In this document: in pieces, positions 1 through 64,000 of the stretch
Layout of the letters: each line of letters opens with the position of its first letter
How positions within the stretch are numbered: position 1 is the first letter of the stretch
DNA from: Turneriella sp.
Lineage (GTDB): Bacteria > Spirochaetota > Leptospiria > Turneriellales > Turneriellaceae
DNA length: 64,000 bases
Direction of reading: 5' to 3'
NCBI GenBank assembly: GCA_019186965.1
Contig: JABARV010000015.1
Location: 62,001 to 126,000, forward strand
Position numbers and translations under genes: made by a program
The notes under the pieces: model-generated
Told to the model about the DNA's origin: nothing
The model's input: only the letters and a program-made list of their open reading frames with translations
The model's database searches: none

Positions 1-345
1 AAGCTTCCCATGGAGTTTAGCGACAATGGCTTTAAAGGAGGGGTGTTTGACCCTTCTGGAGGGGAAATCTGTACTTTGTCTGGTTCCATGCGTACATGGC
101 TCAAACTTCCTGCGTTTGATTTAGTAACGTACACGTTATTAAACGGCGAAAGGATACGCACGACAATTGACGTGCGCGGTAGTTTTTCTTACGGTGCAGG
201 TTGGGGGCTAAAGCTCCAAGTTGGTTCTTCTGAGCATGTGATGGCCGCACGCCTAAAAGAATTGGGTTTTGATGGAAAAAGCCCGTTGCTTGTCGCCCGT
301 AGTACAAGTTGGCAATCGCGCCTTAATAAAGGCGTTAGCGGTTGA
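1..345 (+). CDS. C-terminal part of an unrecognised protein (5' end outside window)
   Basis: The frame is open from the first base, so the start lies upstream of the window. About 114 codons are visible before the TGA at 343-345. The piece is mixed alpha/beta in character with a glycine-rich stretch (SFSYGAGWGLKLQVG) followed by a helical MAARLKELGF segment. The pattern is vaguely like the second half of a PilZ domain, but the diagnostic RxxxR and DxSxxG motifs are not visible here, so no function is assigned. Its stop codon overlaps the -35 box proposed for rpsB. Confidence 0.5.
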   Translation, partial: KLPMEFSDNGFKGGVFDPSGGEICTLSGSMRTWLKLPAFDLVTYTLLNGERIRTTIDVRGSFSYGAGWGLKLQVGSSEHVMAARLKELGFDGKSPLLVARSTSWQSRLNKGVSG

Positions 346-372
346 CAGTGTGTCTTAAAACCAAAGTATAAC
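342..372 (+). promoter_or_regulatory. Candidate rpsB promoter
   Basis: A perfect -35 box TTGACA lies at 342-347 and a -10-like TATAAC at 367-372. The spacer is 19 bp, or 18 bp if GTATAA at 366-371 is used, slightly long for sigma70. Transcription would begin near 378-380, leaving a leader of about 150 nt before rpsB. Confidence 0.4.
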
Positions 373-510
373 GGCCTATCATTGCTGTTAGGCCTATAAA
401 GCCAGCGGCGGTGCGCTGGTAAAACTCCCGTGAATAAAAAGGGTGTGGCAAAATTTAGAATGCCCACCTTGCCAGCGGCGGGCCATCGGCTCAGGGATTT
501 ATAGGCCGTT
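370..510 (+). promoter_or_regulatory. rpsB leader with two mutually exclusive long-range pairings
   Basis: AACGGCCTAT (370-379) is perfectly complementary to ATAGGCCGTT (501-510). GGCCTATAAA (391-400) is perfectly complementary to TTTATAGGCC (498-507). The two pairings compete for the same 3' segment just upstream of the rpsB ribosome binding site (AGGAG, 521-525). A local hairpin CCAGCG/CGCTGG (402-407 with 414-419) lies between them, and its left-arm sequence GCCAGCGGCG recurs at 471-480. Ribosomal protein S2 leaders are known autoregulatory targets in other bacteria. If transcription starts near 379, only the second pairing is in the RNA. Confidence 0.45.
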
Positions 511-530
511 AAGTCGGCTTAGGAGATAAC

Positions 531-1340
531 ATGGCAACCATTTCGATGAAAAGCCTTTTAGAGGCTGGGGTTCACTTCGGGCACCAAACGCGCCGCTGGA
601 ATCCTAAAATGAAAAAGTACATCTTTACTGCGCGTAACGGTATACACATTCTCAACTTACAAAAAACAATTGTTTTAGCAAAAGACGCTTACGAGGCAAT
701 GCGCGATTTAGCGTCAAAGGGCGGTAAAGTACTCTTTGTGGGTACAAAAAAACAAGCGCATGCTGATATCGAGAAATCGGCGAAGCGTTGCGGAATGCCG
801 TATATTAACAACCGTTGGTTGGGCGGTCTTCTTACAAATTTTCGTACAGTTAAGCAATCTATCCAACGTTTAAGAAAACTTGAAGACGCGTTTGAAAATA
901 ACTCAGTCCACGAAATTGTAAAAACAAAAAAAGAGATACTCCAACTAAACCGCGAATTAGCCCGTTTACGCAAGGACCTTTCGGGTATTCGCGACATGAC
1001 AGACCTTCCCGATGCGCTTTTTGTTGTAGACCCCGACCGTGAGGCGATTGCAGTAAAAGAAGCCAATACGCTTGGCATTCCAATTTTTGCGATGGTCGAT
1101 ACAAATTGCAATCCCGATTTAATCCAATACCCTATTCCAGCAAACGACGATGCAATCCGCGCCGTTGCGCTCTTTTTAGAGATTATGGCGAATGCAATCG
1201 AAGAAGGTAAAGAAGGTGGTGAGTTCCAGCAGGTTGAAATTGAAGAAGGCGAAAGTATGGACGAAGACCAACTAAGTAGCTCTATGGAAAAGTTGGACGA
1301 TTTGGAAGAAATTGAATCACGCTACGAGGAGCGTGCATAA
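531..1340 (+). CDS. rpsB: 30S ribosomal protein S2
   Basis: Structural protein of the small ribosomal subunit, needed for binding S1 and for translation initiation. The S2 signature [15 protein letters not shown] is at residues 13-27, and the rest of the S2 core follows ([31 protein letters not shown]). At 269 aa it is a little longer than usual because of an acidic tail of about 45 residues rich in E and D after the core. ATG is preceded by AGGAG at 7-nt spacing. It is first in the rpsB-tsf-pyrH-frr-uppS cluster, a widely conserved order, and tsf starts four bases after its stop. The structured leader suggests autoregulation by S2. Confidence 0.97.
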
Positions 1341-1344
1341 AAAC

Positions 1345-1935
1345 ATGGCAATAGATCAAGAAAAAATTAAAACCTTGCGCGAGATGACCTCTGCGGGGAT
1401 TCTCGACTGTAAAAAAGTTTTAGAAGAAACGGGGGGCGATCTCGAAAAGGCGGCGACGCTCTTGCGCGAACGCGGAATCGTCAAGGCTGTTAAAAAAATG
1501 GATCGTGAAGCATCGGAAGGCACAATTGTTTCGTATGTACACCATAATGGTAAAATTGGCGTTTTGGTCGAGCTTAACTGTGAAACTGACTTCGTTGCAC
1601 GTAACGAAAAATTTGTCGAGTTGGGTAAAAGTATTGCGATGCATATTGCGGCGACAAATCCACTTTTTGTAAAAGTAGAAGATGTTTCTCCAGAAGTTAT
1701 CGAGAAAGAGCGTGAAATCCAACGCGCTGCACTCATCGAAGAAGGAAAACCTGCTGACAAAGTTGATAAAATCCTCGAAGGAAAACTTAAAAAGTTTGCA
1801 TCGGATATTTGTCTCCTTGAACAAGGTTTTGTTAAAGAACCCGAAAAAACAGTAGGGGATATCATCAAAGCGAATATCGCAACTTTAGGCGAAAATATTA
1901 CCGTCGGCCGTTTTGTTCGGTACGCGTTAAAGTAA
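1345..1935 (+). CDS. tsf: Elongation factor Ts, short form
   Basis: Guanine nucleotide exchange factor that recycles EF-Tu-GDP. The N-terminal UBA-like helix TLREMTSAGILDCKKVL (residues 10-26) and the core TDFVARNEKF motif are present. With 196 aa it is the short type lacking the second core subdomain and long C-terminal module of the enterobacterial protein, as in Thermus, cyanobacteria and spirochaetes. The reading frame is open upstream to 1312, but ATG at 1345 is chosen because GAGGAG (1326-1331) inside the end of rpsB serves as a ribosome binding site and homologues start here. pyrH begins one base after the stop. Confidence 0.96.
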   Translation: MAIDQEKIKTLREMTSAGILDCKKVLEETGGDLEKAATLLRERGIVKAVKKMDREASEGTIVSYVHHNGKIGVLVELNCETDFVARNEKFVELGKSIAMHIAATNPLFVKVEDVSPEVIEKEREIQRAALIEEGKPADKVDKILEGKLKKFASDICLLEQGFVKEPEKTVGDIIKANIATLGENITVGRFVRYALK

Positions 1936-1936
1936 A

Positions 1937-2716
1937 ATGGCAACCGCAGTTAAGCCCGCCAACGGAAAAACCGAAGGGCGGGCGTATCGGCGCGTTATTT
2001 TAAAACTTTCTGGCGAAGTCCTCGCAGGTGAAGATAAGCAGGGAATCAACGTAAAAGTAATCCGTTCGCTTGCCGAAGAGGTGCGTGAGATACACCGTGA
2101 AATTGGCGGTATCGAGCTTGCGATTGTTATTGGCGGGGGAAACATTTTTCGTGGCGTTTCCGCCGCTTCCGATGGAATGGATCGCGCAATCGCAGACTAT
2201 ATGGGCATGATGGCCACCGTCATTAACGGCTTAGCCTTGCAAGATTTTCTGGAAAAAGAAGGTTTGGTGACACGCCTACAGACTGCAATTGAGATAAAAT
2301 CGGTTGCAGAAACCTTTATCCGCAGAAAAGCAATACGCCACTTAGAAAAAAAGCGGATTGTAATTTTAGCGGGTGGTACGGGAAATCCGTATTTCACAAC
2401 AGACACAACCGCTGCATTACGTGCAGTAGAACTTAATGCGGATGTCATTTTTAAAGCGACAAAAGTCGATGGCGTGTATACCTCAGACCCTACAAAAAAC
2501 AAAAATGCACGGCGCTACAGAAAGCTTACGTTTAAAGACGCTCTTGTAAACCAACTTAAAGTTATGGATTCGACGGCATTTTCACTTTGTCTCGACAACA
2601 AGATGCCGATACAAGTGTTTGACATGGCGAAGGAAGGTAATTTAATGTGCGCGATTCGAGGCGAAGCGATTGGCACCTTAATCCAGGCAGAAGGAGAGAC
2701 GGAGTTTTATGAGTGA
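1937..2716 (+). CDS. pyrH: UMP kinase
   Basis: Amino-acid-kinase-fold enzyme that phosphorylates UMP to UDP in pyrimidine nucleotide synthesis, cytoplasmic and hexameric. KLSGE (residues 23-27) and GGGNIFRG (66-73) form the phosphate/ATP-binding elements, followed by DYMGMMATVINGLALQ (87-102), the FTTDTTAALRA region and the late VDGVYTSDP motif. At 259 aa it has a roughly 15-residue N-terminal extension relative to the usual 240 aa. ATG lies one base behind tsf, so translation is probably coupled, and the gene end overlaps frr by 8 bp. Confidence 0.96.
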   Translation: MATAVKPANGKTEGRAYRRVILKLSGEVLAGEDKQGINVKVIRSLAEEVREIHREIGGIELAIVIGGGNIFRGVSAASDGMDRAIADYMGMMATVINGLALQDFLEKEGLVTRLQTAIEIKSVAETFIRRKAIRHLEKKRIVILAGGTGNPYFTTDTTAALRAVELNADVIFKATKVDGVYTSDPTKNKNARRYRKLTFKDALVNQLKVMDSTAFSLCLDNKMPIQVFDMAKEGNLMCAIRGEAIGTLIQAEGETEFYE

Positions 2717-3272
2717 TGAAGCGAATAAAATAATTAGCGATGCGCGTAACCGTATGCAAAAAACTCTCGACGATTTGGCGCACCACATGGCACAAATCCG
2801 TTCGGGCCGCGCTACGCCATCTTTAGTCGAAGATATTCGAGTAGAAGTTTATGGCCAAGTGATGCCCTTAAACCAAGTTGCGTCGATTGCAACTCCCGAA
2901 GCACGCCTTATTACTGTCGACGTTTGGGATAAATCACAATTGCAAGCAGTTGAAAAAGCAATTATGAAATCGGGAAAAAATTTAAATCCTTCGAACGATG
3001 GTTCTATTATACGTATTAACCTTGCAGAAATGACAGGTGAGACACGTAAGGAAATGGTGAAACTCGCAAAAGCAAAAACCGAAGACCATAAAGTATCGGT
3101 GCGTAACGTACGCCGCGATGCAAACGACGCACTTAAAAAACTAAAAGGAAGCGGTATTTCAGAAGACCAAGTCAAAGGGTTTTCCGATGTTATCCAAAAG
3201 CATACCGACGAATTTACTAAAAAAATGGACGATCTTTTTACCGCCAAAGAAAAAGATATTATGACGGTATAA
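2709..3272 (+). CDS. frr: Ribosome recycling factor
   Basis: RRF splits post-termination ribosomes together with EF-G. The 187-aa length fits the family (about 185). The hallmark segments are present: an N-terminal helix with MQKTLDDLAHHMAQIRSGRA, the RATPSLVEDIRVEVYG turn into domain II, and the long C-terminal helices with RNVRRDANDALKK. ATG lies 8 bp inside the end of pyrH, preceded by GGAGAGACGGAG within pyrH, which indicates translational coupling. Confidence 0.97.
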   Translation: MSDEANKIISDARNRMQKTLDDLAHHMAQIRSGRATPSLVEDIRVEVYGQVMPLNQVASIATPEARLITVDVWDKSQLQAVEKAIMKSGKNLNPSNDGSIIRINLAEMTGETRKEMVKLAKAKTEDHKVSVRNVRRDANDALKKLKGSGISEDQVKGFSDVIQKHTDEFTKKMDDLFTAKEKDIMTV

Positions 3273-3307
3273 CGCGTTAGTGTATACCTTTTAAGGCAAC
3301 TATAACT

Positions 3308-4051
3308 TTGGCAGTACTCGGTATACCTTCCTCAAAAACCGAAGCTAAAAAAAAGAAATCTATAATTAAGCATATTGCCGTTATCATGGATGGAAACGGT
3401 AGGTGGGCGCTTGCGCGTGGGCGTAAACGTAGGGAAGGGCACCGTGCAGGAACCGAAACAATTGAACGCCTTTTGGACCATCTTCTTGAAATAAAAATTC
3501 CTTTTGTAAGCCTTTATGCTTTTTCTACAGAAAACTGGAAACGACCACCTACAGAAGTAAAGGCAATTTTTGAGCTTCTCGATGAATTCATTATTACGCG
3601 TTTGGAAAAACTTGTACGGCAAGGTGTCCGCGTTGTGGCATCAGGAGATTTGTCGCGGCTTCCCCCCAAAAGCCAAGCATTACTTAAAGACGCAATTGAT
3701 AAAACGAAACATGCAAAAAGGCTTATAGCAAATTTTTGTCTCAATTATGGATCGCGTGATGAAATCCACCGTGCCGCATTTTTCTATGCGCAATCAAAAA
3801 AAAATAAAGTAAACACAAAGCCACCGTCTGAGAAAGAATTTCGTCGGTTTCTTTGGCGTCCTGATTTACCCGATATCGATTTGCTTATCCGCACAGCGGG
3901 GGAGGTGCGCCTATCCAATTTTATGTTATACCAAGCAGCGTACGCAGAACTGTATTTTACCGAAAAAACTTGGCCAGAGTTTGAAGAAAAAGATATCGAC
4001 GATGCAATTACTGAGTTTAGTAGGCGCAAGCGTAAATTTGGCGGATTGTAA
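3308..4051 (+). CDS. uppS: Undecaprenyl diphosphate synthase (cis-prenyltransferase)
   Basis: Makes the C55 lipid carrier used for peptidoglycan and surface polysaccharide synthesis by adding isopentenyl units to farnesyl diphosphate. IAVIMDGNGRWA (residues 23-34) contains the catalytic Asp28; SLYAFSTENWKRP, NYGSRDEI and the C-terminal DIDLLIRTAGEVRLSNF follow in the usual order. The serine that often follows GExR is part of a variant (GEVRLSNF). The TTG start at 3308 is used because the next ATG falls inside the catalytic motif. It ends the rpsB cluster and converges on trpC with a 5-bp gap. Confidence 0.95.
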   Translation: MAVLGIPSSKTEAKKKKSIIKHIAVIMDGNGRWALARGRKRREGHRAGTETIERLLDHLLEIKIPFVSLYAFSTENWKRPPTEVKAIFELLDEFIITRLEKLVRQGVRVVASGDLSRLPPKSQALLKDAIDKTKHAKRLIANFCLNYGSRDEIHRAAFFYAQSKKNKVNTKPPSEKEFRRFLWRPDLPDIDLLIRTAGEVRLSNFMLYQAAYAELYFTEKTWPEFEEKDIDDAITEFSRRKRKFGGL

Positions 4052-4056
4052 AATTT

Positions 4057-4833
4057 CTAATAAAAAATTTCACGTAATTTTTCAGCAGGATTTTTTTCAC
4101 GCATAAAGCTGCTACCCATGAGCACGGCGTCAAAGTACGGGGGGAGGCTAAGAAGCTCGTCGCGGCTTTGGTAACCCGATTCAGCAACCAAGACAAGTTC
4201 GCTACGCCGTTTTTCAGGAATTTTTTTAGCGAGGCGTACTGCGCGTTCCATGTCCATACCTAAGGTATGCAAGTTACGGTTATTTATTCCCAAAATTTTA
4301 ATGTCGAGCGAAAGTACGCGGTCAAGTTCATCTTCGGTTAAAACTTCGACGAGAGGCTCCATGTTCCAGTGGCGACCACGTTCTATAAATTGGGTTAGTT
4401 CCAAATTTGAAAGAGATGCGGCTATAAGTAAAAAACTATTTGCTCCATAAAATCGCGCTTCGTCGATTTGCTGTGTTGTAACGATAAAATCTTTGCGTAG
4501 TATAGGAAGTGTGGTTAGCGCACGTGCTTTTTGCAAATCTTCTAGAGAACCATTAAAATAATTTGGTTCCGTGAGAATGCTGAGCGCTGCCGCATAAGGA
4601 GAATACATCGAAATTGCGTCTTCGACGGTGAGTTCTTCTTTTAAATCCCCTTCGGAAGGGCTTCGTCTTTTAAGCTCTGCAATAAGTTGCGGCATTTTAC
4701 TTTTTCGCCGCAGGGCTTTAAGAAAATCAATATTATTTTTTTGAACGGTGGTGGTGTCTATTTTTACAAGTGCTGCGCGTTTGTGGCTTTCGGCGACAAT
4801 TTTTTCTAAAATGGAGGAAGTTTTGTTTAACAT
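4057..4833 (-). CDS. trpC: Indole-3-glycerol-phosphate synthase
   Basis: TIM-barrel enzyme closing the indole ring in tryptophan synthesis (CdRP to indole-3-glycerol phosphate). The substrate loop IAELKRRSPSEGDL begins at residue 51 and carries the expected E and K plus SPS. Later barrel strands supply LPILRKDFIV, EVLTEDELD, GINNRNLHT and LVAESGYQSR. The 258-aa length is standard. ATG is preceded by AGGA. It is a stand-alone domain, not fused to trpF. trpD is 34 kb away, so the trp genes are dispersed. It follows mgtE by 29 bp. Confidence 0.95.
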   Translation of the reverse strand: MLNKTSSILEKIVAESHKRAALVKIDTTTVQKNNIDFLKALRRKSKMPQLIAELKRRSPSEGDLKEELTVEDAISMYSPYAAALSILTEPNYFNGSLEDLQKARALTTLPILRKDFIVTTQQIDEARFYGANSFLLIAASLSNLELTQFIERGRHWNMEPLVEVLTEDELDRVLSLDIKILGINNRNLHTLGMDMERAVRLAKKIPEKRRSELVLVAESGYQSRDELLSLPPYFDAVLMGSSFMREKNPAEKLREIFY

Positions 4834-4862
4834 GAAAATCCTATTTTTGTTTTATAGTATAT

Positions 4863-6329
4863 TTATAATGCGCCAAAACGCGCTAAAAGGATGGTCGCTG
4901 TTCCCAAGAAAACTGAGAATCCGCAAATATCTGCTAATGTTGTTCCCAAAGGACCAGAGGCAAGAGCGGGGTCTATACGCGCTGCTTTTAAAATGAGCGG
5001 CAGTGTTGAACCAACAAGCCCTGCAAAAAGCATGTCGCAGAACATTGCAAACACAATGCAAAAAGCAAGGAGTGGTCTTCCTGTGTACGCGTATACTACG
5101 CCTGCGGTAAGCGATCCGCATAAGAAGCCATTCATTCCAGAAACAAATATTTCTTTTGAAATTATTTTAGCGACATTACGCGCATTAATTTGTCCTAACG
5201 CAAGGGAGCGCACAACAACGGTAATCGATTGCATTGTTGCGTTTCCTCCTTGTCCGCTAATAACTGTCATAAGGGGCGCTAAAATAATAACCTGTGCAAG
5301 CGTCGTGTCAAAAAAAGTAACAATCCATGCAGATAAAACTTGCATCCCCAAGTTGACGGCAAGCCAAGGGAAGCGGCCTCGCGCCATACGCATAAGCGAT
5401 TGCGATTGCGGAGCGTCTTGGGTTACACCCCCTAAGCGCAAAATATCTTCTGTAGCTTCTTCTTCAAGGACGTCGACTACGTCATCGACAGTAATTTGGC
5501 CAAGTAAAATTCCGCGTGAGTCGACGACAGGTAGGCTTAAGAGGTTATAGTTTTTAAAAATTTGCGCCACGCTTTCCTGGTCTTCGTGTGGGGTTACCAC
5601 AACCTGTGCAGGGAGCATTATCTCTGAAGCTTTGCGTGAAGATTTTTCTAAAATTAATTTGCGTAGTGGAATGTATCCCAAAAATTTATTATCGCGATCG
5701 ACAACAAACGTAAACTGCATATCTTCGAGTTTACCGTGACCAAGGTTAGTTGTACTTGTTTCGGTAGATTCCTCGTTTTTTGGAGTGCGCGATTTTGGTG
5801 AACTCTGCTTCACCATTTTTTGGAACTGGCTAACTATGGATTTTACAGTGGCGTTTCTGCTAACCGCCAGAAAATCTGACTTCATGAGAGCGCCAGCTGT
5901 CCCTTCGGAGTATTTTAAAACCTGTTTAATTTTTCCTGTATAATTTTTATCGAAGCGGCGTAGAATGAAATTGGTATCGCGTACGTTAAGTTCGCGTAGA
6001 ATGCTTGCGATGTCGTCTGTTTCAAGTTCTTCTAATCTTTCGAAAATCCAGGCGGTGTCTTTGCTGCGAAAAATTGCCGTCCTTTCGTCGGAATCAAGCT
6101 CGGTTAAAAACTCCGCAGCGTATTCGGAAGAAAGCTGGCTAAGGATAATTTCGCGCTCTGCTTCGTCAAATTCGTCCCAAAGAAGCGCGAGCGATGTTGG
6201 GTGTAATGCGTGCAAGGCGCGTTTAAGTAGAATAAACCTTCGCGAGGTACAAAGGTTTTTAAGTAACGCGACAATACGTGGATAGTTTTGCCGCGTAAGC
6301 CTGTGGAATTTCTTTTCGCTGGTAATCAA
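4863..6329 (-). CDS. mgtE: MgtE-family magnesium transporter
   Basis: Mg2+-gated Mg2+ channel/transporter of the inner membrane. An N-terminal helical superfamily domain (about residues 25-145) is followed by a CBS pair (about 150-290) and a five-helix membrane domain (about 320-488). The last membrane helix carries DPALASGPLGTTLADICG (453-470) with the pore Asp region. The helix-2 motif usually written GNAGxQS reads GGNATMQS (361-368). CBS1 contains a 30-residue low-complexity S/T/E-rich insertion (about 172-202). The start is TTG, overlapping the stop of the upstream DUF454 gene as TTGA. Confidence 0.93.
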   Translation of the reverse strand: MITSEKKFHRLTRQNYPRIVALLKNLCTSRRFILLKRALHALHPTSLALLWDEFDEAEREIILSQLSSEYAAEFLTELDSDERTAIFRSKDTAWIFERLEELETDDIASILRELNVRDTNFILRRFDKNYTGKIKQVLKYSEGTAGALMKSDFLAVSRNATVKSIVSQFQKMVKQSSPKSRTPKNEESTETSTTNLGHGKLEDMQFTFVVDRDNKFLGYIPLRKLILEKSSRKASEIMLPAQVVVTPHEDQESVAQIFKNYNLLSLPVVDSRGILLGQITVDDVVDVLEEEATEDILRLGGVTQDAPQSQSLMRMARGRFPWLAVNLGMQVLSAWIVTFFDTTLAQVIILAPLMTVISGQGGNATMQSITVVVRSLALGQINARNVAKIISKEIFVSGMNGFLCGSLTAGVVYAYTGRPLLAFCIVFAMFCDMLFAGLVGSTLPLILKAARIDPALASGPLGTTLADICGFSVFLGTATILLARFGAL

Positions 6330-6748
6330 TTTTTAAACGACCAGATATAAATTAGCACGCCTAACCCGACCGTCCCCATACCAATTATCGGCAGTGGCTT
6401 TTTTACAATAAACCCCGCTAGAGTCATTGTCGTGATAATCATCACTGTCGCCAAAAGCTTTGCCGGTAGTGGAATTCTTTTTTCGTCGCGAAAGACGCGA
6501 ATTATGGGGCCGAAGTACTTGTGGTTCGATATCCAAATATGGAACCGTTCAGAGCCACGCGCAAAGCAATAACCGCTTAAAAGAATAAAAGGTGTCGTGG
6601 GTAAAATAGGGGTAACAATCCCAATAATACCAAGCGCTAAAGAAACGATTCCGGTACTGACGAAAAGAATACGTACCCACCGGGCAGTTGCTAAACGAGA
6701 GCCTTTTTCTTGGGGGGGAGGCGCTTCATGGGCGCTTCGGCGCACCAT
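6326..6748 (-). CDS. DUF454 (YbaN-like) small inner-membrane protein
   Basis: The 140-aa product has the YbaN/DUF454 pattern: a hydrophobic segment with LGIIGIVTPILPTTPFILLSGYCFARGS, an amphipathic stretch ending FRDEKRIPLPAK, and a second hydrophobic hairpin (LATVMIITTMTLAGF, IIGMGTVGLGVLIYIW). It is therefore a predicted inner-membrane protein with three to four spans. The biochemical function of the family is not established. It overlaps mgtE by 4 bp and lies 3 bp downstream of the STAS gene, so all three are probably one transcript. Confidence 0.85.
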   Translation of the reverse strand: MVRRSAHEAPPPQEKGSRLATARWVRILFVSTGIVSLALGIIGIVTPILPTTPFILLSGYCFARGSERFHIWISNHKYFGPIIRVFRDEKRIPLPAKLLATVMIITTMTLAGFIVKKPLPIIGMGTVGLGVLIYIWSFKN

Positions 6749-6751
6749 TTT

Positions 6752-7081
6752 TTACTTCGCAGCTTCTTCGATGGTTTCAAAAATTTTAAACATAGCCTCT
6801 AATTTAGAGAGCTTAAAAAGCGTTTTTAAGGTTTGGTTGAGGTTTGCCAAGCGAACCTCGCCCCCGTAGTTTTTTACGTCGCGTAAAATTGTTACTAAAG
6901 CCCCCAAAGCCGATGAATCTAAGTATTCGGTTTCGTGCATGTCAAAAACAACGACACTTGGTTTTTTTTCGAGATACTTGGCTACTTGTTCACGAAATTT
7001 GCGCGAAATAGACATATCGATACGCGTTTCTTTGATAGAAAGTATAACGCCCTTTTCAAACGGTTTATCGACGATTAACAT
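6752..7081 (-). CDS. STAS-domain anti-sigma factor antagonist
   Basis: A single STAS domain of 109 aa of the SpoIIAA/RsbV type. VVVFDMHETEYLDSSALGAL (residues 43-62) holds the conserved phospho-acceptor serine (Ser57) expected to be phosphorylated by an anti-sigma kinase and dephosphorylated by a PP2C phosphatase. The frame is open three codons further to a TTG at 7090, but ATG at 7081 fits the domain start. A SpoIIE-type phosphatase is encoded at 9508-11166; no anti-sigma kinase is visible in the window. Confidence 0.88.
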   Translation of the reverse strand: MLIVDKPFEKGVILSIKETRIDMSISRKFREQVAKYLEKKPSVVVFDMHETEYLDSSALGALVTILRDVKNYGGEVRLANLNQTLKTLFKLSKLEAMFKIFETIEEAAK

Positions 7082-7199
7082 AATTGTCAAGCATAGTGTT
7101 TGAAGCCAGCGTCAATTAAAAAACCGTTTGCATCGGCTTTTTTTCAGACAATTACCCGATATTTACTTTTCTTGAGAAATGGCATTTTAAAATGGTTCA

Positions 7200-7904
7200 A
7201 TGAATGTACAAAACCAAATAACGAAGCGGTGGCCCTCTAAAAATCCAGAACTTCTACAACTCTACTCGTACCCAACGCCTAACGGGGTAAAGGCGTCTAT
7301 AATGCTCGAAGAAATCGGAATTCCGTACGAAGCACATTTTGTCGATATAACCCAAAACGAAACCTGGACAGAAGAATTTTTATCGTTAAACCCAAACGGA
7401 AAAATTCCGACAATTTTTGACCCAAAGGGAGTAGATGGAAAACCAATTGCCCTTTTTGAATCGGGAGCAATCCTCCTTTACCTTGCCGAAAAGACGGGTA
7501 AACTTCTTTCCAAAGAACCCCAAGAGCGTTACGAAACTCTGCAATGGGTTTTTTTCCAAATGGCGTCGGTAGGTCCCATGTTTGGGCAAATTGGTTTTTT
7601 CCATAAATTTGCGGGAAAGGAAATTGAAGACAAAAGACCGCTTATGCGTTACGTGAATGAATCCAAAAGACTTCTGCACGTTATGGAAAAACACTTAACA
7701 GGAAAAAAATGGTTTGTAGGCGATAATTTTTCCATTGCAGATATTGCCCACTTAGGTTGGGTGAGAAACCTCGTTGGTTTCTACGAAGCAGGAAATCTTG
7801 TGGAGTACAGTACGCTTAAAGTTGTGCCAGAGTGGTTGGAGCGTTGTTTAGAGCGTCCGGCTGTACAGCGCGGATTGTCAATCCCTACGAATACTAAAGC
7901 GTAG
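7200..7904 (+). CDS. Glutathione S-transferase family protein, YfcG/YghU (nu class)-like
   Basis: The 234-aa protein has a thioredoxin-fold N-terminal half and an all-helical C-terminal half. YSYPTPNGVKASIMLEE (residues 23-39) resembles the active-site loop of the nu-class proteins YfcG/YghU, which use Thr/Asn rather than Ser/Tyr to hold glutathione and act as disulfide-bond reductases. NPNGKIPTI (64-72) supplies the cis-proline and ESGAILLYLAEK (87-98) the glutathione-binding Glu-Ser. No good Shine-Dalgarno precedes the ATG. It lies alone on the plus strand, divergent from the STAS gene and 4 bp from convergent cmoB. Confidence 0.88.
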   Translation: MNVQNQITKRWPSKNPELLQLYSYPTPNGVKASIMLEEIGIPYEAHFVDITQNETWTEEFLSLNPNGKIPTIFDPKGVDGKPIALFESGAILLYLAEKTGKLLSKEPQERYETLQWVFFQMASVGPMFGQIGFFHKFAGKEIEDKRPLMRYVNESKRLLHVMEKHLTGKKWFVGDNFSIADIAHLGWVRNLVGFYEAGNLVEYSTLKVVPEWLERCLERPAVQRGLSIPTNTKA

Positions 7905-7908
7905 AAGT

Positions 7909-8778
7909 TTATTCTTCTTTTGTTGCAAAATAGGCTGCGCGGTAAAGGGGGGGATATCCTTCGGTACTTGAACCATCTTCGTTTAAAAAATTAGCAAGAG
8001 AGGGTTGGGGAGAGAATATAGTGCTGCGTTGTTCAGCAGTTTCCATTTTTACTAAATGCTGCTGGTGAATTTTTTTAAAACCCACGCTTGCTAACTGCAT
8101 AGAAAGCATTGTAGGTGATGGAATTGCGTAGACACCACCAATTCCTGCGTATTTGCCGCGTGGAAAGATTTCAAGGTTTGCCTGTGTGTTTACGACGACT
8201 CCTTCGCAGACAAAAAGCCCGCCTGCTTTAAGAGAATTTTTGCATGCGTGAAAAATTTCCAGTGGATTGGGTGCATGGTAGTTAAGTCCCATAAGAAAAA
8301 TAACATCAAATGTTTGCGGGTAGCGGTAAAGAGCCTCCCATCCCTCACAGGTAAATTCAATGGGAAGTTTGGGTGCATGCGAGCGTACAAGTTCGTATTG
8401 CAGCATATATTTAAAAGTGGGATCAAAACCGTGGACTTTTTTTGCTCCTTCGTGCGCAATAGGGAAGAGGTAATATCCGTTGTTGCAGCCGACATCGGCA
8501 ACAAGTTTTCCTTGGAACGGTGGAAGATCTTTTTTGAGGCGATTCCATTTTTTATCGCTACGCCATTCAGCGTCGATATAGAGATCCTCCAGTTGAAAAG
8601 GTCCTTTGCGCCATGGAATAAGTTCGCGTGCAAGCATTTCTGTTTTTTCACGCGATGCGGCGTCGCTGTAAGTTCCTTTAAAAATGGGGATACCGCTATG
8701 GATTTCCATAGCTGTGGAAGAAAAATGAATTTTTTTTATTTCGCTTTGTAAAGATAGCAGGTGCTCGTTAACTTTCAC
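7909..8778 (-). CDS. cmoB: tRNA U34 carboxymethyltransferase
   Basis: Transfers the carboxymethyl group of carboxy-S-adenosyl-methionine to 5-hydroxyuridine at tRNA position 34, giving cmo5U, which widens wobble decoding. PWRKGPF (residues 55-61) and DAEWRSD (69-75), diagnostic of CmoB, precede the SAM-type motif DVGCNNGYY (95-103), then GLNYHAPNP. At 289 aa it is shorter than the 323-aa E. coli protein, mostly at the N terminus. GTG start overlaps the cmoA stop as GTGA, so translation is coupled with its metabolite-supplying partner. Confidence 0.95.
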   Translation of the reverse strand: MKVNEHLLSLQSEIKKIHFSSTAMEIHSGIPIFKGTYSDAASREKTEMLARELIPWRKGPFQLEDLYIDAEWRSDKKWNRLKKDLPPFQGKLVADVGCNNGYYLFPIAHEGAKKVHGFDPTFKYMLQYELVRSHAPKLPIEFTCEGWEALYRYPQTFDVIFLMGLNYHAPNPLEIFHACKNSLKAGGLFVCEGVVVNTQANLEIFPRGKYAGIGGVYAIPSPTMLSMQLASVGFKKIHQQHLVKMETAEQRSTIFSPQPSLANFLNEDGSSTEGYPPLYRAAYFATKEE

Positions 8779-9503
8779 TGCTTTATTGCTAAAATGGAAA
8801 CAAAATTAAAACACTTAAAAAAAATTGAAACAGGATTAAATCCAGCTATTTTAAGCATTTCGGTGTTTTCGCTTACCCGAAACGGGATAAGCACGTTTTC
8901 TAATGCGTCTCGCTTTTCAGCAATTTCAAGTTTTGAATAGCCGTTTCTTTCTTTGAGAGCGTGGTACCTATCGGCGTAAAGGCGCGATATATCGGAGGAG
9001 TCTTCGAGGCATTTTTCTGAAAGGATAAAACACCCGCCCGAGGTAAGATCCGAAAAAATTTGGGTTAATAGTGCTTGCCGTACCAATGGACGCAAAAACT
9101 GCAAAGTATAGCTTGCGACAACGACAGAAGCATTTTCAAAGTTTGCCTGTGCAATATCACGTTCTTCAAATAAAATTTTATTTTTTCCATATTGGGGTGT
9201 GCTAAATTCCTCTTTAGCGCGGCGAAGCATTTCTTTCGAGGTATCCATACCTATATAGTTAAAAGGTTCGTTCTTAAATTCAGCAAGAAGCGCCTTTGGA
9301 AGTGCGCCGGTAGAGGAACCTAAGTCGTATATAACAGTGCCGGGTTTAAAAAACTCGTGTGTAAGCTCGGCAGTAATTTGGAGGACTTCACGGTAAAATG
9401 GCACAGAGCGCGAAACCATGTCGTCGAAGACATCTACAACCTGTGCGTTAAACTCGAAAGGTATTTTTCCTGAGCCTGGGTTATCAAAAATTTTATCTTT
9501 CAT
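8775..9503 (-). CDS. cmoA: Carboxy-S-adenosyl-L-methionine synthase
   Basis: Makes carboxy-SAM from SAM and prephenate for CmoB. The 242-aa Rossmann methyltransferase fold shows the CmoA opening FDDMVSRSVPFYREV, then YDLGSSTGALP (residues 59-69), YIGMDTSKEML and the ASYTLQFL region. It overlaps cmoB by 4 bp and follows the SpoIIE-type phosphatase by 4 bp at the downstream end of the long minus-strand cluster. Confidence 0.95.
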   Translation of the reverse strand: MKDKIFDNPGSGKIPFEFNAQVVDVFDDMVSRSVPFYREVLQITAELTHEFFKPGTVIYDLGSSTGALPKALLAEFKNEPFNYIGMDTSKEMLRRAKEEFSTPQYGKNKILFEERDIAQANFENASVVVASYTLQFLRPLVRQALLTQIFSDLTSGGCFILSEKCLEDSSDISRLYADRYHALKERNGYSKLEIAEKRDALENVLIPFRVSENTEMLKIAGFNPVSIFFKCFNFVSILAIKQ

Positions 9504-9507
9504 GTTT

Positions 9508-11166
9508 TTACAAAACTTTCATGACAACCATGGTCATGTCGTCGTGCTGTTCTGCGCCAGAGGCAAAATTATCCAAATCACGAACCAAATTTTCAATAAT
9601 TTCTTTTGGGTTTTTATCTGCGTATTCGATAATTTTTTCGCGTAGACGCTTTAATCCGAATTCTTCTTTTGCTTGATTCCAACACTCGGTAATTCCATCA
9701 GTATATAGAAGTACGATATCCCCCTGCTCGAGAGTCAATTTTGCCAAATGGTATACATTTTCTTCTTCGATTCCCATGGGCAATCCTTCGAGTTTTGTCG
9801 AAGTACACACCTTTTTGGCCGCACGGTACACAAAAATTGGACCATGCCCTCCGTTTGTAAATTCAATTGTGCGCGAAACAGGATCAAAAATATAAAAAAG
9901 AATGGTGGCAAATTTATCGATATGCGCTTCTGCGCACATAACGCGGTTGATTGTGCGTAAAATAGTATCTCCGCGTATGGTGTTAAATAGTTTAAGATAG
10001 GTTGATACAACCGTTTTAATAAGCACCATTACGAGCGAGGCAGAAATTGATTTTCCGCTCACGTCGGATATAAGTACAGCAACGCGTCCATCCGACATAA
10101 GTTGAAAATCGTAATAGTCGCCGCCAACACCTTTTGCAGCGCGTGTAAATCCTTTGATTTGGTATTCTGGTTTTTTTAAAAAACGCGAAGGGTTCATTCC
10201 CTCTTGAATTTCTTGCGCTTGGCGTACTTGGTCGCTAAAAATTGCTTGCTCTTTTGCTTCTGCGCTTGCTTTTTTAAGGCTTGCTGTCATTTGGTTAAAT
10301 TGGAGGGCGAGCTCTCCCAATTCATCTGTACCTAAAGAAGGAAGCGTTACGTCGAAATTTCCATTACGGACTTCGTCTGCGCCGTGCGAAAGCACCTTTA
10401 CAGGTTTTACAATAAATCGCGAAAGAAAATATGCCGCAAGAAGCGCAGCGAGAAAAAAAAACGCTCCCACAATAGTAAGTTCTATGGTGCTTTCGCGAAT
10501 AGAACGGTTAATGTATTCGTCGGTAACAGCAACTTGCGCTACAGCTAAAAGCGGTGGATTTTCTTTTATAAAAGGATGGAACACCGCCTTATGAAAATAT
10601 TGAATTTTTACTTTACTATCTTTGAGAAAAGGTTTTTCAACAATGCGTAAAAATTCGGGGGTTGTAGCCACAGAGGAATTTTGTACTTCCTTCTTGCCGG
10701 ATGGTTTTTTCTTTTCAGTATTCCTTTCTGCCTTTTTAGTTTCAGTATTTTTGTTTTGGCGATTTTTTCCGTCGTAGCTGGGGTGTAGTGGAATAATATT
10801 GTTCCATTCGGCACGTACAGTCTCAAGCGCGTCGTTTTCGATATCCTTTTGTTTGTCTCCAAGTTTTTTTCCAATGCGGCTTATAAGTGCAGTTTTTTTT
10901 GCAGGAGTATAAACCGCTCCAATTGCAAACCCGGGAAGTCCCTGCGCATTTTGTAGCGAATCTGCAAGCGCTAAATCGTCACGGTCTAAAATTGCGCGCG
11001 ATGCAATAAACGCAAGCGATGCTAATTCTTTGCGTGCAGTTGCAGATGCAGTATCGGTCAGCACATTTTTTTTCTCGCGGGCAATGTAGAACGCAAGAGA
11101 AAAAATTACGATAGAGATAAGCGCGACGATTAGCGCGGTTAGCTTAAATTGGAGTCCAATACGCAC
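9508..11166 (-). CDS. Membrane-bound HAMP-PP2C (SpoIIE/RsbU-type) serine phosphatase
   Basis: A 552-aa sensor phosphatase. Membrane segments lie at about residues 9-27 and 226-248, bracketing a periplasmic region that contains a lysine/asparagine-rich low-complexity patch (about 133-160). A HAMP linker (about 247-300) and a SpoIIE-type PP2C domain follow, with GVGGDYYDF (346-354), DVSGKS (368-373) and YTDGITE (488-494) providing the metal-binding aspartates. Such enzymes dephosphorylate STAS anti-anti-sigma factors; two STAS proteins are encoded in the window (6752-7081 and 24495-24854), either of which could be the substrate. That pairing is inference. Confidence 0.92.
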   Translation of the reverse strand: MRIGLQFKLTALIVALISIVIFSLAFYIAREKKNVLTDTASATARKELASLAFIASRAILDRDDLALADSLQNAQGLPGFAIGAVYTPAKKTALISRIGKKLGDKQKDIENDALETVRAEWNNIIPLHPSYDGKNRQNKNTETKKAERNTEKKKPSGKKEVQNSSVATTPEFLRIVEKPFLKDSKVKIQYFHKAVFHPFIKENPPLLAVAQVAVTDEYINRSIRESTIELTIVGAFFFLAALLAAYFLSRFIVKPVKVLSHGADEVRNGNFDVTLPSLGTDELGELALQFNQMTASLKKASAEAKEQAIFSDQVRQAQEIQEGMNPSRFLKKPEYQIKGFTRAAKGVGGDYYDFQLMSDGRVAVLISDVSGKSISASLVMVLIKTVVSTYLKLFNTIRGDTILRTINRVMCAEAHIDKFATILFYIFDPVSRTIEFTNGGHGPIFVYRAAKKVCTSTKLEGLPMGIEEENVYHLAKLTLEQGDIVLLYTDGITECWNQAKEEFGLKRLREKIIEYADKNPKEIIENLVRDLDNFASGAEQHDDMTMVVMKVL

Positions 11167-11220
11167 GTGTGTACAAACTCTAAATTCTCTTTCGCTTGGC
11201 GAGTTTCTTTGGGTTTCACC

Positions 11221-12135
11221 CTAAACATTAACGCTAAAAAAAATTAGCCAGTCTTCCTTTTCACGGGTGCTAAAAGCAGAGTCGGTAATATTCTTGAGGA
11301 ATTTGCCAAATGCGTTACCTTCTGTACAGGGAATTCCCGAAAGAGCCCAAACGCGTGAAGAAGCAAGCTGAGTTTTTAAAAAAGTAGCGTTAGCTTCAAA
11401 AATATTGGGCAAGATGTTTGCGACAAAAACTGTATTTGAAGGGTCTGGTTTAATAGAAGCAAGGCTTGAAAAGTCGCCTACGGAAAATTTAGCATTAAAC
11501 ATTTTATTATGCTTTTCTTGGTTGAGCTTTAAGTTAGTGTTTGCGGACTCTACTGCGAGAGTTTCAACATCAAATCCAATAACTTTTTGCGCTCCCCATA
11601 AAAGTGCGCAAATTGCGAGTATTCCAGAACCTGTGCCCATATCGATTATGGTATCTGTTGTGCGTACCGTTTCTTCTAAAAACTCGACCATAAGCTGTGT
11701 CGTGGAATGTTTTCCTGTTCCGAATGCTAAGCCCGGTACAAGGTATAATTTTTTTGAGCCTTTGGGGATTTCGGCATTTTCTGCGTCCCAAGGTGGCACA
11801 AGCGCAGTTTTTAGAGTTAAAGAAAATGCCTTGAAAGTCTTTTCAAATTCTTTAAGGTAGTCTCTATATTCAACTTTAGTAATTTGGAACGGTGTATCGG
11901 GCAGGTGGAGTGTTGCAAGCGCCATTGGGATAAACGCATGCACGGGAAAAGACTTCTCGAAGAAAAAAAATAGGTGTGTATAATCTTCGGTTAAATTATG
12001 CGTTTTTCCTTCTGCGTAGAGTAACTCGTACGAACTTAAAGCACCTGCCTTTAAGAAAAAATTTTCTACAGGTTGGGTGCTTTCTTTAGGTAAGTGGAGA
12101 GACACTTCCCAAAAAACAGTATCAAGGTAATTCAT
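11221..12135 (-). CDS. prmA: Ribosomal protein L11 methyltransferase
   Basis: SAM-dependent enzyme that trimethylates L11. The N-terminal substrate-recognition domain is followed by PGLAFGTGKH (residues 134-143), the PrmA hallmark, and the SAM motif DMGTGSGIL (165-173); NILPNIF corresponds to the catalytic-site NI(L/V)xxxL segment. The 304-aa length is typical. ATG overlaps the hemB stop as ATGA (4 bp). Confidence 0.92.
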   Translation of the reverse strand: MNYLDTVFWEVSLHLPKESTQPVENFFLKAGALSSYELLYAEGKTHNLTEDYTHLFFFFEKSFPVHAFIPMALATLHLPDTPFQITKVEYRDYLKEFEKTFKAFSLTLKTALVPPWDAENAEIPKGSKKLYLVPGLAFGTGKHSTTQLMVEFLEETVRTTDTIIDMGTGSGILAICALLWGAQKVIGFDVETLAVESANTNLKLNQEKHNKMFNAKFSVGDFSSLASIKPDPSNTVFVANILPNIFEANATFLKTQLASSRVWALSGIPCTEGNAFGKFLKNITDSAFSTREKEDWLIFFSVNV

Positions 12136-13127
12136 TTTTGCATGGCCAATGCAAATTCGTGGGCAAAGTAGGTGATTACAGCATCGGCGCCAGCGCGAAA
12201 AAAAGAAAGCAGCATTTCATCGCGTACGCGCTGGGCGTCTATCCATCCTTTTTCTCCAGCAGCTTTTACCATCGCGTATTCGCCGCTTACGTTATAGCAA
12301 ACAATGGGAAGCGTAGTTGCTATTTTAAGCCGGTAAATTACATCAAGATAAGAAAGTGCAGGCTTAACCATAAGGTAATCAGCGCCTTCTGTTGAGTCAA
12401 GCCGTGCTTCGCGCAATGCCTCGCGTGCATTTGCGGGATTCATTTGGTAGGTTTTTTTATCGCCAAATTTCGGCGCAGAGTGGAGGGCGTCGCGGAAAGG
12501 GCCGTAAAATGCACTTGCGTATTTTGCCGTGTACGCCATTATTCCTACATGAGAAAAATTGTGCGCATCGAGAGCATGCCGAATATGCGCGACTCGGCCA
12601 TCCATCATATCCGAAGGGCCAACGATGTCGATACCAGCCTCGCTTTGGGCAACGCTCATCTTGGCTAAAACTTCAAGAGTTGCGTCGTTGAGTATTTCTC
12701 CATTTCTAACGATTCCATCGTGGCCGTCGACTGAGTAGGGGTCAAGAGCGGCATCGGAGATAAGAAGAGCTTCAGGAAATTTTTTTTTAAGGGAAGAGAT
12801 AATTTTTAAATAGAAATTTTTTTCTGAGTACGAATAGCTTCCAGAAGTATCTTTTAAGAAATCGGGAATAATAGGGAAAAGGATAAAACTCTTGATACCC
12901 AATTTAAGAGATTTTTCTACATGCCTATGCGCATTATCTTCGCTTAGCCTAAAAATTCCCGGCATTGAAGAAACTTCTTCTATTTTTTTTTCACCGTCTA
13001 AAAGAAAAAGGGGTTCAATAAGTTTATCGACACGAATTTGGTTTTCTTCGACAAGGGCGCGTATTCTAGGGTTTGCACGGTTACGGCGCGGGCGTTCGGT
13101 AAGGTATGGCTTTCTTGTATCGGGCAT
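12132..13127 (-). CDS. hemB: Delta-aminolevulinic acid dehydratase (porphobilinogen synthase), non-zinc active-site type
   Basis: Condenses two 5-aminolevulinates to porphobilinogen in haem synthesis. The Schiff-base lysines are Lys202 (TAKYASAFYGPFRDA) and Lys255 (LMVKPAL). The catalytic metal-site segment reads SDAALDPYSVDGHDG (residues 124-138): the three cysteines of the zinc enzymes are replaced by Ala127, Asp129 and Asp137, the pattern of the Mg2+/K+-dependent class. At 331 aa it has the usual length. It abuts the M23 peptidase gene and overlaps prmA by 4 bp. Confidence 0.95.
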   Translation of the reverse strand: MPDTRKPYLTERPRRNRANPRIRALVEENQIRVDKLIEPLFLLDGEKKIEEVSSMPGIFRLSEDNAHRHVEKSLKLGIKSFILFPIIPDFLKDTSGSYSYSEKNFYLKIISSLKKKFPEALLISDAALDPYSVDGHDGIVRNGEILNDATLEVLAKMSVAQSEAGIDIVGPSDMMDGRVAHIRHALDAHNFSHVGIMAYTAKYASAFYGPFRDALHSAPKFGDKKTYQMNPANAREALREARLDSTEGADYLMVKPALSYLDVIYRLKIATTLPIVCYNVSGEYAMVKAAGEKGWIDAQRVRDEMLLSFFRAGADAVITYFAHEFALAMQK

Positions 13128-13985
13128 TTAGTTTACCGCTTGCTTAAAGCGTGTGAGTGCGCCGTGGCTTGCAGTGTCTGTTTCAAATTCTTGCGATTGG
13201 CGAAGGTGCTCATCAAAAGGTAGAACAAAAAAGTGTTCTGGATCTAAAATTATTCCTTGTTGGGTACGCATTTCAAAGTGTAGGTGTGGACCTGTCGAAC
13301 GGCCTGTGTTTCCAGAAGACGCGACAATTTGGCCCCGCGTAATTTTATCCCCGGGTTTTACATACGAATCGGTTAGGTGTGCGTACCAAGCGTACGTACC
13401 ATCGTTGTTTTCGACAAAAACGCAGTGGCCGTATGGACCTTGATCGCCCACGAGCATTACTGTACCATCTGTAGCCGCAACGACGATTGAGCCACGCGCA
13501 GCTGCAACGTCAATTCCGCCGTGGGTTCGTCCCCACCTGCTGCCCACGCGGCTTGTGATGCGAATTCCCATAACCGGCCAAATATACTGCCCTTTTTTTA
13601 CAGTAATCTTTTGGCGATAAATTCCGTCTTTTCGCAACTTTTCTACATATTCTGTAGTGAAGGGTACAAAGTAGAGAGTGTCGCGCTTGAGTGTTTTTTG
13701 TGTCGTGCTGAGTTCGTTAACACGGCGAAAAAGTTCTTCGTCGCACATTGCCTCTTTGCATGTTTTTTTGACCGAAGAGTTGCTCCCTGTGCGGGTCCAT
13801 ATTCCTGCGTAGCTTTGGTAGGTTTGGATTAGCCTATTATCGATTTCTACTTCACTTTCTTGCAACAACTCTTCTGTACGCTCGGCCATCGTTTGCCAGC
13901 TTGAGCGAGCGCCTAAATCTGCATGTAGAAGATTTGCAGTGTGCAAAAAAGAAGATAGGATCAGAAAAAAGTTAAACCGTTTCAT
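13128..13985 (-). CDS. Exported M23 (LytM-like) peptidoglycan peptidase
   Basis: A 285-aa exported protein with a signal peptide (MKRFNFFLILSSFLHT and on to about residue 22), a variable N-terminal region with two cysteines (about 75-81) and a C-terminal M23 domain. The zinc ligands are all present: His155 and Asp159 in HGGID, and His236 in HLHFE; YAHL with His203 is also conserved. It is thus expected to be an active endopeptidase cutting peptidoglycan cross-bridges rather than a dead EnvC/NlpD-type activator. Its place in the ftsQAZ run suggests a role in division or envelope growth. Confidence 0.92.
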   Translation of the reverse strand: MKRFNFFLILSSFLHTANLLHADLGARSSWQTMAERTEELLQESEVEIDNRLIQTYQSYAGIWTRTGSNSSVKKTCKEAMCDEELFRRVNELSTTQKTLKRDTLYFVPFTTEYVEKLRKDGIYRQKITVKKGQYIWPVMGIRITSRVGSRWGRTHGGIDVAAARGSIVVAATDGTVMLVGDQGPYGHCVFVENNDGTYAWYAHLTDSYVKPGDKITRGQIVASSGNTGRSTGPHLHFEMRTQQGIILDPEHFFVLPFDEHLRQSQEFETDTASHGALTRFKQAVN

Positions 13986-15379
13986 GGATTGTCAAATGCA
14001 TTGGGAGTAGGCGCTAATAGGGGGACAAGTTCTTTATAGGTGAGCTTTTTGCCCTTTTTCACAAGACCTTCTTCTGCAAAATAATCGAAAATAAATTGCC
14101 TGTTGAAGGTCATAAGGTACGCGGATGCAATAGATTCCCAAGGGTTGTTGGGAATATCTTCGCCGCTACTTAGAGAGTCTATAGTGCGATCGAGTTCCTG
14201 TGACAATTGTTCGATTTTAGATGCATCTTTCTCAAAGCGGCTAATTTCGTTATGGACATACGTTTTAAATATTTGCATGTATGTATCGGTTGTTTTTGCC
14301 CTCTTTTGGTAGCTTTTCTCTGCGTCGCGCAAAAGCTGGCGTAAAAGTAAAGTTGGATGTTCTCGTTCGCCCAAAAATTTTTTGATGCCAGCAATTTGTT
14401 CTTCGGTTAATTCGCTTCGGTTTACCTTTTTGTCGGCTAAAAAATTATCTAATTCGGAGTCTATAAAACTTTCCGAAAGAAAAAATTCCGAAATTTTCTG
14501 TAACGCTTTTAGTGCATCGTCGGTTTGTGAACGCACGACAGCGATATTAAATTGCTTTGTTAAATCGTCTTTTATTTTGTTTCTAAATTCTTGAACAGTT
14601 TTTAGTCCTTTAAAGTTTTCTGTTACGAATGCATCGGTAAGTTCAGGTAGTTTAGGCTTAGATATTTTTTTAATGGTAGCGATAATTTCGTAATTACGGT
14701 TTTTTGAATTACTATCCTGTGGAATTTCCTTTTTAAGTTTAAATTCCTCACCTACTTTACCCTTGGCGCTTGCTATTTTATCTTCTAATTCTTTGCTTAG
14801 TTCTCCACTTCCAAGCCTAAATGCGAAGTCTTTGTTCACCTCTCCCGAAGGGGCATCGTCTACCCAAATTTCAAAATCGACGGTTACTAAATCGGCCTCT
14901 TCGGCAAATGTATTTTCTACTTCTTCGTATGTCGCAAAACGCAAAAGTTTATTTTTAATCTCTGCGTCTATATCGGTTTCTGTTATTTCTGGAATATGCT
15001 GCGTTAGCTGTATGCCTTTAAGTTTACCAATTTTCACATAAGGATACAAATCTAAGAGTACCGAGAAAAGCATTTTATCCCCTTTCTCGTCAACATCTGT
15101 AATGCGAACAAGCCTATAAATGCGTTCCTCTACTTTTTTTTGTACGTCGTCTAAGTGGGTATCAACGAGAGCAAAAAGTTTTTCAATATTAAGATCTGCT
15201 GCGTATTTTTGGCGTACAAGGTGTGCAGGTGCTTTTCCTTTGCGAAAACCTTTGATGTCTGCTTTAGCTGTTACTTTTTTGAGCGCTGCTTCTTCTGCAG
15301 GTTTAATTTCGTCTGCATTTACTGAAATATCGGCTTTTATACGCGTGTTACTTTCGCGGGTTACAGATATAGACGGCAT
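13982..15379 (-). CDS. tig: Trigger factor
   Basis: Ribosome-associated chaperone with peptidyl-prolyl isomerase fold. The ribosome-docking motif GFRKGKAP is at residues 44-51. A FKBP-like middle domain (about 160-245, VTVDFEIWVDDAPSGE ... LGSGELSKELEDKI) is recognisable but divergent, and a long helical C-terminal chaperone domain follows. At 465 aa it is slightly longer than E. coli Tig (432). It is not next to clpP-clpX as in many bacteria but sits between comEC and the M23 gene, overlapping the latter by 4 bp. Confidence 0.9.
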   Translation of the reverse strand: MPSISVTRESNTRIKADISVNADEIKPAEEAALKKVTAKADIKGFRKGKAPAHLVRQKYAADLNIEKLFALVDTHLDDVQKKVEERIYRLVRITDVDEKGDKMLFSVLLDLYPYVKIGKLKGIQLTQHIPEITETDIDAEIKNKLLRFATYEEVENTFAEEADLVTVDFEIWVDDAPSGEVNKDFAFRLGSGELSKELEDKIASAKGKVGEEFKLKKEIPQDSNSKNRNYEIIATIKKISKPKLPELTDAFVTENFKGLKTVQEFRNKIKDDLTKQFNIAVVRSQTDDALKALQKISEFFLSESFIDSELDNFLADKKVNRSELTEEQIAGIKKFLGEREHPTLLLRQLLRDAEKSYQKRAKTTDTYMQIFKTYVHNEISRFEKDASKIEQLSQELDRTIDSLSSGEDIPNNPWESIASAYLMTFNRQFIFDYFAEEGLVKKGKKLTYKELVPLLAPTPNAFDNP

Positions 15380-15419
15380 TACGGCAAAAAAGGTGGTTTA
15401 GACACGGCGTCAGCCGATT

Positions 15420-17252
15420 TTATTGGCATGCGACGCTTTTATCGCTATACCAAGTAAAAAAATTACGCACTTCTACAGAGCCTTTAAACCCCAAAACACG
15501 AAAAAATGGTTCCCATCCACTTGCAGATATTTGGCTTTTTTTACTTTGCAGTAAGTAAATTTGTGTGCATCCAGAAAGTGCGTTGGATTTCCATTTTTCT
15601 GGTTGCATTCTTCCAGAAAAAATAGTGCAAGTACCGCCAATTTTAACTATTTCGTCGGGAAGCAATTTGTCCTTTTCCAGTGTTTTTCTTTTGTGGATAG
15701 GAAAGCAAGTTTTCACAAATTTTTCGCTTTTATTAAAAAGCGCAGCACCAGTTGTAATCAGCGTTTTTTCTTGGTACAGCCACACTTTGTTTGGGATTGC
15801 ATAAAAGGCGTGCGTGGGGTAGCTTACGATAAAATAGGGTAAAAATAAAACTGCGGAGAGAAAAAGGCTGATGGCTCCCGTTATCTTTTTAACGCTCCAA
15901 AGGCGTTGCCTCAATTTTGTAATGTAAAGTATTAAAAGAAACAAGGCAACGCATAAGAGGGATATTTTTTGCGTGGTTGGTTCTGCGAGGGGAAAATAAC
16001 TGCTGATGTATGCTTGGTGTAGGTGTGCAAATTTTAAATAAAGGTTATCGAGCAGAACAAGAATATATTTTGCGCTATCGAAAACAAGAAATAGAAGTCC
16101 AAAAAAAAGATAAATTCCAGAAAAAGGCACGAGAAGTAAATTGTAAAAAAGTGACAAAGGGTTTGCTTGCCCAAAAAGTAGATACCCCAAAACCAAAGCG
16201 GGTAGTCCAGCAGCGAGGGTAAGCGAGAAGTGTTCTACCAAAAGTTTTGTAAATTTTATGCGTTTGTCTAAACAAAAATAAAGAGGTTCATAAAAAATTA
16301 AAATAGCCGCGGTAATCCCAAAAGATAAAATAAAAGACATGGAGAATGTAGACAAAGGAAAAAGTATTTCAACGAGGAGCGCGGTTAAAAAAAGGAGCGT
16401 CCACGTGGGGATTTTTCTGTCGAAAAGAAACATAGCAAGAGAGGTAGTCATAAAAATCCATGCGCGTAAAAGCGGTACAGGAAAATCAAGTAAAAGGAGA
16501 AATGCTGTTGCCACTAAATAACCTAAAATACTCCCCAGCATTTTTTGCCCTATAAGGCGGAATGGAATATAAAGGAGTCCAAAAAGCAGGGCTATGTTGA
16601 GGCCAGACACGGCAAAAAGATGCATAAGTCCCATGCTACGGAATGCATCGAGTTCTTCTTCTTCCAAACCGTCGGTGTCTCCTAAAAGAAATGCGGCGGC
16701 GAGGGTCTTTTGTGTGGGAGAAATTTCTTGAAACCTGCGGTGTAAAAATTTTAGTATGCGTGTACGCAGCGAAGTTATAACTCCTGCTTCAATACTAAGT
16801 GTCTGTATTTTTTCTACGGTACACCATGCGGCTACACCCGAAAGGGATTCTAACGTACGAAAAGTCGACTTTCTTTCCGTACGTTTTTTGCACGTATATC
16901 CAATACGTGCGTGTTTTACTGGAAGATTCTTTTCGTTAAACCCTAAAAGGCGTAGTTTAATTTTGTCGTCGCGTTCTACGACAACCGACTTTCGCGACAC
17001 GCCCACGACATTCGCAGTGCCTTCCTCTAAATTTTCTTTTGGCCTTGCAAGGTAAGGTATACGTAACGAAAAAAGGTAAATGCCTAAAATACACCCTAGT
17101 GCTGCAATATAAAAAAGTGGACGGCCGATACGAAAAAAATCGAGGATGAAGAAAAAGAGCGCTATTAAGACGGTTAAAAAAGAAGCAATATAGTACCCTT
17201 TATAAAAAAGGACAGCGCTAACAAAGGAAAAGAAAAGATACGGCCAAAGCAT
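15420..17252 (-). CDS. comEC: ComEC/Rec2-type DNA uptake channel, short form
   Basis: Polytopic inner-membrane protein that in naturally competent bacteria passes single-stranded DNA into the cytoplasm. The DUF4131-like OB region lies in the N-terminal 170 residues; the competence domain includes LAAAFLLGDTDGL, MGLMHLFAVSGLNIALL and many membrane spans. The C terminus after the last span (about 130 residues) lacks the HxHxDH metallo-beta-lactamase motif, so the nuclease-like domain found in many ComEC proteins is missing. The frame extends to a TTG at 17288, but ATG at 17252 is preferred because a 9-bp perfect hairpin fills the space between and the sequence AAAGG directly precedes this ATG. 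Confidence 0.88.
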   Translation of the reverse strand: MLWPYLFFSFVSAVLFYKGYYIASFLTVLIALFFFILDFFRIGRPLFYIAALGCILGIYLFSLRIPYLARPKENLEEGTANVVGVSRKSVVVERDDKIKLRLLGFNEKNLPVKHARIGYTCKKRTERKSTFRTLESLSGVAAWCTVEKIQTLSIEAGVITSLRTRILKFLHRRFQEISPTQKTLAAAFLLGDTDGLEEEELDAFRSMGLMHLFAVSGLNIALLFGLLYIPFRLIGQKMLGSILGYLVATAFLLLLDFPVPLLRAWIFMTTSLAMFLFDRKIPTWTLLFLTALLVEILFPLSTFSMSFILSFGITAAILIFYEPLYFCLDKRIKFTKLLVEHFSLTLAAGLPALVLGYLLFGQANPLSLFYNLLLVPFSGIYLFFGLLFLVFDSAKYILVLLDNLYLKFAHLHQAYISSYFPLAEPTTQKISLLCVALFLLILYITKLRQRLWSVKKITGAISLFLSAVLFLPYFIVSYPTHAFYAIPNKVWLYQEKTLITTGAALFNKSEKFVKTCFPIHKRKTLEKDKLLPDEIVKIGGTCTIFSGRMQPEKWKSNALSGCTQIYLLQSKKSQISASGWEPFFRVLGFKGSVEVRNFFTWYSDKSVACQ

Positions 17253-17258
17253 CCTTTG

Positions 17259-17283
17259 CCCAGATGCGGTGTAAGCATCTGGG
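17259..17283 (-). promoter_or_regulatory. Perfect hairpin abutting the comEC start
   Basis: On the minus strand CCCAGATGC (283-275 end) pairs perfectly with GCATCTGGG across a 7-nt loop. The stem ends six bases before the ATG chosen for comEC and borders its AAAGG box. It has no T-run, so it is more likely a translation-control or processing element than a terminator between ftsZ and comEC. Confidence 0.5.
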
Positions 17284-17332
17284 TGCAAACCCTGAAATTT
17301 TGTGAATACCCGTTAGGGACGTGGGCGTCCTG

Positions 17333-18487
17333 TTAGTTTTCTACTTTGGGCATTTTACGCAAAAACGTTGGGATGTCGTACGCAGCCGCTTGTACCGATG
17401 CATCGACGCGGGGAAAATCCAACCCTTGCTGTGTGGGGGAGCGGTAGACAGAATCGTCGGTTCCTGTTTTGGGTAAAATTTGCGGGCGGAATGGCTGCTG
17501 TGCTTGTTGGGGTTTTGTGTCCATAGAGTCTTTACGGCGGTATCCTGTAGCAATTACCGTAATAGAAACATGGTTGTCTTTTGTTTCGTCCTCGGTAAAC
17601 CCCACGATAATAACTGCGTCTTTAGCGACTTGCTCGTGGATTTGTTTTTGTATTTCATGGTATTCGTAAAGGGCAAAATCCGATCCACCAACAACGTTGA
17701 TGAGAACCGCTTGCGCTCCATCAATGGTTTTACCGTTTAAAAGCGGATGGTGTATTGCGCTTTGGAGCGCTTCTGCCACGCGATTTTCTCCTGTGCCTTC
17801 GCCAAGGCCAATAACCGCGTCGCCGTTTTGCCCCATGACTGTGCGTACGTCTGCAAAGTCAACGTTTACAAAACCTGTGGAGTTGATAATATTGCTAATG
17901 CCTCGGACAGCGCGGTAAAGCATGTCGTCGATAAGTTTGTATGCCGCGCCCACCGAAGTTTTTTTATCAATTACTTTAAATATCGCTTCGTTGGGAATGG
18001 TAATGAGCGTATCGACTTTATCGCGCAAATTTGCTTGGCCTTGGCGTGCGTAGTTCATCCGCTTTTCGCCTTCGACAAGAAAGGGCAAAGTTACAACGCC
18101 AACGGTGAGCGCTTTAAGCTCACGAGCAACATCTGCAACAACGGGGGCTGCACCCGTACCGGTTCCCCCGCCCATGCCAGCGGTTATAAAAACCATATCC
18201 GCACCCTTTAAGACGTTCATAATTTTTTCTCTGTCTTCAAGAGCCGCCTGTGCGCCTATATCGGGAATTCCTCCCGCTCCCATACCCCGTGTTAGCTTTG
18301 CGCCTAAAGCGACTTTTATAGGCGCATGCGAACGTTCGAGCACTTGTTCGTCTGTATTCATCGCAATAAGCTCGACGCCCTCAAGGTTCATAGTGACCAT
18401 ACGTTCGATGGCGTTCATCCCGCCGCCGCCGACACCAACGACTTTAATTGTCGCAGGCGATTTTTTCTTTTCTTCAAATGCTAGCAT
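17333..18487 (-). CDS. ftsZ: Cell division protein FtsZ
   Basis: Tubulin-like GTPase forming the Z-ring. The nucleotide-binding opening VVGVGGGGMNAI, the tubulin signature GGGTGTG (residues 106-112) and the T7-loop region NVDFADVRTVM are intact. A roughly 60-residue linker leads to the conserved C-terminal peptide DIPTFLRK that binds FtsA and other anchors. The 384-aa length is typical. RBS AAGAGG precedes the ATG at good spacing. It follows ftsA by 30 bp in the ftsQ-ftsA-ftsZ order. Confidence 0.97.
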   Translation of the reverse strand: MLAFEEKKKSPATIKVVGVGGGGMNAIERMVTMNLEGVELIAMNTDEQVLERSHAPIKVALGAKLTRGMGAGGIPDIGAQAALEDREKIMNVLKGADMVFITAGMGGGTGTGAAPVVADVARELKALTVGVVTLPFLVEGEKRMNYARQGQANLRDKVDTLITIPNEAIFKVIDKKTSVGAAYKLIDDMLYRAVRGISNIINSTGFVNVDFADVRTVMGQNGDAVIGLGEGTGENRVAEALQSAIHHPLLNGKTIDGAQAVLINVVGGSDFALYEYHEIQKQIHEQVAKDAVIIVGFTEDETKDNHVSITVIATGYRRKDSMDTKPQQAQQPFRPQILPKTGTDDSVYRSPTQQGLDFPRVDASVQAAAYDIPTFLRKMPKVEN

Positions 18488-18517
18488 GTTACCTCTTTCT
18501 ATCCATCCAAAAACATT

Positions 18518-19756
18518 CTACAAATTTTTTTGTAGCCAACTTTTCATTTTACCAAAAAGGTTGCCTTTATTTTTTTGTGTAATCGCCTCTCCATAACGCG
18601 CTTGGTACAAAAGTAACCCCGTTGCTGTACTAAAGAGAGGTGATGCAACCTTGTCGGCAATTCCCAACAAGCCCTTTGGATACGATACAGACGCGCCCAA
18701 CCCCAAAACTTCTTCGGCTAACCCGACAAGTCCTTCCAGTTGTGCCGCGCCACCGGTAAAAATGATGCCACCTGCTAAAATATTTTTTCTTCCTGAACGT
18801 AAAAGTTCGTGGTCAATAAGTTCCAACATTTCGCGCATACGCGCTTCGATAATAAGCGCCATGTCACGGCGGGGTATTTGCCGAGGAGCACGTTCCCCAA
18901 CAGAGGGTACTTCGATCATTTCCATGGGATCTACATCTGCGGCGCGAGCAGTGCCTTTACGTTTTTTAAGGAGCTCTGCCGCGTCGATAGGGGTTTTAAG
19001 CCCAATCGAGAGATCCTGAGTCACGTGCTGGCCGCCTAAACAAATTGTGGCGGAGTATTCAACGCCACCGTCGACGTAGATAATTAAATCGATAACCCCA
19101 GAGCCAATATCGCAAACGGCAACGCCTAAATCTTTCTCGCCTTCGGAAAGAAGCGCTTGGCTTGATGCAAGCGCAGAGAGTACCTTGTTCGAAACGCGTA
19201 CTCCAGCTTGCTCAACAGCTTTTTCTGTATTTTGGAGTTGGGTAATAGGGGCGGTGACGATGTGTACTTGCGCATCTAAACGGATGCCTACCATCCCCAA
19301 AGGATCGCGTATTCCAGGTTGGTTATCAACCTTGAATTCACGCGAGAGTACGTGCAAAATTTCTTGGTCTGCAGGGATGCGTATGTTTTGTGCTGTGTCG
19401 ATGACGCGGAAGACATCCGCGTGTGTGATGATACGGTCGCGGCCGGTTATTGTAACCATTCCGGTTGCATTGTCACCACGCACATTTTTTCCAGAGATGT
19501 TGATGACTACTTCGTCGATTTCAACTGCAGACATAAGCTCGGCTTCTTCGATTGCTTCTTGTATGTTTTTTACTGTTTGTTCAATATTTGCAACCGAACC
19601 CGATTTTACGCCACGGGATTCTACGACACCAAGCCCAATAACTTCTACTTCGTCGATAGAGACGACCCTTGCGACAATGGCGACCGTCTTTGAAGAGCCT
19701 AAATCTAATGCGGCAATTAGCCGTCCAACGCCAATGGGAGCGTCGTCGTAGCTCAT
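18518..19756 (-). CDS. ftsA: Cell division protein FtsA
   Basis: Actin-like ATPase that tethers FtsZ to the membrane and recruits later division proteins. The phosphate-1 motif ALDLGSSKTVAIV opens the protein, the SHS2 insertion carries the EIDEVVINISG region, and the later phosphate and adenosine motifs are AVCDIGSGVIDL and GGIIFTGGAAQLEG. The C-terminal amphipathic helix GKMKSWLQKNL is the expected membrane-targeting sequence. At 412 aa it has standard length. It overlaps ftsQ by 4 bp. Confidence 0.96.
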   Translation of the reverse strand: MSYDDAPIGVGRLIAALDLGSSKTVAIVARVVSIDEVEVIGLGVVESRGVKSGSVANIEQTVKNIQEAIEEAELMSAVEIDEVVINISGKNVRGDNATGMVTITGRDRIITHADVFRVIDTAQNIRIPADQEILHVLSREFKVDNQPGIRDPLGMVGIRLDAQVHIVTAPITQLQNTEKAVEQAGVRVSNKVLSALASSQALLSEGEKDLGVAVCDIGSGVIDLIIYVDGGVEYSATICLGGQHVTQDLSIGLKTPIDAAELLKKRKGTARAADVDPMEMIEVPSVGERAPRQIPRRDMALIIEARMREMLELIDHELLRSGRKNILAGGIIFTGGAAQLEGLVGLAEEVLGLGASVSYPKGLLGIADKVASPLFSTATGLLLYQARYGEAITQKNKGNLFGKMKSWLQKNL

Positions 19757-20574
19757 GAATCGGCCTCGGTTTTAAGATGAATATTTTTCATTTCGCGTAT
19801 AATAGCGCTATTTTCCTGTAAATCAACCAAAGTGACAGAACGCGGCAGCTTTGTCTCAAGGTACGCGTAGACCGCCCAAAGGCGGCGCAGCGTCTCTTCT
19901 GAAAAGCGCCCTTCGTATGTAACGCAGGAGCGCACACCCGCCGAATAGATACGGTAATGCCATAGGCTAATACCGTTGTCTTTGTTTCGGTCGGTGGGAT
20001 TGGAAATCGCCTTTGAATTTTTTTTCAAGGGACGAATTTCAATCTCTGCGAAACGCTGCCAAAGGAAACCATATTTCCCGTGCGTTTCTTTCCAGAGCCG
20101 TATTATGTCACTTCTTGGAGACTCCAATGATTCGTTGCGAAAAGTCAAGTAGAAAATAACTTTATCGGGGGTAAAGTCTGCGGGGAGTGTTGCGATGTTT
20201 TCTACGATAGTTAGTCCCGAACCGTCTTTTTCGGCAATCCCGTCCTGTTCGTTTTGTAGGTATGCGGTAACGCGTTCACTAACTGAAATGTTGATTTTTT
20301 TTCCCGGCATTACGCTAACTTTTGCCGTAGCAATACGGGGATTAAGAAGAAGCGTATCACGGATTTCGTCGGCGCTTACCCCATCTTTTGCCGCTTTTAA
20401 TAAATATCCGACAACATCGTGGATTTCTTTGTCGCTGATAACCGAGTTTCCTTCGACGCTTATTTGCCAACCGTCGCCACCGGCATGGCGTTTCACAAAA
20501 AACCAGGTAGTGAGTACTGCACCAAGAGTAATGAGGAGAACGCCTAAGATGAGAACTTTTTGTCGTGCAGGCAT
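19753..20574 (-). CDS. ftsQ: Cell division protein FtsQ/DivIB
   Basis: Bitopic division protein. A single membrane span (about residues 8-26) after a short cytoplasmic tail is followed by a POTRA domain beginning ISVEGNSVISDKEIHDVVG and then a beta domain. The family is weakly conserved, so the call rests on architecture, length (273 aa) and its position directly in front of ftsA, overlapping it by 4 bp. It starts one base behind the permease gene. Confidence 0.88.
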   Translation of the reverse strand: MPARQKVLILGVLLITLGAVLTTWFFVKRHAGGDGWQISVEGNSVISDKEIHDVVGYLLKAAKDGVSADEIRDTLLLNPRIATAKVSVMPGKKINISVSERVTAYLQNEQDGIAEKDGSGLTIVENIATLPADFTPDKVIFYLTFRNESLESPRSDIIRLWKETHGKYGFLWQRFAEIEIRPLKKNSKAISNPTDRNKDNGISLWHYRIYSAGVRSCVTYEGRFSEETLRRLWAVYAYLETKLPRSVTLVDLQENSAIIREMKNIHLKTEADS

Positions 20575-20575
20575 T

Positions 20576-21718
20576 TTATTTAATTTTATTTATTTGTGTT
20601 TCTTGAGTTTCTTTTTGGTATTCGTTGGATGGTAAAGGAGTGTTTTGTCCCGAATAGTTGACATTCCATTCGCTAACTAACTCCCAAATTGTCACAAACA
20701 TAGTCACAATAAAAGGACCGAGGATTAATCCTTTGATACCAAATGCATTGAGTCCGCCAACAATCGCTAAGAAAAGAAACAAAGGGTGTAGATTTAAATC
20801 ACGGTCGAGTATCATAGGCTTAAGTAAATTTTCTAAAAGAAAATATGCGAGGGTAGAAGAGGCTCCCATTACAAACGCGCTTGTGTGAAGGCCTTGCGAA
20901 TACAAGTATACCGCCGCAGGAAACCACACAACTGCAGTGCCGATAACGGGTATCAACGCAAAAGGAACGGCAATTGCTCCCCACAAAAGTGGAGTAGAGA
21001 TACCGAATAGCCAAAAAATAAAACCGATTACAGTGCCTTGCAAAATCGAGACGATGAGGTTACCTTTAACGACGGTATCAAAAATTTTAACCATACGATC
21101 GCCGATGTGTTTTTCAAATTTATCGGGAAAGGGTAGGCTGCGGTAAACAGCTTGGCCAATGTGATCAACACTACGGAATAAAAAAAACAGTATAAAGAGG
21201 GCAAATGTAAAATCAACAAAGAATTTAACGCTGGTGAGTATCCATTGCCAACCTTGTTTAATTGTTTCAAATTGGTTTGAGAGGATTACGTTAAAAAATT
21301 TTGTGCGGTATGCCGCCAAATCTTCGAGGCGTAGGTTTAGCTTGTCTTGAATCCATATATTGTTTTGGTATATTTCGTTAATTTTTTCGGGAGTAAACCA
21401 TGCTTTTGTAATATCCACCGCGTGCCGCGCTTCGCCGACAAGCGCAAACACAAGCAGCGTTGCGGGAATAATTAAAATTAAAACAACCAAGAATGTAGAT
21501 ATGATTGCTGCAAAATTTCGTCTACCCTTAAGTTGTTTTAGAAGCCAGCGGTGTGGTTTCCGAAACAAAATAAAAAGTATGCCCGAAATAAAAAATGCGT
21601 AGATATAACTGTAATAGACAAATATAACAAGCGTTAATAGCGAAAGAAAAACAGCAAAAAAAGCAAAAGGTAAAAAACGCGAAAAATCAAGAAAGCTATA
21701 ACTGCGGTCAAGTTTCAT
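20576..21718 (-). CDS. AI-2E family (PerM/TqsA-like) membrane permease
   Basis: A 380-aa inner-membrane protein with the AI-2E layout: two N-terminal spans, one more before a long amphipathic stretch (about residues 100-190), then a block of C-terminal spans with LLENLLKPMILDRDLNLHPL and AFGIKGLILGPFIV, typical of the family. Members transport autoinducers or small solutes; the substrate here is unknown. The frame extends upstream, but ATG at 21718 is chosen because it carries AGGA at good spacing and lies just after the stop of the preceding lipoprotein gene. Confidence 0.88.
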   Translation of the reverse strand: MKLDRSYSFLDFSRFLPFAFFAVFLSLLTLVIFVYYSYIYAFFISGILFILFRKPHRWLLKQLKGRRNFAAIISTFLVVLILIIPATLLVFALVGEARHAVDITKAWFTPEKINEIYQNNIWIQDKLNLRLEDLAAYRTKFFNVILSNQFETIKQGWQWILTSVKFFVDFTFALFILFFLFRSVDHIGQAVYRSLPFPDKFEKHIGDRMVKIFDTVVKGNLIVSILQGTVIGFIFWLFGISTPLLWGAIAVPFALIPVIGTAVVWFPAAVYLYSQGLHTSAFVMGASSTLAYFLLENLLKPMILDRDLNLHPLFLFLAIVGGLNAFGIKGLILGPFIVTMFVTIWELVSEWNVNYSGQNTPLPSNEYQKETQETQINKIK

Positions 21719-21725
21719 GGTTGTC

Positions 21726-22217
21726 CTATTTTTTAAGCGACGAATAATTAACCTCGGAGCGTCCAATGCGGATAAGATAGTTTTCCGCATAGGGTAATTT
21801 TTGGATATCTATCGAGAAAACTTCTTTTTTTGAATCTTTCTCGCGTTCTGCCTGCAAGAGAGCGCCATTTTCCTCTTCTAAACGGGCAAGGTTGCTAAAT
21901 TTGTTTTTTGAAAGCACACTTTCATAATAGCGGATAATTTCTTTTAAAGGGTGGTTGCTCTTTTGTAAAAAATTATTTTCGACACTGTAGTAGTTCGCAT
22001 GTGGATATACGAGATCAAGATTTTTCAAAAAAACAGGAGCTTGGTTTTCTGTGGTTTGTTGTAGTTCGCCTGTTGCAGAAAGAGGTATGTGCGAAGCGCT
22101 ATTTTCTTTTTTGCATCCAAACACAAGGGTGAAAAAAAGAATAAGTATGCATTTATAAACCGTTGAATACGCACTAAGAGCAAAAATATTGTGTACGGTA
22201 AAAATACGCCTAAGCAT
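21726..22217 (-). CDS. Small lipoprotein of unknown function
   Basis: About 163 aa if started at the ATG at 22217. A hydrophobic segment CILILFFTLVFGC ends in a lipobox-like LVFGC, so it is probably a lipoprotein with Cys at about residue 35. The mature part contains LVYPHANYYSVEN and HPLKEIIRYYESVLSKN, a pattern seen in small lipoproteins that assess repeats of the form helix-YYxxxLxxxxW. It has no recognised enzyme motif. It is the first gene of the ftsQAZ run, 7 bp upstream of the permease gene, and is divergent from gdhA; the shared gap of about 110 bp should hold both promoters. Confidence 0.7.
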   Translation of the reverse strand: MLRRIFTVHNIFALSAYSTVYKCILILFFTLVFGCKKENSASHIPLSATGELQQTTENQAPVFLKNLDLVYPHANYYSVENNFLQKSNHPLKEIIRYYESVLSKNKFSNLARLEEENGALLQAEREKDSKKEVFSIDIQKLPYAENYLIRIGRSEVNYSSLKK

Positions 22218-22327
22218 GGCGCGACATAATAGTTTAGTCGGGCGCGTACAGCGTAAAATGTTTTGCATTTGACCCGATGTTTCAAACTCGAATTTTTACC
22301 GGCCTTATCCAAGGCTTAGTACGGCAA

Positions 22328-23671
22328 ATGAAGCTACCCAGTAGAGAAGAGTTTTTAAACCGTATCGCTAAACGCGATCCCGACCAAAGCGAATTTTTGC
22401 AGGCGGTGCGTGAAGTAACGGCGAGCATTTGGCCTTTTTTAGAACGCCATCCGCGTTACGCACAGCTTGGCCTTTTAGAACGCCTTGTCGAACCCGAACG
22501 CGCTATCCAATTTAGGGTGTCGTGGAGCGATGATAAGGGGGATGTACAAGTTAACCGTGCGTTTCGCGTGCAGCATAGCTCTGCAATTGGCCCCTTCAAA
22601 GGAGGGATGCGTTTCCATCCGTCGGTTAACCTTTCAATTCTTAAATTTCTTGCATTTGAACAAACTTTTAAAAATGCGCTTACAACCCTTCCCATGGGTG
22701 GTGCAAAAGGTGGTTCGGATTTTGATCCCAAAGGTAAAAGCGAAGGGGAGATAATGCGCTTTTGCCAAGCGCTCATGCTCGAGCTTTACCGCCACCTTGG
22801 TGCGGATACCGACGTTCCCGCTGGAGATATCGGCGTTGGCGCCCGTGAAGTAGGGTACATGGCGGGTATGATGAAAAAACTTAAAAATGACGCGTCGTGT
22901 GTTTTTACAGGTAAAGGGCTTAGCTATGGCGGCAGCCTTATCCGTCCCGAGGCGACGGGGTTTGGTACCGTATATTTTGTTGAAGAGATGCTACAGGAGG
23001 CTAAACGTGAAACCCACGGGGCGCGTGTTTTAATCTCGGGTTCAGGTAATGTTGCGCAATACGCTGCAATCAAGTCACGCGAACTTGGGGGAAAGGTGCT
23101 TACGTTTAGCGATTCTGATGGCACTCTATATGCACGCGATGGTTTTGACGACGAGGGGATAGAAGCTGTTATGGAGCTTAAAAATACCCGCCGAGGGAGG
23201 CTGGTTGAGTTGGGGGACGATCCGCGTTTCGAGTATTTATCGGGTAAACGCCCTTGGCACATTTCGGGAGAAATTGCGCTTCCGTGTGCGACACAAAACG
23301 AGTTAAACGAAACCGATGCACGAAATCTTGTTGAAAACGGTGTTATCTGTGTTGCCGAAGGAGCAAATATGCCGTCTACCCTCGAAGCAATTGAAATTTT
23401 TGAAAACTCAAAGACGCTTTTTGCCCCCGGAAAGGCGTCCAATGCTGGTGGAGTGGCGACGTCGGGTCTTGAAATGACACAAAACTCGATGCGTGTATCG
23501 TGGACACAGGATGAAGTTGATAAACGCCTCCACCAAATTATGAAAGACATCCACAAAAACTGTGTCCTCCATGGTAAAAAACGCGATGGAAGCATTAGCT
23601 ATGTCGATGGAGCCAACATTAGCGGCTTTGCGAAAGTTGCGGATGCAATGCTCGGGCAGGGAGTTTTTTGA
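22328..23671 (+). CDS. gdhA: NADP-type glutamate dehydrogenase
   Basis: Reductive amination of 2-oxoglutarate to glutamate. The 447-aa length equals that of the E. coli hexameric enzyme and the sequence is strikingly close to it throughout (VEPERAIQFRVSW, GPFKGGMRFHPSVNLSILKF, LPMGGAKGGSDFDPKGKS, DVPAGDIGVGAREVGYMAGM, SGSGNVAQYA). The catalytic lysine is in LPMGGAKGG. The frame is open 51 bases further, but ATG at 22328 matches the start of homologues. Such closeness to proteobacterial GdhA may reflect transfer, though the protein is highly conserved anyway. Confidence 0.96.
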   Translation: MKLPSREEFLNRIAKRDPDQSEFLQAVREVTASIWPFLERHPRYAQLGLLERLVEPERAIQFRVSWSDDKGDVQVNRAFRVQHSSAIGPFKGGMRFHPSVNLSILKFLAFEQTFKNALTTLPMGGAKGGSDFDPKGKSEGEIMRFCQALMLELYRHLGADTDVPAGDIGVGAREVGYMAGMMKKLKNDASCVFTGKGLSYGGSLIRPEATGFGTVYFVEEMLQEAKRETHGARVLISGSGNVAQYAAIKSRELGGKVLTFSDSDGTLYARDGFDDEGIEAVMELKNTRRGRLVELGDDPRFEYLSGKRPWHISGEIALPCATQNELNETDARNLVENGVICVAEGANMPSTLEAIEIFENSKTLFAPGKASNAGGVATSGLEMTQNSMRVSWTQDEVDKRLHQIMKDIHKNCVLHGKKRDGSISYVDGANISGFAKVADAMLGQGVF

Positions 23672-23753
23672 CATAAATTGGGAATCTGTTTGACACTACA
23701 AACTTAGATAAAACCTTGATTTAGATTTAGTTTAAATTAGAAAGGAGACTATT

Positions 23754-24374
23754 ATGTTTAAATTACCTGAGTTACCGTATGGAAAAACGGGTTTAACGCC
23801 CTTCTTAAAAGAGGAGCAAATGTCGTTCCATTACGAAAAACACCATAAAGCGTATATTGATAATCTTAATAAGGCCATCGAGACCGATGCACAACTTAAA
23901 GGCAAGTCTCTTGAAGCAATTGTGCAAAGTTCCTCTGGCGGAATTTTTAACAACGCCGCACAGGCTTGGAACCATACCTTTTACTGGCTGGGCATGGCGC
24001 CTACAGGAAAAGGAGGCGCGGCATCTGCAGAATTAGCAGAGGCAATTAAGCGCGACTTCGGAAGTATAGACGAACTTAAGGCAAAATTCGTCGATGGTGG
24101 AGTAAAAACGTTTGGTTCGGGCTGGATTTGGTTGTGTACCGACAGCGCTGGCAAGTTAACGCTCGTTTCAACATCGAATGCTGCAGTTCCTTTTACCAAC
24201 AATGGGCCTGCGCCAATTCTTGTTGCAGATGTTTGGGAGCACGCATACTACGTGGATTACCGTAACGCCCGTGCAAAATACCTCGAAGAATTTTGGGCGC
24301 ACGTAAATTGGGGCTTTGTTAGCGAAAATTACGCTTCCAAAAAGGTGCGTGATTTAACAAAAGTAATGTCGTAG
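23754..24374 (+). CDS. sodB: Iron superoxide dismutase
   Basis: Detoxifies superoxide in the cytoplasm. Metal ligands are His26 (FHYEKHH), His74 (AWNHTFYW) and the DVWEHAYY Asp and His; Tyr34 is the second-shell tyrosine. Gln70 in NNAAQAWNH is at the position typical of Fe enzymes (Mn enzymes place it in the C-terminal half). The 206-aa length is standard and no signal peptide is present. AAAGGAGA precedes the ATG. Two TTGACA boxes lie upstream (23668-23673 and 23690-23695). A strong terminator follows. Confidence 0.96.
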   Translation: MFKLPELPYGKTGLTPFLKEEQMSFHYEKHHKAYIDNLNKAIETDAQLKGKSLEAIVQSSSGGIFNNAAQAWNHTFYWLGMAPTGKGGAASAELAEAIKRDFGSIDELKAKFVDGGVKTFGSGWIWLCTDSAGKLTLVSTSNAAVPFTNNGPAPILVADVWEHAYYVDYRNARAKYLEEFWAHVNWGFVSENYASKKVRDLTKVMS

Positions 24375-24403
24375 CCTAAGTAAAGCAGGTTATAGCATTT
24401 TCT

Positions 24404-24439
24404 AAACAAAAAACCGCGCAAGAGTGCGGTTTTTTGTTT
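24404..24439 (+). terminator. Rho-independent terminator after sodB
   Basis: A 14-bp stem AAACAAAAAACCGC / GCGGTTTTTTGTTT (404-417 with 426-439) closes an 8-nt loop and carries the T-run within its 3' arm. It lies 29 bp behind the sodB stop and is close to symmetric, so it could stop transcription on both strands. Confidence 0.9.
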
Positions 24440-24494
24440 TAGAGAAGTGCCCTTTACTTGACTTAATGAGTCGTTTTAGAACGATTGTGGGGAG

Positions 24495-24854
24495 ATGTTA
24501 GAGAAAAATAAGGGGCTCAGCTATACAATAGAAGACGAGGCAGAATGGAGTATTGTTCACCTTGTTGGCGATTTGAACATGTTTTCAGCTCCCGATTTAC
24601 GCGCCGCATTGGTTAAAAAATTTGAAGCGGGAACTAAAAACTTTATCTTCGATTTAACGGATTTATCTTTTGTAGATTCTTCAGGAATAGGCATTTTAGT
24701 AAGCTTTGTTTCGCTTACCAAACGAACCGAAGGGGCAAAAGTGATTCTGTGTGGACTTAATCCACAAATTCGCAATATTTTTGAAGTAACGCGCCTTATG
24801 TCTGTTTTTGTTGTAGTCGATACCTTGGATGACGCTAAGGCAGCAATGGCATAG
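24495..24854 (+). CDS. STAS-domain anti-sigma factor antagonist
   Basis: A 119-aa single STAS domain. LVGDLNMFSAPDLRAALVKK is the first helix region, and FVDSSGIGILV (residues 59-69) contains the canonical phospho-acceptor Ser63, in the complete DSSG form that the other STAS protein in the window lacks. A purine-rich GGGGAG immediately precedes the ATG at unusually short spacing. It is followed at 29 bp by a small helical protein that may be its functional partner. It is a likely substrate of a SpoIIE-type phosphatase such as that at 9508-11166. Confidence 0.92.
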   Translation: MLEKNKGLSYTIEDEAEWSIVHLVGDLNMFSAPDLRAALVKKFEAGTKNFIFDLTDLSFVDSSGIGILVSFVSLTKRTEGAKVILCGLNPQIRNIFEVTRLMSVFVVVDTLDDAKAAMA

Positions 24855-24883
24855 AACACGTGCAAATTACTTTTTTTACTTTT

Positions 24884-25225
24884 ATGGAAGAAGCACTTAA
24901 AAAAGCACTCCAAACGGGCGTACAAACCCTTATATCGGTAACAGAGGAGGTTAGGCACGCTCTATCTGTTCTCGACCGCGACATACAAAATTTTGGAAAA
25001 GAAATTATTCCACCACACCCAAGCCAGGATGTAGGCACGAAACTAACATTTTTTGTCGAAAAGTCAATTTCAGCAATCCGCGAGTATGAAGAACGCGCTA
25101 CAAAAGTTAGCCAAAAGATACAAAAATACCTTGAAGAACTTGAACCAACGACGGGAGCAAGCATTCGCGAACTTTCGGAAAAACTTGGGCTTTTAGCCAA
25201 AGAGATGTCTAAAGAGAAACTATAG
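24884..25225 (+). CDS. Small helical (phasin-like) protein of unknown function
   Basis: 113 aa from the ATG at 24884; a GTG at 24860 in frame is an alternative start. The sequence is almost entirely helical with two amphipathic coiled-coil-like stretches (ALKKALQTGVQTLISVTEEV and AIREYEERATKVSQKIQKYL) separated by a proline-containing linker IIPPHPSQDVG. The pattern of an LKKALxxGVxxxxxVTEEV opening resembles phasin/PHA-granule-associated proteins, but this is a resemblance only. It has no signal peptide. It follows the STAS gene closely, suggesting co-transcription. Confidence 0.65.
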   Translation: MEEALKKALQTGVQTLISVTEEVRHALSVLDRDIQNFGKEIIPPHPSQDVGTKLTFFVEKSISAIREYEERATKVSQKIQKYLEELEPTTGASIRELSEKLGLLAKEMSKEKL

Positions 25226-25324
25226 CAACGCACCCGTACCTTAATAAAGTCACCTTCAATAAAAAGCCTACAAAAATTTATAAATTTCGTCGATATTTAC
25301 CCATAAAGAGGCGTCTAAGTAAGT

Positions 25325-26878
25325 ATGCGAATAAATCATAATTTTAGTTTCACCCAAAGACTATTTGTTTTGTTGCTATTTGCGGGTGCATTGGGCGCAC
25401 AGGCACAAAAAGAAAGTAGCCGTAGCCTTGCCGCCGAAGTAGATAAACTCAATTGGGAAGGCATCGATCTTTCAAACGATGCGCGGTATAGCCAGGCCGC
25501 TGAGCGTTTCCAAAAGGCAATTACTTTAGACGATACCCGTGCGGCGCGTTCGTACCATAATATAGGGTACACGTACGAGTTAGCAGGAGATAAAAACAAA
25601 GCTCTCGATAGCTACCAAAAAGCCGTTGCTCGAAATCCACAGCAAACGATTACATGGCAAAGCCTGGGTAAATTGCAATACCAAATGGGGTTATACAAAG
25701 ACGCGGTAATGTCGGGTGAAAATGTGCTCAAATTAGATCCCAAAAATGTTCCAGTGCAAAAATGGCTCCCCGATGCGTACGCAAAGTTAGCCGAACAAAA
25801 AATGTACGATGCGCGAAACGATTTATCGGGTACTCCTGAAGATAACCCAAACTGCGAAGCACGCCCCGATGTCATTGCCGAAATTGGCGCACACTTTACC
25901 GCGATTGGGGTTATCGACAAACGCGCAACCGCGCTCAGTTACTACCAGCCACAAGGCTTGGCGCGGTCTGTGGCGGGGATGTACGCAGAGTTCCATCCGC
26001 TACGTGAGTTATCTTTTCGTCTCGATGGAAAAACTCCGTACTTTGGCGTGTTGCAGCCTAATTTTTTTGCGGGACAAGAAAACATAGAAGTACAATATAA
26101 TTTCAAAAAGTTCTTTTTTGGGGCAGGTATTCTTTTTACGCAATTAAACATTGATAATAGCATTGTGCCAGGGGAAACAACCTCGTTTGTACAAAACACA
26201 GAGTATACAACGCTCTCTGATACAAAATTCGGTCTTTTTATCGGTTCCCAAGATGCGCTTACGTATTTTGCGTTAAAAGTGTATCCGCGCTATTTATTCC
26301 GTGGGCCAATTTCTGGTCCAAAAGGGAACAGCTTAGATACAGTCAAAATTGATTTAGAGTACCGCCATAATTTGCGTTTATCGTTGGGAAGCACCATCGA
26401 CGAAAACCAACCTATTAGCAAAGGCCCATTTACCGATTTTATTTTTAAAGTTAGTATCGACGAAATTTATCTCACCGAATTTAAACCGGTTTCTGGAACA
26501 GACGCTCTTGGGCACTATTTTGGTACTTATGATATTTCTATGGGAATGGAATTTGGAAAATTACAACGTGCGTTCGATAAAATTGGTTTTACTTATGGGT
26601 TTTTACTTACAGAACGCCTATACTTCCAAAACATTATGAATACGGATACCACAAGCTTTGGAAACGGGCAAGGATATTTTGGCTTTAATACTCAAGATTT
26701 AACTTCCGGAAATCCATTTTCCTCGTTTCGAAATTCTTCGTTTATTATAACTCTTTTTTCTGCGCAGATGTTCCGAAACCGTTATATTTTACGAGAAAAA
26801 ATATTCTTTGAATCGACTCCGGGAAATGAACGCTCTCACGCGTTGGGAGTTCAAATCGCATTTGGTTTACGTTTTTAA
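25325..26878 (+). CDS. Exported TPR protein with C-terminal outer-membrane beta-barrel
   Basis: A 517-aa protein with signal peptide (hydrophobic LFVLLLFAGALGAQAQ ending near residue 28), three to four tetratricopeptide repeats (about residues 42-170; e.g. ARSYHNIGYTYELAGDKNKA and TWQSLGKLQYQMGLYKDAV), then about 320 residues rich in alternating aromatic/polar beta strands ending in the C-terminal phenylalanine (IAFGLRF) typical of BAM-dependent barrels. The N-terminal TPR part would face the periplasm. TPR-barrel proteins of this kind are common in spirochaetes, but the role of this one is unknown. The end overlaps the next TPR gene. Confidence 0.8.
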   Translation: MRINHNFSFTQRLFVLLLFAGALGAQAQKESSRSLAAEVDKLNWEGIDLSNDARYSQAAERFQKAITLDDTRAARSYHNIGYTYELAGDKNKALDSYQKAVARNPQQTITWQSLGKLQYQMGLYKDAVMSGENVLKLDPKNVPVQKWLPDAYAKLAEQKMYDARNDLSGTPEDNPNCEARPDVIAEIGAHFTAIGVIDKRATALSYYQPQGLARSVAGMYAEFHPLRELSFRLDGKTPYFGVLQPNFFAGQENIEVQYNFKKFFFGAGILFTQLNIDNSIVPGETTSFVQNTEYTTLSDTKFGLFIGSQDALTYFALKVYPRYLFRGPISGPKGNSLDTVKIDLEYRHNLRLSLGSTIDENQPISKGPFTDFIFKVSIDEIYLTEFKPVSGTDALGHYFGTYDISMGMEFGKLQRAFDKIGFTYGFLLTERLYFQNIMNTDTTSFGNGQGYFGFNTQDLTSGNPFSSFRNSSFIITLFSAQMFRNRYILREKIFFESTPGNERSHALGVQIAFGLRF

Positions 26879-27842
26879 ATTTAAGCGGTTAGTTTTTTCT
26901 GCGTTTTTTCGTTTTTTTTTAGCGAGCTTTTTTAGTCCTTTTGTCGCTACTTGTTTATTTGCAGGAGATAGCTCCGCAGTACAAGATACGGAAAAATATA
27001 GTGCAGAAACTTATATGGATAACGCGCAGTACCATTTTTCCCGTCGGCGTTTTCTAAATGCACTGGATAATGTGCGGATTGTCCTCGAAATACTCGATTC
27101 GCAAAAGACACCAGATAAAAAATTAAAGCTTGAAGCGGAAATTTTAGCAGCCCAAACGCTTAAAATTTTGGAACGTGAAGAAGAAGCAGCAAATATGTAC
27201 GAACGTGCTCTCTCGCATGGCTACCTTGATAAAGAAGCGTATGCGTATTTAGCTCTTTATTTTGATAAAAATAAAACATTCGACAAAGCTCTACACTATT
27301 TTACACAGTATTACGAAGCAGATAAAAAAGATGTTGCGACGCATATCCGGTACGCCGCGCTTTTAGGGAGGTTAAAGAAACGCGAGGAAGCAAAAAGGGT
27401 TTTAGCGGGAATCGACGTTGAGCGCGGAGTAAAAAAAATTACAGATTGCGAAAATTTAGAAACAAAGAAAAAATATAAGGAAGCAGTAGAGTGCTTTGAA
27501 TTGGTGCGAAAAACAATGCCCGATAGCGAGCGTAACTATTTGGGGATTTATCGTGTTGCAACCAATTTAAAGGATAATAAGCGTGTTGAGCAGAATGCGG
27601 AATGGTTATACTTTATTTTTGGCGACGATACACGCTATATCTGGCCTCTTGTGGAGGTGCGCATCCGGCAGAGAAAATTTTATAGCGCTCGAATATTTCT
27701 TGAAGAAATTATCCAGCTTCGCGGGCAAGATAGCGAAGCAGAAAGATTACTTTCAAACCTCCGTACAGAAACCGGGAGTGCAACAGAAAAACCTTTTCGT
27801 GCTTCAAAAAAAGAAATGCAGTTTTTGGAAAAAATACGTTAG
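26862..27842 (+). CDS. Exported TPR-like protein
   Basis: The frame is open from 26808, but TTG at 26862 is preferred: it starts a signal peptide (positively charged FKFKR, then a long hydrophobic run ending VATCLFAG), and GGGAG lies 12 bp upstream. The mature part of about 290 aa consists of helical repeats with TPR spacing (SAETYMDNAQYHFSRRRFLN, AAQTLKILEREEEAANMYER, ALHYFTQYYEADKKDVATHI). The gene overlaps the TPR-barrel gene by 17 bp, so the two products are probably translated together and may form a periplasmic/outer-membrane pair. It converges with the cupin gene, overlapping it by 4 bp. Confidence 0.75.
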   Translation: MVYVFKFKRLVFSAFFRFFLASFFSPFVATCLFAGDSSAVQDTEKYSAETYMDNAQYHFSRRRFLNALDNVRIVLEILDSQKTPDKKLKLEAEILAAQTLKILEREEEAANMYERALSHGYLDKEAYAYLALYFDKNKTFDKALHYFTQYYEADKKDVATHIRYAALLGRLKKREEAKRVLAGIDVERGVKKITDCENLETKKKYKEAVECFELVRKTMPDSERNYLGIYRVATNLKDNKRVEQNAEWLYFIFGDDTRYIWPLVEVRIRQRKFYSARIFLEEIIQLRGQDSEAERLLSNLRTETGSATEKPFRASKKEMQFLEKIR

Positions 27843-28198
27843 CTATCTTGCGCTTGAAAAAGATTTTCTTTTCCACGCTCAGAAAAAAGCATATAAAAAC
27901 GCGCCCCCCCCTCTTTCGGGAAGGCCGCCAAGTGTATTGCAAAAGGGCTAATAGTCACTATTTGTCCTGGATGGATGTCTACGATATCTTCTTCAATAAT
28001 AAGCCGCACCATCCCTTCCAATACAAAAATTGTCTCAGAAAATGCATGCGCGTGGTAGGGAACTAGTGTCCCTTGATCGTTTTGCATTTCGTAAATTTTA
28101 TAGTCTTGGATAAGTAGCGTTTTTAGAAAACGCATTAACTCTACTTCGTTAGCAAAGAGGCGCTTTGAATCTTGGATTGTGTAGTATCCGGTTGCCAT
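27839..28198 (-). CDS. Cupin-domain protein
   Basis: A 119-aa single-domain cupin. The first cupin motif is seen in PYHAHAFSETIFVLEG (His49, His51, Glu55) and the second ends at His89 in PFAIHL, so the 3-His/1-Glu metal site is plausible. No partner domain or specific substrate motif is present; such proteins can be metal-binding sensors or small isomerases/dioxygenases. It shares the A of TAATG with nuoB and is thus translationally coupled to it, an unusual partner. Confidence 0.8.
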   Translation of the reverse strand: MATGYYTIQDSKRLFANEVELMRFLKTLLIQDYKIYEMQNDQGTLVPYHAHAFSETIFVLEGMVRLIIEEDIVDIHPGQIVTISPFAIHLAAFPKEGGARFYMLFSERGKENLFQAQDS

Positions 28199-28803
28199 TA
28201 GTCTACAACCAATGCCTTGTTATTTTTTTCGATAATAGCAAGTTTGCGGCGCACTTCTTCGCGGCGCTCTTCGATTGTTTGTGAGCGCAATTTTTTTTGT
28301 AGCTGCATCACCGCTTCAAGAATCGCTTCGGGACGCGGTGGGCATCCGGGAACGTACACGTCTACAGGCATAATGCGGTCGATGCCTTGAAGGACAGAGT
28401 ATGTATGGAACATTCCGCCGGTGGAAGCGCATGCCCCCACCGACACGACATAACGTGGGTCTGCGAGTTGTTCGTAAATATTGCGCAACACGGGAGCCAT
28501 TTTGTAAGTAATTGTTCCCAAGACGAGAACCATGTCTGCTTGCCGTGGAGAAAAGGAAGGACGCTCGGCGCCAAAACGAGCAATGTCAAAGTCGGCGCCG
28601 CTGGTTGCCATGTATTCGATTCCACAGCATGCGGTTGCAAAAGGAAAAGGCCACAGCGAATACGATTGTCCCCACGTGATAAAATCTTCGAGGGCGCCAA
28701 CGATAAAGCTTTGGTCAAACTGGCCTTTTTCAGGGCCTTCGGGTTTTGCATCCCCAGATATAGGGGGGCTTGTAAACTTATTCGGAATTTTTTCGGCAGT
28801 CAA
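28198..28803 (-). CDS. nuoB: NADH-quinone oxidoreductase subunit B
   Basis: Holds the terminal Fe-S cluster N2 of complex I, next to the quinone site. The cluster ligands lie in [25 protein letters not shown] and VPGCPPRPE, all intact. The frame runs further upstream, but TTG at 28803 is chosen: GGGAGGA lies 6 bp before it and it overlaps the nuoA stop as TTGA. The product is then 201 aa, with a C-terminal charged helical tail. The following gene is a cupin rather than nuoC. Confidence 0.95.
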
Positions 28804-29201
28804 TTTGGATCCTCCCAACGCAAGGCACCTTTACGTAGAATATAATAATACCCAACGAAGAGTACCAGCAAAAAGATAAAGAGTTCCACGAGCATAAAGA
28901 GTCCAAAGCCTGCTTCGCTAAATGAACGGAATGTAACAGCCCACGGCATAAGGAAAATTGCTTCGATGTCAAAAATAATGAAAACCACCGCGACTAAATA
29001 AAAACGGACATTAAAAACTCCACGTGCATCGTCTGCATAGTCGATCCCGCATTCGAATGTATCGGGGTTTTCTTCGGCGGGCTTTGCAATACGTGGCTTG
29101 ATTTTATGCGCAATAAAAAGGATTAACCCCGCAAACCCAACGCCAAAAGCAAGTTGGATTAACGCTGGCCATAAAGATGCAGGCACTACAGAATGTGGCA
29201 T
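28800..29201 (-). CDS. nuoA: NADH-quinone oxidoreductase subunit A
   Basis: Small membrane subunit of complex I. From ATG at 29201 the product is 133 aa with three spans; the loop [23 protein letters not shown] contains the conserved E-C-G region next to the quinone channel, followed by [17 protein letters not shown], a family hallmark. The open frame extends upstream into fliP, so the upstream start codons are discounted. It sits 49 bp behind fliP. Confidence 0.93.
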
Positions 29202-29250
29202 AAGCGATGCTTCGAATTCGGCATTGGCTGTGAACCAAAAAATGGCTTTT

Positions 29251-30015
29251 CTACGAAGTGCCGTAGCTACGTACAATTTCGTATGTTAAAAGCGTCCAGC
29301 CGTCGACTAACACAAAAAGGATTATTTTAAAGGGGAGTGAAATCATCACTGGGGGAAGCATCATCATCCCCATCGACATAAGTACACTTGCGACCACCAT
29401 GTCGATAATGAGAAACGGTATAAAAAGATAAATTCCAATGATAAATGCCTTTTTAATTTCTGTGAGCATAAACGCAGGAATAAGTACCTGCATTGGAACA
29501 TCGTTTATCGACTTGGGTTTTTCCATTTTGCTCAAACGTACAAAAAGCGCGACTTCTTTGACGCCCTCGCGCCCAATTTGTTTAATCATAAATTTTCGAA
29601 GGGGAGTCGCTGCTTCTTTAAAAAAATTTGTGTTCGAAATTTTTCCGTCAAGGTATGGCGTAATTGCCTTACGGTTCATTTCGTCGAAGGTGGGCGCCAT
29701 AATAAAGAAGGTAACAAAAAGCGCGAGCGAGACCATCACTTGGTTTGGCGGCATGTTTTGTAGACTTAAGGCACGCTTCATAAAGTCGAAAACGATGATA
29801 ATTTTCGTAAAAGAGGTCAGCATGAGTATGATTGCCGGCGCCAAAGAAAGTATCGTCAAGAGCAGAAGAATTTGCAGAGAAAGCGCAACCTGCTGCGGAT
29901 TTTTCGCCTGCGTAATATTAAAGTCTACGCGGGGAATAGGGACTTGCTGTGCAAAAAGTGCGTGTGCGGAGAAAAGTACAAAAAGTAAAACGGCGATGCG
30001 GATAAAAAACTTCAT
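29251..30015 (-). CDS. fliP: Flagellar export gate protein FliP
   Basis: Core component of the flagellar type III export gate in the inner membrane. A cleavable signal-like N terminus ([20 protein letters not shown]) is followed by the four-span FliP domain with [25 protein letters not shown] (Met/Pro-rich plug region), [18 protein letters not shown] and the late [20 protein letters not shown]. The 254-aa length is normal. It overlaps fliO by 4 bp. fliQ, fliR, flhB and flhA, which usually follow, are absent. Confidence 0.95.
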
Positions 30016-30779
30016 GCTTTATCCCGCCAATTTAGTTTATCCGACTTTAATTTTCGTAGCCGTTCAAGCGAATTTTGGCGTTGCGTGTTTAACGCCGAAT
30101 CTGCGAGATCTCCAGAAGTCGTGTAATTGGAAGATGGCTTTTTTCCCCATTTTTCTTTTAGGTTGACTTTAATAGCGCGCGAAAGCTCCGTTAAAAAATC
30201 GACTTTGGGTTTCTTATTATCTTCTGCGCAATCAAGTTTGATTCGGTCGATGGTGTATTTGTCGGTAATTTCGCTTAAAAGTTCAACCGATTGCTCTGAT
30301 ACGCCTAAAACCATAAGCCTACCAGCAAGCTCAATAATCTGTAGGCGTTGGTTTGTTCCTAATGGAAATTCGTAAAGGCTGGTAACTGCAGAAAACTCCT
30401 GTGAAGGTAGGTTGCGCTTAAATTTGTACAACCGAAAGACGCCGTAAAAAATAGCGATTAGTATTGCAAGGGTTAAAAGCGTGCGTACAAATTGCCAAAG
30501 GAGCGAGGGTTGCTCTTTTGCCGCGTTTGCCGCATCTGGTGCGCCTGCGAGTTCTTTCTGGAATTCTTTGTCGAGTTCGGCAAACGAGTTTGTTTTAGGA
30601 GGTTGGACTTCACCCGCGGTTTTGTTCTCTATTTTTTCGTCGCTCTTTGTTTCTTTGGTAGTTATCTCGGCAGATGGATTTTTTTCTTGCGGATGGATGG
30701 CAAAAAAGGCGGAGAGAACTAACGCGTAAAAGAAATATTTTTGCAAGGCACGCCACATACTCTTTTGAAGATGTGACAT
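30012..30779 (-). CDS. fliO: FliO-like flagellar protein
   Basis: 255 aa from the ATG at 30779 (GTG at 30791 and ATG at 30758 are alternatives). A hydrophobic N-terminal segment precedes a K/E/T/P-rich stretch, then one membrane span (about [18 protein letters not shown]) and a FliO-type cytoplasmic domain with [20 protein letters not shown] and [17 protein letters not shown]. FliO helps assemble FliP. Spirochaete versions with a long N-terminal region (often called FliZ) are known. The position directly before fliP supports the call. Confidence 0.85.
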
Positions 30780-30861
30780 AATGTAAAACACGGCGGCAAG
30801 CCAAATTTAATTTTTTATGTATTTGGTGGATAGAGCCTGTGCGCGGGGAAGATAACAAGCG

Positions 30862-32340
30862 TTATTCGATGCTGCTCGTGATAACACGTATCGCCGAAAA
30901 ATTTAAGAGCTCTGACGCAGGTAGCGGGGGGGGAAGTTTCTCCGATACCCGTGGCTTTGGGTGTATGTAAGTACTTTCAGGAGAGTACAGTTCGAGTTCG
31001 TTGTTGGCAACAGGAAATTCTTTGGGCTTTGTATGCGCATACGTATCGGTAATTGTCACCCATCCGGTAGGTTGGATAAAAACTTGCAGATACGCCTTTT
31101 CATGGTTTTTATCGAGATCGTAAAATAGCATTTTACGGCATGGAACACCCAAAGCACGGTAGATTGCACAGTGGAGTTTTTTATCGATAGATGTATCTTT
31201 TTGTACGGCAGCTATCGCATAAATGGGATGTTTTCCGTCATTTTTTTTAAGCCACGTATTGCGGAAGTTATCTACTATTTTTTTCTCGTTGGTATTTAAA
31301 GTAGATAAATCTAAGTATGCATGGACTTCGTCGGGAAGGGTGGGGTTTTTAAAATACTGCCGCAGTAGTTGCCCGTTAAAAATATGCGTTAAATTAAAAA
31401 GCGTCGCTTGGAATTGTAGTTCGTAAGTATGGACTTTCTCCGTACTTTTTTGTTCGAGGGTTATTGTAGAAGTATACGCCCCGTCTTCTTGCCTTTGGAA
31501 GCGCGTTGTGGGTTTTGCACGAAGCCCCGTAAGGCGCTGGTGTGCAGTCATAGGCAAAATTGCGAAGCGGACCACCATTTTACTTTCGCGTAACCTATCT
31601 TCAGTGCTCCATGGCAAAGCAACGCCTAACTTTGCCGAAAGAGTAAAATTGCGTTTTGCAGCCGCGACGTAATTTTCGGTTTCTATAAAGTCAATTGAAC
31701 GTACTTGCCCCGGACGCGAGACATACATCGCACCGTCTATAAATGCAATGCCGTACGTCGATTGCGGTAGTGGCAAAAAACTTACCTGTGTACCGTCTTT
31801 TGGCGAGAGCTTTATCGCTTTGTTATCTTTGGTGATAACCCACAGAAAACCTTTGTAAAAAGTCATCCCGCGTACATCTGTATCGATTTCGGGAGTGAAC
31901 GAACCAAATTGCATTCTATCCACCAGATGTACGCGATAAATTTTTTTATCGGCGCGGTTAAAAATGTATGCCTGGTGCATATCGAGCGCGATTGCAACGG
32001 GATCGTCAATACCTTTGAGTGGAATTTTATCGACCAAGTCGCCGTTGATGGGATTGATAACGTAAATAAAATTGGGTGCAACGGTAACTAAGTGGGGTTG
32101 CCAAAATGCTAAATCGCGTATACCGTAAGGAAGAATGCGCGTAGCGAGTATTTTTTTTTGTGTAAAGTCGTACCCTGTAAGGGAACGATTTTGCGCATCG
32201 CCGACCCATAAAATAGAGCCGTCGTACGCGAGCCCTAAAGGAAGTTTTGAGTCTATTTCAATATTGTCTGTAAAAAGGGGAAGGGGAATGAAAAAAAGTA
32301 TAAATACGCACTTCAGTATTTTGTGTGCCATTTTTTTCAT
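30862..32340 (-). CDS. Exported beta-propeller protein with degenerate transglutaminase-like domain
   Basis: 492 aa with a signal peptide (ILKCVFILFFIPLPLFT). Residues of about 30-250 form propeller-like repeats (LPLGLAYDGSILWVGDAQNR, VRGMTFYKGFLWVITKDNKA, YGIAFIDGAMYVSRPGQVRS). The second half resembles a transglutaminase-like domain: KKLHCAIYRALGVPCR followed by EKAYLQVFIQPTGWVTITDT. The catalytic Cys normally lies well before the RALG helix end and the catalytic His normally precedes the W-V-E-V strand; here no Cys is at the first site and Lys replaces the His, so it is predicted to be non-catalytic. Last gene of the fecR/M16 operon, 9 bp behind the M16 gene. Confidence 0.75.
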   Translation of the reverse strand: MKKMAHKILKCVFILFFIPLPLFTDNIEIDSKLPLGLAYDGSILWVGDAQNRSLTGYDFTQKKILATRILPYGIRDLAFWQPHLVTVAPNFIYVINPINGDLVDKIPLKGIDDPVAIALDMHQAYIFNRADKKIYRVHLVDRMQFGSFTPEIDTDVRGMTFYKGFLWVITKDNKAIKLSPKDGTQVSFLPLPQSTYGIAFIDGAMYVSRPGQVRSIDFIETENYVAAAKRNFTLSAKLGVALPWSTEDRLRESKMVVRFAILPMTAHQRLTGLRAKPTTRFQRQEDGAYTSTITLEQKSTEKVHTYELQFQATLFNLTHIFNGQLLRQYFKNPTLPDEVHAYLDLSTLNTNEKKIVDNFRNTWLKKNDGKHPIYAIAAVQKDTSIDKKLHCAIYRALGVPCRKMLFYDLDKNHEKAYLQVFIQPTGWVTITDTYAHTKPKEFPVANNELELYSPESTYIHPKPRVSEKLPPPLPASELLNFSAIRVITSSIE

Positions 32341-32349
32341 TCGTGCATC

Positions 32350-33816
32350 CTATTTCTCGATTTCTAAAAGAGTCGCGCTATTAGGGCGTAGTGCAGATCT
32401 TTTTTCGTATACGTTTTTAGGGCCACAGACGAGTATAGTGAAATTTTCGGGTCTGTAATATTTTTGGGCAACCCTAAGTACATCCGCCTCACTAACCTTC
32501 GACAGATTTTTTATGTAGTTTTCTAAATAGTTATCGCTAAGTCCATCCCACTTGAGCCGAAGGTAAAGTTGCAAATACTGTGAAGGGCTTTCAAAAAGAA
32601 AAACAAACTTGTTCTTAAGCGAGGTTTTTGCTTGTTCAATTTTAGGTTTAGTGATAAATTTTTGTGGCTCAGCTAAAATTTTATCGATTGTGGGAATAAC
32701 CTGCGGTAAATTAGTATTTGCCGTTTGCGTAAAAAGAAAAACGCTTCCGGTAAAATCGTCGGTTTCGAAGCTCGAATACGCAGTGTACGCCCAACCTTTT
32801 TCGGTACGGATAATTTGCGTAAGTTCAGAATTGAAAGAATCTCCGCCTAAAAGAAAATCAAAGAGGCGAAGCGCGTAATAATCTTCCGAAGAGTGCGCAA
32901 CTCCAGGGGCTTTGTAAAAAAGCGTTGTTTGCGGAATATCTTTGGGCAGTAGGTACACACTGTTCGTTTTTGCTGTCGGTAAAACTTTTATGGGGGATAA
33001 ATCAACTTTAGCGCCTTTGTCGAATGTTAACTTGCCAAATGTCTTTTCAAGTGCCTCTTTTAATTTTTTAAAATCAATAGAACCCGACACGGCGATTGTA
33101 AACCTTTCGGCCCGCCACATTTTTTTATGCCATTGGATTAGGTCTTGCCGTTGGATATTTTTTACCGTACGCATTGTCGCATACCGTGCACGCAAAGTTC
33201 CTTTCCAGTAAACCTGCGAGAGTCCCAAAGATGCCCACGTAGCGGGGTTTTGGTCGCGTTCGTCGAGTGCTTTAAGCGTACGGGTACGCAAAATTTCTAA
33301 GTCGTCGCCATAAAAACGCGGTGATTCAAGCACGCTAAAAAGCGTCGTTAAGTCTTTGCCAAAAAAATGCGCAAGTGAACGGATACTAAAATAGGAACGT
33401 TCAAGTTCCGCTTTGAATGCAAATGCCGTAGCGCGTTCGTCAAGGTATTTTGAGAGCGCATCGCGGGTAAGCCCATCGCTACCCGAAAAGGTAACCATGT
33501 CTCCCCAGAGGCTTTGTAGCCCGAGCTTTTCATCTGCAACCTCAAACGCGCCGCCTTCTATAAAAATTTGTGCATTGACGACAGGCACACTATCGGAAAA
33601 AACAAAGTAGACAGGAATTCCGTTATTAAGCTTAAATTCTTTTACAGAAGGGATTTTTATATTTCCAATATCGTCTTTAATATAGTGGTACCAAGGGCGT
33701 GTGGTTATATCGATACGTGGTTTTTGGGGTGCGTCTGCTTCGCTTTGAGCAAAACTTCTACTATTAAAAAATAATATGCTTAAAAAAAGGCTGAGTAAAA
33801 TTTTCAAGGAACGCAT
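32350..33816 (-). CDS. Exported M16-family peptidase homologue lacking the zinc motif
   Basis: 488 aa with a signal peptide (ILLSLFLSILFFNSRSFAQ). Two M16 half-domains are recognisable: KLNNGIPVYFVFSDSVPVVN at the start, HKKMWRAERFTIAVSGSIDF, then DSFNSELTQIIRTEKGWAYT and YYRPENFTILVCGP. The HxxEH zinc motif expected after the GGAFE segment is replaced by GLQSLWGDM (residues 99-107), so His, Glu and His are all lost. Such M16B subunits work as non-catalytic halves of heterodimers; no catalytic partner is encoded nearby. ATG shares its A with the fecR-like stop (TAATG). Confidence 0.85.
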   Translation of the reverse strand: MRSLKILLSLFLSILFFNSRSFAQSEADAPQKPRIDITTRPWYHYIKDDIGNIKIPSVKEFKLNNGIPVYFVFSDSVPVVNAQIFIEGGAFEVADEKLGLQSLWGDMVTFSGSDGLTRDALSKYLDERATAFAFKAELERSYFSIRSLAHFFGKDLTTLFSVLESPRFYGDDLEILRTRTLKALDERDQNPATWASLGLSQVYWKGTLRARYATMRTVKNIQRQDLIQWHKKMWRAERFTIAVSGSIDFKKLKEALEKTFGKLTFDKGAKVDLSPIKVLPTAKTNSVYLLPKDIPQTTLFYKAPGVAHSSEDYYALRLFDFLLGGDSFNSELTQIIRTEKGWAYTAYSSFETDDFTGSVFLFTQTANTNLPQVIPTIDKILAEPQKFITKPKIEQAKTSLKNKFVFLFESPSQYLQLYLRLKWDGLSDNYLENYIKNLSKVSEADVLRVAQKYYRPENFTILVCGPKNVYEKRSALRPNSATLLEIEK

Positions 33817-34625
33817 TATTTGAAACGCTCGCGGTTACGCTCCCGCATTTCCTCAAGAGATTTATTACGTTCGCCAAAATTTCGAGAGTTTCGCACTTTC
33901 TCGAGGAGTTCTAACTGCCGCTCTTTTTCATTTGCGAGCATTCGGTATTGTTCTTCACGCATTGTGTTTAATCTTTCAAACATAGCCATTTTTTTCTTCA
34001 TGAAATCGTCCATCACTTCTTGGATGAGCTCGCCAGAGTCTTTAATTTGGTTTCCTGCAGGTACAACTTGTTCATCCGCCGCATTTGCGACGCTTGACAC
34101 AGCAACCTTACCGTGGTTTACGTAAACACCTGCAGGAATATCTGCGTCTTCGGCTTTTGCGTTTGGTGGCGTATCTCCCGCGCTAATTATAAACTCTGTT
34201 CCACGCACACCCGCAGTAATCGTTGGGGTGCGGATTTGGTAGCTTGACCCTTCGGGCATGGGTTTCGTGAATTTGGTATATCCCCTGCCGGAATCGAGAG
34301 CGAGAGAAATTTGCATTTTGGAGTTATTTTCCATAAGTTCGCTAAGACGCACAGAACCGTATGGGGAAAGGTGCAAGACCGCGTTTGGTCCAATTTGGAT
34401 ATCCATTTTGCCGTTTTTTGTATAAAGAAGGTCGTTTTTAAAGAAAATTGTTTTTATGCGTACACGTTGTGTTTTTTTGTCGCGCTCGAGATAGCATTCA
34501 CCGCTTACTTTTAAGGCCACTGCGAGAAGTTCTTTCGGTTTGTCGTTTGTGGCAAAAATTTTCTCTGGAATACTTGTCCAGATGGTTATTGTGGTTATAA
34601 AAAAATAGAAGAGTTTCTGTCGCAT
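33816..34625 (-). CDS. Exported FecR-domain protein
   Basis: 269 aa with a signal peptide (FYFFITTITIWTSIPEKIFA). The FecR domain spans about residues 45-180 with FFKNDLLYTKNGKMDIQIG and the terminal YQIRTPTITAGVRGTEFII motif. The C-terminal 70 residues form a charged coiled coil (LNTMREEQYRMLANEKERQL and on). There is no cytoplasmic anti-sigma segment, so it is not a classical FecR signalling protein but a periplasmic FecR-domain protein of the kind frequent in spirochaetes. AAAGGAG precedes the ATG. It heads a three-gene operon of exported proteins. Confidence 0.85.
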   Translation of the reverse strand: MRQKLFYFFITTITIWTSIPEKIFATNDKPKELLAVALKVSGECYLERDKKTQRVRIKTIFFKNDLLYTKNGKMDIQIGPNAVLHLSPYGSVRLSELMENNSKMQISLALDSGRGYTKFTKPMPEGSSYQIRTPTITAGVRGTEFIISAGDTPPNAKAEDADIPAGVYVNHGKVAVSSVANAADEQVVPAGNQIKDSGELIQEVMDDFMKKKMAMFERLNTMREEQYRMLANEKERQLELLEKVRNSRNFGERNKSLEEMRERNRERFK

Positions 34626-34721
34626 GCTTCTCCTTTGGGTTTTTGCCCAACTACGTACTTATATTAGACGTATCTTACGCTGAAAAGATGATTTTTTGTA
34701 CTTGAATTGTAAGGGGCGATG

Positions 34722-34737
34722 GTTGGCGCACAGGCTC
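34722..34737 (+). repeat. Solo copy of the GTTGGCGCACAGGCTC motif
   Basis: GTTGGCGCACAGGCTC is identical to 16 bp inside the inverted-repeat element at 40571-40820 (40778-40793). It is intergenic, between the FecR-domain gene and the PF10118 gene. Confidence 0.6.
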
Positions 34738-34756
34738 GTTGGATACCCCTATCCGA

Positions 34757-34816
34757 TAAAAAACGCCGGGAGCCTAATTAGCCAGCACGCCGCGCCTTTT
34801 TAGGCACTCCCAGCGC
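34757..34816 (-). terminator. Rho-independent terminator of the PF10118 gene
   Basis: Read on the minus strand, CTGGGAG-TG-CCTAA pairs with TTAGG-CTCCCGG (GGGAG 34768-34772 with CTCCC 34807-34811; CCTAA 34773-34777 with TTAGG 34800-34804; two unpaired bases on one side), and GTTTTTTAT follows. It lies about 45 bp behind the gene ending at 34860. Confidence 0.8.
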
Positions 34817-34859
34817 TAAAATTTTGTTATTAACTATTCAACCGGTTAAGTTTTAGTTA

Positions 34860-35735
34860 TTAACCTGCCTTTTTCTCGAAGTACTGTTTGTTGTTCTGGA
34901 AGTACTCAACTGCCAAGCGGCTATTTTCTGTGTCGTTTGGGTGGAAGCCGGGCATTAGGTACTGTAAAACTTTCGGTACCATAAAGAAGACTGCTTTTGC
35001 CAAAAGCGGAGTTTTTTCCGCAACGATGCGCGGTAAATCGGTAATTTTGACCTGTTCGTCTTCCATCATAAATTTGACGGTACCGGCGGCCCCGTAGTAG
35101 ATAAGTGTCCATGTTGCAAGAAGAAGTCCAGCTGTTTTTGTAATCGGGCTTCCGTCGACTGCTTGCATTACGTCGAACGCAACTGCCTTGTGTTCAATTT
35201 CCTCAGCGGCATGCCACTCGAGAAGAGCGATCATGCGATCGTCAAAACCCTTAAGTACGTTGAGGTCTGGATCTAAGGCGACTTCCGCAAGCGTTGCTGT
35301 ATAGTGTTCAAGGCCGCACGTAACAGCGAGGGCTAACCGTTTATAAGTTTCTTCGCCAAAAATTTTACGGATTGCTCCTTCTATACCTTCTTCATAGGCG
35401 CTTTTGGTATACCATTCGTCAAATTCGCGCACTTTAATCCCCTGGCTCTCCAAAGTATCCCAAATGCGTTCGTGTTGCATCATGTGGACTGTCTCTTGTC
35501 CGATAAAACCTTTGATTCGCGCTTTAAGGTGCGGATCCTGCACTTGGTCTTGAAAAAACTTTACCGCACGGATAAAGAGCTTTTCCCCTTCGGGAAAAAC
35601 CACGTGCAAACTATTGACTAAATGCGAAAGGAATGGATTGCCATCCGCATAATACTTACTAAAGTTATTTTCTAAACCAAATTCAGGACGACGAACCTGT
35701 GGCATGTCCATCGCTATTACTTTACTATCTGCCAT
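34860..35735 (-). CDS. Predicted metal-dependent hydrolase (PF10118 type)
   Basis: 291 aa, helical throughout. The motifs of this ferritin-like diiron family are visible: KGFIGQETVHMMQHERIW, CGLEHYTATLAEVAL and EWHAAEEIEHKAVAFDVMQ, which place Glu and His residues for a two-metal site. Members are annotated as metal-dependent hydrolases, but their substrates are unknown; some are near fatty-acid or stress genes. ATG at 35735 is chosen over the longer frame because GGAGGATAT directly precedes it, a strong ribosome binding site. The gene is monocistronic, with its own terminator, and is flanked on both sides by repeat motifs. Confidence 0.82.
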   Translation of the reverse strand: MADSKVIAMDMPQVRRPEFGLENNFSKYYADGNPFLSHLVNSLHVVFPEGEKLFIRAVKFFQDQVQDPHLKARIKGFIGQETVHMMQHERIWDTLESQGIKVREFDEWYTKSAYEEGIEGAIRKIFGEETYKRLALAVTCGLEHYTATLAEVALDPDLNVLKGFDDRMIALLEWHAAEEIEHKAVAFDVMQAVDGSPITKTAGLLLATWTLIYYGAAGTVKFMMEDEQVKITDLPRIVAEKTPLLAKAVFFMVPKVLQYLMPGFHPNDTENSRLAVEYFQNNKQYFEKKAG

Positions 35736-35820
35736 ATATCCTCCAAAATAAAAGATTGTGCGGTGCAAACATGGAGAATCTTGAACGCTTTGTCAACATT
35801 TTTTGGATAAGTGGCTAAGT

Positions 35821-35838
35821 GAGTTGCTGCACGGGCTC
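35821..35838 (+). repeat. Variant copy of the GAGTTGGCGCACAGGCTC motif
   Basis: GAGTTGCTGCACGGGCTC matches the 18-bp motif at 40776-40793 at 15 of 18 positions. Ten bases downstream the 31-bp tandem array begins. Confidence 0.45.
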
Positions 35839-35848
35839 ACAGCTATTT

Positions 35849-36003
35849 CTCGTATTATGTCACATTGGGGGATAACTACCTCGCGTTATGTCACATTAGG
35901 GGATAACTATCTCGTATTATGTCACATTAGGGGATAACTATCTCGTATTATGTCACATGAAGGGATAACTATCTCGTATTATGTCACATGAAGGGATAAC
36001 TAT
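35849..36003. repeat. Five tandem 31-bp repeats with an ATGTCACAT palindrome
   Basis: Units start at 35849, 35880, 35911, 35942 and 35973, each exactly 31 bp, with no spacer. Each unit runs CTCG(T/C)(A/G)TTATGTCACAT, then TNRGGGATAACTA(T/C) or a one-to-three base variant. Units 4 and 5 are identical and differ from 3 by two bases. Every unit holds the odd palindrome ATGT-C-ACAT and, on the minus strand, TTATCCC, which resembles the first two-thirds of a DnaA box. The 31-bp period is about three helical turns. This is not a CRISPR array. It fills most of the otherwise gene-free 35736-36101 gap. Confidence 0.95.
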
Positions 36004-36101
36004 CCCTACGAGCGATTTAAGCAAAAAAATAGCGGTTTCTTTGTGGAATATAACTACGCGCCGCGCATGGGCGTGTGCAACAAAAATTTATATATTTAAG
36101 T

Positions 36102-37295
36102 ATGCGCGTTTGGGTTTTAACCTTTTTTATGTTAGGCAGTATAGGAGGCATGCTTGGCGCCGCGAAATTTAGAAAAACATCGCGTATCGAGCTTAAGCCG
36201 CTTTTCCACCGAAAATTCAAGCAACCTGTCTTTTTAACAGCCTATCCGGGAAAAATCGCGGCATGCCCAGACGCGTACGCGATTGTCGAGAAAATAGGAA
36301 TTATACGCCTTGAAAGTCCCGAAAAAGCGTGTAACATTGTTTTGGCTGATTTACGCGATAGGGTAGCAGATCCCACTCTTGAGGAAGGGCTTTTGGGGCT
36401 TGCGTTTGCTCTGGATTTCCATAGCAGCGGAAGCTACTTTGTGTACTATTCGGCGGCGAAACCCCGACGGACAGTCCTTGCACGCCTCGACATAACAGGA
36501 AAACTCGGCCTTGGGAAAAACAAAGTAACTGAGCTTTTATCCATCCGCCAACCCTTTAGTAATCACAACGGGGGAATGCTCGAGTTTGGGCCTGATGGCT
36601 ACCTGTACATAGGTGTGGGCGATGGTGGTTCGGGTGGCGATCCGCGTGGCAATGGACAAGACACAACGACACTACTCGGCAAAATTTTACGGATTGATGT
36701 GCGCTATACTTCTTCGTATAAAATTCCGCAAGATAACCCGTTTAGTTCTTCCAAGGGAGCGCGTGGAGAAAAAAAGCCGGAAATTTTTGCGTGGGGATTA
36801 CGCAACCCATGGCGGTTTAGTTTTACGCCAGAGAAAAAACTTATAGTCGCCGATGTGGGACAAAACGATTACGAGGAAATTAGCATCGTCGGGCGTGGCG
36901 CCAATATGGGGTGGAATATTATGGAAGGCTTCCATTGCTATAACCCCAAAAAAAATTGTGACCGTACGGGGTTAACTCCCCCCATTTACGAGTATCCGCA
37001 CGGCGTGGGGCAATCTATTTTGGGAGGGTACGTATACGAAGGAAAAGCCTTAGGGGCATACCGGAATAAATATATTTTTGCAGATTCAATTTCTGGCCGT
37101 ATTTGGGCATTGGACTACAACAGCCCTTCTTTGCAAGTAGAAGAACTTTTGCAAGCGCCTGGATTGTGGTCGAGCTTTGGCCGCCTACGGAACCGAGAAC
37201 TTGTCATTTTGGAGTTGCAGTCGGGAAAAATTTTTCTTCTAGCGCCGAGCGCACAGGTATCGATGCCTAATAAAGAAAGGATGGCTGCACGGTGA
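36102..37295 (+). CDS. PQQ-type soluble aldose sugar dehydrogenase-like protein
   Basis: 397 aa from ATG at 36102 (the frame is open to a GTG at 36075). An N-terminal hydrophobic segment ([18 protein letters not shown]) directs export. The rest is a six-bladed quinoprotein glucose/sorbosone dehydrogenase propeller: [73 protein letters not shown] and NMGWNIMEG are the family signatures with the catalytic His in NHNGG. PQQ synthesis genes are not in the window. The tail overlaps thiD by 4 bp. Confidence 0.9.
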
Positions 37296-38080
37296 AGCCT
37301 GTTGCGCTTACGGTAGCGGGAAGCGACTCTGGCGGTGGCGCGGGAATACAAGCCGATTTAAAAACGATGGAGTCTTTAGGCGTTTTTGGTACAAGCGCAA
37401 TCACGGCGATTACAGCGCAAAACACGCGTGGGGTCGACAGGGTAGATGTCCTCTCGCAAGAAATGGTGTATGCACAAATAAAAAGCGTCGCAACCGATTT
37501 TTCTGTACGTGCAGCAAAAACAGGCATGCTGGGAAATGCCGCAATTATAGAAACTGTAGCGCGGGCAATCGACGACTTTTCTTTAGTGCATCTGGTTGTA
37601 GATACGGTAATGGTTTCTAAAAGTGGACACAGGCTCTTGGAGAGCGACGCGGAACTCATGCTCAAAAAGGTATTGCTTGCGCGTGCGTACCTCATTACCC
37701 CAAACCTGCCCGAAGCAGAGGCGCTTTTAGGGATAAAAATAACTTCTCTTAAAGAAATGAAAGAAGCGGCACATTCGCTTTTTGCTTTTGGACCTAAACA
37801 CGTTCTTATTAAAGGAGGACATTTAGCTACGCCTAATGCAAGCGATGTATTTTTTGACGGAAAAAAAATAACTGTGCTCGATGCAGTGCGGATTGACACC
37901 ACCTCGACGCACGGCACAGGCTGTACGCTTTCGGCGGCGATTGCTGCATACCTTGCAAAAGGGTATCCCGTACTCGACGCATGCCGCAAAGCAAAAGAGT
38001 ACCTTACGCAGGCACTACTCAATGCACAGCCTTTGGGGCATGGGCATGGCCCAGTAAACCATTTCTGGAAACAAGTTTAA
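37292..38080 (+). CDS. thiD: Hydroxymethylpyrimidine/phosphomethylpyrimidine kinase
   Basis: Ribokinase-like enzyme that phosphorylates HMP and HMP-P in thiamine synthesis. [16 protein letters not shown] (residues 10-25) binds the pyrimidine, KTGMLGN and [12 protein letters not shown] are conserved, and [10 protein letters not shown] carries the catalytic anion hole and Cys. It is a single ThiD domain of 262 aa, not fused to ThiE or TenA. GTG start overlaps the TGA of the dehydrogenase gene (GTGA), so the two are coupled, although no metabolic link is obvious. Confidence 0.95.
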
Positions 38081-38088
38081 ATAAAATT

Positions 38089-39111
38089 TTAAAAATTTAT
38101 AGCGTCTTTTAAAGCGCCGCTTTGGATAAAATCAAAAATAGCCATCACGTCATCTGGAGTTGGCTCTAAATCGGCGGTATGTGCACTTTTGCTTACCGCA
38201 TCGAAGAGCTTTTTGCCAAAAATTGCGTTAAGGCTTACCATATACGCTCCAGCAGCATTTTTCCCGTGGATAATATCGAGAAAAATTTTTAACGATTCTT
38301 CTTTAGAAGTGCTGCGCAAAACGCTGAGCGATGTAATATACGGTTGTTTTGGCGGTCTGTAAATCCCCGTTGTAATTTTTCCATCGTAAAGGAGTGCATA
38401 GTGCGTACATTCAAGCGGAGAGATTTCATCAAGGCCATCTTCGCTATGGAAAACCATAGCCGCTTTAAGCCCTAAAAGGCGGAGTGTCTCTGCAAAGGGA
38501 ATAAGAAGCGTTTGTGCATAGACCCCTATAAGCTGTATGGGGGCAGATGCAGGGTTTGCAAGGGGGCCCAGAATATTAAAAATAGTGCGCACTCCCAAAG
38601 CACGCCGCACAGGCCCTGCATACTTCATTGCAGGGTGGTAGTGTGGAGCGAAGAAAAACGCAAAATTTTTCTCTTTAAGGCGTTTCGCAATAAGTTCTGC
38701 GTTTTCATCTAAAGGATACCCCAACCCTTCGAGTACGTCAGCAGAACCCGATGCAGAAGAAACCGCCCGATTGCCATGCTTTGCAACAGGGATGTGTTGT
38801 GCGGCGAGTGTGAGTGCAACCAAAGTCGAAATATTGATAAGGTGCGATCTATCTCCGCCGGTTCCACACGTATCGATAAAAAGAGGGGGTAAATCTTCTT
38901 TACGGATGGGGGTTGCCATTTGCCGCATAACCTGTGCGCACGACGCAATTTCAGAAGGGGTTTCGCCTTTCATGCGTAAGGCAATAAGCCATGCGGCGAT
39001 TTGTACTTCGCTAAGTTTCCCCTGCATCGTTTCTGAAATAAGGAATGAAATTTTTTCGTTGGATAAATTTTGGCACTCGAGTAACTCTTCCAAGAGTTGG
39101 TTAAAGTTCAT
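38089..39111 (-). CDS. trpD: Anthranilate phosphoribosyltransferase
   Basis: Second step of the tryptophan branch: joins anthranilate to PRPP. FIDTCGTGGDRSHLINIST carries the PRPP-binding GTGGD, KHGNRAVSSASGSADVLE the second anthranilate/PRPP loop, and FFAPHYHPAMKYAGPVRRALG with TIFNILGPLANP the late conserved block. 340 aa is standard; there is no fused trpG glutaminase domain. It converges on thiD with an 8-bp gap and is divergent from the riboswitch-controlled gene. Confidence 0.96.
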   Translation of the reverse strand: MNFNQLLEELLECQNLSNEKISFLISETMQGKLSEVQIAAWLIALRMKGETPSEIASCAQVMRQMATPIRKEDLPPLFIDTCGTGGDRSHLINISTLVALTLAAQHIPVAKHGNRAVSSASGSADVLEGLGYPLDENAELIAKRLKEKNFAFFFAPHYHPAMKYAGPVRRALGVRTIFNILGPLANPASAPIQLIGVYAQTLLIPFAETLRLLGLKAAMVFHSEDGLDEISPLECTHYALLYDGKITTGIYRPPKQPYITSLSVLRSTSKEESLKIFLDIIHGKNAAGAYMVSLNAIFGKKLFDAVSKSAHTADLEPTPDDVMAIFDFIQSGALKDAINF

Positions 39112-39187
39112 TTGTGCGAGTTGTATTTAGAGAGGTAGTGTAAAATTATTTTTGAGGTTAATAGTTATTTACGGCAAGTCTTGGATA

Positions 39188-39193
39188 TATAAT
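39188..39193 (+). promoter_or_regulatory. -10 box for the cobalamin-riboswitch transcript
   Basis: A perfect TATAAT at 39188-39193. The best -35 at 17 bp is only TTATTT (39165-39170). Initiation near 39200 would put the whole riboswitch in the leader. Confidence 0.5.
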
Positions 39194-39204
39194 TTGTTTT
39201 TTGT

Positions 39205-39465
39205 AAGGGTATCCTAAAAGGTATCTTTGCAAAAAGAGGAAGTCCGGTGCGATTCCGGCGCTGACCCGCAACCGCAATGGGGTTTGCCAAAGAGACGTTT
39301 CGCGCAACGCGCGAATGAAAGCGTAAGGCAGCCAAGCGCTTTCAAGTCTCGACGCAAACCCTTAGCCGGGAACTCTTGCGTACACTGCCCGAGGACACGG
39401 CGGTGTACCGAAAACGTTTGAGTAAATACTTTATGCTCAAATAGCGGGCTCTTTTTTACAGGAGC
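39205..39465 (+). promoter_or_regulatory. Cobalamin (AdoCbl-class) riboswitch with RBS-masking hairpin
   Basis: The conserved core reads AGAGGAAGTCCGGTGCGATT, then CCGGCGCTGACCCGCAACCG (39235 region onwards), the characteristic P3-P6 part of B12 riboswitches; a variant B12 box AGCCGGGAACTCTTGC is near 39364. The aptamer ends near 39410. Downstream, TTTGAG (39417-39422) can pair with CTCAAA (39436-39441), and GCTC (39448-39451) can pair with GAGC (39462-39465), which would cover the GGAG ribosome binding site at 39461-39464. That suggests translational repression when cobalamin binds. The regulated gene begins at 39472. Confidence 0.88.
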
Positions 39466-39471
39466 TTTTCC

Positions 39472-40563
39472 ATGAAAAAAAAATCTACAAGATGGCGGTA
39501 TCTCGCTTGGGCGTTCAGCCTCACTTTTGTCGCGTGTACAAATGACGATACTTCAACCTTGTGTTCATTAACGGCATCACCTGATGTAGTTTTGGCGTAC
39601 ACACACTCGGCAGATTATGCGACGTACAAACTCGACTGGATTGAAAAAAACAATTCTACGTTTACCGTGAAAGCAAACCAACTCAGTGTTGCTTCCAGCG
39701 GACTTAAATCTCCCACTTTCACAAGTGATTATATCTTGCTTGTCGATAGCAGTGCATCGGGTAAACTTTACGTTTACAAACGTTCCGATTTAACCCTCGC
39801 AGGACAAATTACTTTGGGTGATTACCCGCAAGAAATGGCGCTTGTAGGCTGTGTTGCATATATCCCCCTCTACGGTGGATTTGCAAGCGCATCGGATACA
39901 TTAAAGCGTGTCGATTTATCTGCCTTACCGTCACTTTCTTTGCTTTCGGATATTACCGTTGGCCAAAAGCCATCCCCCATCCGAAAATTTTCTAGCGACA
40001 AAGTTTATGTGGCAAACCAAGATTCATTAAATAAATCACAAGCATCAGTTTCTATCATCAGTATATTAACTGATACTGTTACCACTAACATCAACGTTGG
40101 CGAAAATCCTTCTGATTTACAAAGCGATGGTACGCGTGTATGGAGCTACAACGCTAAATGGTTTGGTGGCACCGCAGCAAGCCTCACCTACTTTCCTTTG
40201 AGTGGCGGAACACCAACGAACATAACAACTTTCCCGACAGTCTACGCGCCTGCTTTTGGAGGCAGGATGGCGTTTAGTAATTCGTTAGGCTATTTGCTTT
40301 TAACTAATGGTACAACACTTTCAGACGGGAGTTCCCTCTTCCACCTCTTTTCGATTAGCGGTACAACGGTCAATAGCACAGCAGTCGATGCAACAAACCA
40401 ATACCGTTTTGTCGGGGCGGGCGGTACCTACCTCTACAAAATCCATAATGGCGACGGATCGACTTCGGCTTTAACGACAACCATCGAAAATATGAATGGT
40501 ACAGTTGTAACAACGCAAACACTTACAAAAGACTCAGATATGGCTTTTTGGCCTGGCCACTAA
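39472..40563 (+). CDS. B12-riboswitch-controlled lipoprotein with YncE/BtuG-like beta-propeller
   Basis: 363 aa. The signal peptide ends with a lipobox (LTFVACTND, Cys22), so it is a lipoprotein. The mature part has regular propeller blades: TSDYILLVDSSASGKLYVYK, LAGQITLGDYPQEMALVGCV, KVYVANQDSLNKSQASVSII, TTNINVGENPSDLQSDGTRV. These are YVTN/YncE-like repeats of the sort found in BtuG of Bacteroides, a surface lipoprotein that captures cobalamin for BtuB. The riboswitch directly upstream makes a cobalamin role likely, but no btuB, btuF or btuCD gene is adjacent; binding of B12 is inference. ATG follows ACAGGAG. The stop is followed by an inverted-repeat element. Confidence 0.8.
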   Translation: MKKKSTRWRYLAWAFSLTFVACTNDDTSTLCSLTASPDVVLAYTHSADYATYKLDWIEKNNSTFTVKANQLSVASSGLKSPTFTSDYILLVDSSASGKLYVYKRSDLTLAGQITLGDYPQEMALVGCVAYIPLYGGFASASDTLKRVDLSALPSLSLLSDITVGQKPSPIRKFSSDKVYVANQDSLNKSQASVSIISILTDTVTTNINVGENPSDLQSDGTRVWSYNAKWFGGTAASLTYFPLSGGTPTNITTFPTVYAPAFGGRMAFSNSLGYLLLTNGTTLSDGSSLFHLFSISGTTVNSTAVDATNQYRFVGAGGTYLYKIHNGDGSTSALTTTIENMNGTVVTTQTLTKDSDMAFWPGH

Positions 40564-40570
40564 AGAGGCA

Positions 40571-40820
40571 GTGCGCGAGTTGGCGCCTGTGCGCCAACTC
40601 GCTGAAGCAATTTTTTTACAAATTTTTGTACACTATTTTACACAAATTCCCCCGCGAATTGTTCCAATTCGCTTTTCGAGGGGCGAAGACGCCCAAATTT
40701 GTGCAAAATTTCGCAATTTTGAGCGAACCGCGTACAAAAATTTGCAAAAAAATTGCCCCTTCATAACCATCGCACGAGTTGGCGCACAGGCTCTTGGCAC
40801 ACTGGCTCCAACTCGCGCAC
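40571..40820. mobile_element. MITE-like 250-bp inverted-repeat element
   Basis: Terminal inverted repeats of 17 bp: GTGCGCGAGTTGGCGCC (40571-40587) and, as its reverse complement with one mismatch, GGCTCCAACTCGCGCAC (40804-40820). A second, inner inverted repeat of 25 bp matches at 24 positions (40607-40631 with 40732-40756), and weaker complementarity continues inward (TTTTACACAAATT with AATTTGTGCAAAA). The left end itself forms a perfect 12-bp hairpin (40575-40586 with 40591-40602) followed by a T7 run, so it can also terminate the lipoprotein transcript. No open frame or clear target-site duplication is visible. It occupies the 40564-40887 gap. Confidence 0.8.
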
Positions 40821-40887
40821 CCGTTCTTAAATAATAAATAGCAAAAGTTGTTGAAGGAATATATACAACTTACATTTGCACTCTACA

Positions 40888-41205
40888 ATGGCAAACGAGA
40901 ACACAACGATTTCAAGTGGCATGGTTTTTCGCGGGAGTATAGAGGCTGACCATGCGGTCGTTGTTGAAGGTAGGCTCGAAGGCAACCTTGTCGTCCGTGG
41001 CCGCGTACAAATCCAAGATAAAGCCGAGGTTAAGGCCAACATTAGTGCAAGGGATATAGAAATTTTTGGTAGCGTACAAGGAAACATTCTAAACGCAGAA
41101 AGCGTGTCGTTACACCCAAGCGCCCGTTTAGCGGGCGATGTACAAACGGCAGAGATCCAAATACAGCGCGGTGCAAAGCATAACGGCAATACAGTGATGC
41201 GGTAA
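40888..41205 (+). CDS. Bactofilin family cytoskeletal protein
   Basis: 105 aa from ATG at 40888 (an in-frame TTG at 40876 is an alternative). The whole protein is the bactofilin right-handed beta-helix: ISSGMVFRGSIEADHAVVVE, GRLEGNLVVRGRVQIQDKA and ISARDIEIFGSVQGNI show the repeating hydrophobic rungs, with a short Gln/Arg-rich tail. Bactofilins polymerise without nucleotide and organise cell-wall enzymes, often M23 peptidases; one such peptidase is encoded at 13128-13985, but distance makes a specific link speculative. recJ follows 63 bp downstream. Confidence 0.9.
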   Translation: MANENTTISSGMVFRGSIEADHAVVVEGRLEGNLVVRGRVQIQDKAEVKANISARDIEIFGSVQGNILNAESVSLHPSARLAGDVQTAEIQIQRGAKHNGNTVMR

Positions 41206-41268
41206 AAAAGTGTATTTTTTCCGCACCACAGCACTGCCTTTTAAGCCCCAAAAATTTCAGGCGACATA

Positions 41269-43320
41269 ATGCGGATGGATGAATTTGCAAATTGGTATGG
41301 CTTTTTGTTTGAGAGGAAATCTGAATTTGCAGAAACTATTTATCGCCGTTTTCTCGACCGTTTAGAAGCCTACACAGATGGCCATTTACCCGATGCTATA
41401 AAGCGCGAACACGCGCTACGGTATTTACTCCCGTCGATACATTTGCTCAAAAGCCCATTTGTATTTCCCGACATGGCGCGTGCTGTTATGCTCCTGCGTG
41501 AAAGCGCGGCAAAGCGGATTGTCATCTACGGCGACAGAGACGCAGACGGAGTTACATCCGCAGCGCTTCTTACGCTTTTTTTACGCGAGCAGTTAAAAGT
41601 AACACCGGCAAATCTTGTAACACTTGTACCCCAAGAAGAAGATAAGTATGGCGTTACAGGCGATGTTGTAAGGCGCGTGGTAGATACAAAACCAGACCTC
41701 TTGATCACTTTAGATTGCGGATCGTCTAACCGTGCCGAGCTTTTAGAAATTTGTGAGGCGACTGGTTGTAGGACAATTATTATTGACCACCATTTTATCC
41801 CCCCTCTTGAGGAAGATTTCCCAAAGGTTGACGCGTTTATCAACCCAAAACGTTTACCCGAGTACGATTTTGCGCGTGATTATTGTACAGCGGCAATTGT
41901 ATTGCGTTTTATCCAGGCGGTTCTTTTTTCTTATACGCGTGATTTTAACGAAGAAATTTCGATTACTACCGATACAGAAACAATTTTTCTTAAAAACGGA
42001 GTTCTTTTAGAAAATCCAGAAGCTTCGGCGGTAACACGGCATTATACCTTACGCAAAGCGCTGCCTTTAGGTATGGGAGAAGCGCACGATTTAGAAAAAA
42101 TTTTTGAGCATATCGCACGCGAAAATTTTGAAGTACGAAAAATTTTTAATTTTTACCAAAAAGCGCCGTCGGCTTTTTCTGCTCTTGAAGTTTTTAACGC
42201 GGTCCAGTCGGCGAGCTTCCGTAAAGTGCAGGCGATTCTTGCTCCTTATATTCCCCTTGCGGCAATTGGGCTTGTTGCAGACCTTATGCCCATTTACGCA
42301 GATAACCGTATTTTGGTACGTTCGGGTTTAGAAATAATTACACGCCAACTCGATGCGTTACCGATGGGGCTTTTGGCGCTCCTCAAAAAGCTCAATTTGG
42401 CAAATACAGTTGCAGAGCAAGACTTGAGTTTTACCCTCTGCCCTGTGATTAACGCCGCAGGCCGTATGGGAAGCGCCAATATTGCCCTCGACGCTCTTCT
42501 CCAAAAAGACCCTTTGGAGGCGGCGAAAGCAGCGCACACCCTTGTAAAACTTAACGATGAACGCAAAGAAAGCTCAAAACGTGCGCTTGAACTTTTAGAT
42601 GAGGCCTTAGATATCCGTTCTTATGAGGCTCCCATCGCTGTAGCGATACACGCCAAGTTCCACCGTGGACTCTCGGGGCTTATCGCGTCTAAAATTTCAG
42701 AAAAATTGGCAAAGCCTTCGGTTGTACTTGTTCCCGACGGTACTTCGTACCGTGGTTCTATACGCGCGTATACCAATGAAAATGTGTACCATATCCTTGA
42801 AAGCCTCTCTATGCATTTACTCCAATTTGGGGGGCACAAACAAGCAGCAGGATTTTCTATCGCAGAGGAAAATTTGCCGCAGTTTATTGACGCCCTTTTT
42901 GCCTTTGCCAATACGTTATTCCAAAAGGGTTCCAAAGAAAGTGAAGAGATAAATCTTGACCCTTTTCGTAATTTTAACCCTCCTTTAGAAATTGAAGTTG
43001 CACGGATGCGTACGCCACTTTGGGACGAACTTTTAATCCACGCACCTTATGGTGTCATTAACCCGCACCCGATTGTAAAAATTTTAAATTCGGGAAAGGT
43101 TGAACTGAGCCCATTAGGTAAAACAGGGGCGCACGCAAAACTCCGCTTTTCTCAACCCGCGGACACCAACATCGAAGGGGTCTGGTTTTTTCACGGCGGC
43201 AAAGCAGAGAGCGTTATCCACCGCGAGGCTATCTCAATAAGCGGTGAACCGCAGGTGGGTAAGTTTATGGGACGCCTCCAGTACCGCCTAAAAATTACTC
43301 AGGTAACTGTGCGTGAGTAA
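41269..43320 (+). CDS. recJ: Single-stranded-DNA-specific exonuclease RecJ
   Basis: 5'-3' exonuclease in RecF-pathway recombination and mismatch repair. DHH motifs are present: GDRDADGV (residues 88-95), LITLDCGSSN, and IIIDHHF with DHH at 173-175. The DHHA1 domain ends with LQFGGHKQAAGFSI, and a C-terminal OB-like domain follows (RMRTPLWDELLIHAPYGVIN). The 683-aa length is longer than E. coli RecJ (577), mainly from a roughly 70-residue insertion after the DHH domain (about 225-300, containing EISITTDTETIFLKNGVLLE). Confidence 0.93.
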   Translation: MRMDEFANWYGFLFERKSEFAETIYRRFLDRLEAYTDGHLPDAIKREHALRYLLPSIHLLKSPFVFPDMARAVMLLRESAAKRIVIYGDRDADGVTSAALLTLFLREQLKVTPANLVTLVPQEEDKYGVTGDVVRRVVDTKPDLLITLDCGSSNRAELLEICEATGCRTIIIDHHFIPPLEEDFPKVDAFINPKRLPEYDFARDYCTAAIVLRFIQAVLFSYTRDFNEEISITTDTETIFLKNGVLLENPEASAVTRHYTLRKALPLGMGEAHDLEKIFEHIARENFEVRKIFNFYQKAPSAFSALEVFNAVQSASFRKVQAILAPYIPLAAIGLVADLMPIYADNRILVRSGLEIITRQLDALPMGLLALLKKLNLANTVAEQDLSFTLCPVINAAGRMGSANIALDALLQKDPLEAAKAAHTLVKLNDERKESSKRALELLDEALDIRSYEAPIAVAIHAKFHRGLSGLIASKISEKLAKPSVVLVPDGTSYRGSIRAYTNENVYHILESLSMHLLQFGGHKQAAGFSIAEENLPQFIDALFAFANTLFQKGSKESEEINLDPFRNFNPPLEIEVARMRTPLWDELLIHAPYGVINPHPIVKILNSGKVELSPLGKTGAHAKLRFSQPADTNIEGVWFFHGGKAESVIHREAISISGEPQVGKFMGRLQYRLKITQVTVRE

Positions 43321-43364
43321 ATAAAATTGGATTTCACGCTGTACTTTAACTAAATTATAGCTTC

Positions 43365-45779
43365 GTGGCAGAAAATAAAGAATCTCTCATTGTTCCTATA
43401 AACCAGTTGCTCCCCCAAGAACTGTTTATTTTACCCGTGCGTCACAGGCCTGTTTTCCCGGGAATGGTTACACCTCTTATTATTGCGGAGGGTAAACTTG
43501 CCGAAGCAATCGAGACTGTCTACAAGTCGAGTGGGCATATTGGGCTTGTTTTACAGCACGACGATACACAGGAAGAAGTAGGGCCTGACCATCTTTTCCA
43601 TGTTGGTACTGCGGCAAAAATATTAAAGCGCATCAATTTACCCGACGGTGGCATCCACCTTCTCGTAAATTCACTCGAACGGTTTCGTATCGAGTCTTTT
43701 GTACACACCGAGCCACAAATGCTTGCGAAGGTTGTGTACGAAATCGAGCCAAGCCAAATACGCGATAAAGAGCTCATCGCTCTCATGCGTAGCGTTCTTA
43801 TCCAAGCGAAAGAAATGATGGCCGAAAACCCCTATTTCACTGAAGAGATGAAACTTACGCTCATTAACGTCGAAGAACCCGGAAAAATTGCCGATTTTGT
43901 TTGTTCTGTACTTAACCTCAAGCGTGAAGAGTTTCAAGAAATTTTAGAAACATTCGATGTGCGCCGCCGTTTAGAAAGAACTCTCCAGTTTCTTGCACGC
44001 GAACTGGCTCTCGTTAAATTGCAGCGCAAAATACAGGGAAAGGTTAACCAAAGCGCAGAAACCAACCAACGCGAATTTTATCTGCGAGAGCAATTAAAAG
44101 CGATTAAAAGCGAGCTTAAGGGGCCAGACACCAAAGAAAAAGACGCGGATTACTACCGGCAAAAAATTGAAGCGGCAAAACTTCCCCCCGAAGCAAAAGA
44201 GAAGGCGCTGGATGAATGTAGCAAACTTGAATACATGGAAACAGCACAGCCCGAATATACCGTTATACGCAACTATCTCGACACGCTACTCGATTTACCG
44301 TGGAGTACGGAAGTTATCGATGAAATTAACATTGAATACGCCCGCAAGGTTTTAAATAGCGACCATTTTGGGCTTAGCGACGTAAAAAATCGCATTTTGG
44401 AATACCTTGCCGTGCGTAGCCTTAAGAAAGACGTTAAAGGTTCAATTATTTGCCTTGTGGGGCCGCCGGGTGTGGGAAAAACTTCTTTGGGACGTTCTAT
44501 TGCGAATGCAATGAAAAAAAAGTTTTTCCGTTTTTCTTTGGGAGGTATGCGCGACGAAGCGGAAATCAAAGGACATCGGCGCACGTACATTGGCGCAATG
44601 CCGGGTAAAATTATCCAAGGGTTAAAAACCACAAAAGCGCGTGATATGGTTTTGATGCTCGACGAAATAGATAAGTTAGGGCGTTCGTACTATGGCGATC
44701 CTGCATCTGCGCTTCTCGAGGTTTTAGATCCACAACAAAATTTTGAGTTTCGCGATCATTTTTTAGATTTACCTTTCGATCTTTCACAAATTACGTTTAT
44801 TACAACCGCAAATACTCTCGAGTCAATTCCCGAGCCGCTTATCGACCGTATGGAAGTGATTAGGTTACCTGGGTACATCCTCGAAGAAAAAATGCAAATT
44901 GCAAAACGCTATCTTGTAAGCCGTGCGATAAACGACTCTGGTCTTACGAAAAAAAATGTGCCACAAATAACTACAGAAGGATTGGAATTTATTATCGATT
45001 CGTATGCACGCGAAGCAGGGGTGCGCCACCTTGAAAAAGAAATCCAAAAACTTTATAGAAAAGCGGCTGCGGCATACGTCGAAAAAAAATCGTTCCCAAG
45101 AAAAATTACCCCTAAAGAAATTCCTCTCTATTTGGGAAAACCGATTTTTACGCGAGACGATGAAAAAATAGACCTCGCTGTAGGTACTGCAATCGGTCTT
45201 GCGTACACCGCAATGGGTGGTGCAACGCTTGCTATCGAGTCGCGTGAATTTCCAGGGCGTGGGCGCGTTAAGTTTACAGGACAAATTGGCAAAGTGATGC
45301 GCGAAAGTTTAGAAATTGCTGTCTCTTATGCCCGTTCTTTGGAAGAAAATGACGCGTTTTGGACAAAGCACGATATCCATATCCATGTTCCCGATGGCGC
45401 AACCCCCAAGGATGGTCCATCGGCGGGTGTGACGATTACCACCGCGCTTTTGTCGCTTTTGAGGAATAAAAAAATTCGCTCTGGTTTTGCAATGACAGGA
45501 GAAATTCGCCTTACGGGAGATGTACTTCCCATTGGCGGGTTACGCGAAAAAATTGTTGCGGCGCGTCGTGTAGGGATTAAACACGTTATTTTTCCGTTTG
45601 CAAATTTGCGTGATTTTGAAGAGCTCCCTAAGGAGCTTAAAACGGGAATCTATATACACGCGGTGAAACACTACAGCGAGATTGAAGAGTTGCTTTTTTC
45701 AAATGGCTTAAATAAAAAAACTTACAAAAATGCGCCACAAAAAAAAGTAAAAGATATACATATAAAACACAAAAAATAA
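43365..45779 (+). CDS. lon: ATP-dependent Lon protease
   Basis: Cytoplasmic AAA+ protease that degrades misfolded and regulatory proteins. The N-terminal LON domain covers about residues 18-210. Walker A is GPPGVGKT (366-373), Walker B MLDEID (431-436), and the catalytic dyad is Ser686 (PKDGPSAG) and Lys729 (GGLREK), 43 residues apart as in E. coli. The last 25 residues are lysine-rich. GTG start at 43365; the 44-bp gap to recJ may hold a promoter, but no heat-shock operator (CIRCE) is visible. Confidence 0.97.
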   Translation: MAENKESLIVPINQLLPQELFILPVRHRPVFPGMVTPLIIAEGKLAEAIETVYKSSGHIGLVLQHDDTQEEVGPDHLFHVGTAAKILKRINLPDGGIHLLVNSLERFRIESFVHTEPQMLAKVVYEIEPSQIRDKELIALMRSVLIQAKEMMAENPYFTEEMKLTLINVEEPGKIADFVCSVLNLKREEFQEILETFDVRRRLERTLQFLARELALVKLQRKIQGKVNQSAETNQREFYLREQLKAIKSELKGPDTKEKDADYYRQKIEAAKLPPEAKEKALDECSKLEYMETAQPEYTVIRNYLDTLLDLPWSTEVIDEINIEYARKVLNSDHFGLSDVKNRILEYLAVRSLKKDVKGSIICLVGPPGVGKTSLGRSIANAMKKKFFRFSLGGMRDEAEIKGHRRTYIGAMPGKIIQGLKTTKARDMVLMLDEIDKLGRSYYGDPASALLEVLDPQQNFEFRDHFLDLPFDLSQITFITTANTLESIPEPLIDRMEVIRLPGYILEEKMQIAKRYLVSRAINDSGLTKKNVPQITTEGLEFIIDSYAREAGVRHLEKEIQKLYRKAAAAYVEKKSFPRKITPKEIPLYLGKPIFTRDDEKIDLAVGTAIGLAYTAMGGATLAIESREFPGRGRVKFTGQIGKVMRESLEIAVSYARSLEENDAFWTKHDIHIHVPDGATPKDGPSAGVTITTALLSLLRNKKIRSGFAMTGEIRLTGDVLPIGGLREKIVAARRVGIKHVIFPFANLRDFEELPKELKTGIYIHAVKHYSEIEELLFSNGLNKKTYKNAPQKKVKDIHIKHKK

Positions 45780-45783
45780 ATTC

Positions 45784-46770
45784 TTGGCATTTGATTGGAC
45801 AAAAATTTCTATCGCTCCCATGATGGAGATTACCGACTGGCGTTTTCGGTATTTTATGCGCCTTATCAATCGTGACGTACGCCTTTACACAGAAATGGTT
45901 GTGGCGCACGCAATTGTTCGCGGTGATTATAAGCGTTTACTTAAATTCGACACAAGCGAACATCCCGTTGTTTTGCAGTTAGGGGGAAACAACGCACAAA
46001 TTTTATCTGAAGCGGCAAAGCTTGGTGAGGATTTTGGGTACGATGCAATAGACCTTAATTGTGGTTGCCCTTCAGGGCGTGTTGAAAGTGGCGAATTTGG
46101 AGTAACCCTTATGCGCGAAGAAGAGCTTGTCGCCGAAATTATTTCGCGTATGCATTCTCGGCTTAAAATACCCGTGAGCGTTAAGTGCCGTATTGGAATT
46201 ACGGGAGAAGAATCCGAAGAGAAGTTAATCCGGTTTGTAAAAAAAGTAAAAGACGCTGGCGCAAGTAGGGTGACAATCCATGCACGCACTGCTACTTTAG
46301 GCGGGGTTGCTCGTAAAGGCAATGCGAATATAAATATCCAGGGGCTTTCACCAAAAGAAAATCGCGAAATTCCTCCGCTAAATTATAATCTTGTGTATAG
46401 GGTAAAAAAACTTTTTCCAAATTTTTCTATCGAGATAAATGGCGGTGTAAAAACAAAAGATGCGATAGAAAGCCACTTGCAAAACGTCGACCGTGTAATG
46501 CTTGGCCGTCTTGCGCATGAAAATCCTTTTTTCTTTTCGGATGGTCGGCTTTCGCGTAAAGAAATTTTAGAGGCTGTGGCAAGTTTTGCCGAAGCTAACG
46601 GCAATGGAGGTATTAGCGCAGCGCGTTTTTTTACAAATATGCTCAACCTTTTCCACTCTCTGCCTGGGGCGCGTAAAATCCGACGTTTTTTAAGCGAAGA
46701 GGGAAGACACCTTTCGCCTATAGAGGCAATTAGAAAATTGCAAAATGCCGCGGGAGTTATCCTTGAATAA
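45784..46770 (+). CDS. dus: tRNA-dihydrouridine synthase
   Basis: FMN-dependent reduction of uridine to dihydrouridine in tRNA. The TIM barrel shows APMMEITDWRFRYF (residues 11-24), LQLGGNNAQ, DLNCGCPSGRVESGEFG with the catalytic Cys95, VSVKCRIGI, VTIHARTA and INGGVKTKDAIESHL. The set of motifs (VESGxFGxxLM) is closest to the DusA class. TTG start four bases behind lon, without an evident Shine-Dalgarno, suggesting coupling. It converges on the RND gene with a 2-bp gap. Confidence 0.93.
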   Translation: MAFDWTKISIAPMMEITDWRFRYFMRLINRDVRLYTEMVVAHAIVRGDYKRLLKFDTSEHPVVLQLGGNNAQILSEAAKLGEDFGYDAIDLNCGCPSGRVESGEFGVTLMREEELVAEIISRMHSRLKIPVSVKCRIGITGEESEEKLIRFVKKVKDAGASRVTIHARTATLGGVARKGNANINIQGLSPKENREIPPLNYNLVYRVKKLFPNFSIEINGGVKTKDAIESHLQNVDRVMLGRLAHENPFFFSDGRLSRKEILEAVASFAEANGNGGISAARFFTNMLNLFHSLPGARKIRRFLSEEGRHLSPIEAIRKLQNAAGVILE

Positions 46771-46772
46771 AA

Positions 46773-49700
46773 TTAAACTTCCGGTGGTGGCTGTTTTTTT
46801 CGTACGCGTTTTTTCTTTGTTGCTGTCGCAGGTGCCTCGGCACTTGTATTTTCTTTGGCGATAATTATGCCATCTTCGTCTCTTTTTTGTGGCGGCGGAG
46901 AATTCAAAAAAATCATCGTATAAAGCGTGGGAAGAAGCAGCGCGGTAAGGATTGTCGCAATGATAAGTCCGCCGATAACGACAGAGGCAAGTGGCTTTTG
47001 TACTTCTGAGCCTAAGCCAGAATTTATCGCCATTGGCAAAAAGCCAAGCCCAGCCACCAATGTAGTGATAATCACCGGTCGAAAGCGATCAAGAGTGCCC
47101 TCAAAAATTAAATCACGCACGCTCGCCGTCGGATGCTTTACACGCAACTCGTCATAATGCGTGACAAGAACCAAACTATTTAAGATGGCAATCCCCATCA
47201 GCGCGATAAAACCCACTCCAGCGGAAATACTAAAGTTCATACCAATTGCATTTAACGTAAGTACTCCACCTACAACCGCAACGGGAATTCCCATAAAGAC
47301 AAGTAGGGATTGTTTGTAGCCGCCAAAGTAGCGCAAGAGTAAAAGAAAAATCGCCAAAAGCGTAATTGGAATAATAATCGCTAACCGTTTTGAAGCGCGT
47401 TGTAAATTCTTAAATTGCCCTCCCCATGTTATCTCGTAGAAAGGTGGTAGTTTTAGATTTTCTTCAATAGCTTTTTGTGCGCGGTTGACAAACGTTTGTA
47501 CGTCGACGCCTGCAAGGTTAATCGAAAGCGCTGCATAGCGCCGCCCTTGGCTACGCGCAATTGTCGTAACCTGTTCGCGCTCTTGAATTTTGGCAACTAA
47601 ATGGAGTGGAACGCTTCCACCTGCGTCAAGCCCCACAGGGATGTTACGTATTTGCCGCACGTCGTTACGCTGCTTTGAGTCCAAACGCGTAATAATTGGA
47701 AAGCGGTACGAATTTTCGTAATAGTTTCCAATTTTGTGTCCGCTCATTGCTGTTTCTACCACTTGGTTTACGTCTTTAAGATCGAGTCCATAGTAAGAGA
47801 TAGCGTTGTAATCGAGTTCAATATCAAGAACAGGACTCTTTGCAAGAGCAATTATGGGATCACTTTGTACACTTTGTACTCCAGAAATTTTTTCGATAAT
47901 AGCTTGTCCTTTGTTCATAATTTCATGGAGTTCGTTGAGGTCGGTACCGTAGACGCGCATTGTTACGTCCGCACGCGAACCTTCGAGCATTTCGTTAAAA
48001 CGCATTTCAATTGGTTGCGTGATTGAAATTTCCTGTGCGCTAAGTGGTTTTTGCGCAAGAATCGCTTCTTGCATTTTATTCATTAGCTTTTCTTTCGTTA
48101 TTGGCTTACCGTTCTCTTTACGCCATTTTTTAGAATCTTTTTCTAAAATAACAAACGTGTCTGAAAAAAACACGCCTTGGGGGTCTGTTGCCGCGTCGGA
48201 TGTACCAAAGCGCGAAAAGACTTCTTTTGCTTCTGGAAAAGTAAGTATAATTTTTTCTGAATTTATTTGCATCTCAAGAGATTTATCGAAACTTGTTGAG
48301 ACCGCTCGGCTAAGGTTAATTACCGCATCGCCTTCGTTAAGCCGTGGAATAAAATCGCCTCCCAAGCGCGTAAAAAGAAAAAATGACAAGAGGGTTAGTG
48401 CGATAGTTGGAGCGATGATATACCACGGCCTTTTGAGCGCAAAACGCAAAAGGGGTTCGTATCCTTTCAAAATGTACCGTAAAATAATAGGTGTGTGGTG
48501 TACTCCTTCCTTTTCGCTTGGCGCCTTCGTCGCTTTCTTTCTTTTCAACCGAAAAAATAAATAACCCAAAACGGGCATCAGTACAATTGCCAAAACGAGA
48601 GAAGCTGCCATTGCAAGTAACACCGTTTGTGCCATGGGACGAAACATTTTGCCTTCAACGCCTTCTAAGGCAAAAAGTGGAACAAAAACACCCATGATGA
48701 TAATGAGCGCCGTAATAACAGGTTTTAGCACCTCTAAAGTAGATTCTAAAATTAATTGCCGTTTTATTTTCCCCTTGAGAAGCGTTGGATCGGGATAATC
48801 TTCCATGCGACGGATCATATTTTCAAACATAACAACAGAACCGTCGACCAAAAGCCCAAAGTCGATTGCCCCTAAGCTCATCAAATTTCCCGAAACGTGA
48901 AAATGGTTCATGCCAATAACGGCGATAAGCATCGAAACGGGTATTGCAAGAGAGACAAGAATTGCCGCACGAATATTACCCAGTATCATAAGGAGCACAA
49001 TGACAACAAACGCCGCACCTTCGCTCAAGTTTTTAAGGACTGTTTTCACCGTCGCGTTTACAAGATAGTCGCGTGAATATAGCGCTTTAACCTCTACATC
49101 TTGCGGTAAGTCGAGTTTTTTGAAAGCTTTGTTAATTGCATGCGCAACGTTACGGCTGTTTGCCCCTGCAAGCATCATTGGCATTCCAATAATTGCTTCT
49201 TCGCCTTTGTACGTAGCGCCGCCTAAGGGTTGTGGATGGTGGAATATAACTTCGCAAATTTCACCGAGTTTAACCGGCGCACCAAAAAAAGAACGCTTGA
49301 TCGGTATTTGCCTAATTTTCTCTAAACTCGTAACTTGGCCTAGTGTACGGATAACAATTTGTTTTCCGTCGCGCTGTATGTAGCCTCCGCCGTAGTTCTC
49401 GCCAATTGTTTGTAGGCGCTCAACAACTTGTTCAATAGTAAGTCCATGTGAAGCAAGACGCGTAGTGTTTAGATTGATATGAATTTCTTTGGGATAACCG
49501 CCGAAAGTATCTACATCTGCAACGCCCTTTATGCTTTTAAGTTGTCTTTTAATTAAATAGTCTTGAACTGTACGTAAGTAAATTAGCCTGTCACGCTCCG
49601 GTAATTTAGCAAGTGGTGTATTTGGTTTTGCCTGAACAACGTAGAAGAAGACTTCCCCTAGCCCTGTCGAAAGCGGTGCAAGTTCGGGAGTAATTCCAGT

Positions 49701-50066
49701 AGGTAATGAGTCCTTTACCTGATTGAGCCTCTCGCTAATCTGTTGCCGTGCAAGAAAGGGATTTGCGTCCTCATCAAAAATAATTGTGATAAGCGAAAGC
49801 CCGTATTTCGAAACCGAACGTATCTCTTCAACTTTGGGGATTCCTTGGAGCTCTGTTTCGATAACATACGTCACTGTCGACTCGACTTTTTCGGGATCAA
49901 GAGCGCCGGTGCGGGTAATTACCATCGACTGCACGTTTGTAATGTCAGGAACTGCATCGACGGGAAGTTTGGTTATAGAAAAAAAACCCGCAATACAAAG
50001 GACAACAAAAACGCCTAGAACAAGCGAGCGGTTTCGCAGTGCGCCATCAATGATTTTGGAAAACAT
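46773..50066 (-). CDS. CusA/CzcA-type heavy-metal RND efflux pump
   Basis: 1097-aa inner-membrane pump with two repeats of one span, a large periplasmic domain and five further spans. HME-type features are TKLPVDAVPDITNVQ near the N terminus, GLGEVFFYVV, and the proton-relay helix DFGLLVDGSVVMFEN with two Asp and one Glu; the second half carries IPVAVVGGVLTLNAIGMNFS. This branch exports Cu/Ag, Co/Zn/Cd or Ni; the ion cannot be told from the sequence. A charged tail of about 40 residues ends it (KKKRVRKKQPPP). Translation overlaps the outer-membrane partner by 20 bp. No membrane-fusion protein gene is adjacent. Confidence 0.9.
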   Translation of the reverse strand: MFSKIIDGALRNRSLVLGVFVVLCIAGFFSITKLPVDAVPDITNVQSMVITRTGALDPEKVESTVTYVIETELQGIPKVEEIRSVSKYGLSLITIIFDEDANPFLARQQISERLNQVKDSLPTGITPELAPLSTGLGEVFFYVVQAKPNTPLAKLPERDRLIYLRTVQDYLIKRQLKSIKGVADVDTFGGYPKEIHINLNTTRLASHGLTIEQVVERLQTIGENYGGGYIQRDGKQIVIRTLGQVTSLEKIRQIPIKRSFFGAPVKLGEICEVIFHHPQPLGGATYKGEEAIIGMPMMLAGANSRNVAHAINKAFKKLDLPQDVEVKALYSRDYLVNATVKTVLKNLSEGAAFVVIVLLMILGNIRAAILVSLAIPVSMLIAVIGMNHFHVSGNLMSLGAIDFGLLVDGSVVMFENMIRRMEDYPDPTLLKGKIKRQLILESTLEVLKPVITALIIIMGVFVPLFALEGVEGKMFRPMAQTVLLAMAASLVLAIVLMPVLGYLFFRLKRKKATKAPSEKEGVHHTPIILRYILKGYEPLLRFALKRPWYIIAPTIALTLLSFFLFTRLGGDFIPRLNEGDAVINLSRAVSTSFDKSLEMQINSEKIILTFPEAKEVFSRFGTSDAATDPQGVFFSDTFVILEKDSKKWRKENGKPITKEKLMNKMQEAILAQKPLSAQEISITQPIEMRFNEMLEGSRADVTMRVYGTDLNELHEIMNKGQAIIEKISGVQSVQSDPIIALAKSPVLDIELDYNAISYYGLDLKDVNQVVETAMSGHKIGNYYENSYRFPIITRLDSKQRNDVRQIRNIPVGLDAGGSVPLHLVAKIQEREQVTTIARSQGRRYAALSINLAGVDVQTFVNRAQKAIEENLKLPPFYEITWGGQFKNLQRASKRLAIIIPITLLAIFLLLLRYFGGYKQSLLVFMGIPVAVVGGVLTLNAIGMNFSISAGVGFIALMGIAILNSLVLVTHYDELRVKHPTASVRDLIFEGTLDRFRPVIITTLVAGLGFLPMAINSGLGSEVQKPLASVVIGGLIIATILTALLLPTLYTMIFLNSPPPQKRDEDGIIIAKENTSAEAPATATKKKRVRKKQPPPEV

Positions 50067-51354
50067 ATAAATTTCCTTTGTAGGGAACGCTTTCGCCCAT
50101 AAGTAAAATCATTTGCGCAATCGTTTGCACAAGCTCAAGCTGAGTGTCATAGTACGCAAGGTATGCCTCGTGCGTTTTAAGTTCTAATTCCAAATACGAC
50201 AAAAGATCAATTCTTCCTAATTTGAGTTCGCGATCGGCATACCGCATTTGCCGTTCGAGTGCAGGAATTTTTTTGCTGTGAAAACCATCGAATAAAGTTT
50301 TCTTTTGCATATACTCGGCGTGTGCCGCACGCGACAACTGCATAACTTCACGAGTGAGATATTTTTTCTCTTTCTCTGCTGCCGCTAAACGTTTTTGGGT
50401 TGCTTCAACAGCTGCGCGGTTTGCATTTAAAATAGGGATAGGTAGCGAAACGGCGCCTCCAAAAAATTCATTAGCGCCTGGATGCTCCAAAGTTTCGCGG
50501 CGGTAAAATGCGGATAAACTCATATCGGGCAAAGGAACTCTCTTTTGAAAAGATTCTTCGGCTCTTAAACGGGCGATTTCTAAATCTTTTGCTTTTAATT
50601 GCCTGTTGCCTTTGATAACTTTTCCCAAATAGTCTTCTATGTTAATATCGACAAGATCCACAATCCAAGGAGTAACGATATTTACTTTTTCTTTTTCGTC
50701 TAAGTATATATTTAATTTTTGCCATGTTCTCTCAACTTCTGCGGACTCTTCAGCAAGAGTTTTTTGGAGCGCGATAAGTTGCGTTGAGACAATATTGCGT
50801 TGAATAACTTTCGCGGGTGAGGCATATGCTTGTGCACGCATGTATGTACGCATAAGAGAGATACGGCGGATGCGATCTTTACTATGAGAAGCTTTTTGCT
50901 CTGCTATGGAAAAAGCGTACGCATAGTACGCAGCTTCCAGCGATAACCTTTCCGCCAGTTCATCACCCTGCATTTTTTGTAATGCTGCTTCTTTCTCGAA
51001 AATAGCGCCATGTGCGGAAAGTTTTCCCGGAAAATAAAAAGGTTGGGTTACGCGTATATCGTACGTCATATTGTTGTTTAAGGGATCCCTAAGCCGGCCG
51101 ATTTCCGCAGCAACCGTGGGGTTTTGCCATGCTGTCGCTTGGCGGCCTTGCGCTTCAACGCTTTCAACTTTAAGTTTTTGCGCCTGTATCCATTCGCTGC
51201 GGGAACGTACGCGCTCATCGATTTGTTCGAGGGAATACGTTATCCGTGAAGTATTTTCTTTTGTAGAGGTGTTTTCTTCTACAAGAAAAGGTTGCGCCTC
51301 CATTGCAAAAAGCACGGAGGTTAATAATAAAAATAGTGTGCTTGTAGACTTCAT
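50047..51354 (-). CDS. CusC/CzcC-like outer-membrane efflux protein (TolC family)
   Basis: 435 aa from ATG at 51354, which begins a signal peptide (STLFLLLTSVLFAMEAQ); the frame is open a further 28 codons. Two TolC-type repeats are visible with long heptad helices: LEQIDERVRSRSEWIQAQKL ... TAWQNPTVAAEIG, and EDYLGKVIKGNRQLKAKDLE ... GGAVSLPIPILNANRAAVEA. It forms the trans-envelope channel for the pump encoded by the overlapping downstream gene. A fatty-acylation Cys is not present at the cleavage site. Confidence 0.88.
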   Translation of the reverse strand: MKSTSTLFLLLTSVLFAMEAQPFLVEENTSTKENTSRITYSLEQIDERVRSRSEWIQAQKLKVESVEAQGRQATAWQNPTVAAEIGRLRDPLNNNMTYDIRVTQPFYFPGKLSAHGAIFEKEAALQKMQGDELAERLSLEAAYYAYAFSIAEQKASHSKDRIRRISLMRTYMRAQAYASPAKVIQRNIVSTQLIALQKTLAEESAEVERTWQKLNIYLDEKEKVNIVTPWIVDLVDINIEDYLGKVIKGNRQLKAKDLEIARLRAEESFQKRVPLPDMSLSAFYRRETLEHPGANEFFGGAVSLPIPILNANRAAVEATQKRLAAAEKEKKYLTREVMQLSRAAHAEYMQKKTLFDGFHSKKIPALERQMRYADRELKLGRIDLLSYLELELKTHEAYLAYYDTQLELVQTIAQMILLMGESVPYKGNLYVFQNH

Positions 51355-51458
51355 AAAAGTACCCAATTTAAGCAGGCTTGCTTGTGTCAAAAAAGATAAG
51401 AAGGACATGCGAGCGAGAATAAAGTGACACACGCGCACAAAAGTTTTTTACGACACCT

Positions 51459-52844
51459 ATGTTTGCAAAACTTGATTATGATTTCTATACCATCGCTTCA
51501 ATCTGCGCGATTAAAAGGCCAACGTTAGATTTTGAAGATACACGTATAACTTCGATCACGACCTCTTCTTTGAGCGTAAAGCCGGGTTCCCTTTTTGTGC
51601 CGCTTGTCGATAAACGCGATGGGCACTATTTTATAAACGATGCACTCGACCATGGTGCTTCAGCATTTTTTGTACGCAAAGGACACAACATTTTAAAACA
51701 CGTGCGCTCGGCGCACCAAAAAAAAGCAATTATTGTCGATGATCCTCTTGATGCATTGTGGCGTCTTGCGCGATTCCACCGTATGCGTTTTACGCCTTAC
51801 ATTGTCGCTGTAACCGGTTCAAACGGTAAAACAACTACAAAAGAAATGCTTGCACAAATTTTCAAAGCCGCGCTTGGAAAAGCGTGTATTGCAACAGAGA
51901 AAAATTTTAATAACCATATTGGAGTTCCATTTACGCTTTTTGCGGTTAATGCAAAAACGCGAGTCGCAATTATTGAAATGGGAATGAACCACGCGGGAGA
52001 AATTGAAAAACTTGTAAGCCTTGCCATGCCGGATTCAGCGGTAATCAGTAGCGTTGGGCATGCGCACATCGAGTTTTTTTCTTCCAGGCGTAGAATTGCA
52101 AACGCTAAAGGAGAAATTATGGCGAATTTACCCACGAATGCGCCTATTTATTTGCCGCACGATATTTCCGAAATAGACACCCTTTTACAAATTGCAAAAA
52201 AGAGAATGTTACGCGTAAGGCGGATTGATACACGCAAAGGTTTTTTAAAAGTGGAAAAAGCAAACCAGAATGGTTTTACGCTTTTAGTAGAGGGTAAAAA
52301 AATCAATTTTCCGTATCCTAATAAAGCATGGGTTTCAAATTTAGCGCTTGCAGCAAATTGCGCACACGATGCTGGTATAAAAACACCAGCGATCCTGGAT
52401 GCAATCCGCTGTTTTAAACCATTGGATGGACGCATGCAAATACGAAAAAATTATTTTACGGTTATCGACGATGGGTATAACGCTAACCCCGACTCTGCGG
52501 TAAGTTCCATCGATGCTGCTCTCCAAATTGCGCATGGTGCGCCGGTTATTTGTGTCTTTGGCGATTTCAAAGAGCTTGGCCGGTTTAGCGCTAAACTGCA
52601 TGCGTGGGTTGGCAGAAAAGCTGCAGAGAAAGGAGTTTCTGCGTTTTATGCGGTGGGGAAAAGTATGGAAATTGCCCGTGCTGCTTTTGACCAAGCTTCT
52701 GGTAAAAAAGCACGGAGTTATTTATTTGCTCGCGAAGATTTAAGAGGAATTATATCTACGCTCAAAAAAGAAAAAATGGGAACTGTTATCCTTATCAAAG
52801 GCTCGCGTGCAATGAAAATGGAAGAGATTGCAGAAAAATTATAA
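51459..52844 (+). CDS. murF: UDP-MurNAc-tripeptide--D-Ala-D-Ala ligase
   Basis: Last cytoplasmic step in UDP-MurNAc-pentapeptide assembly. The N-terminal UDP-binding domain has SSLSVKPGSLFVPLVDKRDG; the ATPase domain contains the P-loop VTGSNGKTTTKEML (about residues 116-129) and EKNFNNHIGVPFTLF, the MurF-specific Mur ligase motif; the C-terminal domain has VIDDGYNANPDSAVSSI and VFGDFKELG. 461 aa is typical. It stands alone, divergent from the outer-membrane channel gene, and is not in a dcw cluster. Confidence 0.95.
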   Translation: MFAKLDYDFYTIASICAIKRPTLDFEDTRITSITTSSLSVKPGSLFVPLVDKRDGHYFINDALDHGASAFFVRKGHNILKHVRSAHQKKAIIVDDPLDALWRLARFHRMRFTPYIVAVTGSNGKTTTKEMLAQIFKAALGKACIATEKNFNNHIGVPFTLFAVNAKTRVAIIEMGMNHAGEIEKLVSLAMPDSAVISSVGHAHIEFFSSRRRIANAKGEIMANLPTNAPIYLPHDISEIDTLLQIAKKRMLRVRRIDTRKGFLKVEKANQNGFTLLVEGKKINFPYPNKAWVSNLALAANCAHDAGIKTPAILDAIRCFKPLDGRMQIRKNYFTVIDDGYNANPDSAVSSIDAALQIAHGAPVICVFGDFKELGRFSAKLHAWVGRKAAEKGVSAFYAVGKSMEIARAAFDQASGKKARSYLFAREDLRGIISTLKKEKMGTVILIKGSRAMKMEEIAEKL

Positions 52845-52857
52845 TTATTAGAAAATT

Positions 52858-53340
52858 TTATTTTTTCTTTTTTGTGCTTGTTTTATGCGGAGCGCTTGTT
52901 GTATTTTTGGAAACTACCTCTGGCGTTTCAGGAATACTATCGACCACCTCTTTTGTGGTTAAACGCCGTGTATGCATGTATGTAAATAATGTAAACGCGC
53001 CGATAATTGCAAGCGCTGCAAGAACCGCGAGGTAAAGATACAAAATTCTTTGTGCAGAATTTATTTCTGCGTTACGGCGAAACCCTTCTTCGATGAGCCA
53101 AAACAAACGTTGGTCTGAGCGCGAATGTGTTTTTTTAAACGCGTTTGCAATTTTTTGGATTTCATCGCTTGTAAAATTGGCCATATTTGCGCGTGCTTTA
53201 GAGGCATCCATTTTAAAATATGTTTCCAATTTTGTTTCCAAAGACTCTGGTAGGGATGCAGTATCGAAATCAGCGGCAAGTGGAAAGAACACGACCGAAA
53301 AAATCCATAAAAAGTGTACGAGTTTATACTTCAAAACCAT
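52858..53340 (-). CDS. Exported membrane protein of unknown function in the ccmC operon
   Basis: 160 aa with a signal peptide (LVHFLWIFSVVFFPLAA), a helical periplasmic part (SLETKLETYFKMDASKARAN and AFKKTHSRSDQRLFWLIEEG), one membrane span (ILYLYLAVLAALAIIGAFTLF) and a Thr/Lys-rich cytoplasmic tail ending KTSTKKKK. It has no CxxC, so it is not CcmH, although its layout and its 17-bp overlap with ccmC suggest a cytochrome-c maturation accessory role. That is inference; no family was recognised. Confidence 0.65.
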   Translation of the reverse strand: MVLKYKLVHFLWIFSVVFFPLAADFDTASLPESLETKLETYFKMDASKARANMANFTSDEIQKIANAFKKTHSRSDQRLFWLIEEGFRRNAEINSAQRILYLYLAVLAALAIIGAFTLFTYMHTRRLTTKEVVDSIPETPEVVSKNTTSAPHKTSTKKKK

Positions 53341-53992
53341 GTGCTTTTGTCTCCAGTTGTTCTACTTTAAATCGCGCAAATAAAATACAGATAAAAATTG
53401 CCGTAAAAGATAGAAAGCTTAACGCAAACGCTTTCTGCATAAGAGGGTTAACAAGGCCTGTTGTACCACCTTTTTGTACAAGAACGGGGCCTGGGTGCGA
53501 CGCGGTTTTCCAAATGTAAATTGCCGCTACAACGAGCACTGCATTCATTACAGCAAGAAGGGAGACTACCGCTCCAATTCGCGCAGCTTTTTCAAAGTCC
53601 GCGACGGTTGCGCGTAAAAGAATGTAGCCGTTATACATCATCCACATTACAAAAAAAGAAACAAGGCGTTCGTCTCCCCAGTTCCATAGAACTCCCCAGA
53701 TAGGTTTTGCCCACAAAGGACCGGTGACAAGCACGGTTGTTGTAAAAGCCCATCCTGTTTTTATATAAGCACGCGCCCATGTATCGTGTTTAATATTGCG
53801 GCTTATTAAATAACGTAAGCTCATAATCGCCCCACCGATAAATGCGACAAAAGACACCCAAACTAGGGGAACGTGAAAGTAAAATATACGTTGGACATTC
53901 CCTTGGATAGAATCTGCAGGGGCTTCTAAAAGCGCTGTGTAGGTTGCCCATGCTCCTAAAACAAGCGATAAAAAACAGAATACGTAATACAT
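53324..53992 (-). CDS. ccmC: Haem-handling protein CcmC
   Basis: Inner-membrane protein that presents haem to CcmE in system I cytochrome c maturation. Six spans are predicted over 222 aa. The tryptophan-rich motif reads WGVLWNWGDERLVSFFVMWM, a variant of the WWD motif (usual form WGTWWVWDARLTS), and FYFHVPLVWVSF with TGPLWAKPIWG supplies the two axial histidine regions. A loop near the C terminus (HPGPVLVQKGGTTGLVNP) corresponds to the CcmC periplasmic region. Other ccm genes are not in the window. Confidence 0.88.
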   Translation of the reverse strand: MYYVFCFLSLVLGAWATYTALLEAPADSIQGNVQRIFYFHVPLVWVSFVAFIGGAIMSLRYLISRNIKHDTWARAYIKTGWAFTTTVLVTGPLWAKPIWGVLWNWGDERLVSFFVMWMMYNGYILLRATVADFEKAARIGAVVSLLAVMNAVLVVAAIYIWKTASHPGPVLVQKGGTTGLVNPLMQKAFALSFLSFTAIFICILFARFKVEQLETKAHGFEV

Positions 53993-54001
53993 CTGGCTTT
54001 T

Positions 54002-55042
54002 CTATTCGAGCGTTTCCTTTTCGGAAAAAATCGCTGTGATGTTTGTCTGTGGGGTTACGTCAAAACTAAAATTAATTACAGGAACTTTAGGCGCAATGGG
54101 ACGCCCTTGGATTTCGAGTACTTCTTGCGCTGGCCTTTCCTCGACAATAATTTCTGCACCGGTTGCAATTGTTTTGTCGAACGTCGACTGCGGCGCGACG
54201 ACAAAAAACGGAATGCGGTGCGCTTTTGCTAAAACGGAAAGCGAATACGTTCCAATTTTATTTGCAACATCACCATTGATTGCAATTCTGTCGGCGCCTA
54301 CAAAAATGGCGTCGACCATTTTTTTCTGCATTAGGTATGCCGCTTGTGAGTCGATGGTGAGCGTTACGGGTATTTTATCTTTTTGGAGTTCGTACACCGT
54401 TAAACGCGAACCTTGCATATATGGGCGTGTTTCATCCGCGTACACCATATTCACTTTACCTTTTTCGTGTAAAATACGGATGGCTCCCAACGCGGTTCCA
54501 ATGCCACCTGTTGCTAAAGAGCCCGTATTGCAATGCGTGAGGATGTTGTATTTTTCTTTTGGATATTTTGTAACAAGGTATTTAACCGCGTTGTTTGCCA
54601 TTGTAAGGCAACGCTCGGCATCGTCGTTATGGATTTCCAAAGCGCGCTCGTAAAGGCTAAGGAGCAGTTTAATCTGTGCGTCTTTGGCTTTTGCGGCGTC
54701 TGAGGTAAAAAAATGGCTTGCGACGGCGAGCATCTCCTGTGTCGCCCAAGCTAAATTGACCGCAGTGGGACGTGCAGCATCAAGAAGTTGCTTTTGCTTT
54801 TGAAAAAGCTCAATATTTAGTTTCTTGTTTTTTTTCGTAGCCTCCCATGCGCTCAAATACATTCCGTATGCAGCGCTAATGCCGATTGCAGGCGCTCCGC
54901 GCACTACCATCTCTTTAATTGCTTTGGCTACGTCTGTGCCGTTTTTGCAAACGACATACTCAAGCTTTTGCGGTAAGAGTTTTTGGTTTACGAGCTGTAT
55001 TTTGTCGCGGGCTGTTTTAATAAAAGAAAGATTTGTTTTCAT
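54002..55042 (-). CDS. mtnA: Methylthioribose-1-phosphate isomerase
   Basis: Methionine salvage enzyme converting MTR-1-P to MTRu-1-P. The eIF2B-like fold shows MVVRGAPAIGISAAYGM, LTHCNTGSLATGGIGTALG with the catalytic Cys, ADETRPYMQGSRLTVYEL and VGADRIAINGDVANKIGTY with the catalytic Asp. 346 aa is standard. AGGGA precedes the ATG. It lies 9 bp upstream of ccmC and 36 bp downstream of lysS, with no other salvage gene nearby. Confidence 0.95.
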   Translation of the reverse strand: MKTNLSFIKTARDKIQLVNQKLLPQKLEYVVCKNGTDVAKAIKEMVVRGAPAIGISAAYGMYLSAWEATKKNKKLNIELFQKQKQLLDAARPTAVNLAWATQEMLAVASHFFTSDAAKAKDAQIKLLLSLYERALEIHNDDAERCLTMANNAVKYLVTKYPKEKYNILTHCNTGSLATGGIGTALGAIRILHEKGKVNMVYADETRPYMQGSRLTVYELQKDKIPVTLTIDSQAAYLMQKKMVDAIFVGADRIAINGDVANKIGTYSLSVLAKAHRIPFFVVAPQSTFDKTIATGAEIIVEERPAQEVLEIQGRPIAPKVPVINFSFDVTPQTNITAIFSEKETLE

Positions 55043-55078
55043 TTTTTTCCCTGTGTGTGGTGTAGTTATAGTAGCAAA

Positions 55079-56665
55079 TTATTTCTGCGGCCTCAAAAGT
55101 GGAAACAAAATAACGTCTTTAATGCTTGCTTTATTGGCAAGTAGCATTACTAAACGATCAATACCAATTCCAAGCCCTCCTGTGGGAGGCATACCCACTT
55201 TTAGCGCAGTGACGAAATCCTCGTCGGTGGGCATTGTTTCCTCTGCGCCACTTGCTTGTTGTGCAGCTTGTTCTTTGAAACGGAGTTCTTGTTCTAAAGG
55301 ATCGTTTAGTTCGGAGAAGGCATTCCCCATCTCGCGTCCCATAATGTAGGGTTCAAAGCGTTCCACTAAATAGGGGTTTCCTGGAATTGATTTGGCAAGA
55401 GGCGAAATTGCTTTCGGGAAATGCATCACAACTGTCGGTTGTATGAGTTCTACTTCAACGCGTTCAGAAAATACAAGGTCGACAACTTCCCAGAAAGTAT
55501 TTAACGTATCGGCTTTTAACCCTATAGACGAGGCCATTTTTTTTGCTTCTTTGGCCGATGGATTTTCGTCGGATAAAAATTTGGCAAAATCGAGTCCTGT
55601 TTTTTCTTTAATGCTTTCTAAATATTCAATTTTTTTCCAAGGTTTTTTGAGCGAGATTATATGCTCTACTCCATTAGAAGCTGTTTTGCCATAAGGTATT
55701 TCTGTTTTTCCCAAAAGTTTTAACGCAAGCATTTCAAAAATATCTTGGACCAAGTCCATCATGGTGTTGTAATCTGCGTATGCTTGGTAAATTTCGATCA
55801 TCGTAAATTCTGGATTGTGCTTTGTACTAATTCCTTCGTTACGGAAATTGCGGTTAAGTTCGAAAACTTTTTCGTAACCGCCCACAATCAGCCGTTTTAA
55901 GTAAAGCTCCGGCGCAATACGCAGGTAAAGCTCAATGTCGAGGGCGTTGTGGTGTGTCTGGAATGGCCGCGCCGCAGCCCCTGAAGCGATGGCCTGCATC
56001 ATGGGAGTTTCCACTTCCATAAAGCCTTTTTCATAGAGATACTCACGAATTTCGCGTATAATCGCCGAACGTAATTGGAACGTCGCACGTGTGTCAGGGT
56101 TTACTGCGAGGTCAATATACCTTTGGCGGTAGCGTAATTCTATATCGCTAATCGAATCAAATGTTTCGCCTTCTTTCTCTTTGACAACAGGAAGTGGCGC
56201 GAGATTTTTACTTAAAATTTTTAGCGACTCGGCATGGATAGACGCTTCGCCTTTTTGTGTTCTAAAAGGGCGCCCTTTGACCCCAACGATGTCTCCTAAA
56301 TCAAGGTGTGTGAGTACAAAATAATCTTCTTCGTTGAGTGTTTTATTTCCTGCGTAGATTTGGATTTTACCGCTTTGGTCTTGGATTTGTAAAAACTGTG
56401 CCTTCCCCATGTCGCGGATGGCAACGACACGGCCAGCAGTAGTTACATTTTGAGCGTCTTCTTGAGGAGTTTGGTCATTTTTAATACCAAAGTATTCATT
56501 GCGGATATCGAGAATGTCTCTCTTTCCCAAAAAACGTACAGGGTACGGATCAATGCCCTTTGCTTTAATGGCGTTCAATTGGTGGAGGCGTTGTTCTGTA
56601 AGCGAAACAGCGTCGTTTTTTTTCTCTTCAGGAGCCATTTTAGCCAGTTTTATGCTTTTTGACAT
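55079..56665 (-). CDS. lysS: Lysyl-tRNA synthetase, class II
   Basis: Charges tRNA-Lys. An N-terminal OB-fold anticodon-binding domain (about residues 75-170, VTTAGRVVAIRDMGKAQFLQ) is followed by the class II core: motif 1 FMEVETPMMQAIASGAAARPF, motif 2 FRNEGISTKHNPEFTMIE, motif 3 GLGIGIDRLVMLL. 528 aa is slightly long. ATG at 56665 is taken; ATG nine codons later is an alternative. It is divergent from prfC across a 77-bp gap that should hold both promoters. Confidence 0.96.
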   Translation of the reverse strand: MSKSIKLAKMAPEEKKNDAVSLTEQRLHQLNAIKAKGIDPYPVRFLGKRDILDIRNEYFGIKNDQTPQEDAQNVTTAGRVVAIRDMGKAQFLQIQDQSGKIQIYAGNKTLNEEDYFVLTHLDLGDIVGVKGRPFRTQKGEASIHAESLKILSKNLAPLPVVKEKEGETFDSISDIELRYRQRYIDLAVNPDTRATFQLRSAIIREIREYLYEKGFMEVETPMMQAIASGAAARPFQTHHNALDIELYLRIAPELYLKRLIVGGYEKVFELNRNFRNEGISTKHNPEFTMIEIYQAYADYNTMMDLVQDIFEMLALKLLGKTEIPYGKTASNGVEHIISLKKPWKKIEYLESIKEKTGLDFAKFLSDENPSAKEAKKMASSIGLKADTLNTFWEVVDLVFSERVEVELIQPTVVMHFPKAISPLAKSIPGNPYLVERFEPYIMGREMGNAFSELNDPLEQELRFKEQAAQQASGAEETMPTDEDFVTALKVGMPPTGGLGIGIDRLVMLLANKASIKDVILFPLLRPQK

Positions 56666-56742
56666 ACTGTAAAGACTAGTGGATAGGTGCAGATTCCATC
56701 ACCTCAGTTTACGCGCTGTTTCGTCCGTTCGATTTGCCTTAA

Positions 56743-58326
56743 GTGAGCACCTTAAAAACCGAAGTGGAACGCCGCCGTGCGTTTGCAATCATTGCACACC
56801 CCGACGCAGGAAAAACAACGCTAACGGAAAAATTATTGCTTTATGGGGGAGCCATCCACCTCGCGGGGCATGTGCGTGCGCGTAAAGATAGAAAATCGAC
56901 CAAGTCGGATTTCATGGCCTTGGAACAAGAGCGTGGTATCTCGGTTTCGACGGCAGCACTCCAATTTGAATACGACGGCATGGTGATGAATTTACTCGAC
57001 ACCCCCGGCCACCAAGATTTCAGTGAAGACACCTACCGCACCCTCATGGCGGTCGATTCGGCGATTATGCTCATCGATGCTTCGCGCGGGGTTGAGCCGC
57101 AGACGATTAAACTTTTCAAAATTTGCCGCGAACGCAATTTACCCATCACCACGTTCATCAACAAAATGGACATGCCCGCGCTCGAAGCGTTCGAGCTTTT
57201 AGATAACGTCGAGAAGGTGTTGGGAATTTCTGCGGTACCTCTCGTGTGGCCGATGGGGTCGGGGCGTGACTTCAAGGGCTATTTCGATTTATACGAGAAA
57301 AAACTCCATCGTTTTGAAAGAACGGTCGGTGGAGCATATAAAGCTCCCGAAGCAGTGGGCGGCATTGAGTCCGACGAAGTGCGTAACCTCATGGGCGATA
57401 CCGCGCACGATAAATTTTGCGAAGACGTGCTGATTGCCTCGGATGCGCTGCCCGCATTCGACAAAGAAAAGTTTTTACAGGGCACGATGACGCCGGTTTT
57501 TTTTGGGAGCGCCGTCACCAATTTTGGCGTCGAGCATTTGCTCTCCCACCTTAAAGAGCTCGCTCCCGCACCACGCCCCATTTTACTCGATAATGGGGAT
57601 ATCATCGAACCGTCGGATAACCGCTTCACCGGCTTTGTGTTTAAGATGCAGGCGAATATGAATAAGCTCCACCGCGACCGCGTGGCGTTCGTGCGTATCA
57701 CGAGTGGCAAGTTTGAGCGCGGCATGTCGGTGAGCGTTCCCCGCCTCGATAAAGATGTGAAGCTCGCCAACCCCGTTGCGTTTTTTGGTCAAGAGCGCAC
57801 CACCATCGACACTGCGTACGCGGGCGACATCATCGGTATCATTAGCCCGGGGCTTTACCGCTTGGGCGACGTGCTTTATGAGCGTGTGTCGGGTGCGGAC
57901 AAAGCACCCGAGTTCCATCCGTTACCGCGCTTTGCCCCCGACGTGTACGCACGTATCGTGCTCACCGACACCAGCAAGGCAAAGCAATTCCGTAAAGGCA
58001 TTAGCGAACTTGCCGACGAAGGCGTAGTGCAGCTTTTCAACGTCGCCGATGCTTCGCCACTCATCGGTGTCATCGGCCAGTTGCAGTTTGAGGTTTTCAA
58101 GTACCGCATCGAAGACGAGTATGGTGCACCGATTCGTTTAGAGCCGCTGCCCTTTGAATGCTCAAGGTGGATATCCCCCTCCGACGCATCGAAGGCGGGC
58201 AGGTTTGATAAAATTGTGAGCGACGAAAAAGGCAATCCAGTGCTTCTTTTTGAAAGCCAGTTTCGATTGCGCTCTTTTCAGGAACAAAACCCCGATGTGG
58301 AGTTGCATTTGCACCCGACCTATTGA
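56743..58326 (+). CDS. prfC: Peptide chain release factor 3
   Basis: Translational GTPase that releases RF1/RF2 after termination. G1 is AHPDAGKTT (residues 18-26), G2 includes EQERGISVST, G3 DTPGHQDF and G4 NKMD; the C-terminal domains with GQLQFEVFKYRIEDEYG are RF3-typical and absent from EF-G. 527 aa matches E. coli RF3 (529). GTG start. By eye the codon choice is more GC-rich (more CTC, ACC, GCC) than in the genes upstream, which may mark transfer or the beginning of a compositionally distinct segment. Confidence 0.95.
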   Translation: MSTLKTEVERRRAFAIIAHPDAGKTTLTEKLLLYGGAIHLAGHVRARKDRKSTKSDFMALEQERGISVSTAALQFEYDGMVMNLLDTPGHQDFSEDTYRTLMAVDSAIMLIDASRGVEPQTIKLFKICRERNLPITTFINKMDMPALEAFELLDNVEKVLGISAVPLVWPMGSGRDFKGYFDLYEKKLHRFERTVGGAYKAPEAVGGIESDEVRNLMGDTAHDKFCEDVLIASDALPAFDKEKFLQGTMTPVFFGSAVTNFGVEHLLSHLKELAPAPRPILLDNGDIIEPSDNRFTGFVFKMQANMNKLHRDRVAFVRITSGKFERGMSVSVPRLDKDVKLANPVAFFGQERTTIDTAYAGDIIGIISPGLYRLGDVLYERVSGADKAPEFHPLPRFAPDVYARIVLTDTSKAKQFRKGISELADEGVVQLFNVADASPLIGVIGQLQFEVFKYRIEDEYGAPIRLEPLPFECSRWISPSDASKAGRFDKIVSDEKGNPVLLFESQFRLRSFQEQNPDVELHLHPTY

Positions 58327-58578
58327 GCGCCGCTGCGCAGCATAGAGAAAAATACTTCCAGAATTTTTCGACCAGCCTTATGGAAGCAAAACATGGTGTC
58401 TTATCGTGCGGCACGAGCGCGGCCTTTGAACGGCGCAACGATCGTTAGCAAATAGAATGCATCGCTTGTTTCTTCTGAAAATTGGCTTTCTCTATAGAAG
58501 TATCGGAAAAGTATTATGTCACATTATAATTTTTCTAAAAATTTGTCCGATCTTGCCGCCGAGGGTAAGAAAGAAGCT
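58327..58578. other. Non-coding gap after prfC with an ATTATGTCACAT motif
   Basis: No intact gene is seen. GTATTATGTCACATTA at 58511-58526 is identical to 16 bp spanning the core of the 31-bp tandem repeats (35849-36003). A plus-strand frame opens at this ATG (58516) but soon becomes the antisense of the following gene; its first 20 codons (MSHYNFSKNLSDLAAEGKKE) could be a remnant. GAGCGCGGCC...TGAACGGC-like sequence at 58416-58434 resembles 60691-60710. Confidence 0.5.
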
Positions 58579-59349
58579 TCAATCATCCCGACTGCGCCAC
58601 CAGCTCATGAAGCCGCTGTAACGGTCGTCTTTCTCAAAACCACAAGCAGCACACTTGTAGTGGTAGACCTCGTCCCAGTGGATGTCTGGCGTGCCAAGAA
58701 TAGTCGGGTTATAGTCTTCGGGGTTGTCGAAAGATTTGCCCGTGACTTTGAGCTTGCGCTTTTTGCAGTTCGGACACTTGCTCGTCATGAGCCAGCCGAA
58801 CGCGAGGTAGCCGACAAACAGGCCGACAAATGCCAGAATAAGCCACGGTGTCATACCCTTGAACAGGTCTTTGAAGCGAAAATCTTTCTGCGTCTCATCG
58901 GTGTAGACAACGACGGTGTGTGAACCAGACTGGTAGATGTTCAGCACGTTTTCGAAACGGCCATCTTTGTAGTCGCCGTACCATGTCGCAGATTTATCCG
59001 CCTTATTGAACTCGCGGTCTTTCGGTATTTTGCGCTGAGCGACCAGGTTAGTATAGATTGCCTCAAACTGTTCGCGGGCAAAATCGCAACGTGCGCTCAT
59101 CAGCCGATTGTGGTAATAGGTGAGGGTGCAAGACTGCGGCTTGTACCGACCGACCACGCTATAAGGCGGATTTTTGATTTCGAAGGCGGTTTCTTCCCAA
59201 CTTTGTTTGTTCGATACATCGGTGGCGGTCGGCTTCAGGGTATCGCTGCCGCTGCCGAAGGTTATGCCTGTGTAGGGTGAGGTCGCGTGGATAAGGTTTG
59301 CGGCGAGCGCGAGCAAGGCCAGTGACAGGTAAGCCCTTTTACGGATCAT
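58579..59349 (-). CDS. Exported membrane protein with C-terminal zinc ribbon, function unknown
   Basis: 256 aa from ATG at 59349, which starts a signal peptide (KRAYLSLALLALAANLIHA); the frame is open 26 codons further. A periplasmic DUF3592-like region with two cysteines (CTLTYYHNRLMSARC) is followed by one membrane span (WLILAFVGLFVGYLAFGWLM) and a cytoplasmic C4 zinc ribbon (CPNCKK about 45 residues before CAACGFEKDDR). The final GFMSWWRSRDD resembles DxWRSRDD-type zinc-ribbon tails, rich in Ser/Arg/Trp. No function is proposed. It lies in the accessory segment between remnants. Confidence 0.75.
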   Translation of the reverse strand: MIRKRAYLSLALLALAANLIHATSPYTGITFGSGSDTLKPTATDVSNKQSWEETAFEIKNPPYSVVGRYKPQSCTLTYYHNRLMSARCDFAREQFEAIYTNLVAQRKIPKDREFNKADKSATWYGDYKDGRFENVLNIYQSGSHTVVVYTDETQKDFRFKDLFKGMTPWLILAFVGLFVGYLAFGWLMTSKCPNCKKRKLKVTGKSFDNPEDYNPTILGTPDIHWDEVYHYKCAACGFEKDDRYSGFMSWWRSRDD

Positions 59350-59495
59350 GGAACACAAATCGGTGCAGCAGCTGGCGTGTAAAGCCGTATGGTAGCCAGG
59401 CCGGAACTCAGTGGTTTGGCGGCGCATTCCGCCCCAGTGGCTTGCAGCCGGAACGTTTCTCGCCTTTGTTGGCTACACGGTGGCCGCTTGGAGTT

Positions 59496-59681
59496 TCATT
59501 TACCGGTTCCGTTTTGCATCAAGCATCTGTCAGGGTCGGTGGTGTTGATACGCTCATCGCCTTTCAAGTTGGGATGCTCTTTCAACGTCCTTTCAATCGC
59601 TGCGCTCTCTTGCAGCAATCCCACTTTTTCAGCCTTTTGCACAGTCGATGAAAAAAGAGAGCCAAGTGTTCGACGTTGCGT
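59496..59681 (-). pseudogene. Short coding remnant
   Basis: A minus-strand frame without a good start reads ...TVQKAEKVGLLQESAAIERT, then LKEHPNLKGDERINTTDPDR, then a short tail before TGA. The amino-acid mix looks like real protein rather than noise. A GTG codon at the beginning of the quoted part could in principle start a 49-aa protein, but absence of an RBS and of upstream context suggests the 3' end of a lost gene. The rest of the 59350-59675 gap shows nothing else convincing. Confidence 0.3.
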
Positions 59682-60692
59682 TTACGAAATTCACAAATTG
59701 CTCCGCGAAAAGCACACCCTGTTCTTTCATTGAGGGGTGGCCTGGCCTCGAAGCACAACGCCGATTTCACCAAAGCGTATAACGATTTACTCAACAAGGT
59801 CAAAACGAGTTTAATCAATCAAGTCTTCTCTGAAATTAAAACTAAATTAACAGAGAATATCCCCGCCAAAAAAGGTAAAAAAATCGCATCGCTGATCGAA
59901 GAACTGGTTAGCCAATCGCAAGACGCGGTGATTGGCAGGCTCACTGAGCCTATCCATCCGCTTAGCACCGAATTACCTCCGTTTGATAGAAAAAAAGAAC
60001 ACACGCATAAAGCTTTCGACAAGCTTTTGACTTGTGTTGAAGCGGGAGTTATCCCCATGTTGGTTGGGCCTGCTGGTACGGGAAAAAGCACCGCCATTGA
60101 ACAGATTAGCCGTTATTTGAATTTGCCATTCTATACAGCGAACCGAGTACAAAATGCTTTTGAGCTCACGGGGTATAACGACGCCAGCGGAAAATATATT
60201 CCGACCCAGTTTTACGAAGCGTACAAGAACGGCGGTCTTTTTCTTTTCGATGAAATCGACGCGAGCGCACCCGAGGCATTGGTGACAATCAACACAGCCA
60301 TTGCACAAGGTTTTATGGCTTTCCCCGGCCACACAAAGCACGTTTTGATGCACAAAAATTTTAAGATGGTGTGTGCCGGTAACACGTTTGGTACCGGAAA
60401 AGAGGAAGTCTGTATTTCGTACTTTAACTTAAAACACGAAAATGAATTTCTCGATTTGCGTAATGTGTTTTTTCCCATGACCCATGTCTCTTTTTTAAGA
60501 CGTCTCAATTGTCGTTTGTTAGAGGTAACGCCAGAGATTCCACCTTCGTGGAATAAGAATTATGGTATCGCTTGTTCTTCTGGTATGATTCAAAAATTTT
60601 TGGAGCCACCCCCCAAATCCATATCGACGAGCTTTTTAAGCCCATACAAAAATAAATTTTACAGCGCACCCACGCTGTCGCCTCGGTGGTGA
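59676..60692 (+). pseudogene. Truncated phage-type MoxR/CbbQ-like AAA ATPase
   Basis: Up to about codon 243 this is a clear AAA+ ATPase of the kind found in phages and next to VWA proteins: Walker A GPAGTGKST, FELTGYNDASGKYIPTQFYE, Walker B GGLFLFDEIDASAPEAL, and sensor-1 MVCAGNTFGTG. Right after sensor 1 (about 60405) similarity stops; the expected LDGAFLDRF arginine-finger region is missing and the remaining 95 codons (EEVCISYFNLKHENEFLDLR and on) look unrelated. The gene has probably been broken by deletion or rearrangement, leaving an inactive product. The start is uncertain. Confidence 0.7.
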
Positions 60693-60807
60693 GCGCGGCC
60701 GCTGAACGGCCGGTGCCGTACACCGCGATATAATCGCCCGCCGTTTTGAAATAGAGGCGTACTTTCGCGCCTTCGTTCAGCGTTTCAAAGTTGCCGACTT
60801 CGCCTTT
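60640..60807 (-). pseudogene. Coding remnant of unknown gene
   Basis: Directly behind the DUF1554 lipoprotein gene, a minus-strand frame without start reads KGEVGNFETLNEGAKVRLYF, then KTAGDYIAVYGTGRSAAALT and TEATAWV. It is protein-like until about 60640 and then degenerates where the plus-strand AAA frame ends. It could be the internal piece of a gene lost in the same rearrangement that truncated the ATPase. Identity unknown. Confidence 0.35.
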
Positions 60808-60821
60808 TTAGACAATCCCTG

Positions 60822-62252
60822 TTAGGGTTGCTCGATGCAGAGGATGGGTCGATCGTTGTCACAAGTTTCAGCATTTCCTGCGGTAAAAGTTCCAGGACTT
60901 GTCTCCGCCGCATCCCAAGTGTGTGCATTATATCCCGAACTGCTGTCTGTCCAGTTTTGACAGGTATCTCCTAATGTAGGATTCCCATCCGAGAGCCCTG
61001 TCCAGAATCTGGGAGCACCGAATAGTGCGTTGTCAATACTTGTAATTTTTAATGATCCATCTGTTGAAAACCATGGGGTTTGTCCATCGGGTTGATAGTA
61101 CGTTGTAGTTGCTTGCAGAACATCGCTTAACAGATAACGACCAGAATCAAAAACAAATGCTTTGAAAGTCTTTGCACTGGCAATGGGTGGCTTTTCACTT
61201 TCACACAAACCGTCCGCCGCTGTTGCACCACCCAAATTCCCTTTGTACAGAGTGGGTGTCAAGAATGCAATGGGTCCCAACGGTGCAGGAGGTCCTCCAC
61301 CCATCATAAAGCCACCCATTTCATCCACGCCCATTTGCCAAAGCTCGCGTGCGGTAAAGCTGCGCACGGTGTAGAGGTCGTGCGTGGCGTCGCCGTTCAT
61401 CTCCGACTTACCGCTAAAAACAAAAACTTCGTTGCCCGGGGTGTTAGACTTTAACACAGCAATCGCTTGGATGTCCATGAGATAGCGCGCTGTGGCAAGA
61501 GAAAGCGACAGGTGCGGCAGAGCCATTGCATCGTCTTTTGTCCCCATTCCAATTTCGTGATCGAGAAAAAAGAAGCCATTGGTCTCGACATCGCTGGGTA
61601 TGGATGCAATGGACTCTACCGGCATTCCTTCCATCCCTGCAAAAGTGATGGCTGTCGTCGGCGACTCGGATATTTTTGTATAATAAATTTGGCTGCCATC
61701 CATTGTAAATATTTCATGGTTGGTACTAAATGCATCGATACCCAAGAGACGGTGGTTTGAGCCTGTGAATGTATCTGGTATAGCACTAGATGATGCGATA
61801 CCAGTAATCGGATAATAAGATGTAATTGAAGAAGCGTCATCAAAGATGAGGCGGTAATAGGTACCATCGTAATACGCTGCAATTTTGAACGGACTGGGAT
61901 GACTAAAAAGGCATTGAACACTGGGATCTTGCACCGTAACAGGATCCTCAAACGGTGGCAATGCACCACCAGTGTATGCAGTTGTTGTCGTTGTGATAAA
62001 TATTGTATAGGCACTTGAACAAGTAACCCCCACAGCAGGTCGGTTCGAGACAAAAAAGAGCGTCACTTTACCGTCGCTCCTTTGCACCAACTGCGGGCTA
62101 TACTCGTCGTAAGCTGCCAGCGATAGCGGCGAGCCGTCTTGGAGCTGGAAACTGGGTTTTACTTTGATGTCCACGCTGGGCTTGGATTGTGCGCAGTGCG
62201 CCACCATGAATGCCACGCAGGCGGCGAGTGTAGTTTTTATATACGGTTTCAT
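60822..62252 (-). CDS. Lipoprotein with C-terminal DUF1554-like domain
   Basis: 476 aa. The signal peptide ends in a lipobox (AFMVAHCAQSK, Cys20). The middle part has repeated short beta motifs and a Gly/Met/Pro-rich linker (GGFMMGGGPPAPLGP). The last 150 residues show the Leptospira DUF1554 pattern, a C-type-lectin-like module: DGLCESEKPP, FKAFVFDSGRYL, APRFWTGLSDG, DTCQNWTDSSSGYNAHTWDA and the terminal CDNDRPILCIEQP with four cysteines. Such proteins are surface lipoproteins of unknown ligand. GGGAGG precedes the ATG. It follows the porin gene by 30 bp, so both are probably co-expressed. Confidence 0.85.
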   Translation of the reverse strand: MKPYIKTTLAACVAFMVAHCAQSKPSVDIKVKPSFQLQDGSPLSLAAYDEYSPQLVQRSDGKVTLFFVSNRPAVGVTCSSAYTIFITTTTTAYTGGALPPFEDPVTVQDPSVQCLFSHPSPFKIAAYYDGTYYRLIFDDASSITSYYPITGIASSSAIPDTFTGSNHRLLGIDAFSTNHEIFTMDGSQIYYTKISESPTTAITFAGMEGMPVESIASIPSDVETNGFFFLDHEIGMGTKDDAMALPHLSLSLATARYLMDIQAIAVLKSNTPGNEVFVFSGKSEMNGDATHDLYTVRSFTARELWQMGVDEMGGFMMGGGPPAPLGPIAFLTPTLYKGNLGGATAADGLCESEKPPIASAKTFKAFVFDSGRYLLSDVLQATTTYYQPDGQTPWFSTDGSLKITSIDNALFGAPRFWTGLSDGNPTLGDTCQNWTDSSSGYNAHTWDAAETSPGTFTAGNAETCDNDRPILCIEQP

Positions 62253-62282
62253 AAATCCTCCCTTAACTATAATCTAAATAAA

Positions 62283-63737
62283 TCAAAAATTAATCGTCAC
62301 ACTCAATAAATGCACTTGTATTAAATCGCGTTCGCCCACTTTGTACGCGTCACCGCGCTGGAAAAGGCCAAAACCGTAGTAAAATTTTAAGTCAGAGCGG
62401 AAGTCGTAGATAAGCGTGGCGTCAAAGCCCTGACCGATGTCTGTATTTTTTTCGGTAGCATTGCTGTCTGAAATTTTACCTTCGGCGATGGCTTTGCGAT
62501 AAAGCGCATACTTGAGCGAGAGCATCAAATTGCGAAACGCATAAAAATTGCCGAGGGGACGGCCAGCAACCCCCAAACGTGCAACGTGGATGTTTTGCAG
62601 GCGTGGCTTTAATGCAAGGCCGCCGGAGAACATACCGAAATAATAAAAACCGGTGTCGCTGCCTTTGGCATTGACTTGCGCGGCGTTGGTGCCATCGCTG
62701 CGGTCGGCATCGCCCGAGGCGAATGCGTACTGCAAAGAAACCATTGGTTTAAATTTATCTTTGTAAAAGGGAAGATTATACGCAACCTCGGTTTGCAGCG
62801 CATGCGCGGCGATGGCGGCGCTTTGGTTCGCGGTGCCATCGTTTATCGTCGAGCCGCCTTGGTATGCATACTCCAGCATGTAGCGTAGCGATGGCGCACC
62901 TATGAAACCGCGCGCTGCAAGGCCTGCATAAAAAGCATCGTAGGTAAATTTTTTACCGTCTTTGTTGGCGTCGGTGTTAAAGTCTTTGGTGTATAAAAAC
63001 TGCGCCGACACACGGCTACCAAAATACGGTGCAGAGGTGATCTCACCGCCGGCAAAAGCGCGTTTGCCAGCGTTTACAAGCTGCGCGTCGAATGCGCGGC
63101 CGGGAACAATATCATAGGGGTTGCGGCCACCGCAGCCGGATACACTCAAACCGCATGCGCTTTGACCATACTCGCCCGAATACACCGCGAGTATTTTATA
63201 TTCCAACCACTGGAACGATTGCGACACCTCGGCGCCATCGGCAAAGTTGCCCAAAAGTAATCCTCGTCCCAACTTGTAAAACGCGCGGCCTGCGGTGATG
63301 TTGAGTCGGTTGAAATGCAGCGCGGCACTCGCGACCTCGAGCGAACCCACCGATGAGCTGGCGTCGGCGCGTGATTTTAACACTTGGTTGTTTGTGCCTT
63401 TTAAGTCTTTAGTAAACTCGGTGAGAGCCCATTTACCACGCAGTGTGAATAAATGGTTTTCATCCATCAAGTACGTGGCATAAGGGCGATAGAAGCCCAA
63501 GAACAACATTTGTTTCAGTGAGCTGTCGTAGTAGCCCGAGCTCGACGTTGACACCCCCACATTGATGCCGTGTTTATTGAGCGGTGTTTCGCTCACCGCA
63601 AGTGGGCGTAGTTCACTGAGCGGCACAAGATCACCTTGTTCGATGGAGTATGTTTCTTGCGCGTACACCATTGAAAACACACCCAACGTGAACGAGGCGC
63701 CTAAAAGAAATTGTAATGATTTGCGGGATAATTTCAA
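62283..63737 (-). CDS. Outer-membrane beta-barrel (alginate-export/porin-like)
   Basis: 484 aa with a signal peptide (LQFLLGASFTLGVFSMVYA) and TTG start preceded by AAAGGAA. The mature protein is made of amphipathic strands: HLFTLRGKWALTEF, HFNRLNITAGRAFYKLGRG, FKPMVSLQYAFASGDADRSD, LMLSLKYALYRKAIAEGKIS, LKFYYGFGLFQRGDAYKVG and the terminal VTINF, with Phe last. KLGRGLLLGN and FASGDADRSDG fit alginate-export-family barrels; the substrate is unknown. One extracellular loop has two cysteines (SACGLSVSGCGG). It is in an operon with the gene upstream and the DUF1554 lipoprotein downstream. Confidence 0.82.
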   Translation of the reverse strand: MKLSRKSLQFLLGASFTLGVFSMVYAQETYSIEQGDLVPLSELRPLAVSETPLNKHGINVGVSTSSSGYYDSSLKQMLFLGFYRPYATYLMDENHLFTLRGKWALTEFTKDLKGTNNQVLKSRADASSSVGSLEVASAALHFNRLNITAGRAFYKLGRGLLLGNFADGAEVSQSFQWLEYKILAVYSGEYGQSACGLSVSGCGGRNPYDIVPGRAFDAQLVNAGKRAFAGGEITSAPYFGSRVSAQFLYTKDFNTDANKDGKKFTYDAFYAGLAARGFIGAPSLRYMLEYAYQGGSTINDGTANQSAAIAAHALQTEVAYNLPFYKDKFKPMVSLQYAFASGDADRSDGTNAAQVNAKGSDTGFYYFGMFSGGLALKPRLQNIHVARLGVAGRPLGNFYAFRNLMLSLKYALYRKAIAEGKISDSNATEKNTDIGQGFDATLIYDFRSDLKFYYGFGLFQRGDAYKVGERDLIQVHLLSVTINF

Positions 63738-63755
63738 GAGGGATTTCCTTTTTTA

Positions 63756-64000
63756 TTATAGCTTGTCGAAATCAATTTCGGTAAATCCCAAATTATAGAG
63801 ATCATCGAAAAAGCTGTCAAAAAAATTAAAAAACTCGGTCATGTCTCCCGCATTACCCCCAAACATCATGTCACCCGCTTCCAGCATAAAGTCTGCTTCG
63901 TTGCCGGACATCGAACCGTTGGCAAAAATAACCATGTTACCTTGTGTTGCAACCACGTCGGGTGGCATAGTTTGTAGCTGGGTCACCAGCGATTTACCGC
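63756..64000 (-). CDS. C-terminal part of an unrecognised protein (truncated by window edge)
   Basis: The frame is open to the window end; about 80 codons are visible (GKSLVTQLQTMPPDVVATQG and NMVIFANGSMSGNEADFMLE ... NLGFTEIDFDKL). The tail is strikingly rich in Phe, Asp, Met and Gly (AGDMMFGGNAGDMTEFFNFF, DSFFDDLY). No signal or domain can be judged. It lies 18 bp upstream of the porin gene and so is probably the first or second gene of that operon. Confidence 0.6.
   Translation of the reverse strand, partial: GKSLVTQLQTMPPDVVATQGNMVIFANGSMSGNEADFMLEAGDMMFGGNAGDMTEFFNFFDSFFDDLYNLGFTEIDFDKL

Follow-up and report, generated by a model that had tools for sequence, protein, structure and literature searches.

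A cobalamin riboswitch ahead of a predicted BtuG-like propeller lipoprotein in a Leptospira-class spirochaete

The locus described here raises the question of whether a lipoprotein gene that stands behind a cobalamin riboswitch, with no B12 gene among its neighbours, serves the capture of cobalamin in a spirochaete. In gut Bacteroides, BtuG proteins capture vitamin B12 at the cell surface. BtuG, the propeller lipoprotein to which such a protein would have to be compared, has been reported only from Bacteroidetes (PMC6143338). The cobalamin riboswitches published for Leptospira precede btuB and cbtAB/cob or a cobaltochelatase-like gene (PMC3493377, PMC3953431), and in a search that left out subscription papers we found no paper on riboswitch-controlled propeller lipoproteins in spirochaetes. 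We analyzed a stretch of 64,000 nucleotides (the window) from a Turneriella sp. contig. As the original prediction had assumed, the host is a spirochaete, with a genome that its gene content places in the Leptospira class.

The riboswitch and its expression platform

The features on which the analysis is based, all of them on the + strand of the window, are as follows:

39189..39392, +, cobalamin riboswitch aptamer (RF00174; cmscan, model 1-189, 29.7 bits)
39380..39408, +, platform hairpin 1, GUACACUGCC / GGCGGUGUAC, loop CGAGGACAC (MFE fold; family alignment)
39416..39442, +, platform hairpin 2, stem around UUUGAG / CUCAAA (MFE fold)
39444..39449, +, GCGGGC motif, candidate kissing-loop partner (conservation)
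39446..39467, +, predicted Shine-Dalgarno-covering hairpin, GGGCUCUU paired with AGGAGCUU (MFE fold, centroid nearly the same)
39472..40563, +, lipoprotein gene, 363 aa, predicted BtuG-like beta-propeller (ORF; homologues; AlphaFold2; Foldseek)
40575..40617, +, candidate terminator stem-loop (inverted-repeat search and sequence)

A default Rfam search of the window, in which the gathering score is applied, did not report any cobalamin riboswitch, because the aptamer scores 1.8 bits below the gathering score of RF00174 (31.5 bits). When the leader was searched again with E-values, the segment from 39189 to 39392 aligned to RF00174 end to end (model 1-189) with 29.7 bits and an E-value of 6.7e-6 in a 401-base search, or 1.2e-5 when the whole genome was searched. 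Thus, the B12 riboswitch core predicted in front of the lipoprotein gene was recovered over the full length of the model by its E-value, and was missed at the gathering score. The aptamer contains the core GAGGAAGUCCGGUGCGAUUCCGGCGCUGACCCGCAACCG and the B12-box-like segment AGCCGGGAACUC, and the RF00174 core and box were recovered in the family leaders that we examined as well. The element is like RF00174 in its full-length match, its core, its B12-box-like segment and the covered ribosome-binding site, and differs from it in its sub-threshold score and in a family-specific platform, which comprises the CGAGGACAC hairpin and the GCGGGC motif.

The part of the leader that lies 3' of the aptamer folded into three hairpins with a minimum free energy of -33.1 kcal/mol (z -3.6), and none of 200 shuffled sequences folded as well. 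The first hairpin, which overlaps the 3' end of the Rfam match, showed changes on both sides at 7 of its 8 pairs in an alignment of 12 family leaders, with 90.6% of the cells paired and a loop that is near-constant across the 12 leaders. Support for the second hairpin was weaker, as 57% of the cells were paired in the family alignment. The GCGGGC motif was invariant in all 12 aligned leaders and present in 13 of the 14 examined; it is complementary to CCCGC of the aptamer, and judging from this complementarity it may be the kissing-loop partner of that segment. The last hairpin, in which GGGCUCUU pairs with AGGAGCUU, spans the bases from 5 to 26 upstream of the ATG and lies over the Shine-Dalgarno sequence in the MFE fold, in agreement with the ribosome-binding-site-masking hairpin that had been proposed.

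The score below the cut-off (29.7 versus 31.5 bits) is what one might expect if the aptamer had decayed and an ordinary YVTN lipoprotein gene stood beside a relic. We regard this as very improbable, as the core and platform are conserved, compensatory changes occur across the family, and aptamer and gene stay linked, amid differing neighbouring genes, even where protein identity has fallen to 30%.

Just past the stop codon of the lipoprotein gene, a perfect 12-bp stem-loop is followed, 8 bases further, by a run of T, so that the transcript is probably one gene long. The stem-loop was not listed by a consensus terminator scan, in which the T run has to adjoin the stem. The interval that separates the lipoprotein gene from the bactofilin gene holds a nested inverted-repeat element of about 250 bases (40571-40820), MITE-like in appearance.

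The lipoprotein and its likeness to BtuG

The encoded protein appears to be a lipoprotein, as was predicted: it starts with a putative signal peptide with a lipobox-like FVA|C22, in which Cys22 is the likely site of lipidation, and the lipobox cysteine is invariant in all three members of the family. Surface export cannot be judged from a spirochaetal lipobox. By sequence, the protein revealed little about its fold. Pfam gave no match, a phmmer search of PDB sequences gave none either, and scanning the genome contigs with the single protein sequence found nothing; NCBIfam returned a weak YVTN repeat (TIGR02276, E 0.0097). The AlphaFold2 model, calculated from an alignment of three sequences, is an all-beta propeller (pLDDT 71.7, pTM 0.76) that is good to about residue 250 and poorly predicted in the C-terminal third. 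Together with the weak YVTN repeat, it is consistent with the YncE/YVTN-type propeller that had been expected.

When the model was compared by Foldseek with 350,542 PDB chains, ranks 1-13 were all taken by BtuG1, BtuG2, BtuG3 or the BtuG-type structure 3DSM (E 3.9e-10 to 8.3e-9, TM-scores 0.57-0.65), and the first match other than BtuG was the YVTN propeller 1l0q. In the case of the more distant homologue from genome G011, which is about 29-30% identical, the first three ranks of its predicted model were BtuG3, BtuG1 and BtuG2, while AztD, a propeller of another uptake system, was among the lower matches. Thus, BtuG is the best structural match for the models of two diverged members of the family, which fits the BtuG-like character proposed for the protein.

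Several observations speak against reading the protein as a BtuG. It does not match PF16819, the Pfam family of BtuG-type propellers, and the TM-scores lie between 0.57 and 0.65 for a model built from three sequences. In a PDB profile search, the YVTN protein 1l0q came first, followed by the BtuG chains 8ptf, 8ptd and 8blw (E 0.001-0.008; 8BLW is BtuB1G1, PMC10404256), and this similarity was weak, local and carried by YVTN-type repeats. As generic YVTN propellers come a close second in E-value, the likeness has to be viewed with caution. In addition, the corresponding riboswitch of sister genomes stands before lipoproteins of other families (see below). With PF16819 unmatched and the profile similarity weak, the protein is like BtuG in its predicted fold and in its regulation.

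BtuG1, BtuG2 and BtuG3 of Bacteroides thetaiotaomicron (PMC6143338, PMC10404256) are likewise lipoproteins with a propeller of similar length and a cobalamin riboswitch upstream. In contrast to them, the window protein comes from another phylum, is 11-18% identical to them, and is not encoded beside btuB. A further difference concerns the lipoprotein export signal, as the one described for BtuG belongs to Bacteroidetes. In BtuG2, the pocket is lined by Trp194, Trp272 and Tyr316, and the invariant residues of the window protein include W224, Y240, Y311 and Y322. As to the features of BtuG proteins, the predicted fold type (in models of moderate confidence) and the putative lipoprotein nature agree, and a riboswitch is present; however, btuB lies on another contig under a riboswitch of its own rather than together with the propeller gene. 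The predicted protein thus resembles BtuG in fold and regulation, and departs from it in sequence family and in its linkage to btuB. BtuH and DUF4465 (BtuJ) are further accessory lipoproteins of riboswitch-controlled B12 uptake loci (PMC8941943, PMC13398666) with folds that differ; DUF4465 was not found in 61 relatives of the host.

The genes around the lipoprotein gene encode a GSDH-type protein, thiD, trpD, bactofilin and recJ, none of which is a B12 gene. Elsewhere in the window (30862-32340, - strand), a 492-aa protein gave two weak matches, one of them N-terminal and to the repeat family DUF6923, the other transglutaminase-like.

Conserved riboswitch linkage and a second locus with BtuB

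Among 61 related genomes, we found two full-length homologues of the window protein, one in a genome of the same genus (G006, 52% identity) and one in a genome of the same family (G011). A family profile run against 393 genomes of the phylum returned the same full-length members and otherwise only short matches. These weak matches look like generic YVTN proteins and were not counted in the family; where their loci were scanned, no cobalamin riboswitch turned up. By contrast, all three full-length members lie directly behind a cobalamin riboswitch, and the aptamers in front of the two homologous genes in G006 and G011 score 32.6 and 34.4 bits, both above the 31.5-bit cut-off. The riboswitch-preceded homologues anticipated in other spirochaetes thus do exist, and chance is a poor explanation of a linkage kept in three members.

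The genome of the window (G000), like those of G006 and G011, contains two cobalamin riboswitches, one of them being the window leader and the other lying on contig 21 ahead of an operon of the order lipoprotein, BtuB, lipoprotein. The first gene of this operon encodes a lipoprotein of the LIC_13355 family (NF033170, E 6e-58), the second a TonB-dependent receptor with BtuB proteins as its only PDB matches, and the third a lipoprotein of about 400 aa, the family of which has no relative in the PDB by sequence. We considered whether the third gene is a paralogue of the window gene and obtained no support for this (BLASTP E 0.77, hhalign probability 1.7%). Operons of this type recur across the family. 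The description of the lipoprotein gene as solitary, with no btuB, tonB or ABC gene beside it, therefore holds for its neighbourhood and does not hold for the genome as a whole. The contig-21 riboswitch gave only a partial Rfam match, because 140 bases that begin and end with 21-base inverted repeats (L035 4050-4210) split it ahead of P3; possibly they represent a small mobile element with an effect on regulation.

The genome, which is 99% complete, encodes MetH and methylmalonyl-CoA mutase, while no Peripla_BP_2 protein (BtuF type), no FecCD protein (BtuC type) and no CbiC was found in it. As the two enzymes are present and CbiC is absent, the organism very likely needs an imported corrinoid. 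Taken together, the aptamer, the covered Shine-Dalgarno sequence, the lipoprotein signal, the propeller fold, the riboswitch linkage, and a B12-requiring genome devoid of BtuFCD-type parts and CbiC are supported by computation. In our view, the window gene probably encodes an induced B12-capture lipoprotein of the outer membrane, which hands corrinoids to the BtuB encoded on contig 21. At low cobalamin, the aptamer would stay open and leave the ribosome-binding site free, so that the lipid-anchored propeller would be made, alongside BtuB and its partners from the contig-21 operon. Once on the outer membrane, the propeller would capture corrinoids with its face and pass them to the BtuB-type TonB-dependent receptor. 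At high cobalamin, the aptamer would be expected to fold, GCGGGC would dock, the hairpin would hide the Shine-Dalgarno sequence, and synthesis would stop.

DUF6580 and other lipoproteins in the same riboswitch slot

In both G006 and G011, the gene directly after the propeller gene encodes a DUF6580 membrane protein. More generally, the second riboswitch locus of the relatives consists of a lipoprotein gene followed by a DUF6580 gene (PF20221) in five genomes of the family, and the lipoprotein is the propeller in G006 and G011, a LIC13354-like protein in G005 and G002, and a 178-aa protein in G009. In G003 and G000 the second riboswitch locus is without DUF6580. The G000 genome has its DUF6580 gene on contig 9 (L068 6330-6851), beside a two-domain ABC ATPase, and no riboswitch was found there. 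The window propeller gene is best read as separated from its usual DUF6580 partner.

Outer-membrane capture has one chief rival. In it, the lipoprotein would work in the periplasm in place of the missing BtuF, taking over cobalamin from BtuB and delivering it to a carrier in the inner membrane, which may be DUF6580. The 99%-complete genome, with neither a Peripla_BP_2 nor a FecCD protein, leaves room for such a role, and the propeller and DUF6580 in G006 and G011 fit a pair of binding protein and membrane protein at least as well as they fit a BtuB cap. However, the best fold matches are BtuG proteins of the surface, and the DUF6580 gene of G000 stands apart on contig 9 with no riboswitch found at it; on balance, we consider the periplasmic role rather unlikely.

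DUF6580 is a small membrane protein without a PDB relative by sequence, and we found no paper on it in a search that left out subscription papers. It is a candidate for an inner-membrane B12 carrier. A cobalamin riboswitch was present within the short flanks of 2 of the 24 DUF6580 loci scanned, and just beyond them in at least two more; with so few, the idea rests on the operons of the propeller family. Among the DUF6580 genes behind riboswitch-controlled lipoproteins are those at L004 848-1483, L042 5879-6448 and L048 6582-7136.

Metal transporters and B12-independent isozymes are likewise found under the control of cobalamin riboswitches: in Leptospira, cbtAB lies behind one (PMC3493377), and metE-like ORFs, recognized by eye, follow the element in the related genomes G012 and G007. 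The window protein could accordingly be B12-regulated and handle cobalt or another metal, or serve a function needed when B12-dependent enzymes fail, and the appearance of AztD among the fold matches of the G011 homologue points in the same direction. AztD, however, ranked below BtuG, and the genes at the riboswitch loci of the family are predominantly those of lipoproteins and BtuB-type receptors, which makes such a role improbable.

Capture of B12 on the outer membrane, the reading that we prefer, may be part of a broader scheme. We tentatively propose, as a joint claim that we hold to be possible rather than probable, that the Leptospira class has its own two-membrane B12 route, in which capture lipoproteins under riboswitch control, belonging to several unrelated families (in this case the BtuG-like propeller, elsewhere LIC_13354/LIC_13355-like proteins), deliver to BtuB, and DUF6580 replaces BtuFCD. 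The occurrence of a BtuG-like lipoprotein under riboswitch control in a spirochaete suggests that B12 capture by lipoproteins is more widespread, or had more than one origin. For Leptospira, it hints that lipoproteins so far listed only as hypothetical or as putative adhesins may have B12 functions, and it makes DUF6580 a candidate for the inner-membrane carrier that is missing. Members or weak relatives of LIC_13354 and LIC_13355 of Leptospira occur in the same riboswitch-controlled lipoprotein slots, with no sequence match to the window protein seen; LIC_13355 has been treated as an adhesin, with no mention of B12 (PMC11891782).

In five Leptospira-class genomes, a cobalamin riboswitch is followed by a small lipoprotein gene and then by a gene for a LIC_13355-type lipoprotein (L069 2413-4110, L071 1902-3381, L075 888-2410, L076 719-2289, L077 3732-5311). 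The LIC_13355 family was confirmed in all three of these loci that were scanned, and the small lipoprotein gave a weak LIC13354-family match in one of those scanned. A PP-loop ATPase is encoded downstream in riboswitch loci of two relatives, with a match to PF01902 (diphthamide synthase family) in G006 (L041 2497-3399) and a similar appearance by eye in G002 (L045 3312-4064).
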